A DNA stretch of 34,038 bases from a virus, in the IMG/VR virus record IMGVR_UViG_3300020183_000263, positions 1-34,038 of that record; one strand, written 5' to 3'. A program made the position numbers and the translations under genes. Positions 1-34,038 of the stretch are shown piece by piece (the first letter of the stretch is position 1; each line of letters opens with the position of its first letter). Under the pieces are notes generated by a model, which ran no database searches, had not been told where the DNA came from, and saw only the letters and a program-made list of their open reading frames with translations.

Positions 1-48
1 CTGCATCAAAGCATCAACACGATTCTGGTGAGGACGAAGAGTAATCAT
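1..48 (-). CDS. N-terminal start of a gene leaving the window, possibly a helicase
   Basis: Sixteen codons are present, from an ATG at 48 to the window edge, translating as MITLRPHQNRVDALMQ. The LRPHQ..(A/V)DAL pattern is what precedes the Walker A motif in many superfamily II helicases, and T4-like phages encode such enzymes (UvsW type). The piece is too short to confirm this. An extended -10 element (TGCTATAAT) lies about 22 bases upstream, so it probably has its own early promoter. Seeing a GxGKT motif within the next 30 codons would settle the identity. Confidence 0.4.
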   Translation of the reverse strand, partial: MITLRPHQNRVDALMQ

Positions 49-69
49 TCAGTTCGTTTCAATGTGGCC

Positions 70-78
70 ATTATAGCA
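70..78 (-). promoter_or_regulatory. Extended -10 promoter for the left-edge gene
   Basis: The minus strand reads TGCTATAAT, a perfect -10 hexamer (70-75) with the TGn extension (76-78). The -35 region at 17 bases spacing (TTCCTT) is poor, and the terminator hairpin of the preceding gene falls in the spacer. An extended -10 can work without a good -35. The start codon at 48 leaves a short leader. Confidence 0.45.
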
Positions 79-79
79 G

Positions 80-101
80 AAAAGGGTTCCCGAAGGAACC
101 C
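80..101 (-). terminator. Rho-independent terminator after the 391-residue gene
   Basis: On the minus strand the RNA folds as GGGTTCC, a TTCG tetraloop, then GGAACCC, followed by TTTT. The perfect 7-bp stem with the very stable UUCG loop and a U run lies 23 bases past the stop codon at 125. It is a textbook intrinsic terminator. Confidence 0.85.
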
Positions 102-124
102 CCTGTGACGGTTGTGAAAGTGGT

Positions 125-1300
125 TCAGGATTGAGTCAGAGTCAGGCAATCACCATCAGGATCAAACTTAATTACATTTCCATATACATCAACCAAACCA
201 CATTCAGTGGGGCGACCCTTATCATTAGGATTGGGTTTTACATATTGAGCAAGAAACCCAGCAAGTTTCACAGGAAATACTTCTTCATCAATAGAAGAAC
301 ATTCTCCTTCCTCAACCGTATTGAAAGCAAACTGAAGCAATACTGCTTTCAATTCATTAAAGTCTTCAATGTATTCTTCACGAAATTTTTGAAGATCGTC
401 AACACGATTGGTTGCATATCCAAACACCCAAACTGGAATATTCAGGCGAGTGCCGTGATATACAGCTCGCATCCAAGTGCTTTTGTTATCACCGTTTCCA
501 GCACAGTACACAATGTATCCTTGCTTGATCAAGTCAGCATCAGTACGGCCTTCAACACCCTGTTTTGCAAATCCATTATTATTAATGAATCCGTTCAGAG
601 TATTTTTACCGTTTCCAAGTGAGTTATAAGTGCGAAAGTTTGGAAAAACGGAACAACTGTTGTAGCACGAGTTTTTAATTTTCTTCCGAGTTTTTGAAGT
701 TTTATCTGCTGCAATCAGATCAACAAATTTGTCAATCTCATCAGCAGTTGCGGGAATAATTTTAGCCTTTACAGCATTAACAACTTCTTTTTGATAATCA
801 GTCCACTTCTGACTCAATTGAGGATTTGAATGATGATTGGATTGATTGCGAGCAACAATTTCCCAAAACTTACTTTCAAACTCATAAACATCATAGATGT
901 AAACATCTTGACCAATGCGATCCAGTGCTTCGTTGCGATTAAATCCAGAAGATCCTTTTAGTTTTGAACTTGAAACATCAGCATCATCAAAAGATGTAAT
1001 TGGCGGATGTGCAGTGATCAAATAACCAACGGTTTCGTAGTTATTTACAAGATCATTAACGTGATCTGTTTCGTTACCTTTGTCTCGTGGTTGCTCTTCG
1101 ATATTATACCGAACAAACGTCCGAGGAATCAAATATCGACCAATGTGAGTTGCTCCTTGATATTCATGAGGAGGGCGAACCTCAAGTGATTCTTGAACAA
1201 TTTCCTCAGTCAAACCAAGAGGATTGTTGCAAGTTTGTGCCACTCGATTCCAAACAAGTTCAGTCTCGGAGGGTAGAAAAGGAATCTGTACCTTTGACAT
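125..1300 (-). CDS. Hypothetical protein, 391 residues
   Basis: I do not recognise this protein. It is soluble and mixed alpha/beta, with no signal peptide or membrane segment. The middle is Lys- and Asn-rich, with a CYNSC pair of cysteines near residue 212. The C-terminal half has a well-conserved look: a GYIVYCAGNGDNKSTWMRAV segment around residues 263-282, then a helical EEYIEDFNELKAVLLQFAF stretch. The start ATG at 1300 gives the full open frame. A consensus-like sigma70 promoter (1371-1399) lies upstream and a UUCG terminator lies downstream, so it is a monocistronic early-type unit. It may be a host-takeover or nucleic-acid enzyme, but nothing in the sequence proves either. Confidence 0.75.
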   Translation of the reverse strand: MSKVQIPFLPSETELVWNRVAQTCNNPLGLTEEIVQESLEVRPPHEYQGATHIGRYLIPRTFVRYNIEEQPRDKGNETDHVNDLVNNYETVGYLITAHPPITSFDDADVSSSKLKGSSGFNRNEALDRIGQDVYIYDVYEFESKFWEIVARNQSNHHSNPQLSQKWTDYQKEVVNAVKAKIIPATADEIDKFVDLIAADKTSKTRKKIKNSCYNSCSVFPNFRTYNSLGNGKNTLNGFINNNGFAKQGVEGRTDADLIKQGYIVYCAGNGDNKSTWMRAVYHGTRLNIPVWVFGYATNRVDDLQKFREEYIEDFNELKAVLLQFAFNTVEEGECSSIDEEVFPVKLAGFLAQYVKPNPNDKGRPTECGLVDVYGNVIKFDPDGDCLTLTQS

Positions 1301-1370
1301 GTGTTAAATTAAATAAACAACAGAATATGATTGGGTTGGAACTAAATTCCTGTCCTTCAATCATGTGGCC

Positions 1371-1399
1371 AATATAAACCATTTTTTATTTCTTGTCAA
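1371..1399 (-). promoter_or_regulatory. sigma70 early promoter for the 391-residue gene
   Basis: The minus strand shows TTGACA (1399-1394), a 17-base spacer and TATATT (1376-1371), 11 of 12 consensus positions at ideal spacing. The TGA stop codon of the upstream gene (1396-1398) lies inside the -35 hexamer. Transcription would start near 1364, about 64 bases before the ATG. Confidence 0.8.
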
Positions 1400-1869
1400 G
1401 GGCTAGTACAATCCGTTACCTTATCTCCCAACACCCGAACCATAAGATTCAGTGATCTTTGATGAGGCCTCTGCCGATAACCGTACCATTTTCCAGGTTT
1501 ACCATTATGATATGGTGGAATCTTTCCTACAGTATAATATTGCTCAGCAGTTAAATCATAAATTTTTTCTCCATCTTGCAACCACCAATGAAATTCGTCC
1601 CGATAATCTTTACCACTCATCGGTTGTAGTTTATCAGTATCTATTAAGTAAAACAATGCCTGTGTAGAATGATAGCAATGTCCGTACACTGGATTGGTTT
1701 GATTCTCTTTCCGATATCTTGGAGATAATAAATCTGGCGTGAGATTACGTCGAATCAATCCCATCACCAATACCATGTTATTCTCTGAGTATCGGTAAGG
1801 ATCAAAGGTTAATGAGCGTGTTTGAAAAATTGTGTTCTTATGATATCTGTGCCTCTCTATAGTTCTCAT
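1396..1869 (-). CDS. Putative Cys-His-Asp (papain/transglutaminase-like) protein, 157 residues
   Basis: I chose the ATG at 1869. The open frame reaches a TTG at 1893, but the promoter immediately upstream would place the mRNA start at about 1891, and GGGA sits 5 bases before this ATG. Residues 63-67 (GHCYH), 94-97 (HWWL) and 103-109 (IYDLTAE) place Cys65, His94 and Asp105 in the order of a papain-like or transglutaminase-like triad. The GHCYHSTxALFYL...HWWL...DLTAEQ pattern recalls a family of small phage and bacterial proteins of unknown substrate. Peptidase or amidase activity is inference; the fold has not been checked. It sits between the HExxH protein and the 391-residue gene in an early-type group with individual promoters. 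Confidence 0.7.
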   Translation of the reverse strand: MRTIERHRYHKNTIFQTRSLTFDPYRYSENNMVLVMGLIRRNLTPDLLSPRYRKENQTNPVYGHCYHSTQALFYLIDTDKLQPMSGKDYRDEFHWWLQDGEKIYDLTAEQYYTVGKIPPYHNGKPGKWYGYRQRPHQRSLNLMVRVLGDKVTDCTSP

Positions 1870-1897
1870 AGCCGTCCCGATCAACCTCCACAAAGGT

Positions 1898-1926
1898 ATT
1901 CTAATACCTTATTTACATTCTGTCAA
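1898..1926 (-). promoter_or_regulatory. sigma70 early promoter for the Cys-His-Asp protein
   Basis: The minus strand carries TTGACA (1926-1921), 17 bases, then TAGAAT (1903-1898). The -35 lies beyond, and the spacer overlaps, the TAA stop of the upstream metallopeptidase gene (1909-1911). The predicted mRNA start is near 1891. This argues for the ATG at 1869 over the TTG at 1893 as the start of the next gene. Confidence 0.8.
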
Positions 1927-2328
1927 GTAGTGCAGATACAACACCTCTTCCATTAGATGTGCTTCTCGTTCCCAAGGCATTTCCTCATAATCGAGATCAG
2001 GACATTTGATATTCTTCCAACACCTCACTCCACGTTTATCACGAAGATCTCCACGAACATGCTGAAGCACATGTTGAAGCTCATGAAGCAGAGTCTTAAT
2101 ATAATCCTCTATTGTGAGAAAGTTATGAATCTCAATAAGGAAACTACGGGGACGTGAGTCACAATCTTGTACGGAACAATAACCATACACACCTTCCCTC
2201 ATAAGTCCTCTGTGAAGCACCTCAATCTCTATTTTATGCCTTTTAAGGTACTTATCACAGAACCACTCTACAACGTCCTCACAGCGCCTTCTGGAGTAGT
2301 TATAACCGCTTGTAGAAAGAGATAGCAT
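1909..2328 (-). CDS. HExxH zinc metallopeptidase-like protein, 139 residues (SprT-like)
   Basis: Residues 80-86 (LLHELQH) contain a clear HExxH zinc-binding and catalytic motif, preceded by an amphipathic helix. His90 (HVLQH), or a Glu in the PWEREAH segment (residues 118-124), could be the third ligand. The overall size and the YxxxLLHELxH helix resemble SprT-like or ImmA-like small metallopeptidases, which cut host or phage proteins. There is no signal peptide, so it acts in the cytoplasm. Four cysteines (16, 24, 51, 56) are scattered in the N-terminal half. Its ATG overlaps the stop of a 34-codon frame (TGATG), which suggests translational coupling. The substrate is unknown. Confidence 0.75.
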   Translation of the reverse strand: MLSLSTSGYNYSRRRCEDVVEWFCDKYLKRHKIEIEVLHRGLMREGVYGYCSVQDCDSRPRSFLIEIHNFLTIEDYIKTLLHELQHVLQHVRGDLRDKRGVRCWKNIKCPDLDYEEMPWEREAHLMEEVLYLHYLTECK

Positions 2329-2432
2329 CAGAACAAAGAATTAAAAACAACTTCAGTGACTTTGGTTCCCCAATGAAGGAATGATATGAAGGAACCCATA
2401 AAGATGAGTTTTTCAGTTGTTGTCAGTTGCAT
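2328..2432 (-). CDS. Small hydrophobic peptide, 34 residues, coupled to the metallopeptidase
   Basis: This short frame begins at ATG 2432 and ends in TGA at 2330-2328, sharing bases with the ATG of the next gene (TGATG). The peptide has a polar start (MQLTTTEK), a hydrophobic stretch (LIFMGSFISFLHWG, residues 9-22) and a polar tail, as expected for a tiny single-pass membrane protein. The overlap with the downstream start and the sensible amino-acid make-up favour a real gene. The ribosome-binding site is weak. It may be only a leader peptide that drives translation of the metallopeptidase. Confidence 0.5.
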   Translation of the reverse strand: MQLTTTEKLIFMGSFISFLHWGTKVTEVVFNSLF

Positions 2433-2460
2433 AGGATCTTGAAGATCATGTAGCCATGAT

Positions 2461-2488
2461 AAAACCCCCCAGGGTGATCTGGGGGGTT
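2461..2488 (-). terminator. Strong terminator ending the fibre/oxygenase operon
   Basis: A perfect 10-bp stem, AACCCCCCAG / CTGGGGGGTT, with a 6-base loop lies 23 bases after the stop codon at 2511. On the minus strand it is followed by TT, giving TTTT in total. The six G-C pairs in a row make it very stable. Confidence 0.85.
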
Positions 2489-2510
2489 GAGTGGACAGTT
2501 TACAAAGTGT

Positions 2511-3104
2511 CTACAGTATGATATTAAATGCGATTGAAATTCGGTCTTCTTCGGAACAATTTGGCGTGACTCTATGTAAAAGATCTGCAGGAAATATCAT
2601 TATTGTTCCTTCTTCTGGTTCAAAATTCCATTCGAAATCTAAGTAAAAATTTTGTTTTGCATTGTCACCTAAAGCATGTAAAAATCTATTTCTTTGAAAC
2701 ATTCTTGGAGTTTCAAATTGTATTACTCCAGATTCTTTGGGTATTTTGATCCAAAAAACACCAGAAAGATGTGACTCTGGATGATCGTGCAGAGCATTAT
2801 GATTATCTTTTTTGTTTATGTTAATCCACATATTTGAAATGTTAAAACCTGAAGTGTTGATGTCCGTTTCAGATATAACTTTTTTAGTATTGAAAAAAAT
2901 ATAATCGTAAAATTTTATAAACGTTGGATGTTTATAAAAATGATCGTAAGATTGCCACCCACCTACGTTTGATTTAGTAACACCTTCGTCTGTATTTTGA
3001 TACTCATAGATCCAAGAAATCAACGAATTTTGAATTTGATCAAAATCATCACATTTAAGTATTGAAATCAATGATGGAAACAAAGGTACATGATAAATTG
3101 ACAT
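2511..3104 (-). CDS. 2OG-Fe(II) oxygenase-like protein, TIGR02466 type, 197 residues
   Basis: The C-terminal half shows the double-stranded beta-helix core of the TIGR02466 family of putative 2-oxoglutarate/Fe(II) oxygenases: ALHDHPESHLSGVFWIK (residues 104-120, with His106, Asp107 and His108 as iron-ligand candidates), then LLHRVTPN (His177) and RISIAFN (Arg188 for 2-oxoglutarate). Family length is about 200, so the gene is complete. It is the last of three consecutive oxygenase genes and ends at the terminator at 2461-2488. Its start lies one base after the stop of its neighbour. The substrate is unknown. Cyanophages often carry such enzymes next to tail genes, so hydroxylation of a phage or host protein, or of a surface sugar, is plausible. 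Confidence 0.85.
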   Translation of the reverse strand: MSIYHVPLFPSLISILKCDDFDQIQNSLISWIYEYQNTDEGVTKSNVGGWQSYDHFYKHPTFIKFYDYIFFNTKKVISETDINTSGFNISNMWININKKDNHNALHDHPESHLSGVFWIKIPKESGVIQFETPRMFQRNRFLHALGDNAKQNFYLDFEWNFEPEEGTIMIFPADLLHRVTPNCSEEDRISIAFNIIL

Positions 3105-3105
3105 T

Positions 3106-3684
3106 TCACCTTTTCTCCCCAGGATCCATTCCTAGATATGGTCGTTTGTCATAAATGTGATCGGCATAAGGACCATCAGCATTGACATAATGCAAAAATG
3201 CTTGAAGATACCATTTTTGTGTAAATTCTGGTCTCCAATGCCACAAATCACATCCACGATACAAACAAAGATCTCCAGGTTCAAGTAAAATTTCTACTGC
3301 ATCACTTTTGTCTTTATTTTTACTGAAATAAATTGGATTGATCTCTTCTCCCTCAGGAACTCCAAGTGCTAATGTTGCTGACATTTCGCAGGATGGACGA
3401 TCAATATGCACTAAAAGTTCATCACCTTTACCATATAACCTTGTGTAAGTATATGTTGGTAATAATTTAAATTCACTAATTTCACTTAATGATTCTATAG
3501 ATGCTTCCAATATCGTTTCAATGAGTGGATCGGAATAAAATGAATGTGCAAAAGGTGCCTGACAATCTCCTGGAGTTGCATGTCCTGCTTTAATTCTTAA
3601 AAAGAAATAATCCTGAATGAAGTATGTAAAATCTTTGTCAATAAAGTTTTTGACTACATGATAACCTTTTTCTTTGAAACTCAT
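3106..3684 (-). CDS. 2OG-Fe(II) oxygenase-like protein, 192 residues
   Basis: His93-Ile-Asp95 in ELLVHIDRPSCEMSATLALG (residues 89-108) fits the HxD iron-binding motif. His149 in LCLYRGCDLWHWRPEF (139-154) fits the distal iron ligand. Between them lies a beta-rich core with EPGDLCLY, the usual turn before the distal strand. The 2OG-binding Arg or Lys after the distal His is not obvious; Lys157 is a candidate. The length fits prolyl-hydroxylase-like phage enzymes. It sits between two other oxygenases in the same operon and was probably made by old duplication, although the three are now very different from one another. The substrate cannot be told from the sequence. Confidence 0.82.
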   Translation of the reverse strand: MSFKEKGYHVVKNFIDKDFTYFIQDYFFLRIKAGHATPGDCQAPFAHSFYSDPLIETILEASIESLSEISEFKLLPTYTYTRLYGKGDELLVHIDRPSCEMSATLALGVPEGEEINPIYFSKNKDKSDAVEILLEPGDLCLYRGCDLWHWRPEFTQKWYLQAFLHYVNADGPYADHIYDKRPYLGMDPGEKR

Positions 3685-3693
3685 AACAATACC

Positions 3694-4362
3694 TCATTTG
3701 AACGGCGGGCCATGTACCCAGGCAACTAACGCATATCTTTCTCCTTTTGTGACTGGAGTGCATTCATGAAGAGTATATGATGGAAAAAACACACTCATTC
3801 CTCTTTCTTTTTTAATTCTATTTCCATCTTGCCCATTATACAGGATCAATTCTCCACCTTCATACTCAGATGGATCTGAAAGTTGAACAACAACACTTAA
3901 CTTGCGATTATGTGGAGTAGTCCAACATAATGGATCTACATGTTGTTTATAACATCCCTGTTCTTCGGACGAATAGTAAGTAAATTGCAATTTTTCCAAT
4001 TTTGTAAGATCAAATTGAAAAAACTGTTCGTTCATATCATTAACCGCAGTTGTCAGTCTTTCATAAATCCACGAAGTTGTTGAATTCATTGGAATCCAAG
4101 ACACGAATGAACGACGATGATCTAAACAATCAACACCAGAACCACCAGTTTGTGCTCTTTCTAAATTTAAAGTTGTTCCAATCTTTACGATGTTGTCAAT
4201 TTCATCTACTACAAACAAACGATTAGTCCATGAATAAGGTTCATATTGGTGAGATGTTAAATGCCAATATTGATCACCATTGTTTGCATTTTCAAATACA
4301 TTATTTCTCAGTGAGGGAATATCATCAAGAGAATTATAAGATCTCAAGTAATCAGATATCAT
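3694..4362 (-). CDS. PKHD-type 2OG-Fe(II) oxygenase, 222 residues
   Basis: This is the clearest oxygenase of the set. QHVDPLCW (residues 140-147) gives His141 and Asp143. YEGGELILYNGQ (167-178) is the typical PKHD and P4H strand, MSVFFPSYTLHECTPV (189-204) gives His199, and GERYALVAWVHGP (207-219) gives Arg209 for 2-oxoglutarate. The first 90 residues are a helical and strand cap found in phage members. It resembles PiuC-like and prolyl-4-hydroxylase-like proteins that hydroxylate a side chain. It lies directly after the DUF4376-like gene and before the two other oxygenases, so it is expressed late with the tail fibres. Modification of a virion protein is one reasonable idea. Confidence 0.9.
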   Translation of the reverse strand: MISDYLRSYNSLDDIPSLRNNVFENANNGDQYWHLTSHQYEPYSWTNRLFVVDEIDNIVKIGTTLNLERAQTGGSGVDCLDHRRSFVSWIPMNSTTSWIYERLTTAVNDMNEQFFQFDLTKLEKLQFTYYSSEEQGCYKQHVDPLCWTTPHNRKLSVVVQLSDPSEYEGGELILYNGQDGNRIKKERGMSVFFPSYTLHECTPVTKGERYALVAWVHGPPFK

Positions 4363-4372
4363 ATTATATAAA

Positions 4373-4924
4373 TTAAAGATTAGTTGATGGCCAAGAAATT
4401 GTGTAATTAATTTTTAGGAAATCTTTTAGTTTTGAAACTGAAGAAAGTCTAGATGCAAATTCCATTTCAACATCAAAACATGCTTGAATATAATCGTGAA
4501 TGGCATCGGTTAAACTGACAATTTCTGTACCACTTAATTGTACCACACCATCTCTTGTTTTCCAATTATAAGTTTTTTCTAGATCATTTGATACAAGCAT
4601 TCTTTTTTGATATAACGAATTAACTGTTCCTTCATTCAAAACATAAACGTTGTCGTTATATGTTACTACTTCTGTTTGTGCTTGCCAACGAAGATCTGCA
4701 ACATCATCTAAAATTTTACCTTTTAAACTATTTACAATTAACGAATCGCAGGAATATTTTAAAATTTTTTTATCGGTTAATTTTATCCATCCAAGATCAT
4801 CTAACTCAGAATCTGTCATAAAACAAAGACCAGAAATGTTTCTCCAGTTTATTGGTAACTCTTGAAAACAATTATTAATTTTTTTATTTTCTTTATCTAC
4901 AAAAGTATAAAGATTGTCAATCAT
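4373..4924 (-). CDS. DUF4376-like protein, probable tail-fibre-associated, 183 residues
   Basis: Residues 119-163 (YNWKTRDGVVQLSGTEI..LTDAIHDYIQACFD) match the pattern of the DUF4376 domain, a helical segment in small proteins encoded beside phage tail fibres. The N-terminal 110 residues contain WRNISGLCFMTDSEL and a run of short strands and are of unknown role. The start ATG overlaps the stop of the upstream gene by 4 bases (ATGA, 4921-4924), so the two are translationally coupled. A role as fibre-assembly chaperone or small fibre component is inference from domain and position. Confidence 0.65.
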   Translation of the reverse strand: MIDNLYTFVDKENKKINNCFQELPINWRNISGLCFMTDSELDDLGWIKLTDKKILKYSCDSLIVNSLKGKILDDVADLRWQAQTEVVTYNDNVYVLNEGTVNSLYQKRMLVSNDLEKTYNWKTRDGVVQLSGTEIVSLTDAIHDYIQACFDVEMEFASRLSSVSKLKDFLKINYTISWPSTNL

Positions 4925-5472
4925 TGTTTTGGTCTCCTAGGTTTTTTAGTTTTTTTTGATAATTGAGCAGAATCCTCATTATCTTTTTTGGCACCTTCTA
5001 ACATTTTTTGCTCTTCAGCAAATTCAAGTGCAATTTGATTCATGTCACGCTCAAATTCTAATGCTTTAATTCTTTTTTCTCTTTCTAAATCAAGTTTAAG
5101 GGTCATATCTGTTACGCCAACAGAATGTATTTGGTTCATAATTTCCCAAGGAGATGCTCCTTTAAGCATTGCTGTCCGTTCATCATCATTTTCCCATTTA
5201 CGCCAAGCACTGAAATTTTGTTTTGGTCTTGTTGCGACTTCAACTCCACAAGCAGCAGCTATTTGTTCAAGTAATTCAACAGCTTCAACTGGTTGTAATA
5301 ATACCCATAGGGATGCAAAATCACCTCTCATTGAAACTTCAATCATTCCATTTCCACAACCTCCAACTGCCACAGTTCTTGCTCTTGTTCTGTTTTGCAG
5401 CATTCCTTGATATTGATTTTCTTCTTCAAGTTTGCGAAGTCTTTGGCGCTGAGTAAGATTTTTTTCAGACAT
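4921..5472 (-). CDS. Hypothetical protein, 183 residues, in the tail-fibre operon
   Basis: I do not recognise a named family. The N-terminus is a charged helix (LTQRQRLRKLEEENQYQ). The middle (AVGGCGNGMIEVSMRGDFASLWVLLQP, about residues 36-62) is a compact hydrophobic domain. The C-terminal third (about 125-183) is a long charged coiled-coil-like helix ending in a very basic KKTKKPRRPKQ tail. That mix suggests a binding or chaperone protein. It is preceded by a late-promoter-like AATAAATA (5507-5514) and is coupled by an ATGA overlap to the DUF4376-like gene. It is the first gene of the operon that ends with the oxygenases. Confidence 0.7.
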   Translation of the reverse strand: MSEKNLTQRQRLRKLEEENQYQGMLQNRTRARTVAVGGCGNGMIEVSMRGDFASLWVLLQPVEAVELLEQIAAACGVEVATRPKQNFSAWRKWENDDERTAMLKGASPWEIMNQIHSVGVTDMTLKLDLEREKRIKALEFERDMNQIALEFAEEQKMLEGAKKDNEDSAQLSKKTKKPRRPKQ

Positions 5473-5506
5473 AATAACTTATTTAAAGTAATGAATTATC
5501 ATTTTT

Positions 5507-5514
5507 TATTTATT
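5507..5514 (-). promoter_or_regulatory. Late-promoter-like box AATAAATA
   Basis: The minus strand reads AATAAATA, one base from the T4 late -10 consensus TATAAATA, 35 bases before the ATG at 5472. It overlaps the stop region of the glycine-rich adhesin gene. It would drive 5472-2511 in late infection. Confidence 0.45.
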
Positions 5515-6859
5515 ATTGATTCCAACTAATTGTCACAGAACCTCCAGGAGCAACAGTAACTGGAATCGTATCTCCAGGAAGTACATAAACGGATGCATTT
5601 GTTGCTGATGCTGAAGCAGCAGGCAGGCCTGCTTGCCCTGGATTGGCACTGCCAGGAGTACCAGGTTGGCCAAAGTGCCCAGGTTGAGTATTTCCAGGTA
5701 TAGATGCTTGTCCGGCATTTGCATTTCCGGGATGTCCAGATTGCCCTGGAAAACCAAATAGTCCTTCACGACCATGACCACCGCTACCTCCATATTGTGC
5801 TCTGCCAGTAACTGGGGGATAATGAGCACCGGTGCCTGGATTACCGCCGGCGCCATATGGGTGTGCAACAGGTAATGCGCCGGGCCCGAACGCACTGGGT
5901 TGCCCAGACGCAGCAAAATTAACAGCAGTTTGTCTATGTCCTGCTGGATTTAATGAAGATCCAAGACCACCCGCACCGCCATTAGCCGCAGACGCGGGCC
6001 CCGCACCATGGCCGCCACTGCCGGGGAATCCAGGATTTCCATTTCCAGGTCCACCTGGGTGTCCAACGTTTCCGACGCCGCGCACGCCAATGGCGCCTTC
6101 AGTCCCACTATTAGCAGTTCCTCCTAGTCCACCAGCGGCACCTGAAAATTCTAGATTTCCAAATTTGGAGATCGCTCCACTGCTTCCAGGACTTCCAGCA
6201 GTTCCTGCAAACCCTGCTTGACCTGGATTTCTAGTTCCAATATTTGCATTTGCAATCAAACTTGCATTCACACCAGTCGCGCTGCCAGCAGTGGAATTTC
6301 CTGATGCTCCAGTATTCCCGCCGAAACCGGCTTGTCCGCCAGTACCGCTATTGCCGGCGTTGCCATAACGACCAGTAGAAGGAACTGGTCCAATACTGAC
6401 GTTACCGCCGTTTCCACTGATGCCGCCGATGCTACCACCAGGCGCATTTTGTGCATTCCCGCCACCGGCGCCATTCATTCCAGGTCTCAAAGGTCCTGGC
6501 ACAGTCGGGGGACCTCCCATACCTCCTCCTCCTCCTCCTCCGCCGCCGGCACTGCCGTGACTTGCATTTCCGTGAGCTCCAGGATTTCCATTTCCTGCAT
6601 TACCATGAGGGCCCTGAGGGTTCCATATTACACCTGTGCCGGGATTTCCATTTCCTGCAGCACCACCAGCACCGGCAGTTCCAGCAAATCCAGCATTTCC
6701 TGCACCACCATGACCAGTGACATCTACTCTGGTGACTCTGGAAGGAACTCTAAAACTTCCTGGCGCATTAAAAACGAGAGTTGTTGCACCAGGAACAGAT
6801 ACACTAGAAGGTACTTGTCTCCCACCAATAATTGATCTACCCGATACTCCAAATGCCAT
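5513..6859 (-). CDS. Glycine-rich tail adhesin / collagen-like virion protein, 448 residues
   Basis: After a short beta domain (residues 1-50, with TTLVFNAPGSFRVPSRVTRVD) the protein is about 350 residues of glycine-rich repeats (GNAGN, GNPG, GGAGG, GQAGF, GHPGN). It ends in a compact C-terminal strand pair (YVLPGDTIPVTVAPGGSVTISW) typical of glycine-rich domains. The repeats are not strict Gly-X-Y collagen. They look more like the polyglycine-II packed helices of T-even gp38-type adhesins, which sit at the fibre tip and bind the receptor. The DNA is clearly more GC-rich than its neighbours. It lies among fibre genes and just after an oxygenase gene. The receptor-binding role is inferred from composition and position. 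Confidence 0.75.
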   Translation of the reverse strand: MAFGVSGRSIIGGRQVPSSVSVPGATTLVFNAPGSFRVPSRVTRVDVTGHGGAGNAGFAGTAGAGGAAGNGNPGTGVIWNPQGPHGNAGNGNPGAHGNASHGSAGGGGGGGGGMGGPPTVPGPLRPGMNGAGGGNAQNAPGGSIGGISGNGGNVSIGPVPSTGRYGNAGNSGTGGQAGFGGNTGASGNSTAGSATGVNASLIANANIGTRNPGQAGFAGTAGSPGSSGAISKFGNLEFSGAAGGLGGTANSGTEGAIGVRGVGNVGHPGGPGNGNPGFPGSGGHGAGPASAANGGAGGLGSSLNPAGHRQTAVNFAASGQPSAFGPGALPVAHPYGAGGNPGTGAHYPPVTGRAQYGGSGGHGREGLFGFPGQSGHPGNANAGQASIPGNTQPGHFGQPGTPGSANPGQAGLPAASASATNASVYVLPGDTIPVTVAPGGSVTISWNQ

Positions 6860-6865
6860 ATTTCT

Positions 6866-7462
6866 TTAATCGTAATAAAACCAACCTGTTATTATATATT
6901 TAGGTTTATTGCCGTGAACAACATTACCTCTATGAGTATGTGTAAATCCTGCAGGCCATATTACCATACAATTTTCTTTTGGAGGAATTCTACATTTTTG
7001 ATACAAGAACTCAGTTTCTCCTGCAGCATCTGGTTCTAATGAATTCAAATACAAAGAATATACTAATCCTCTCCATGCTTGTTCGCCATTTCCTTGCTCT
7101 GGATGCCATACATGATAACCGCCTCCAGGCATTGTTCTTTGCATTTTTACAGAACTACATCTTAATGATGGTTCTTTTAAAACATCATATTCATCAGTAT
7201 ATTCATCAAAGCAATTTTGAAGTCCTTCAAAGAAAACATCCATTGCTGATTTTCCATTGAAGGATGATGTTTGATGATTTCTCATGTTTAACATCACCGA
7301 ATCATCTTGTTTTGATATCTTTTTAACTCCCTCAATTTGTTGTCTTGAACCTACCATTCCATATGATTGAAGACGTTCAAACTCTTCAATCATATGTTGA
7401 CAAAAACCTTCAGGATATACGTTTTCATACATTCCAATGAAATCGATATATTTTGTTTTCAT
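6866..7462 (-). CDS. 2OG-Fe(II) oxygenase-like protein, 198 residues
   Basis: The core reads GGYHVWHPEQG (residues 114-124), where His120-Pro-Glu122 or His117 can serve as the proximal iron motif. Then come GLVYSLYLN (132-140), GETEFLY (148-154) and VIWPAGFTHTHRGN (167-180) with His175 and His177, and KYIITGWFYYD as the last strand. This is the strand order and spacing of phage 2OG-Fe(II) oxygenases. It is not closely similar to the other three in the window. It sits immediately upstream of the glycine-rich adhesin (6-base gap) under a perfect TATAAATA box at 7487-7494, so the two are co-expressed late. Hydroxylation of the adhesin is a testable idea. Confidence 0.85.
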   Translation of the reverse strand: MKTKYIDFIGMYENVYPEGFCQHMIEEFERLQSYGMVGSRQQIEGVKKISKQDDSVMLNMRNHQTSSFNGKSAMDVFFEGLQNCFDEYTDEYDVLKEPSLRCSSVKMQRTMPGGGYHVWHPEQGNGEQAWRGLVYSLYLNSLEPDAAGETEFLYQKCRIPPKENCMVIWPAGFTHTHRGNVVHGNKPKYIITGWFYYD

Positions 7463-7486
7463 ATAATTACTTCAAATTTTTTGAAT

Positions 7487-7494
7487 ATTTATAG
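7487..7494 (-). promoter_or_regulatory. Perfect T4-type late promoter TATAAATA
   Basis: The minus strand reads CTATAAATATTC, containing the exact T4 late -10 consensus 25 bases before the oxygenase ATG (7462). It overlaps the stop codon of the upstream gene (7489). It should drive the oxygenase and adhesin pair. Confidence 0.65.
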
Positions 7495-7896
7495 GTTTGT
7501 TTGTGATAGATTACCGTACCAATTGACTCCACTATTAGTTGTAATGAATGAATATGCATTGATTTTATCGTTTGTGGTGGTTCCAACGCCAACAGAACCA
7601 CCTTGCCAATTGATGGATGCAGGCCAAGTAATCGTTGGAACTCCTGATGATGGATTGGTAAGATAAAGTATAAATCCAAAAGCACCGGGGGACATTTGTA
7701 TTGAGTTAAAATCAAATGTTATAGATCCATTTGGTAGTGTGGCAGTTATAACATTTCCATCTGCAACTCGAATTGTTGTAATTCCAGAAGAAAGAGTTCC
7801 TAATGAATTGACTACTTCTGCGTAATTTGTGAATGTTGATGATAAAATGTTGCGATTATCATCAATAATGTCAGTTCCAATAATTTTAATTGACAT
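7489..7896 (-). CDS. Small beta-rich virion protein, 135 residues (paralogue A)
   Basis: The protein is Thr/Ser/Gly-rich with alternating strands: an N-terminal IIGTDIIDDNRNI, a middle ITFDFNS...FGFILYLTN, then TITWPASINWQGG and a C-terminal NAYSFITTNSGVNWYGNL. It aligns along its whole length with the next gene upstream (7899-8330): the same IIDDNRxI start, YxExVxxLGTL, FxLYLTN, TxxWP, and a final GVxWYGN. The NWYGN ending is common in phage fibre-tip or neck decorations. No enzymatic motif is visible. It is encoded in the fibre operon 2 bases after its paralogue. Confidence 0.75.
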   Translation of the reverse strand: MSIKIIGTDIIDDNRNILSSTFTNYAEVVNSLGTLSSGITTIRVADGNVITATLPNGSITFDFNSIQMSPGAFGFILYLTNPSSGVPTITWPASINWQGGSVGVGTTTNDKINAYSFITTNSGVNWYGNLSQTNL

Positions 7897-7898
7897 CT

Positions 7899-8330
7899 TT
7901 ATGAAAAATTAAAGAGAGCAATGTTTCCATACCAATCTACTCCATTATTTAAAGTATTGAAAGACCAAATATCAGTTTTACTTGCGACAGTTGTTCTGTC
8001 CGGAACTGTCCCACCAGTCCACTTAACTGATGATACTCCCGCTGTACTTGGCCAAGAAAGTGTAACAGTTGTTCCACTTCCAGCATTTGTTAAGAATATC
8101 AGAAAACTTGCAGCACCAGTTGAAATTCCGGAAGTAAATGTGAAAGTTGTAATTCCTGATGTTGGTAGTGTTGCCGTAAATACTGTTCCCGTGGATAATC
8201 CAATATTAACAACAGAATCTGCAGGCAATGTGCCTAAGGTAACAATACTTTCACTGTAATTTTGTAAAGTAGTAGTTGAGATTCCTCGATTGTTATCAAT
8301 AATAACACTGGAACCGATTGAAATTGCCAT
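7899..8330 (-). CDS. Small beta-rich virion protein, 143 residues (paralogue B)
   Basis: This is a paralogue of the following gene, with shared blocks IIDNNRGI, NYSESIVTLGTL, ASFLIFLTNAGSG, TLSWPSTAG and GVDWYGNI. It is slightly longer in the middle (TPDRTTVASKTD-like loop). It is all-beta with no signal or membrane segment and probably forms a trimeric fibre-tip or accessory domain. A late-promoter-like AATAAATA lies at 8347-8354, 17 bases before the ATG, and a good AAAAAGGAT ribosome site precedes the start. The virion role is inferred from composition, paralogy and neighbours. Confidence 0.75.
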   Translation of the reverse strand: MAISIGSSVIIDNNRGISTTTLQNYSESIVTLGTLPADSVVNIGLSTGTVFTATLPTSGITTFTFTSGISTGAASFLIFLTNAGSGTTVTLSWPSTAGVSSVKWTGGTVPDRTTVASKTDIWSFNTLNNGVDWYGNIALFNFS

Positions 8331-8338
8331 ATCCTTTT

Positions 8339-9973
8339 TTATTGATTATTTATTTGATTTTTAAGATTTTGAACTTCTTCGGAAAGTTCTTTGATTGCTT
8401 CAATCAAAACACCAATGATACCATTATAATTAACCGTCTTGGGACTGGTATTACTCACAAGTTCAGGAAGAATTTCTTCAAGTTCTTGTGCAATCACACC
8501 TACAGATGGTTTATTATCTTTCTTCCAGTTAAATCTAACACCACGAAGTTCTGATACAATATCTAATGCATTTTCAAATGTTTGAACATTTTCTTTGAGA
8601 TTTGCATCAGATGTTGAGTTAAAATCTGCAGCTGTCACAATACCTGTTACGCTCACCTCATTGGCAAATAATGTTGATTGGAATGTTCCGATACCAGCAA
8701 AGGTTGAAACACCTGATACACTCAATTGATTTGCAAATAAAGTAGTACCAGTAACAGTTGTAATACCAGCAAAGGTTGAAACACCTGATACACTCAATTG
8801 ATTTGCAAATAAAGTAGTGCCAGTAACGGTTGTAATACCAGCAAATGTAGAGACACCAGTTACATTTAATGTGGTAGCAGTAGTAATACCAAGACTTGAG
8901 ATGCCAGTAACATATAAGTTATCAGTTAAATCTATATTTGTAGTGTTTAATGTATTAGTATTGTGATTCCACTGCAGTGTTGTCTGATCAATCGAAACTG
9001 ATGTTACATTTCCACTTGTAATACTAGTAAGAAGAATATTTTGTGTTCCACTTCCTGTTTGCAGACTTGCACCAGCATTTGATATATTTGTACCGTCTCC
9101 ATAAAAAGATGTTGCAGTTACAATACCACCACTAATTGTTACTCCAGTTCCAACTTTAAGAGTTGTAAAAGTTGAAACCCCAGTTGTTGCATTTATATTG
9201 CCAGTGAGGTTTCCAGTAACGTTACCAATTAAAGAACCATAAAGAGAATTAGCAGTAACAATACCTACATTTAGAATTGAAATATTGCTTGCATTTGCCG
9301 AATCAGTTGGAATTGTGGTTCCAATGCCAACATGAGTTCCTGTGAAAACAAAATTATCTGAACCCGCAGTTACTGAACCGTTATTGTACTGAACATTATT
9401 TACAGATCCTGCTGGAATTGGAGGAACGCCAGTCAGTCCAGACCCGTCACCATAATAAGTAACAATACCACTTACAGCAGTTATAATTCCCGACGTTATT
9501 TTAACACTACCTAATGTTGATATTCCAGATACATTTAAACTATTGAAGTTATTTGGATCTAATGCCAGTTCTCTTTCTAATGATTCTCTAGTTGTTGTAT
9601 CAATTGTTTGAATACCAGCAAGAGTAATTTGTCCACCATCAGTATAAACAACCGTGCTAGTTCCAACTTGATATGTTGCTGCTGTTGCAACTCCACTAAT
9701 TTTTAATCCTCCGGTTAAATCAATCCCAGAAGAGTTAATCGTTACTGCAGATCCAACAACCGCAGAGGATGTAATGACTGCAGAAGTTGTAGTTGTGACT
9801 CCAGTTACTGTTAATGATGTGGCACCAATACCACCAACAACTTGAAACTTATAGAGAGCACTGAGATTGGTGCTACCTATGCCGACGTTTGCTTTTGCTA
9901 CATCAGTAAAGATTAAACCATTATTAACTTCAAGACCGTTTTTAACGATAAAATTTTTATTAACTCCAGCCAT
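8339..9973 (-). CDS. Tail fibre with C-terminal S74 intramolecular chaperone, 544 residues
   Basis: Residues about 445-544 hold the peptidase S74 (endosialidase-type) chaperone: SDANLKENVQTFENALDIVSELRGVRFNWK, then GVIAQELEEILPELV and a long C-terminal helix (IGVLIEAIKELSEEVQNLKNQ). This domain trimerises fibres and then cuts itself off. The preceding 440 residues are beta-prism-like repeats of the form LxVxGVSTFxGITTxTGTT, including two nearly identical 24-residue units. The N-terminus (MAGVNKNFIVKNGLEVNNGL) is the usual start of cyanophage fibre proteins. A TATAAATA box at 10004-10011 precedes it. It is most likely a short or long tail fibre subunit. Confidence 0.85.
   Translation of the reverse strand: MAGVNKNFIVKNGLEVNNGLIFTDVAKANVGIGSTNLSALYKFQVVGGIGATSLTVTGVTTTTSAVITSSAVVGSAVTINSSGIDLTGGLKISGVATAATYQVGTSTVVYTDGGQITLAGIQTIDTTTRESLERELALDPNNFNSLNVSGISTLGSVKITSGIITAVSGIVTYYGDGSGLTGVPPIPAGSVNNVQYNNGSVTAGSDNFVFTGTHVGIGTTIPTDSANASNISILNVGIVTANSLYGSLIGNVTGNLTGNINATTGVSTFTTLKVGTGVTISGGIVTATSFYGDGTNISNAGASLQTGSGTQNILLTSITSGNVTSVSIDQTTLQWNHNTNTLNTTNIDLTDNLYVTGISSLGITTATTLNVTGVSTFAGITTVTGTTLFANQLSVSGVSTFAGITTVTGTTLFANQLSVSGVSTFAGIGTFQSTLFANEVSVTGIVTAADFNSTSDANLKENVQTFENALDIVSELRGVRFNWKKDNKPSVGVIAQELEEILPELVSNTSPKTVNYNGIIGVLIEAIKELSEEVQNLKNQINNQ
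8347..8354 (-). promoter_or_regulatory. Late-promoter-like box AATAAATA
   Basis: The minus strand reads CAAATAAATAATC 17 bases before the ATG at 8330, inside the last codons of the S74 fibre gene. It is one mismatch from TATAAATA. The distance gives a very short leader, so I rate it only moderately. Confidence 0.35.
8694..8837. repeat. 72-bp tandem repeat, two full copies
   Basis: Bases 8694-8765 and 8766-8837 are nearly identical (differences at only a few third-codon positions near the end of the unit), and a third, diverged unit begins at 8838. Each unit encodes one 24-residue fibre repeat (LFANQLSVSGVSTFAGITTV plus four residues). It looks like a recent in-frame duplication within the fibre shaft. 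Confidence 0.9.
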
Positions 9974-10003
9974 TGAGGTTCTCTCTCCCCTCTATACTTT
10001 TTA

Positions 10004-10011
10004 TATTTATA
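10004..10011 (-). promoter_or_regulatory. Perfect T4-type late promoter TATAAATA
   Basis: The minus strand reads ATATAAATATA, 31 bases before the ATG of the S74 fibre gene (9973) and overlapping the stop codon of the 1687-residue gene (10007-10009). Confidence 0.6.
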
Positions 10012-13000
10012 TAGAAGTTATCACTAAAGCACCAGAGTTGTTAATAGTAACTCTAAATTCATTGCCATTCGGTGATGTCAAAATCAAACCTTGAGTACTA
10101 TTTCCACCTGCTTTGATGTCACCTTCGACTCTCAATTTGCGTGTAGATATTGCTGTTCCAATACCAATGTTCCCATTAGTTCCATAAATTGTAGATCCTG
10201 ATCCCACTCCAATTTCAATACTATCAACAGTCACATCCATTGCAGTGGAACTTTTGGAAATTAATCCAAATCTTCTCCAATCATTTGTATCAGTATAGAC
10301 CCAACCAAGATAACCACTCGTTATGGGATTTGCATTGAGACTTACATCACCAGGATTACTTTGCGTAGTTGGAGTCTGAGTATCAAAACTGATTTTACGT
10401 GCTATATCAGCAGTTCCTTGTAGGAAGATTGATTTGGCTTCAATACCTTTGTCGGAGTTTGATGTGACTTTTTCATTAATAACAATTGGACCATCAAATT
10501 GTGACACTAATGACTTATCATCGCCACCGCCAACACGAATTGAACGATTAACATTAATTTCAAGTGGTGAAAGAACATCAAATCCAATGTTAATTCCACC
10601 CTCTCCAATATCTTCTCCAGTAATTGTTGGAACTGGAGAATCATAAATTTGCTCTTGTCCTGTTGTTGAGTTTAACTTTTTATTGCCAGTGTAGAAATTA
10701 CCACGATCGTCCATACCAGTATAAATGGTAACGCCACCATCAAGTTTCACTGATTGAGCAATTAATTGATCTCTTTCTGTAAGCGACCGATCTTGTTTTT
10801 CTGGGAATGAAGTGGAATAATTTCCTGGACCATATCCAAGATACTCAAAAGTATGTCCAGATGCACGAACAATAGAATTTCTACGTAATTCAACAGGAAT
10901 TGGATTGATTTTTCTAACAATTGATCCTACAGCATGTGCTTGACGATTTGTACCAAGAACAGATCTAAATGCATAGATTACATTTGCTGCTGGAGTGGTT
11001 TTAACTTTAAAAATTTCATCATCAATGGAGAAATAATCTCCAATTTTAAATCCAAGAGTGTCTGAATTTGTAATGTAAATTGGTGAGGATTCTAATGCGC
11101 TTGCCGTAATTGCTGTTGCAAGTGTAGTGGTAATACCGGCATATTGTTCAATTAATCTACCAGATATTTTTTCATTTGATTTTGTAATTAATCCACCTTG
11201 AGATGTAAGTCTATGGCGATATACTTCAATTGTTCCACTTGTTGATGGAGATGTAGTTCCCAATCCAACGATAGTAAAGGATGTGCTGATTCCTGAAATA
11301 GTATCAACAATTGTATTATCTACAACAAAATCGCCATTGTAGATGCTATTTGTTGCTCCACTAAATCTAACCTTATTGCCAATCTTAAATCCATGAGCTC
11401 CATTAAATGTTACGATACCAGTTTGTGTGGTTCCATTATACGTGAAAGTAGAAATTCCAAGAACTTTACCAGTAACAACTGCAGCAGAATTTGCTGTTGC
11501 AGTAACTCCTATACCAGTTGTTGTGTATCCAACAATTGAATTCGAAGATTGAACATAAATTTCTTTTGGATTGTTGGTATGAATAATCTTATACAGATTA
11601 TTATATGCAGCATTTGATTCTGAACCAACACCGAAAACACTTAAACCTTCTCCATGTGGATCATAAATGTTTGCAACGGTAATTGTTGCTCCAGATCCAA
11701 CAGTTCCAATTCCAGTAACAGCACACAAATCACCAACATTATAGGATGAACCACCATCCATAATTTTAACGTCTGTGACAGTTCCAGCGACACTTACCGT
11801 TACAACAGCTGTTGCATTGACACCTATTGATGTATTGAGACCCGTGAGTTGTGCATTATAATAAGTTCCAGCAATGTATCCAGCACCACAAGTTTGAATA
11901 CCAACAGAGGTAATGCCAGAGAATCCATGATCTAATTTTGTATAGATTGTATGAGTAGTTCCTGATCCTGAAATAATATCAGTAATTCCGAGACCAACAT
12001 TTAAATCGATAAATTTATCTTGAATTGTTTGTCTCGATAAACTCTTTTGTGGATCGTTAATAACAACTTTTCCAATCTGATTTGAAACTGCAAAACACTT
12101 TGCTGCTTCTGGGTCAGAGATTACATCATCTCTATTTGTTTGTGGATACAGATTGTTAATTGGTTGACTTAATTTAAAACCTGTGAATGGGGAAATTGTA
12201 GGAGAAATTGAACTTTCAATTAAAGTAAGGTGATAAATTCCGTCCTGAACATTGTGTTCATACTTTTGTACCTCAACACTTCTATAAACTTGATATGTAT
12301 TATTTGTTCTCTTTCTCTTAAAGTGAGGGAGATTTAAATTTCTTGTATTAATGTCACTTTGGAAAGAACCTGGATCAACAGAAAGATCGTAACTAAAATG
12401 TTTTGTGTTACTAATATCAGTAACAGTAAATGTACCATTAAAGAATGAATTGGCAACACCGGTAGGATTGTTGGTGCTCTTGACATTTAAAACTTCAACT
12501 TGAGATCCAATAGTTAAATTATGTGGAAGTTCAGTAACAACGTTTGCGGTTCCCGAAGAATAACTACAAGTTGCAATAAATCCTGGATTTCTTAATTCTG
12601 TTGTATTTTGAAGCGTTGCGGAAGAAGTGTTGAAATATTTTTGAATTTCAGTTGCATCGTTTCCAAGGGTATCATTTGAAACTTGAAGAATATATCCATC
12701 AATTGGAGATCTTGATAGAGTTGGAGAATCTTTTGGTATAACATAACGAACACGATATACAGTTTCCGATACGTTTCGAGTATCTGGTGTTCTCTTAATG
12801 TAAGTTCTTGGTGTGGTTGTTTCTGTATAACTTGAACTTAACAAAGAATAAATTGAATTTTCCGTCGATGCGGTGGCAACATTCACATACCACTGTGAAT
12901 TTGTGCTATCAAATGCAATTGGATGTCCAATATCTCCAGAAGTTTTATCAGATACTCTACTTACAACTTTAAGAATTCCGCCCTTAGTATTAATTGTAAG

Positions 13001-15070
13001 AGGATTTGTATTAATCGCATCAGTCAATGTTTGTGCAATCTTAACTTGATTTGATCCGATTCCTGAGGTAATTGCATGATAAATTTGGTTTGCATTTAAA
13101 CCATCAGGAAGGCTTCCATTGTCGCTAATTACACGAATTGTTTCTCCATTAGCAAAAGTATGACTTGAAGTTAATGTAAGTGTATCTGAAGAAATGCTAT
13201 TAATTCCTGCAAGAGATCTTCCAACTGTGTATGATTTTTCATAAGAAATAGTCGTATTCGGCATTACAATTCTTGCCGAATACTCTGTGCTTATACCACT
13301 TGATGTGATTTGAAGATATAATCTATCATTTGGACTTGCGCCAATTCGATATCCATCAATGACATTTTCTGGTGGGTCGTTTTGATTAGTTTTCTGATAT
13401 AAGTACAGTCTTGAAGTTAATGCAATTCCTACTGTATTTGTGCGATCAAGACTCAAAAATGATACATTTCTTTCATTTGCTTGATTTTCTTGTGGAGAAA
13501 TAATATGAGTAATATATCCAATATCATCTTTTGCAAATGCATCTTTCCTAAATCCCTTTGCAATTAATGCTCTTGCACCAAAGTTGGAGTTGGAGTTATT
13601 GATAGAAAAGTCTCCACCACTATCAACTTCAAAATGATTTGCATAACCAATTGCAAAAACAGATACGATCTGAATATATGAATCATTAACTGCTTTAATA
13701 TGGGAATTTTCATATGCTGGTTTATAAACTGATCTCGAATCTGTACTAAGACTCGTAACAGTGGTTGAATCTTCATACTGACCAGTTGTTGAATCATATT
13801 TGACAAATGCATTATCGTCTTTTTGCAATCCAATTCCAGTGAATTGGGCAACAACCATTGACTTAAATCCAGATGCCTTATTTCCATCCGCAAGCATTCC
13901 ACACATTCCATATACAGAACGTGTAGAAACATTAAAGATGTATGGTGATGCTGATGTTACTGTATCAACATTAATACTTAACGTTGCTCCTGCAGTTGTT
14001 GGTAATGGATTAGAGGGAACGTTTTGAACTTTGTAAGTCAGAGTTGTGCTATCTATCGATTGATAAACAACAAATTTTCCATTATAATCACTTGAAGAAA
14101 CTCCTTGAATTGTAATTGGGGTATCTACATTTAATTCTGAAAATGGCTCTGCTAATGTAACAGTAATTGTTGTGGTTCCAATGATTCCATCACCAGCACG
14201 AATACTTGTGATTCCTACCTCAGCGCCTCTAGAACCGACAATACGATATTCATCAATAACTGGCTCAAAATCCTGATCTGCAGAAGGATAATCATCAAAG
14301 ATTTCTCTACCGCTTACAGATCCATAACAAATACCAACCTTTTCATAGTACATATCAAGATCTGTTCGATCTGTTGAATATGTTTGATATGCATCATCAA
14401 TATCGACATCATTTACACCATCAGCATATTCAAAACATGTTAATTTATGATGAGAAAAATTAGGAACGAATAAATTGCTTGTATAATCCTTATAACAATT
14501 TCCATTTGGATCCGCATCAAGAATTGTAAATTGCCAGAAATAACAACCACCAGTTATTCTAAAGATTGCCGATCTTTCAACATCATCATTTTCAGGATTT
14601 GGAACATATGTTGGACGAATTCTTGTTTTTCTTAAATCCATACCAACAATGGAGGTTCCACGAGGAACAATAACTCCACCATGAATACTGTTTAATTTAT
14701 AAAGAGCATTATTTTCTGCAGTTAAATCGAAAACGGTGCTCAAATTCCACTCAGTTAGGTCATTTGAGGTTGCACCAGTTCTCAGTCTAAAATTATTTGC
14801 ACCATCTGGAATCCATCCCGGACGGTTATCTACAACATGATCACCAGGATATAAGACAATTGTTGTTTTGTTGAATCTATCATTATTGGATCCACGCTGA
14901 TAAGAAAATCTTGCAGATTCTGCAAGAGCTCTTTGAATTGTTCTAAATGGTTTTGTTAATGAATTTCCTTGATTTTGAATACTATCTGTTGCATCGATAC
15001 TACTTGGATCAACATATAAAATTGTACCACGAACAGATTTCAGAAAATTATCTAAGCGTGAGAGACTCAT
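10007..15070 (-). CDS. Large tail fibre / baseplate-associated structural protein, 1687 residues
   Basis: This is the largest gene in the window. The first 250 residues (MSLSRLDNFLKSVRGTILYV, KPFRTIQRALAESARF, TIVLYPGDHVVDN, GVIVPRGTSIVGMDLRKTRI) have the look of a right-handed parallel beta-helix of the pectate-lyase type. The remainder is a long series of Thr/Ser/Asn-rich strands with scattered GxGY and GxGxTxT motifs (for example CGAGYIAGTYYNAQL), and it ends with GDIKAGGNSTQGLILTSP...GALVITSI. Proteins of this type form long fibres or baseplate attachments in T4-like cyanophages. It begins just after the terminator at 15110-15139 and a GATAAATA box. A depolymerase activity is possible from the beta-helix, but no catalytic residues can be assigned. 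Confidence 0.8.
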   Translation of the reverse strand: MSLSRLDNFLKSVRGTILYVDPSSIDATDSIQNQGNSLTKPFRTIQRALAESARFSYQRGSNNDRFNKTTIVLYPGDHVVDNRPGWIPDGANNFRLRTGATSNDLTEWNLSTVFDLTAENNALYKLNSIHGGVIVPRGTSIVGMDLRKTRIRPTYVPNPENDDVERSAIFRITGGCYFWQFTILDADPNGNCYKDYTSNLFVPNFSHHKLTCFEYADGVNDVDIDDAYQTYSTDRTDLDMYYEKVGICYGSVSGREIFDDYPSADQDFEPVIDEYRIVGSRGAEVGITSIRAGDGIIGTTTITVTLAEPFSELNVDTPITIQGVSSSDYNGKFVVYQSIDSTTLTYKVQNVPSNPLPTTAGATLSINVDTVTSASPYIFNVSTRSVYGMCGMLADGNKASGFKSMVVAQFTGIGLQKDDNAFVKYDSTTGQYEDSTTVTSLSTDSRSVYKPAYENSHIKAVNDSYIQIVSVFAIGYANHFEVDSGGDFSINNSNSNFGARALIAKGFRKDAFAKDDIGYITHIISPQENQANERNVSFLSLDRTNTVGIALTSRLYLYQKTNQNDPPENVIDGYRIGASPNDRLYLQITSSGISTEYSARIVMPNTTISYEKSYTVGRSLAGINSISSDTLTLTSSHTFANGETIRVISDNGSLPDGLNANQIYHAITSGIGSNQVKIAQTLTDAINTNPLTINTKGGILKVVSRVSDKTSGDIGHPIAFDSTNSQWYVNVATASTENSIYSLLSSSYTETTTPRTYIKRTPDTRNVSETVYRVRYVIPKDSPTLSRSPIDGYILQVSNDTLGNDATEIQKYFNTSSATLQNTTELRNPGFIATCSYSSGTANVVTELPHNLTIGSQVEVLNVKSTNNPTGVANSFFNGTFTVTDISNTKHFSYDLSVDPGSFQSDINTRNLNLPHFKRKRTNNTYQVYRSVEVQKYEHNVQDGIYHLTLIESSISPTISPFTGFKLSQPINNLYPQTNRDDVISDPEAAKCFAVSNQIGKVVINDPQKSLSRQTIQDKFIDLNVGLGITDIISGSGTTHTIYTKLDHGFSGITSVGIQTCGAGYIAGTYYNAQLTGLNTSIGVNATAVVTVSVAGTVTDVKIMDGGSSYNVGDLCAVTGIGTVGSGATITVANIYDPHGEGLSVFGVGSESNAAYNNLYKIIHTNNPKEIYVQSSNSIVGYTTTGIGVTATANSAAVVTGKVLGISTFTYNGTTQTGIVTFNGAHGFKIGNKVRFSGATNSIYNGDFVVDNTIVDTISGISTSFTIVGLGTTSPSTSGTIEVYRHRLTSQGGLITKSNEKISGRLIEQYAGITTTLATAITASALESSPIYITNSDTLGFKIGDYFSIDDEIFKVKTTPAANVIYAFRSVLGTNRQAHAVGSIVRKINPIPVELRRNSIVRASGHTFEYLGYGPGNYSTSFPEKQDRSLTERDQLIAQSVKLDGGVTIYTGMDDRGNFYTGNKKLNSTTGQEQIYDSPVPTITGEDIGEGGINIGFDVLSPLEINVNRSIRVGGGDDKSLVSQFDGPIVINEKVTSNSDKGIEAKSIFLQGTADIARKISFDTQTPTTQSNPGDVSLNANPITSGYLGWVYTDTNDWRRFGLISKSSTAMDVTVDSIEIGVGSGSTIYGTNGNIGIGTAISTRKLRVEGDIKAGGNSTQGLILTSPNGNEFRVTINNSGALVITSI

Positions 15071-15100
15071 CTTATTTAAACTATAGTTTCCGTTATGGAT

Positions 15101-15108
15101 TATTTATC
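15101..15108 (-). promoter_or_regulatory. Late-promoter-like box GATAAATA
   Basis: The minus strand reads ATGATAAATAATCC, one mismatch from the T4 late consensus, 31 bases before the ATG at 15070 and just downstream of a terminator. It restarts late transcription after the early-type cassette. Confidence 0.55.
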
Positions 15109-15109
15109 A

Positions 15110-15139
15110 TACAAGAAAACCTCCATTAAGGAGGTTTTC
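15110..15139 (-). terminator. Terminator of the early-type cassette
   Basis: A perfect 10-bp inverted repeat, GAAAACCTCC / GGAGGTTTTC, with a 5-base loop (15125-15129) is followed on the minus strand by TTGT. It lies 38 bases past the stop of the Mom-like gene. The symmetric A/T ends could let it work in both directions. Confidence 0.85.
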
Positions 15140-15177
15140 AAGTCACACGGAAGGGGTTTGGTTTGAGTATCGCCTTC

Positions 15178-15789
15178 TTATATATTAGCATACTTTTTCG
15201 TCTCCCACAAGAGATTCAAATTTTTATCAAATATCATCACATATCGGTGTTTGCGACTTCTTTCTTTCCACTCTCCCTCAGAACTTTTTATTTTTCCACG
15301 AGAGTGTTTAGTTCCGTCTGAATAATAGAAATCTTTCTTTCTATCTGTGAGACCGTAGTACTTAAAGTTACAAGCGCGATAAATTGTACCAGAATGGTGA
15401 TCTGAATCGGCATAAGAAAGGATTGCTTTAACTTCAGTATCTTTCCGAAATTGTCTAATCGCTCGTGACACAAACCAAGAAGTGATGTTATGTTCGCATG
15501 ACTGCGTACTAGGGTGGATGCAAAGTCTTGAAAGTTCAAAGAGTCCTTGTTGTTCATCACGATTTAATCCAAATGCTCCTACCGCAATTTCAGGTACTGG
15601 TAAACCAGTAAAGACGCAAGCACCAAGACAGGGGCCCAATCTAAGAACCTCTGTAAATGACTTGCGATATAATCCATAATTATAACCAGACTTAAAATCT
15701 TTTGATTCGTCTTTTAGATAATGATGAGTGTAAAGAAGTTCTTTAATGTCATCTTTACTCACTCTATCTATGTAAAAGTCAGACTTCAT
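15178..15789 (-). CDS. Mom-like GNAT-fold DNA modification protein, 203 residues
   Basis: The central part follows the phage Mu Mom pattern: LGACVFTGLP (residues 55-64), LFELSRLCIHPST (83-95), NITSWFVSRAIRQF (101-114), then SYADSDHHSGTIYRACNFKYYG (125-146). Mom proteins have a GNAT acyltransferase-related fold and change adenines in phage DNA to a modified base that resists restriction enzymes. The C-terminal 50 residues are basic (KHSRGKIKSS, RSRKHRYVMIF), as expected for DNA contact. The length is close to the Mom family (about 200-240). It ends the early-type cassette, with its start overlapping the upstream stop (ATGA). Another GNAT acting on a different substrate cannot be excluded. Confidence 0.72.
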   Translation of the reverse strand: MKSDFYIDRVSKDDIKELLYTHHYLKDESKDFKSGYNYGLYRKSFTEVLRLGPCLGACVFTGLPVPEIAVGAFGLNRDEQQGLFELSRLCIHPSTQSCEHNITSWFVSRAIRQFRKDTEVKAILSYADSDHHSGTIYRACNFKYYGLTDRKKDFYYSDGTKHSRGKIKSSEGEWKERSRKHRYVMIFDKNLNLLWETKKYANI

Positions 15790-15959
15790 TCACTTTGCTT
15801 ACATTCCATCATATATTCTACAGTATTTGCCACATCATTCATAGCGTCACGAAGATATGGTTGTTGTCCAGATTCTTGTTTGACGATTGGGCGACTATCA
15901 TCAGTCAATGTCCAACGCCATTGCTTCATTGAATCACAAAACCAGAGATTAATTTTCAT
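15786..15959 (-). CDS. Hypothetical protein, 57 residues
   Basis: The open frame extends to 16082, but I choose the ATG at 15959. It overlaps the last codons of the upstream 52-residue gene, and the longer version would run through that gene in another frame. The short product reads like a real protein: MKINLWFCDSMKQWRWTLTD, then an acidic and Gln-rich helix (YLRDAMNDVANTVEYMMECK). This kind of small protein, with a W.W strand pair followed by a helix, is common among T4-like phage early genes. Its stop overlaps the start of the Mom-like gene, so the two are translated together. The function is unknown. Confidence 0.65.
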   Translation of the reverse strand: MKINLWFCDSMKQWRWTLTDDSRPIVKQESGQQPYLRDAMNDVANTVEYMMECKQSE

Positions 15960-16107
15960 GTTTGAAATGTTCCAGTTCGATCCAATTAAGAAGGGTTTGG
16001 AAGGAACTGATTGATGCGGCCGTACAATTATCTTTTTTAAGTTGCTCAACATAAAATTCAAGTGCCTCAATGGCCATCTCACGATCTTTTTGGGAAATTA
16101 ATGACAT
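15949..16107 (-). CDS. Hypothetical protein, 52 residues
   Basis: ATG at 16107 opens a 52-residue frame, MSLISQKDREMAIEALEFYV and on to EHFKHEN. It is a helical, charged protein with a helix-turn-helix-like rhythm. The frame ends at 15949, overlapping the start of the next gene by 11 bases. It begins 22 bases after tRNA-Thr in the transcript. Small helical proteins of this sort (a DREMAIEALEFYVEQL helix) are typical of cyanophage early regions. The function is unknown, but the coding look is good. Confidence 0.65.
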   Translation of the reverse strand: MSLISQKDREMAIEALEFYVEQLKKDNCTAASISSFQTLLNWIELEHFKHEN

Positions 16108-16128
16108 TGGAGTTTCTTATTGAACTCA

Positions 16129-16200
16129 AGCCAGATGTCGGATTTGAACCGACGACCAACGGTTTACAAAACCGTTGCTCTACCACTGAGCTAATCTGGC
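16129..16200 (-). tRNA. tRNA-Thr (anticodon UGU)
   Basis: The cloverleaf is complete on the minus strand. The acceptor stem is GCCAGAT/ATCTGGC (7 bp), the D arm GCTC-AGTGGTA-GAGC, and the anticodon stem ACGGT/ACCGT with loop TTTGTAA (anticodon TGT). The T arm is GTCGG-TTCAAAT-CCGAC, with discriminator T at 16129. CCA is not encoded. The length is 72. It sits between two small genes in the early-type cassette and would be cut out of the shared transcript. Confidence 0.95.
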
Positions 16201-16201
16201 A

Positions 16202-16471
16202 TTAATCAACAGGAAGACACTCAGGATTCTCTAGTTCTACATCAAATAACATTGGATGGCATTGCTCATCAATAAGATAAAATGATGTTCGATAAAGATC
16301 CTCAGGTTCCCATCGTAGTTGTTGATCTGCTAGTTCGATCAACTCTGGATCTGAAAATGCAATTTCTGGAAGTTCATCAAAGGTAAATGGTATATGATTG
16401 ATGAAATACATCAAGACAATTTTTGAACCCTTTTCATACCAGCAATAGGCAGTTTCGATCCGATACTTCAT
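16202..16471 (-). CDS. Hypothetical acidic protein, 89 residues
   Basis: I do not recognise this small acidic protein. It opens with a strand-rich region (MKYRIETAYCWYEKGSKIVLMYFINHIP), followed by an acidic helical part (DELPEIAFSDPELIELADQQL) and a C-terminal YLIDEQCHPMLFDVELENPE. It lies between tRNA-Leu and tRNA-Thr in the early-type cassette and ends one base before tRNA-Thr begins, so RNA processing would trim close to its stop codon. Compact, acidic, early and unknown, it could be a host-interaction protein, but no motif supports a specific role. Confidence 0.65.
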   Translation of the reverse strand: MKYRIETAYCWYEKGSKIVLMYFINHIPFTFDELPEIAFSDPELIELADQQLRWEPEDLYRTSFYLIDEQCHPMLFDVELENPECLPVD

Positions 16472-16498
16472 TGCTTTTTGATTTTATTTAGAAGTATA

Positions 16499-16582
16499 TG
16501 GGCGAAGGGGGACTCGAACCCCCACGGGAATACTCCCAGCAGATTTTAAGTCTGATACGGCTACCGATTACGTCACTCGCCC
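16499..16582 (-). tRNA. tRNA-Leu (anticodon UAA)
   Basis: The minus strand folds into a class II tRNA. The acceptor is GGGCGAG/TTCGCCC (7 pairs, one G-T) and the anticodon stem CAGA/TCTG with loop CTTAAAA (anticodon TAA). It has a long variable arm (GGGAGTATTCCC) and T arm GGGGG-TTCGAGT-CCCCC, with discriminator A at 16499. CCA is not encoded. The length is 84. A consensus sigma70 promoter lies just upstream (16612-16641). Leu-UAA is useful to an AT-rich phage in a more GC-rich host. Confidence 0.95.
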
Positions 16583-16590
16583 ATAAGAAC

Positions 16591-16797
16591 CTATGTTTGG
16601 TAGGTAGGAGGATTATACTTCAAGAACTCAAAGAATGTCAACTTCATTTCTTTTTGTGTCATTCCGCAATGTTTTGCTGCTTTGGGTAAATTCCACTTTG
16701 CAGAAAACAAAGCTTCATTAGACTCTTTGACATTTTCTGGTGTTGTTTTCACTGAATATTCGTAAAGAGTTGCTCTATTGATTTTATATGGATTCAT
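16591..16797 (-). CDS. Hypothetical protein, 68 residues
   Basis: This small basic protein has an N-terminal segment MNPYKINRATLYEYSV, a central helix (NVKESNEALFSAKW) and a C-terminal NLPKAAKHCGMTQKEMKLTF segment that has the spacing of a helix-turn-helix. DNA or RNA binding is therefore possible but not shown. Its start follows the stop of the 60-residue gene without a gap. Its 3' end doubles as the promoter of the tRNA-Leu unit, which restricts its last codons. Similar small proteins occur in T4-like cyanophages, but I cannot name the family. Confidence 0.65.
   Translation of the reverse strand: MNPYKINRATLYEYSVKTTPENVKESNEALFSAKWNLPKAAKHCGMTQKEMKLTFFEFLKYNPPTYQT
16612..16641 (-). promoter_or_regulatory. 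sigma70 promoter for the tRNA-Leu unit, inside the 68-residue gene
   Basis: The minus strand shows TTGACA (16641-16636), an 18-base spacer and TATAAT (16617-16612): both hexamers are perfect. Transcription would begin near 16605, about 23 bases before mature tRNA-Leu. The promoter lies wholly within the last codons of the preceding gene. Confidence 0.75.
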
Positions 16798-16980
16798 CTA
16801 CAGAGGACTTGCATAAGAAAGTGTTTCTTCGTCTACAGTTTCTCGAACAAACTGCAGAACATTCATAAACTCTTCTACTGTATCACATTTGACTGTTTTT
16901 TCTGCTCCTTCATTTGAATAGAGATAAACTGATCGTTTGATCGGATCGATAACACATCGACTCAGATACTCATCTTGCAT
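16798..16980 (-). CDS. Hypothetical protein, 60 residues, first gene of the early-type cassette
   Basis: The product reads MQDEYLSRCVIDPIKRSVYL, then an acidic KCDTVEEFMNVLQFVRETVD helix and ETLSYASPL. The first half forms a beta hairpin (VIDPIKRSVYLYSNEG) and the second a helix, a fold typical of small phage early proteins. The ATG at 16980 lies 26 bases after the -10 of the perfect sigma70 promoter. It is therefore likely to be among the first genes transcribed in this area. No function can be assigned. Confidence 0.7.
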   Translation of the reverse strand: MQDEYLSRCVIDPIKRSVYLYSNEGAEKTVKCDTVEEFMNVLQFVRETVDEETLSYASPL

Positions 16981-17005
16981 TAGGTTGTTTTGTGATTACT
17001 CTAGT

Positions 17006-17034
17006 ATTATAGGACGAAAAGAAATGAGTGTCAA
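17006..17034 (-). promoter_or_regulatory. Perfect consensus sigma70 early promoter
   Basis: The minus strand carries TTGACA (17034-17029), a 17-base spacer and TATAAT (17011-17006): 12 of 12 consensus bases at ideal spacing. The TGA stop of the upstream virion gene (17031-17033) is part of the -35. It drives the cassette running to the terminator at 15110-15139. Confidence 0.9.
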
Positions 17035-17690
17035 GCATCCTGTTCCACTTCTAAAAGTGGTACGTCTTTTCTGGTTGCATTCACCACATAGTAACAATCA
17101 ATATTGGCACCATTGCCAGACTTAATATGAATTTTTTTACCCCATTCAATTTTTTCAACAATTAAATCTTGAGAATAACCAATTTGTGTTAAAGTCACTG
17201 TGATTGTTTCTGGATCAACTAGACCACTCCAATATTCTGGCACTTCTATCACATTTTCATTTGTAAGTCGGCCGCGAATGTAAACACCGTTTTCTGGACC
17301 TTCTAAACAAGCATGAATTAATCTTTTGTTCTGCTTTGTTGGATGTGGAATATCAAAAAGTTTTACACTGGCACATACCGTTGCTCCACAAAGTTCTGCG
17401 GTTGTATTGATATTTCCTGTTATATCAATTTGTCCTGTACCATTAATTTCAGTATTTACTTTCAAATAATCAATCTTTGCTTTTTTATGATAAAAAGGCG
17501 TACAAGCTTCTGTGGGATATGTTGCTTGATTTAGATTTCCATACCAAATAAATTCATAATCATTCATTTCATTTCCCCATCCGCCTGCAACTTTGTCACA
17601 GTTTTTTCCAGATGCTACTGGTTTTAATGTAAATGTGTCTGCTTTTTTTGGTTCTACCAAGTCACCATTTGAATCAAATTTATCTGCCAT
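17031..17690 (-). CDS. Virion structural protein, 219 residues (shares C-terminal domain with the next gene)
   Basis: The C-terminal 110 residues read FDIPHPTKQNKRLIHACLEG, then PENGVYIRGRL, IEVPEYWSGLV, TVTLTQIGYSQDLIVEKIEW, and finally YYVVNATRKD. The same block pattern is in the 259-residue protein upstream and in C-terminal domains of many phage and bacterial fibre-like proteins. It is all-beta with a possible fibre-knob role. The N-terminal half (GGWGNEMNDYEFIWYGNLN) is specific to this gene, and INGTGQIDITGNINTTAELC is a short beta-repeat that leads into the domain. It is the last gene of the hub block, and its stop codon lies in the early promoter at 17006-17034. Confidence 0.75.
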   Translation of the reverse strand: MADKFDSNGDLVEPKKADTFTLKPVASGKNCDKVAGGWGNEMNDYEFIWYGNLNQATYPTEACTPFYHKKAKIDYLKVNTEINGTGQIDITGNINTTAELCGATVCASVKLFDIPHPTKQNKRLIHACLEGPENGVYIRGRLTNENVIEVPEYWSGLVDPETITVTLTQIGYSQDLIVEKIEWGKKIHIKSGNGANIDCYYVVNATRKDVPLLEVEQDA

Positions 17691-17692
17691 GA

Positions 17693-18472
17693 TTAGTTCC
17701 TTTTAATGTCGTAATGATATCCGGAAATTGAATATTGTTCATTATTGCCTGGATAATCTGCAGGCGATTTGCCTTCATATTCTGGGATCAAGTCTTCACC
17801 ATCTGCACGAGTGGCAAAAATATGATAGAAACAATCAATTGGAATTCCTCCATTTGATTGAAGATATACTTTGTTTTCATCAATTCTTTTAATAAGAATA
17901 TGTTGATGAGCACCAATTGGAGTTAATTGAACCGTAATTGATTTCCAATCAACAAAGTTTTTCCAATACTCTGGGAGATCAATTTCAGTATTGTTTCTGA
18001 TTCTTCCCCGAATATAAACATCGTTGTAAGGAGCCTCTGGACAAGTGTGGCGAAGTCTCCAACCCTCTTTTGTTGGATGTGGGATATCAAAGTTCTTTTT
18101 AGCAGAAAGAAAATGACCTCCACAATTTGACGCTACTTCACCTTGAACATAAAGATCTTGTCCTACCTGTAATTGTTCATTGACATCTACGGCGCCAAGA
18201 AATGCCGACGATCCTTTAACTGCTAAAGAATAAGGATTATTAGATCCTTGACAGAGTTCTCCTAAAATTTCTGGGTCCTCTTCCATATCGCTATTTGATG
18301 CTGGTCCAATCATGACCGATGCAGTCAAAAATGGATGAGGTTCTCCAACAACAAGAGGTCCTTCAATATAAGAAGATCCGCGAATTTCTTTTTTTCCTAC
18401 TCCTAACGCTCCCTCTGGAGACCCTTCGCCAACATAAAGTCTTTTTCCTACTGCGATATTGTCAAATTGCAT
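17693..18472 (-). CDS. Virion structural protein, 259 residues (paralogue of the following gene)
   Basis: The N-terminal half is made of beta-strand repeats of the fibre type (IAVGKRLYVGEGSPEGALGV, SSYIEGPLVVGEPHP, LAVKGSSAFLGAVDVNEQLQ). The C-terminal domain (FDIPHPTKEGWRLRHTCPEA, DVYIRGRI, IDLPEYWKNFVD, SITVQLTPIG, CFYHIFATRAD) matches the 219-residue protein. A tail of about 30 residues (PADYPGNNEQYSISGYHYDI) extends past the shared domain. It lies 2 bases upstream of its paralogue and 2 bases downstream of the spike gene, in a tight operon with the baseplate hub. It is probably a baseplate or fibre component. Confidence 0.75.
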   Translation of the reverse strand: MQFDNIAVGKRLYVGEGSPEGALGVGKKEIRGSSYIEGPLVVGEPHPFLTASVMIGPASNSDMEEDPEILGELCQGSNNPYSLAVKGSSAFLGAVDVNEQLQVGQDLYVQGEVASNCGGHFLSAKKNFDIPHPTKEGWRLRHTCPEAPYNDVYIRGRIRNNTEIDLPEYWKNFVDWKSITVQLTPIGAHQHILIKRIDENKVYLQSNGGIPIDCFYHIFATRADGEDLIPEYEGKSPADYPGNNEQYSISGYHYDIKRN

Positions 18473-18474
18473 GA

Positions 18475-19059
18475 TTACTCTCCAAACGATACATCTGACT
18501 TATTGTATTTTTCTGGGTCAGAATCAAATTTTGATTTCTTTTCTTTAGAAGATCCCGTTGCACATGCAGCAAGACCACCGTAAATATTTAGAATGCTATC
18601 TCCAACAACCTCACAAGTTCCTGATGAAAAGAATCTTGCTGTTGCAGTTCCGTTAATTTCAATATTTTTACTCACAAGATTAATAGCAGAATCTCCCTCG
18701 ATTGTTACAACACCATTTTTGTTGTCTGCACCATTAGCAATGATTTGAACATTATTTCCTTCAATTCTAACATTTCCATCAGATGCTTTGATAACAATAT
18801 CACCTTTAACTGCTTCAAGAATAAATCCTATTGAAGTTTCCTTTACATCATCAGCGCATTTAATTGAATAAACACCAGGACAACGATTGATTGTCCATCC
18901 GGATCGTGTTCCCTCACTATCTAAGGTTGTATAATGTCGATAGTCTTTGCCACTTCTTACCATAAAGGCAGAAATTACATCATCTGGATGAATGTGTCCT
19001 AATTTTATTTCGCCATTTTTATTACCATATCTTAAAGTATGATAGTTTTCTTTTGCCAT
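18475..19059 (-). CDS. Beta-helical spike-like protein, 194 residues (possible gp5 C-terminal equivalent)
   Basis: After about 80 residues of N-terminal domain (GNKNGEIKLGHIHPDDVISA, GWTINRCPGVYSIKCADDVK) the chain becomes a regular series of short valine/isoleucine strands: GDIVIKASDGNVRIEGNNVQ, then GVVTIEGDSAINLVSKNIEI and CEVVGDSILNIYGG. This is the pattern of triple-stranded beta-helix needles such as the C-terminal part of T4 gp5 and VgrG spikes. The tail (KEKKSKFDSDPEKYNK) is charged and probably disordered. The gene starts on the last base of the stop of the gp5-like gene, so the two products are made together. I infer that it is the membrane-piercing needle, split off from gp5. Confidence 0.7.
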   Translation of the reverse strand: MAKENYHTLRYGNKNGEIKLGHIHPDDVISAFMVRSGKDYRHYTTLDSEGTRSGWTINRCPGVYSIKCADDVKETSIGFILEAVKGDIVIKASDGNVRIEGNNVQIIANGADNKNGVVTIEGDSAINLVSKNIEINGTATARFFSSGTCEVVGDSILNIYGGLAACATGSSKEKKSKFDSDPEKYNKSDVSFGE

Positions 19060-21368
19060 TAAACTTTACCTACACAATCGATGACTGAAATAATTTTTTG
19101 CTGAAGATTAGGAGGAACTTGAGCAACATCTGGAACTGATACAACAGTAAATATAGGAAGCAATTCTGCATTGTAACCACTTTCTGTTTGAATGTAAATA
19201 TTTGGTGCCTCTGTATAACCTTCACCACATTGACTCAAATCAATTTGTTCAATACTTCCAAATGGACCAAGAACAATATTGCCAGTTGCACCATTTGCTG
19301 GTTCAATGACAAGTTGATCACCTTCACTATAATTTAGTCCAGGATTAGCAACATAAATTTCACACATAGAAAGTGTTGTAAAGTATTGATCTGGTGATGG
19401 GTTTGTTTGCTCAACATTTACAGGTGATCCCACTTCTGTAATTGGATTCGTTAATGGGTCTGCGGTTTGACTTACTGCTGGAGAGCATCCTGGTGCAGTA
19501 ATAGTTTCTGCAACTGTTGAGACATAAGGAGCTTGACCAGGATGCTGAACGGTATCACCAACTTCCACATTCATACTCTGTCCCGTTTGATATGGTGGGT
19601 CCCAACTTCCGTCTGCTTTTTGAATTGTAGAGTCGCATGGTTCTGCAAAAACCGTGCCATCTCCGCCAGTACTGCCGTCTGGGGTTTGAATATATCCCGT
19701 TCCAGGATCCGTAATAATAACTTGCTCCACCTGATATTGTGGTTCAGTTGCAGTTGTTCCAATACCAGTTTGTGGTTGCATAATTGCAACTGCAGTGGCA
19801 CCTGCTCCTTTACCACAATTATCTACAATTTTTACCAGTGGAGTGGAAAGATATCCAATGCCTTGTGTAACTAAATCAACACCAACAATTTGACCTGCAG
19901 CACCAATAATTGCATTTCCAGCCGCACTTACTAGTGGATTGCCGCCAACAAATTTTACCTTTGGTGGTCCACATGGTTGCGGATTTGTATTGCATGTAAA
20001 TGGATTCAATAAATCATTAACATTAAAATCAAAATTAAAATTATCTGGATTAGCAACCGCTGCTGCTTGACTTGCAACTTGCTTTGCTTTATTAAAAATA
20101 TTTTGTGCGCTACCTACCGAATCTGCAGCGTTGCCAACATCCCCTTTCCAAAGACTAAAAGATGTTGTTTCTGGACAAGAATAACCCAATAAACCATTAA
20201 TGAATCCAAGCACATCCGCAGCAAGACCAAGTGCAGCACTTGAAAGACCTTGAATTGGTGCGATAAGATTTTTAATTGAACTTGTAATGAATCCAGCAAT
20301 AGATCCCAATAAACCACCTATGAAATTTTCAGTAGCGCAAAGAGGAACATTGATTAATTTTCCAACTCCTTTCGCAAACATATTATTTAAAAACTTCAAT
20401 GCCATCGAAGGTAATTTGTCAACGATAGTATCAAAAATTTTATCAATTAATTTATCAGATTTTTTAATCTTTTTCTTTAAGGCTGGCAGTTTATTTGGTG
20501 GTGTTTTGTCGTAAGTTTTTTTAAATTTTTCATTTGCTTTTTCTTTTGTATATTTTCTAATTCCCTCTACAGTTCCTTTAATTGACTTTGCAATTTCTTT
20601 TGAGGCTTCCTGAACTTTTTGTGCCACATATTCTTCTAAACTTAATTCTTGACCTTTATACTTGATTGGTTTATCAACTACTGAAGTCCAAGAATTAACC
20701 GATTTTTGAGCACTTTTAATATCCTTTATCAAATTTTGTAATTTTGTTTTTGTTTCATCAGTATCTGACGATTTACATCTTTTGGGAGACTTTAGAGCAG
20801 TTTCTTTATTTCCATCTTCTTGCATCAACTGATCATCAGAAGACAACCATGTTTCATAAGATAAAGTTCCTTCTTTTGGAGCAGGACCTCCAGCTGGAGG
20901 ACTACTTCCGGGCGGAATTGAAAAAAGAGGTACTTTTTCATCTGTATATCCACTACGAGGAACAAATCCTGATTGTGGATTTTTTTGATTTAATTTTACT
21001 TGATCATTATGTCCAATCGCTCCAAGAATTACTGGTTCTCTTCCATCAATACCATCCGCATAATATCCAACAACAAATGTTCCTTTTCTTAAATTTGGTG
21101 TTTGAAAACTTCCGGCATGTCCAGATCCACCTGTGACTGGATATAGAACCGTGGCCATTTCCAGTTGGTCATCTGGAAGTTCATTTTTATCCGACGTATC
21201 TCTTCCAAATATTCTAACTTTGTAACGGAATCCAAATCCGGGAATCTCATTTGGATCTTTCCATTTTGTCGATGGCACATTTGCTTTCCAGGTCGAATCA
21301 TCAACGATTTGACCCTGCCAAAAAATTGCTGGTAATGATCCGGAATATTCGTTAAAAAATGACATCAA
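19059..21368 (-). CDS. 5: gp5-like baseplate hub protein with OB-fold, no lysozyme domain, 769 residues
   Basis: Residues about 14-125 match the OB-fold that starts T4 gp5: FWQGQIVDDS, GFRYKVRIFGRD, LEMATVLYPVTGG, KGTFVVGYYADGIDGREPVI and LGAIGHND. T4 gp5 then has a lysozyme; here no lysozyme motif is seen. Instead there is a Lys-rich helical region (about 195-330), a stretch of small hydrophobic helices (about 330-400) and a beta-rich C-terminus with repeated GxGYxxxPxVxI units (near 510, 560 and 735). It would sit at the centre of the baseplate, below the gp27-like ring. The frame overlaps its neighbours at both ends (ATGA at 21365-21368). The family label rests on the OB-fold and position. 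Confidence 0.75.
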   Translation of the reverse strand: MMSFFNEYSGSLPAIFWQGQIVDDSTWKANVPSTKWKDPNEIPGFGFRYKVRIFGRDTSDKNELPDDQLEMATVLYPVTGGSGHAGSFQTPNLRKGTFVVGYYADGIDGREPVILGAIGHNDQVKLNQKNPQSGFVPRSGYTDEKVPLFSIPPGSSPPAGGPAPKEGTLSYETWLSSDDQLMQEDGNKETALKSPKRCKSSDTDETKTKLQNLIKDIKSAQKSVNSWTSVVDKPIKYKGQELSLEEYVAQKVQEASKEIAKSIKGTVEGIRKYTKEKANEKFKKTYDKTPPNKLPALKKKIKKSDKLIDKIFDTIVDKLPSMALKFLNNMFAKGVGKLINVPLCATENFIGGLLGSIAGFITSSIKNLIAPIQGLSSAALGLAADVLGFINGLLGYSCPETTSFSLWKGDVGNAADSVGSAQNIFNKAKQVASQAAAVANPDNFNFDFNVNDLLNPFTCNTNPQPCGPPKVKFVGGNPLVSAAGNAIIGAAGQIVGVDLVTQGIGYLSTPLVKIVDNCGKGAGATAVAIMQPQTGIGTTATEPQYQVEQVIITDPGTGYIQTPDGSTGGDGTVFAEPCDSTIQKADGSWDPPYQTGQSMNVEVGDTVQHPGQAPYVSTVAETITAPGCSPAVSQTADPLTNPITEVGSPVNVEQTNPSPDQYFTTLSMCEIYVANPGLNYSEGDQLVIEPANGATGNIVLGPFGSIEQIDLSQCGEGYTEAPNIYIQTESGYNAELLPIFTVVSVPDVAQVPPNLQQKIISVIDCVGKV

Positions 21369-21580
21369 TCCTCATAAATTCGACATTCTGAAGCATCTGG
21401 GTGCGAATCACAATACAATTCTAAAGGTGTTGGATCGTGATCATCATCAGGATGATTAATTTGATATACTTCTAAAGCACTTAATTCATCTTCAATATGA
21501 CGGCGACGTTGTGAATTTATGTTTGGATCATCTAATTCATCTCTATCATCATTGATGTGTTGTTGGAGTGATTTTTCCAT
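21365..21580 (-). CDS. Hypothetical acidic protein, 71 residues, in the hub operon
   Basis: This small, very acidic protein (MEKSLQQHINDDRDELDDPN, then RRRHIEDELSALEVYQINHP and DDDHDPTPLELYCDSHPDAS) is helical in the first half. It lies between the gp27-like and gp5-like genes, 1 base after the first and overlapping the second by 4. Translation coupling to gp5 suggests a role in hub assembly, perhaps as a chaperone, but no family is recognised. The many Asp and His residues could bind metal; this is only a remark on composition. Confidence 0.7.
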   Translation of the reverse strand: MEKSLQQHINDDRDELDDPNINSQRRRHIEDELSALEVYQINHPDDDHDPTPLELYCDSHPDASECRIYED

Positions 21581-21581
21581 G

Positions 21582-22904
21582 TTAGAAAGGTTTTCTTCCG
21601 ATTGAATCTCTGACCAAATTTAATGATGTAATGCAATTGTTCTTTGTGATACGATGAGCTACATCTGCTACCATATATATGCCACTTTTTTTCTTACTAT
21701 ATGATGCTGTTTCATTTGAAGATACCTCTGGAAAATCGCAATGAATTACATCACCAGCACGAATATTAAAATCGCCAGCAATTGTAACTGATAATTTAAT
21801 TGCAAACAAACTGTTATATCTCATTGAGGATTGAATTAAAATCTCATCTACATTGAAGTTTAATTCCTTGGATTTTTTTAATTGCTCATTTAATGTTTTT
21901 CCCGATGGAAGAACACCAACATCTAAATTTTTAATATATCTTTTTGTCGTTTCATTTTGATCATCTCCATATTTGATCTGATCAGTCCCTCCAGTATTTG
22001 TCTCATTAAATTGAATATCTGAATTTACTTTGTTCTTGTTGCCATACTCATGAGTCAAAGGATTAAATGTTCGTGTTTCTGCTTGACCCATTGCACCAGT
22101 CGCACGAAGTTTCTTTAAGTTAAATGTGGAATCAAAAGAGTAATCTAAAATCTTTCCATCATAACCTGGCGGAACTTGACCAATCAGATTATTGAAGATA
22201 AGAGTTCTTTTTGGTTTTTGTTGAAAAAGTTTATCAATTGATTTGAATTTAAATCCATCTGCGGTTTCATAAAATAAATATCCTGCAAGTTTTCCTTTTG
22301 CCCCTTGAATATCTGGTATACATCTTTTAGCTAACCAAGTACAAAGATAGAAAGGTTTTTCACTTTTGCCAGTAAAATTAAAACTATTCAAACCTTCATC
22401 AACATCTATATTTTTCTGAGTTTTAAGTGTGTTTTGAAGAATGCTCTTTACATTATCTGGAATTTTACCATCATATCTTTTTACAACTCTTGAACTTAAG
22501 TTATCGTTTGTATAATATTCAGTCGATGTTAAATCCATCGTATATACAGTATTATTTGTACTTTCTTGAATATCTCTGACTTGTAAAAGTCTAAATGGGT
22601 TATCATTTTCTTCATCAAAATATAACTGAGTCCCATAACCATCTGTAATTTTTAAATTAATTTTTTCACCAGTATTTAAATTAACATCACCATTTTCAAA
22701 AACTGTAGATTCTTCTCCTGCAGTTCGATAACCAGTATCTACCAATGTTGCAGTTGCCCTCACTGTATGATCTAAAATACTTTCATAATATGTTAACTCA
22801 ATAATACCATTTTTGATGTCAGTTCCTTTCTTAGTATAATTTGATATAATTTCAAAAATACTAATTTGACCTTCACCAGCACCTGCTTGAATATTTGCAG
22901 TCAT
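21582..22904 (-). CDS. gp27-like baseplate hub protein, 440 residues
   Basis: The protein is all-beta with helices in the style of the T4 gp27, Mu gp44 and VgrG hub family. The first 130 residues form an N-terminal tube-like domain (ISIFEIISNYTKKGTDIKNG, IIELTYYESIL, GEKINLKITDG, FRLLQVRDIQE). A middle part follows (DNVKSILQNTLKT, FYLCTWLAKRCIPD, GYLFYETADGFKFKSIDKLF), the usual hub signature where a strand set reads the local field. The C-terminal domain (AIKLSVTIAGDFNIRAGDVI, IYMVADVAHRI) closes the ring. Two genes downstream is the OB-fold gp5-like protein, as expected for a hub complex (3:3). The gp27 label is by fold pattern and position, not by close identity. Confidence 0.7.
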   Translation of the reverse strand: MTANIQAGAGEGQISIFEIISNYTKKGTDIKNGIIELTYYESILDHTVRATATLVDTGYRTAGEESTVFENGDVNLNTGEKINLKITDGYGTQLYFDEENDNPFRLLQVRDIQESTNNTVYTMDLTSTEYYTNDNLSSRVVKRYDGKIPDNVKSILQNTLKTQKNIDVDEGLNSFNFTGKSEKPFYLCTWLAKRCIPDIQGAKGKLAGYLFYETADGFKFKSIDKLFQQKPKRTLIFNNLIGQVPPGYDGKILDYSFDSTFNLKKLRATGAMGQAETRTFNPLTHEYGNKNKVNSDIQFNETNTGGTDQIKYGDDQNETTKRYIKNLDVGVLPSGKTLNEQLKKSKELNFNVDEILIQSSMRYNSLFAIKLSVTIAGDFNIRAGDVIHCDFPEVSSNETASYSKKKSGIYMVADVAHRITKNNCITSLNLVRDSIGRKPF

Positions 22905-22908
22905 TGTG

Positions 22909-25776
22909 TTACCTACTTAAACGGGCCATGTTATTATTTACACTTACAGGAACTGGGAATGCAATAATTTGACTTCCTCCTGTAGGCATTGGAATAGGTT
23001 TTTCAATAATAATTGGTTGAACAGCGATCATCGTATCACCTCCATTATCATAGGAAGGATACATGGAGAGTGAAGAATAGTTTCTTTTATTTTGTGGTCC
23101 TATGAGACCGCCACCCTGCATATTGCCACCATAAGGAAGACCTATATCGGAGGCCGCCCCTGGTTTTGGTTTTGGTTTTGGTTTGGGCGAACGGGCGGCC
23201 GCACCACCAAACAATCCAAATTTATCATACCAAGGTCGTTTAGACCTGAATTTTTCTTCATCTTTTGCCCTCTTCAATAAACTTTGAATTTTCTTTTTTG
23301 CCTCTAGTTGTTTCGTTGTCTCTTTTGGTCTTGATTTTTTTTGTTTTTTTCCTTCATCTGTTTCAATAGATCCACCTTTTGTCCAAACATCTTCTACAGC
23401 ATCAAGAATTTTTTGGGGATCTCCTCCATTTAATGCATTGATATGTGTCGATACGTGAGGTCCTGTAGCACGTCCTGTTATGCCTTGTGTGCCTATTATA
23501 TCACCTGCACGTAATACATCACCTTTATTTACATCAGTTCCATCCAAGTGTCCTAATAATATTTCATATTTTTTACCGTTAATTGTAACTTCTCCAGTTA
23601 CCCAATTTCCATACCCTGATCCAGACATACCAGAACCAGATCCGTGAAATCCTTTTCCGGTAATTTTCAAATTATCAAATGGATTTTGAATATTTGCACC
23701 CATTCCACCTAAAGATATGTCAATACCAGTTTGTTCAGCATCTCGATCACCTCTTTGCGTTACAATGCCTCCTCCTTTAATTGGTCCACCTTTAATAATA
23801 GGTCTTTTTGCCCCCAACCAAGAACCATCAGAACCAAAATTCTTTAAATAGTCAAGACGTTCTTTTGCTTTTTGTTCTTTATTAGATGGTTTTTCAAAGT
23901 TTAATGTGAACCAAGCAGATGCCTCCATGGCATTTTTAAATTCTTTGTTTACATATTGTTTTCCAGCATCTTCTCTCAAAGCATAATCTATTTGACGCTG
24001 CCATTTCTTTGCCCAATCCTTTCCAGCAAATGCAACCATCCCATCAAATCTTGAAGCATGGTGTTGAAATAAACCTCCAGATTTTCCATTATCTCCAATT
24101 GCTCCAGCATCAAAAGAAGACTCTGCTTGAATATTTGCAAGCATACCCATAGCATGATTATGAGAAAGTCCTTTGCTTATTAAATAATCATAAACTTCCT
24201 TTGAAGAAACAAAGTTTTCTGCACCTTCAGCATATCCACCCGGACCAGCTGCTCCTCCTCCTCCGCCGCCGCCTCCGCCGCCACCGCCGCCAGCAGCAGG
24301 AACTTTAAGCAACTCATCAGTAACACTCTTAAGTGCCTCATTGACTCTGGTTTGAATCAAAGTTGCAAGTAAATTAGTTGTTATTTCACTTTGTTGTCCC
24401 ATCAAAGGAACAGTACCACCATCAGCCATTCCCAGAATTGAACGATTTGCAGCATCTAAACCACCACTTTGCGCTTGTGATAAGGATCCAACGCCACTTG
24501 AAACTGTGGATGCAATTTTTCTTACATTAACCTTTTGACCTAATGCAATTTTAACGCCGGCACTCATTAAAGCACCAATCCACCCACCTTTATCTAAACT
24601 CTCAGAAACGCCAGTCAATGCCTTATAAGGATTTGGCGTTTTCTTTGCACTTGGTTTTGGATTTGGATATAACTTTTCAATCTTTAATTTTCCACCAACA
24701 TCCTTTCCAGGACTCACTTTTTCTGGTTGAACTCTTTGTGGTCTTTGAACTCCCTGTGCTTTGAATGTTCTTCCAACAGCACCACCTACTATTTTACCAC
24801 CTCTTGTTGTTTGCCCTCCTCTAGCATACCCAGTAATAAGTCCACCATTTTTTGTCCTCTGAAACCCAGGTATTTGAAGTAAAGCTGCACCTACTGCCAA
24901 TGCTGCAAGAGTCCAATTTGCACCGGTTTTTAATCCCTCTACTAAAGGTGCTAAACTTAAACCTCGTTGTTTACTCAATCCTGCTTGAGCACCCTGAAGT
25001 TGTCTTTCAAGTAAAGTTGTATATGATCTTTGAGGTGTTGGAACTGTTGAACGAATCGGCGCTGGTGCTAATCCTGTGGGCGGACATTGGCAAGGGCCTC
25101 CAGGACCTTTTGGACCTTTGGGTTCTTTAAATCTTTTATGATATAAAATTGCAAGAATAATAGTTGCATTAAGAAGTTTGTTTAATCCAGATGAAAGTTC
25201 ATCAAACTTTTTAGTTGCATTCGGTCCGCCATATTTTTGAATAGTTCCTCTAACATTATCATAAGCATCATATGCTGCTTCAATGGAATTAACAGTTCCT
25301 GCAGCTGCACCACCAACAAATCCTTCAAGTGAATTTAATATTCCTGTAAAAACATCACCAGACACTTTTCCAATTTCTGGATTATTTTTATCTATTTTTG
25401 TAAGAGTTGGCAATCCTCTTTCAAATTGCGTAAATAAGTAACCTAAAAATGTAAAAGTAGCAAATCTCTGAACTGCATCTACAATTCCCACTCCTGGAAT
25501 TAAAGATTTAACTTTTTCTACTCCTCTAATACCTTTAGGTGTTTCTAATTTTTTTTCCTTTTTTAACCTTTTTTCAGTTTGTTTCCGTCTTTTTTTCTTT
25601 TCTTGTTTTTTCTTTTTTTCTTTAGTATTTTTCTTTAAAAATTTATCAATATCAATCAATTTTTCTTTTACTTGGAAATTTAATACATCATCAACTCTTC
25701 TATCATAAGATGCTGCCATTCTTTCTGCAGCGGTCAATTTTGATGGTGGTAGAAGTTTTTGTGTGTTGACTGCCAT
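22909..25776 (-). CDS. Large hub/tail protein with lysozyme-like and M23-like domains, 955 residues
   Basis: The N-terminus is Lys-rich and coiled (residues 45-90), followed by hydrophobic and Gly-rich parts. A run of about 14 glycines (about 495-510) links to a tail-lysozyme-like domain (about 520-648: VYDYLISKGLSHNHAMGMLA, NIQAESSFD with the likely catalytic Glu, GGLFQHHASR). After that comes an M23 peptidase-like fold (about 680-790: QTGIDISLG, YGNWVTGEV, LLGHLDG, GDVLRAGDIIGTQG, GRATGPHVSTHI). The usual first His before GID is Gln here, and the HxH pair reads HVSTH, so metal binding may be altered. The next gene upstream is the tape-measure candidate, so this protein may be tape measure or hub-associated. 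It probably opens the peptidoglycan during infection. Confidence 0.75.
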   Translation of the reverse strand: MAVNTQKLLPPSKLTAAERMAASYDRRVDDVLNFQVKEKLIDIDKFLKKNTKEKKKKQEKKKRRKQTEKRLKKEKKLETPKGIRGVEKVKSLIPGVGIVDAVQRFATFTFLGYLFTQFERGLPTLTKIDKNNPEIGKVSGDVFTGILNSLEGFVGGAAAGTVNSIEAAYDAYDNVRGTIQKYGGPNATKKFDELSSGLNKLLNATIILAILYHKRFKEPKGPKGPGGPCQCPPTGLAPAPIRSTVPTPQRSYTTLLERQLQGAQAGLSKQRGLSLAPLVEGLKTGANWTLAALAVGAALLQIPGFQRTKNGGLITGYARGGQTTRGGKIVGGAVGRTFKAQGVQRPQRVQPEKVSPGKDVGGKLKIEKLYPNPKPSAKKTPNPYKALTGVSESLDKGGWIGALMSAGVKIALGQKVNVRKIASTVSSGVGSLSQAQSGGLDAANRSILGMADGGTVPLMGQQSEITTNLLATLIQTRVNEALKSVTDELLKVPAAGGGGGGGGGGGGGAAGPGGYAEGAENFVSSKEVYDYLISKGLSHNHAMGMLANIQAESSFDAGAIGDNGKSGGLFQHHASRFDGMVAFAGKDWAKKWQRQIDYALREDAGKQYVNKEFKNAMEASAWFTLNFEKPSNKEQKAKERLDYLKNFGSDGSWLGAKRPIIKGGPIKGGGIVTQRGDRDAEQTGIDISLGGMGANIQNPFDNLKITGKGFHGSGSGMSGSGYGNWVTGEVTINGKKYEILLGHLDGTDVNKGDVLRAGDIIGTQGITGRATGPHVSTHINALNGGDPQKILDAVEDVWTKGGSIETDEGKKQKKSRPKETTKQLEAKKKIQSLLKRAKDEEKFRSKRPWYDKFGLFGGAAARSPKPKPKPKPGAASDIGLPYGGNMQGGGLIGPQNKRNYSSLSMYPSYDNGGDTMIAVQPIIIEKPIPMPTGGSQIIAFPVPVSVNNNMARLSR
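24245..24300. repeat. Trinucleotide repeat coding for a polyglycine linker
   Basis: A run of CCN triplets on the plus strand (mostly ccg and cct) encodes about 14 consecutive Gly on the minus strand. It joins the N-terminal part to the lysozyme-like domain of the 955-residue protein. Slippage would change the linker length without breaking the frame. Confidence 0.8.
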
Positions 25777-25777
25777 C

Positions 25778-27823
25778 TTAGACTATCCCGTAGATATCTG
25801 CAATGGTTCCTCTATCACTCATCGGAGAAATTGCAGAGAAAGATGGAACTTGTGTTCCTCCTGCTGCCATAGGAGCATTGTTTGCTGCTGGTTGTGTAAT
25901 TGGTGGAAGTGTCATGATACCACCTTTACCACCTCTTGAGAGTGGAGTTGGCATATATCTTCGATTTCTTTTTCCAAGTTTAGTTGGATTTGAATTACTA
26001 TCTGTCAGTGCAACTAATTTATCAATTAAAGAAACGCCTAATTTATTAACCGTATCTGTTGGTAATACATATTCGCCTGGTTGAACTGCAGTAAGTTGTC
26101 GATCTGCTGTTCCTCCAGGAATATTGTAACCAGTAGATTCGCCAATTAAACCACCACCTTGTTTTTTGCCACCAAAAACGCCAACTATATTCTGGAAGAA
26201 ATTCATTTTTGGTTTTGATTTGGCAGTAGGCTGCATATAAATTGGTCTCATTTGACGCATCATTTTTGCCACATCTGACTTATATTTTTCAGTGTCATTT
26301 TCATGCGGAGGTGCATAAGCAGCAGCATTTGCGTTCCAAGCACTCACAGGATCTTTGAAATCTGAGAAGTTTGACATTCCTTCACGATGTTTATCCCATA
26401 AACGAATATTATGTTTGACGGATTCTTCTAAAGTTTTATAGTTTAAGAATTTGCCATTTGTTCCTCTTTGATTAAATGGATTATTACCATACATATTTCT
26501 CAACCAACCAGTTTCTTTCATTGCAATTGCTGCCTGCAATTCAGGAAACTTTGCTCCATGTTTTTTTGCAAGATTATAAACGCGCATGAAGGATTTGACT
26601 TCATCGCCACCATATCCTACCATTCCTCCACTTTGAGCAAACTGAATATTATTTGCAAATTTTGGTTTATTTGCATTTGGTCCGCCGAACATAGCATTAA
26701 GTGAAAGTAATTTATTCGCTCCAATTGCTTTTACAGCAGCACGATTCATTACAATTTCACCAGGTTGCAACGCGGTTAATTGTGTATCTGGGCCTGCTCC
26801 AGTGATTTTCATACCAGTATTTGAATCAATATATCCACCAACATCTTTTTTAGGAATTTGCGGTTGAGATGCCTGCTGCTCAATTACAATACCCAAACCT
26901 GGCATTCCTGGAAAACGTGTATTTGCATCAATAACAGCTTTTGTTTCTTCTTCTTTACTTAATGGTGTTCCTTTTCTCTTTGCTGCCTCATCTATTGCTC
27001 TTTGATTTGCATTTTTACTATCATTCAACAATTTAATGCCACCAGACACTGTTGCAATTGCCGCAGTTAAAAGTGGATTTACCACTGCTAGTCTTGCAAG
27101 TGATGCAATAATTGTTCCAGAAATAGAAGCAATTAAACTACCAAGAGGAGTAAAAAATGCTAATGCCCCAACAAGAATGGATGGCCACCAATCTTTAAAA
27201 AATCTTACTAATGTAAAAATTTTCTTTTTATTTTTTGGATCACCTAACCAATCCATTAATTTTGTAAATGCGCGACCAAGTAAAGTATAAAGAATAAAGT
27301 TCCAAATACGATCAAAAATACTCTTAAATGGCGCGATTAACTTTTCCGCAATTTTTTTACTAATTTTCTTTACACCTTCAAGAGCATCTTCTCTTTTCTT
27401 TCTTTTTTCGTTTTCTTCTTCTTTCTTATCATCAGCATCTTTTTTCTTATCAAACTTAAACTGCTTCTTTAACGTATCAAGAATTGAGTTTAAAATCTTT
27501 AAGACACCAAATGATGATTTTTGTGCTTCTGCTTGTGGGGTATATTTGACAAGTGCGCCACCTGCTGCAGGAAGTGCTTTAATTCCAATTGGTTTAACTC
27601 TTGCTGTTGCTACTGCTTTCTTTTGTAATACCTTCTCTACAAAAGTTTTGAATGCAACTTTATTATTTCTCTTCTTAAATGCTTCTTTTCTTTCTGAAGG
27701 ACTTAGTTGATTTCCTGCAATTGTTCCCTGTGCTGATAATTCTTGAACATATTGGTCATACCTATCCTTACCAACTAAACTAAGGGCTGATATTCTTTTA
27801 TTGTTGTTTGGATTATCAGCCAT
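25778..27823 (-). CDS. Tape-measure candidate with glucosaminidase-like domain, 681 residues
   Basis: This gene lies directly after gp26/gp51, where long-tailed phages place the tape measure. Residues 120-180 are a Lys/Glu-rich coiled coil, then come hydrophobic segments (FILYTLLGRAFTKL, WPSILVGALAFFTPLGSLIA). Two copies of a DxQLTAxQPGExVxxxxxV motif occur (about residues 345 and 590), as seen in tail tape proteins. Between them, about 398-528, is a glucosaminidase (GH73-like) pattern: AIAMKETGW with the likely catalytic Glu, NNPFNQRG, ESVKHNIRLWDKH and AYAPPHENDTEKY. T4 gp29 is 590 residues, so the length is compatible. The ATG overlaps the gp51 stop by 8 bases. Confidence 0.7.
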   Translation of the reverse strand: MADNPNNNKRISALSLVGKDRYDQYVQELSAQGTIAGNQLSPSERKEAFKKRNNKVAFKTFVEKVLQKKAVATARVKPIGIKALPAAGGALVKYTPQAEAQKSSFGVLKILNSILDTLKKQFKFDKKKDADDKKEEENEKRKKREDALEGVKKISKKIAEKLIAPFKSIFDRIWNFILYTLLGRAFTKLMDWLGDPKNKKKIFTLVRFFKDWWPSILVGALAFFTPLGSLIASISGTIIASLARLAVVNPLLTAAIATVSGGIKLLNDSKNANQRAIDEAAKRKGTPLSKEEETKAVIDANTRFPGMPGLGIVIEQQASQPQIPKKDVGGYIDSNTGMKITGAGPDTQLTALQPGEIVMNRAAVKAIGANKLLSLNAMFGGPNANKPKFANNIQFAQSGGMVGYGGDEVKSFMRVYNLAKKHGAKFPELQAAIAMKETGWLRNMYGNNPFNQRGTNGKFLNYKTLEESVKHNIRLWDKHREGMSNFSDFKDPVSAWNANAAAYAPPHENDTEKYKSDVAKMMRQMRPIYMQPTAKSKPKMNFFQNIVGVFGGKKQGGGLIGESTGYNIPGGTADRQLTAVQPGEYVLPTDTVNKLGVSLIDKLVALTDSNSNPTKLGKRNRRYMPTPLSRGGKGGIMTLPPITQPAANNAPMAAGGTQVPSFSAISPMSDRGTIADIYGIV

Positions 27824-27992
27824 TAGCCTGTCGTTGTTTGAGTTCTTCTTCCTCTATGTGATTTTTAAGGAAAGTTACATAAATGTCTCTTTCCCACGGA
27901 ATCATGTTTTCAATCTCTGTTAATGAATATTTATGATACTGCATTAACGAAAAGTTGAGTTGATAATAACTCTCCAGGTCCATATGGACCAT
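27816..27992 (-). CDS. 51: gp51-like tail assembly chaperone, 58 codons, likely a frameshift extension of gp26
   Basis: The frame reads MVHMDLESYYQLNFSLMQYH, then KYSLTEIENMIPWERDIYVT and FLKNHIEEEELKQRQANG. The SLTEIENMxPWERDIYxxxL helix is the hallmark of the downstream half of tail-assembly chaperones (lambda T and T4 gp51 type). It starts 3 bases after the gp26 stop in the -1 frame, and that frame is open back to a T-TTT-TTC slippery site. So it is either translated separately from the ATG at 27992 or, more likely, also made as a 299-residue gp26-gp51 fusion. Its end overlaps the tape-measure candidate, whose folding such chaperones assist. Confidence 0.85.
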   Translation of the reverse strand: MVHMDLESYYQLNFSLMQYHKYSLTEIENMIPWERDIYVTFLKNHIEEEELKQRQANG

Positions 27993-28021
27993 TCCTACGC
28001 GAAAAAAGATGATAACCCTTC
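27977..28021 (-). promoter_or_regulatory. -1 programmed frameshift signal linking gp26 and gp51
   Basis: Three elements occur in order on the minus strand: a Shine-Dalgarno-like GAAGGG (28021-28016), the slippery heptamer T-TTT-TTC in the gp26 frame (28007-28001), and a perfect 14-base palindrome GGTCCATATGGACC (27990-27977) that can fold as a hairpin 10 bases downstream. A -1 shift at the heptamer skips the TAG at 27995 and reads straight into the gp51 frame (CGC GTA GGA ATG ...). Confidence 0.75.
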
Positions 28022-28714
28022 TAGAACAACTTCACTTTCAACTTCAGTTTTTGGATTTGTAACTTGAATCTTATGACTGAGTTTAGGCATTGTTTCAAAG
28101 AACGACTCAATTTCTTTGAACTGTGCAGAGTTCATTTGATCTAAGAATTCTGCAATCTCTTTCTTCGTTACATCAGCAGCAGTCCATACCTCATCTTCAG
28201 TGTAGATCTTATCAACACAAGATGCAATTAAATCAAACGATTGATCAACTGCGTTGTTACCGGAGAAATCAAAGTTGTTTTTGATAAATTGATCCAGTGA
28301 TGGATATTTCATCTCCATCATGATAGAAGCATCAACTTTAATTTGCTTCTTATGGTCTGGGTTCTTTTCAACTTGAATTTCATCAATATTGATTTTTACA
28401 GGAACCGATGTTTCCTCATCGTCTGGACAAATGATATTGACTTCAATCTCTTCTCCAACAGACTTACCGCGAATATTGAGGAAAAGATATTCAATATCAA
28501 ATGTTGGAAGAGACTCAACCTTGATATTCTTTGTCTCAATACAGTTTTTGATAACTGTCTTGATTGCATTTGTAATCTGCTTCGAATCCTCAGATTCTAA
28601 TGCAAGAACAAGCAGTTTCTCTTCTCTTACAAGAAATGGACGATATTTGATTGTTTGTCCTGTCGATGGCAACTCCAACTCATAAGTCGGTGTAGAAATC
28701 TTTGGTAAAGGCAT
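27995..28714 (-). CDS. 26: gp26 baseplate hub / tail assembly chaperone, 239 residues
   Basis: The sequence has the T4 gp26 family pattern (PF12322): LPSTGQTIKYRPFLVREEKL, LVLALESEDS, IKTVIKNCIETKNIKVESLP, TFDIEYLFLNIRGKSVGEEI. The C-terminal half contains EIAEFLDQMNSAQFKEIESF and FETMPKLSHKIQV, which match the upstream half of tail-assembly chaperones. T4 gp26 is 208 residues, so this one is slightly longer. It lies just upstream of gp51 and the tape-measure candidate, in the position of lambda G and GT. The last codons (TCT TTT TTC GCG TAG) contain a slippery heptamer. A late-promoter-like box lies 26 bases before the ATG. Confidence 0.9.
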   Translation of the reverse strand: MPLPKISTPTYELELPSTGQTIKYRPFLVREEKLLVLALESEDSKQITNAIKTVIKNCIETKNIKVESLPTFDIEYLFLNIRGKSVGEEIEVNIICPDDEETSVPVKINIDEIQVEKNPDHKKQIKVDASIMMEMKYPSLDQFIKNNFDFSGNNAVDQSFDLIASCVDKIYTEDEVWTAADVTKKEIAEFLDQMNSAQFKEIESFFETMPKLSHKIQVTNPKTEVESEVVLEGLSSFFA

Positions 28715-28739
28715 AATATCCTATAAAGTTCAGTGTGAT

Positions 28740-28747
28740 TATTTATT
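28740..28747 (-). promoter_or_regulatory. Late-promoter-like box AATAAATA
   Basis: The minus strand reads ATAATAAATAATC, one mismatch from TATAAATA, 26 bases before the gp26 ATG. It overlaps the stop codon region of the upstream gene. It would drive the whole hub operon from gp26 down to 17031. Confidence 0.5.
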
Positions 28748-29597
28748 ATACAATTGGAGACGATGAAGTAAGACTTGTTGATACGTCATTAAGTCCTGTA
28801 GAAGGATTAACAGTATTTCCAGATGCTTTATAAGAAAGAGTTGGAACTCCTCCCGTATTAAATCCATTAATTGGAGTTGCCAAAGCTCCTGCTCCTTGAA
28901 GATTATTCGCAGCAGTGGCAAGTGTTTGTTCAAAAGTATACAATGATCTATTTACAATATATCTGGTATACGTGAAAGAAACTGTGCATTTTAATAGATC
29001 AGAGGACTCATAGGATACTGGAATTGAATTAATAGCAACTGGATATGCTTTAAAAAGTTTATAACTTAAATAATAACCTTTAAAATCTCTTTCAAATTTA
29101 TTAATATAAATTCCTTGAGAACGATACCCAGTTCCGCTACCCTTTTCATTTGAATCTGGAAATCTGAATCTATAATTGAAATTAGGATCATCCAATCCAA
29201 AAGCATTTTGTTCATTAGCAATATATTGCATCCATTGTTCAAAAAACCAAATGACTTTATATCCATTTTGATTATCATGATCTACATAAAATGTAAAATC
29301 TGCTCGATCATCATATTGTCTACGATATGCTAATCTTTCAGTAATACCAGTGTAATCATCGTTGATTTCATTAGTCATTAATGAAGAACCAGGAAGAGCC
29401 GCTTCGGAACAAGAAAGGCTAATTAATTCTTGATTAAATCCATTATAATTTAAATTTTTATTTGCCTTCAAATAATTAACAACATCTTGAGGGGGATCAA
29501 ACCAACATTGATAATTAGAAGTTAAAGCAGGTCTTAATAACCTTGATTTAATATAGTCTATTTTTCCAGTTTCTTTTTTTGGTTCTGGCGCAGCCAT
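28746..29597 (-). CDS. Tail-tube-fold baseplate protein, gp54-like, 283 residues
   Basis: The central part has the tube-protein pattern of gp19, gp48 and gp54 relatives: NYQCWFDPP, LISLSCSEAALPGSSLMTNE, RLAYRRQYDDRADFTFYVDH, VIWFFEQWMQYI, then SQGIYINKFERDF, YYLSYKLFKAYPVAINSIPV and LLKCTVSFTYTRYI. In T4 gp48 and gp54 cap the baseplate and start the tube. gp48 is in the plus operon here, so I assign this one as gp54-like. The C-terminal 60 residues (NLQGAGALATPINGFNTGGV) are low complexity. The gene diverges from the gp4 operon, with 39 bases between starts. T4 gp54 is about 320 residues. An alternative label is a second tail tube protein. Confidence 0.6.
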   Translation of the reverse strand: MAAPEPKKETGKIDYIKSRLLRPALTSNYQCWFDPPQDVVNYLKANKNLNYNGFNQELISLSCSEAALPGSSLMTNEINDDYTGITERLAYRRQYDDRADFTFYVDHDNQNGYKVIWFFEQWMQYIANEQNAFGLDDPNFNYRFRFPDSNEKGSGTGYRSQGIYINKFERDFKGYYLSYKLFKAYPVAINSIPVSYESSDLLKCTVSFTYTRYIVNRSLYTFEQTLATAANNLQGAGALATPINGFNTGGVPTLSYKASGNTVNPSTGLNDVSTSLTSSSPIV

Positions 29598-29598
29598 C

Positions 29599-29606
29599 TA
29601 TAAATA
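29599..29606 (+). promoter_or_regulatory. Perfect T4-type late promoter TATAAATA
   Basis: The plus strand reads CTATAAATAATT with the exact T4 late consensus, 31 bases before the gp4 ATG at 29637. It starts the only plus-strand operon of the window (gp4 to gp53). Confidence 0.7.
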
Positions 29607-29636
29607 ATTTTACTGATATATTATGTAGTCGATATA

Positions 29637-30080
29637 ATGGCAGAAAGTATAAAGAGTCGATACATTCCTTCCTATCCACAGAAGTATCAAGGTGATCCGA
29701 ACAATATCATTTGTAGAAGTAGTTGGGAAAGAAAATTCTGCAGATGGTGTGACATGAATGAAAGTATTATTGCCTGGGGTTCTGAAGAAATACGTATCAA
29801 ATATTATGATCCCGTGAAAAAAAGAGTGAGAACTTATTTTCCAGATTTCATCATCAAAATACAAGAAAGTGGCGGTACTATCAAAAAATATATCATCGAA
29901 ATCAAACCAAAGAAACAAACGGTTCCACCAAAACCAAGATCAAGAACAACCAAATCTTATATCAATGAAGTTTATACTTATGCAACCAACCAAGCAAAAT
30001 GGAAGGCTGCAGATGAATTTTGTAAAGATCACATGCTTGAATTCAGGATTATCACAGAAGATGAATTAGGAATCAAGTAA
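29637..30080 (+). CDS. 4: gp4 head completion protein, 147 residues
   Basis: It matches T4 gp4 (also called 50/65) along its length: SRYIPSYPQKYQGDPNNIIC, RSSWERKFCRWCDMN, IIAWGSEEIRIKYYDPVKKR, RTYFPDFIIKI, YIIEIKPKKQTVPPK, ATNQAKWKAADEFC. Glu31, Asp70 and Glu88-x-Lys90 fit a PD-(D/E)xK nuclease-like arrangement of the TnsA type. gp4 acts after DNA packaging to finish the head so that tails can attach. T4 gp4 is 150 residues, so the gene is complete. The stop overlaps the next start by one base (TAATG). Confidence 0.93.
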   Translation: MAESIKSRYIPSYPQKYQGDPNNIICRSSWERKFCRWCDMNESIIAWGSEEIRIKYYDPVKKRVRTYFPDFIIKIQESGGTIKKYIIEIKPKKQTVPPKPRSRTTKSYINEVYTYATNQAKWKAADEFCKDHMLEFRIITEDELGIK

Positions 30081-30427
30081 TGTCCTATAGAGTTTCCAGA
30101 CTAAAACAAAAACTCAAGTATGCAAAAACTCCTGATGATATTATGATGAATATTATGGAAGTATTTGATAAAACTGAGTTAATTCCTGATGTTGGTGGTT
30201 ATTATACCTTCGTTTATTTTCCAAAAACAAATGACATTACATATGATGAACATCCATTAGTTGCTGTGACTGCAATTGAACGATGGGGATTCAAAGGTAT
30301 TAATTTTCATTGGGGTGAATCAAGAAATTATACATGGCAAGAAATTATTGGAAGACTACACGTTATTAATAATGATGAAATTGATTATTTGAGAACACTA
30401 AATTTCGCTAAATACGTAACTAAATAA
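30080..30427 (+). CDS. Conserved hypothetical protein, 115 residues
   Basis: I do not know a named family. The protein is a compact alpha/beta unit: a basic N-terminus (MSYRVSRLKQKLKYAKTPDD), a helix (MMNIMEVFDKTELIPD), strands GGYYTFVYFPKTND and HPLVAVTAIERWGFKGINFH, and a C-terminal helix pair (YTWQEIIGRLHVINNDEIDY). The aromatic YTFVYFPKTN...FHWGESRNYTWQEI pattern suggests an SH3-like or neck-type structural fold. It is translationally coupled to gp4 and precedes gp48, so it is probably a small head- or tail-joining or assembly factor. That is context only. Confidence 0.7.
   Translation: MSYRVSRLKQKLKYAKTPDDIMMNIMEVFDKTELIPDVGGYYTFVYFPKTNDITYDEHPLVAVTAIERWGFKGINFHWGESRNYTWQEIIGRLHVINNDEIDYLRTLNFAKYVTK
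30420..30426 (+). promoter_or_regulatory. Possible late promoter CTAAATA before gp48
   Basis: CTAAATAATT occurs 21 bases before the gp48 ATG at the end of the upstream gene (its TAA stop is included). It differs from TATAAATA in the first bases, so this is a weak call. It could boost gp48 and gp53. Confidence 0.3.
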
Positions 30428-30440
30428 TTAGAAAACTATA

Positions 30441-31382
30441 ATGGCAGTAGCAACCCAACCGGATGGTGCCACTCTCAATCTAACATCAAATGCAATTAAA
30501 ACTGCAGCACAGGTCGAACCTGGAATATTAATCTATCCATCAGACATGAGATCTGATCAAGATAGGATTAAATTTACTGTGCGTGAAGTACAAAAAACAA
30601 GTATTGTAAAACAAAATCAAAAAATATTAAGTTCAAAAACAGCAAACAATATTCCGGAAGCAAAGTTACCTCCCGGTGAAACATCTTCTGTTTATTTGCC
30701 AATTCAATCCGCAATTTCTGATACAAATAGTGTTGAATGGGGAGGAGAAAAATTGAACGAAATTCAAAGACGACTTGTAAATGCATCTTTAGATGCAATG
30801 AACTCTAAAGCAAATTTTGGTGAAGCGACACAAGATATGATAAACCAAATATATAATGGAATTTTAAAGCAAAAAGGATTTGGAGGTATGGCAAGAATAG
30901 CACTTGCAGAGCAAGCAGTTGGTGTTCAAGGACTTCTTTCAAGAGTCACTGGAAACGTTCTCAATCCAAATTTGGAATTGCTTTTTCAAGGTCCAACACT
31001 TCGTCCATTTCAATTTCAATTTAAGTTGTCTCCAAGAACTCAAAAAGAAGCAGAAGATGTTAAAAGAATAATCAAATTTTTCAAAAAGAATATGGCTGTA
31101 CGATCTGGTGAATCTGGGTTATTTTTAAAATCGCCATATGTTTTTGGAATTGAATATCAACAAGGAACCAAAGATAAGTCCTCCGTGATTCATCCATCAA
31201 TTGGAAGAGTTAAACCATGTGCTCTACAATCATTTAATGTAGATTACACACCTCTCGGGTCTTATATGACATATGATGATGCCAAATCAACAATGGTTGC
31301 ATATAATATTTCAATGCAATTTCAAGAAATTGTTCCAGTCACTTCGGGTGATTATAAAGACGGTCACGACATAGGATTCTAA
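30441..31382 (+). CDS. 48: gp48 baseplate tail-tube cap protein, 313 residues
   Basis: The C-terminal 150 residues show the gp48 pattern: LELLFQGPTLRPFQFQFKLS, PRTQKEAEDVKRIIKFFKKN, LKSPYVFGIEYQ, VKPCALQSFNVDYTPLGSYM, YNISMQFQEIVPV. This is the tube-like domain that packs on the baseplate hub and initiates tail-tube growth with gp54. The N-terminus (PGILIYPSDMRSDQDRIKFT, VREVQKTSI) is the usual entrance, and a flexible region follows. T4 gp48 is 364 residues. It lies just before gp53 (2-base gap) in a late operon. Confidence 0.88.
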   Translation: MAVATQPDGATLNLTSNAIKTAAQVEPGILIYPSDMRSDQDRIKFTVREVQKTSIVKQNQKILSSKTANNIPEAKLPPGETSSVYLPIQSAISDTNSVEWGGEKLNEIQRRLVNASLDAMNSKANFGEATQDMINQIYNGILKQKGFGGMARIALAEQAVGVQGLLSRVTGNVLNPNLELLFQGPTLRPFQFQFKLSPRTQKEAEDVKRIIKFFKKNMAVRSGESGLFLKSPYVFGIEYQQGTKDKSSVIHPSIGRVKPCALQSFNVDYTPLGSYMTYDDAKSTMVAYNISMQFQEIVPVTSGDYKDGHDIGF

Positions 31383-31384
31383 AA

Positions 31385-32059
31385 ATGGCAAAACCATATT
31401 TCAGACTCGTTCCAAATTTAGAATATGTTAGTAGAAATGTTGACGAACAAAATATTTCAGATTATATTGAAGTTAAAAATTTATTTAAACGTGGAAAAAT
31501 TCGTGATGATATCTTTGGTGATTTGACGTTCTTTACAAAGTATCAAATCATTGGTGATGAGAGACCAGATCAAGTTGCATTTAAAACTTACAACGATTCA
31601 ACACTAGATTGGGTAGTCTTATTAGCAAATAATATAATCAATATTCAAAACGAATGGCCTTTACCACAAATTACATTTGATAAAATTATGCTTGAAAAAT
31701 ATGGTTCTTATGAAGGACTGTATAATGGAGTTCATCACTATGAAACAAACGAAGTTAAAAATCAAAATGACATTATAATTGTTGCAGCAGGACTGCAAGT
31801 ACCTTCAAATTATTCAATATCTTATTATGATGATAAATTACAACAACAAATTACAAAGACAAATATTACAACTCCAGTGACCAATTATGAGTATGAAAGT
31901 AAAAAAGACGACGAAAAACGAAATATCTTTTTACTCAAACCAATCTATTTAAATATTCTGTTTAATGATTTGGATTCAATTATGCCATATAAAAAAGGTG
32001 GAGATCAGTACGTGAACTCCACCTTGAAAAAGGGTGATAATATTAAACTTTACGAGTAA
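31385..32059 (+). CDS. 53: gp53 baseplate wedge protein, 224 residues
   Basis: The start MAKPYFRLVPNLEYVSRN and the core VKNLFKRGKIRDDIFGDLTF, TKYQIIGDERPDQVAFKTYN, STLDWVVLLANNIINIQNEW, PLPQITFDKIMLEKYGSYEG follow the T4 gp53 pattern. gp53 joins neighbouring wedges around the hub. T4 gp53 is 196 residues; this one has a somewhat longer C-terminus (KKDDEKRNIFLLKPIYLNIL). The frame ends exactly one base before the converging gp32 stop. Its 3' end contains an inverted repeat (31995-32025) that acts as a terminator for gp32 on the other strand, so these codons carry a second function. Confidence 0.92.
   Translation: MAKPYFRLVPNLEYVSRNVDEQNISDYIEVKNLFKRGKIRDDIFGDLTFFTKYQIIGDERPDQVAFKTYNDSTLDWVVLLANNIINIQNEWPLPQITFDKIMLEKYGSYEGLYNGVHHYETNEVKNQNDIIIVAAGLQVPSNYSISYYDDKLQQQITKTNITTPVTNYEYESKKDDEKRNIFLLKPIYLNILFNDLDSIMPYKKGGDQYVNSTLKKGDNIKLYE
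31991..32025 (-). terminator. gp32 terminator embedded in the 3' end of gene 53
   Basis: On the minus strand AAGGTGGAG (32025-32017), a 13-base loop, then CTCCACCTT (32003-31995) are followed by TTTT. The perfect 9-bp stem and U run lie 35 bases beyond the gp32 stop. On the plus strand the same stem is followed by TTGAAAA and is not a good terminator. Confidence 0.8.
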
Positions 32060-32998
32060 TCAATCATCCACAAGTTTTTGGAAATACTTCAGAGCATCAT
32101 CTTCATCTTCATCATCTGAAGAAAGAGTTGGAAGAGAAGGTGATTTTGCCTTGCGATAAGACTCCTCAAGTTCTTCCATAACTTTAGATTCTTTTGTCAC
32201 AGGTTCTGCATAATTTTCATACTCTTCTTCTTGTTCAGCAACAGCACGAGCAGCACTCTTCTGACCAAGAACCATCTTCAGACGCTTATCAAGATCATCA
32301 TAAGACTTGAATTGATCAGAAGCGACCAGAGCAGAAAGAGAATTCTCTTTCTTCCAAATTGCTTCCAGTGCATCGTCATCATCCAGAAGAGCAGCAGGAG
32401 AATCAAACTCCGACTTATCGTAGTTCCAATAACCATCAACCTTACGAATCTTCAGGCGGAAGTTTGCACCTTGCCAGAAATCAAAGGGATTGATTGGTTC
32501 TTCGTCTTCGAACTCAGGTTGCATCGCAGCTAAAATCTTATCAAAGATCTTCTTACCAAACTTGAACAGGAATACCTTACCTTCGTTAGCAGGATTTGCA
32601 GGATCCTTTACAACATAGATGTTGCTGTAATAGTTCAGTTTGCGCTTTTGCTTACGAACAGTTTCTTTATCCTTTTCACTACCGCTGTTCCACAGTTCGC
32701 GGTTATGTTCCGAAACAGGATCTTTCTGTCCCAGAGTGGTCAGAGAGTTTTCAATATACCAACCACCAGGACCTTGAAATGCGTGACTGTAGAGTTTTAC
32801 CCATGGAAGATCTTCTCCTTCAGGTGCTGGAAGAAAACGGATAATTGCAGAACCTACACCAGTCTTATCCATTTCTGGTTTCCAAAAACGCTCATCAGTG
32901 CCACCAGAACCACCAGTGCTCATTTTTTCAACTTCTTTTACAAGTTTATCGGTGAGCGAACCGAGTTTAGATTGCTTTTTCAGATTAGCAAAAGACAT
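32060..32998 (-). CDS. 32: gp32 single-stranded DNA-binding protein, 312 residues
   Basis: This is the T4 gp32 family: N-terminal SFANLKKQSKLGSLTDKLVK (basic cooperativity domain), core RFWKPEMDKTGVGSAIIRFL, PAPEGEDLPWVKLYSHAF, GGWYIENSLTTLG, RKLNYYSNIYVVKDP, VFLFKFGKKIFDKI, INPFDFWQGANFRLKIRKVD, and an acidic tail ending in LSSDDEDEDDALKYFQKLVD. gp32 coats ssDNA in replication, recombination and repair and autoregulates its own translation in T4. His72 (SHAF) is present, but the three zinc-binding Cys of T4 gp32 (77, 87, 90) have no counterparts; that segment reads NSLTTLGQKDPVSEHNRELW. It has its own sigma70 promoter (33044-33072) and terminator. Confidence 0.95.
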   Translation of the reverse strand: MSFANLKKQSKLGSLTDKLVKEVEKMSTGGSGGTDERFWKPEMDKTGVGSAIIRFLPAPEGEDLPWVKLYSHAFQGPGGWYIENSLTTLGQKDPVSEHNRELWNSGSEKDKETVRKQKRKLNYYSNIYVVKDPANPANEGKVFLFKFGKKIFDKILAAMQPEFEDEEPINPFDFWQGANFRLKIRKVDGYWNYDKSEFDSPAALLDDDDALEAIWKKENSLSALVASDQFKSYDDLDKRLKMVLGQKSAARAVAEQEEEYENYAEPVTKESKVMEELEESYRKAKSPSLPTLSSDDEDEDDALKYFQKLVDD

Positions 32999-33043
32999 TT
33001 GTGTACCTCGTATTTTTAAGATTTGGCCTTTGTGTACTTGATT

Positions 33044-33072
33044 ATTCTACAAGATTTACCCTGCTTTGTCAA
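33044..33072 (-). promoter_or_regulatory. sigma70 promoter for gp32
   Basis: The minus strand shows TTGACA (33072-33067), 17 bases, TAGAAT (33049-33044): 11 of 12 consensus bases at ideal spacing, inside the 3' end of the upstream gene. The mRNA would start near 33037, giving a leader of about 40 bases with GAGGT just before the ATG. A leader of this length could hold a gp32 translational operator, but no clear pseudoknot is seen. Confidence 0.8.
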
Positions 33073-33391
33073 TTCTTTCACGCATTGATTCGATCAATCG
33101 ACTCATGTTGTTAAAAAGCATTGACATATCAATATTGGGAGAAAGTCCCATCATCATTGCAGATTCGGAAATTTTTTCTTTCATCTGTTTTGCTTCAGGA
33201 TCATCAGATAAACTCAAACGTGTATAAAGAATTTTTTGTTTGTCTAATAATTTTTGAAGCAAATCAACATGTCCAATTTGTTCTTCTTTCGACATTGTAG
33301 AGAACTTAAATACACTATGATAAATTTGCTCCTGCAATTCAGAAATTTCTGCCATCTCGGCACGAACAACTTCGGATTCAAAAAAACTCAT
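33056..33391 (-). CDS. DUF1825-like small helical protein in the gp33 position, 111 residues
   Basis: The start MSFFESEVVRAEMAEISELQ resembles the cyanobacterial DUF1825 family, which begins MSFFESE(I/V)VQEEA. The rest is all-helical (EEQIGHVDLLQKLLDKQKIL, YTRLSLSDDPEAKQMKEKIS, DMSMLFNNMSRLIESMRERI), also as in that family. It lies exactly between gp59 and gp32, where T4 has gene 33, the late-transcription co-activator that bridges RNA polymerase and the sliding clamp. Both identities are possible at once: a host-derived protein that took over the gp33 role. It overlaps the gp59 stop by 4 bases. Function is inference. Confidence 0.75.
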   Translation of the reverse strand: MSFFESEVVRAEMAEISELQEQIYHSVFKFSTMSKEEQIGHVDLLQKLLDKQKILYTRLSLSDDPEAKQMKEKISESAMMMGLSPNIDMSMLFNNMSRLIESMRERIDKAG

Positions 33392-33984
33392 ATTTCTCCT
33401 AAAATAATTTCTTTCAAAATTTTACGATAACCAAATACATCAATATTTAGAAATGGATTATACTTTTTTAATTTTAAACTGACGATTTCCCATACAGGAT
33501 CCTTCAGTTTCTTGTCAAATGTTTTCCCGAACAGGAATATTCTATCATAGATAATCAACGTTTCAAGACTAATATTCCCGCTCAGGAAACTTTTTAATAC
33601 TGGTGGATGTCCTTTAGAACAATCAAATACTTCTTCAAATTTGTTAGTTTTAAATAGTTTTTCCGATTCTTCCTTAAAGATATAAGATAAGGATTGTGTT
33701 CTTTTTTTCCAATTGATATAATTCTGTTCTCCTTCTCTAATGATACTACCAATCCATAAATTTGATGGATCATCAACAGAGATAAAATTAGAAACAAAGA
33801 AATCAATGACTTCTTTATCATCTTTGTTTCTTGAAATCTTCTCAAACCAAAAACGATCTCTACGCTTATAAAATGACTGTAGATTTGCTCTTACTTTTCC
33901 ACAGTATTTTTGATAATCATATTCTGGTTTGGTAAAATGATTTTTAAGTGCCAAATAGGTCTTATATGTATCAAAAGGCATCAT
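33388..33984 (-). CDS. 59: gp59 helicase loader, 198 residues
   Basis: The sequence follows T4 gp59: MPFDTYKTYLALKNHFTKPE, YDYQKYCGKVRANLQSFYKR, RDRFWFEKISRN, DFFVSNFISVDDPSNLWIGS, and the C-terminal LIIYDRIFLFGKTFDKKLKD, PVWEIVSLKLKKYNPFLNID. gp59 loads the replicative helicase gp41 on gp32-coated forks and controls polymerase gating. T4 gp59 is 217 residues. It is basic and helical as expected. It is the first gene of a 59, (33), 32 group, the same order as in T4. The ATG at 33984 is preceded by another Met codon in the same run (MMPFD), so the second Met could be the real start. Confidence 0.92.
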   Translation of the reverse strand: MMPFDTYKTYLALKNHFTKPEYDYQKYCGKVRANLQSFYKRRDRFWFEKISRNKDDKEVIDFFVSNFISVDDPSNLWIGSIIREGEQNYINWKKRTQSLSYIFKEESEKLFKTNKFEEVFDCSKGHPPVLKSFLSGNISLETLIIYDRIFLFGKTFDKKLKDPVWEIVSLKLKKYNPFLNIDVFGYRKILKEIILGEI

Positions 33985-34038
33985 TTGTAATAATGTTGAA
34001 TGCTAGAGTAATTCTTTCTTCATTCTTTTTTTGAGGTT

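Follow-up and report, generated by a model that had tools for sequence, protein, structure and literature searches.

A programmed −1 ribosomal frameshift very probably makes the long form of the tail assembly chaperone in a T4-like virus, by joining the frame of gp26 to the downstream frame annotated as 'gp51'. The source is a 34-kb IMG/VR virus fragment (the window, i.e., the whole stretch of 34,038 nucleotides that was analyzed), of which the gp26 finds its closest isolate matches among Synechococcus and Prochlorococcus T4-like phages (78% identity). The frameshift reading draws on the site, its frame and its extreme conservation, the open −1 frame, the loss of start codons in relatives, an excess of RNA structure and the gene order. 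The slip itself and its rate are inferred. The junction comprises the following elements, 5' to 3' on the minus strand.

27995 to 28714, minus strand: gp26, putative short tail assembly chaperone (TAC-N, lambda gpG-like), 239 aa; Pfam PF12322 (T4_baseplate), E = 9.8e-78, residues 9-239; PHROG 150 'baseplate hub', E = 1.2e-82.
28016 to 28021, minus strand: GAAGGG, Shine-Dalgarno-like (SD-like) sequence 8 nt 5' of the heptamer, candidate frameshift stimulator.
28001 to 28007, minus strand: slippery heptamer T_TTT_TTC in the gp26 frame.
27998 to 28000, minus strand: GCG codon between the heptamer and the stop.
27995 to 27997, minus strand: TAG, zero-frame stop of gp26.
27816 to 28001, minus strand: C-terminal T-like domain annotated as 'gp51', 61 aa in the −1 frame after the slip; PHROG 634 'baseplate hub assembly catalyst', E = 8.6e-28.

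The 3' end of gp26 thus reads GAA GGG TTA TCA TCT TTT TTC GCG TAG. The −1 open reading frame (28031-27816, 71 codons) runs across the gp26 stop and is the 'gp51' frame, which is closed by a TGA at 27818-27816. Reading after the slip gives RVGMVHMDLESYYQLNF..., and the predicted fusion counts 238 + 61 = 299 residues. An earlier sequence-only reading of this DNA had proposed the slippery site ahead of the gp26 stop, the open −1 frame, the GAAGGG 8 bases upstream and a fusion of this length, all of which were found at these positions. An ATG at 27992-27990 could also open 'gp51' separately, in which case the protein would count 58 aa.

In the proposed mechanism, most ribosomes would terminate at the gp26 stop, which gives the short form of 239 aa (TAC-N, the counterpart of lambda gpG). 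A smaller number would stall on T_TTT_TTC while tRNA-Phe occupies both the P and the A site, move back by one base and read 61 more codons, which gives the long form of 299 aa (TAC-NC, the counterpart of gpGT). How often this happens is probably adjusted by the GAAGGG on the 5' side and the stem-loop on the 3' side. If the system works as in lambda, the tape measure protein would be coated by many copies of the short chaperone and few of the long one, and the C-terminal domain would recruit tail tube subunits.

Conservation of the heptamer and of the −1 register among relatives had been named beforehand as a test on which the proposal should stand or fall, and both are conserved. Relatives were gathered from IMG/VR in two ways, through the similarity of their proteins and through a DNA pattern with either Phe codon and any preceding base, and a non-redundant set was defined at less than 90% identity over the last 240 bases. 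A Phe-Phe ending of gp26 occurs in 193 of the 195 non-redundant relatives, and every one of them (193/193) encodes it as T TTT TTC, compared to 1 out of 197 internal Phe-Phe sites of the same genes, which served as control. The same holds for all distinct relatives with this ending (240/240). The DNA-pattern scan yielded 119 new loci, all of which are gp26 homologues with T TTT TTC. The codon 5' of the heptamer varies (TCT, AGT, GAT, AAT, GCT, GGT): the gene tree implies 46 or more changes of this codon, whose final T is retained throughout. The second Phe codon at the site is invariably TTC, yet TTT makes up 68% of the Phe codons in these genes and is mostly used for the second Phe of internal Phe-Phe sites. 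The conservation of the heptamer is not due to chance. The two exceptions to the Phe-Phe ending are Vibrio phage K364, from a distant group whose genes end differently, and L287, a Menderavirus record that has lost a T. Around position 2250, L287 carries five T where the 98% identical L286 carries six, which extends the zero frame; the missing T probably reflects either a natural indel or an error in reading the homopolymer.

Once the slip has occurred, the −1 frame is open for 56-68 codons into the same domain in every readable relative except the isolate S-SCSM1; in four relatives this frame runs past the contig end. The −1 arrangement also occurs in very distant relatives, both with T_TTT_TTC (Stenotrophomonas phage Moby, Aeromonas phage AS-zj, Vibrio phages phi-Grn1 and D490, Acidovorax phage ACP17 and Pseudomonas phage Astolliot) and with T_TTT_TTT (Sinorhizobium phage phiM12, Pseudomonas phage pf16 and Methylophilales phage Melnitz-1). 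In the Ackermannviridae phages SD25 and Kevin and in Vibrio phage K364, the C-terminal frame lies −1 to gp26 as well, with the endings GTTTTT, GTTTTC or CTTTTT. A search of IMG/VR with the K364 gp26 as query matched no contigs. In the Synechococcus phage S-SCSM1 (locus 3700-3760), an 11-nt insertion behind the retained heptamer shifts the C-terminal domain to the +1 frame, where it has an ATG of its own. The insertion junction was not found in IMG/VR; either it stems from faulty sequencing, or this phage is a natural case of escape from frameshifting.

Two predicted hairpins follow the heptamer in the window.

27977 to 27990, minus strand: palindrome GGTCCATATGGACC, as RNA a predicted 5-bp hairpin with an AUAU loop, 10 nt 3' of the heptamer; candidate stimulatory structure.
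27948 to 27976, minus strand: second predicted hairpin, directly 3' of the first; −13.6 kcal/mol for both hairpins.

Across 191 sequences, the RNA right after the heptamer is more stable than expected when the −1 frame protein and the codon usage are preserved during randomization (mean z = −2.12), compared to mean z-scores of −0.34, −0.01, −0.83 and −0.16 in four windows further downstream. For the window's own sequence, the protein-preserving randomization gives z = −2.7 (0/100) and dinucleotide shuffles give −1.42. The perfect palindrome 10 bases after the heptamer, to which the sequence-only reading had drawn attention, is indeed present; it is not conserved as a sequence among relatives, and its retention as a DNA sequence was rejected. 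What recurs instead is a stem-loop that begins approximately 4-11 nt 3' of the heptamer and differs among lineages: the 5-bp AUAU hairpin in the window, a GC-rich stem of 6-7 bp in P-HM1-like phages, 11-12 bp in a P-SSM2-like group and 14 bp in S-PM2 (z = −4.33). Covariation within the window's hairpin is suggestive: a simple Fisher test gives p = 2e-5 and 8e-4, while tree-independent pairs give no significant signal, at a power that is too low and with a control pair behaving alike. The upstream Glu-Gly codons match the anti-SD sequence more strongly than synonymous choices would give, with a mean duplex energy of −6.67 kcal/mol in relatives versus −5.13 kcal/mol for synonymous randomization and −1.70 kcal/mol at other sites. 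GAG is used for 122 of the 186 upstream Glu codons, against 31% of the Glu codons elsewhere in these genes. The site is hence flanked by both types of candidate stimulator, an SD-like element and a downstream structure, although the window's own hairpin is weak by the dinucleotide shuffles and the tree-aware covariation. Tentatively, and with the odds leaning slightly against it, the heptamer may have been frozen across the T4-like cyanophages while the adjacent stimulatory stem-loop was repeatedly rebuilt.

Alternatively, the locus could encode two separate proteins: gp26 would terminate at its stop, and ribosomes that re-initiate, or that bind at a site belonging to 'gp51' itself, would translate 'gp51' from the ATG at 27992-27990. 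The C-terminal frame can be opened by an ATG in the window and in 142 of the 188 non-redundant relatives, and some separate 'gp51' product is therefore possible. Current records agree with such an arrangement in that most of those examined show a pair of separate genes or lack an annotation for the second one, S-SCSM1 could work in no other way, and in Vibrio phage K364 and SD25 the stop and the start overlap in the absence of T_TTT_TTC. Nonetheless, none of the start codons ATG, GTG and TTG precedes the C-terminal domain in 29 of the 188 lineages, so that the fusion is the only plausible product there and separate translation would require an unusual start. In the window, the GAAGGG lies approximately 23 nt from the ATG, too distant to serve it. 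Separate translation would also leave the invariant, phase-fixed heptamer, the constant −1 relation and the RNA structure unexplained, and we consider it very unlikely as the main route.

The long form could also arise before translation, if an extra U were inserted in some mRNAs at the T run. The run of six T is indeed present, and other genes are known to undergo transcriptional slippage at such runs. Such slippage would, however, favor longer runs, whereas the relatives have exactly six T in the phase T_TTT_TTC and never TTT as the second Phe codon (240/240). The SD-like element and the downstream stem-loop are hallmarks of ribosomal slippage instead, and slippage during transcription appears exceedingly improbable. 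The programmed −1 ribosomal frameshift that fuses the gp26 and 'gp51' frames, as initially proposed, is the reading to which the conservation of heptamer and frame points.

The chaperone role is suggested by the protein family, the gene order and the architecture. The neighboring genes in the window are as follows.

28746 to 29597, minus strand: tail tube (gp19-like), at the position of lambda V; PHROG 45 'tail tube', E = 6.1e-26.
25778 to 27823, minus strand: tape-measure candidate, 681 aa, at the position of lambda H; weak PHROG tape-measure match (E = 3.9e-4) and a position as in phiM12.

The order of tail tube, gp26, 'gp51'/T and tape-measure candidate corresponds to lambda V-G-T-H, which places the chaperone pair between the tail tube and tape-measure genes, with weak support on the tape-measure side. 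In phiM12, one ORF intervenes, and the annotation of the gene beyond it notes a similarity to tape measure proteins. The gene pair had been described as lying immediately upstream of the tape-measure candidate, and the latter indeed begins so close that its ATG and the end of the T frame share an overlap of 8 bases. Downstream of the chaperone gene, two long proteins are encoded (681 and 955 aa; 22909-27823, minus strand), and both have tape-measure-like PHROG matches, the stronger being that of the 955-aa protein (E = 1.3e-13). Elsewhere among the tail genes (3694-4362, minus strand), an auxiliary-type gene matches a 2OG-Fe(II) oxygenase PHROG (E = 1e-30). As in other chaperone pairs, a short form would be accompanied by a long form with an added C-terminal domain. 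The likeness to the lambda G/GT design that had been suggested for this locus gains support from the gene order and from the start-codon loss in many relatives. For an AlphaFold model of gp26 (pLDDT 84), all strong matches are to predicted gp26 proteins of T4-like phages. Of the solved structures, the HK97 chaperone 2ob9 is matched with the highest probability, at insignificant E-values of 1.7-1.9, and a sequence search of solved structures returned nothing relevant.

T4 itself has the two proteins encoded by separate genes, as had been noted, yet its gp51 is not equivalent to the 58-aa 'gp51' considered here. In T4, genes 26 and 51 are divergently transcribed and paralogous (3803-5229 of the T4 locus). 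The T4 gp51 (249 aa) matches PF12322 over residues 1-201 (E = 3.9e-52) and PHROG 634 over residues 147-246 (E = 1.2e-23), whereas the T4 gp26 matches PF12322 alone. By these profile matches, the cyanophage 'gp51' corresponds only to the C-terminal end of T4 gp51. Since T4 gp51 carries PF12322 in full in addition to PHROG 634, it is the long form, made in T4 from a duplicated gene. T4 obtains its short and long forms from two paralogous genes with no frameshift, whereas in the window both would derive from one gene by a −1 frameshift. This agrees with a statement in PMC10885494, citing Vladimirov et al. 2022, that some T4-like phages have one short gene and one separate, fused long gene.

This kind of system is known. 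Work by Vladimirov and colleagues is said to have found frameshifting conserved in several T4-like groups, with T4 itself using genes 26 and 51. The lambda heptamer is G_GGA_AAG, whereas that of the window is T_TTT_TTC in a protein of the PF12322 family. What the locus has in common with lambda G/GT and the −1 chaperones of long-tailed phages (Xu, Hendrix and Duda 2004; PMC5009743) is a short form with a −1 fusion near the gene end, a slippery heptamer and a place between the tail tube and tape measure genes. Poly-T slippery sites in T4-like TAC-N genes are mentioned in PMC12846349, in a passage citing Vladimirov, Gautam and Davidson (Virology 2022, 566:9-15), and the T4-like chaperones to which that passage refers are of the same protein family as gp26 here. 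The GTTTTT-type frameshift of Vandenendeviridae and Andersonviridae (PMC12846349) likewise provides a conserved −1 chaperone extension 5' of the tape measure gene that was formerly annotated as a separate ORF, but its motif and phage families differ. Frameshifting in T4-like phages is already published; new here are the unannotated members, the large-scale conservation and the lineage-variable RNA stem-loop.

For phages that abound in marine and fresh waters, the analysis corrects how a core gene pair is annotated. In many lineages, the cyanophage 'gp51 hub assembly catalyst' would not be a stand-alone protein, and it is not the equivalent of T4 gp51. Hundreds of related viruses now form a large series in which the conservation of a phage frameshift site can be followed. 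A single protein family would have arrived at two solutions, frameshifting and gene duplication. If the stem-loop has indeed been rebuilt repeatedly beside a frozen heptamer, the clade would offer a natural series in which stem strength can be measured against the ratio of short to long chaperone.
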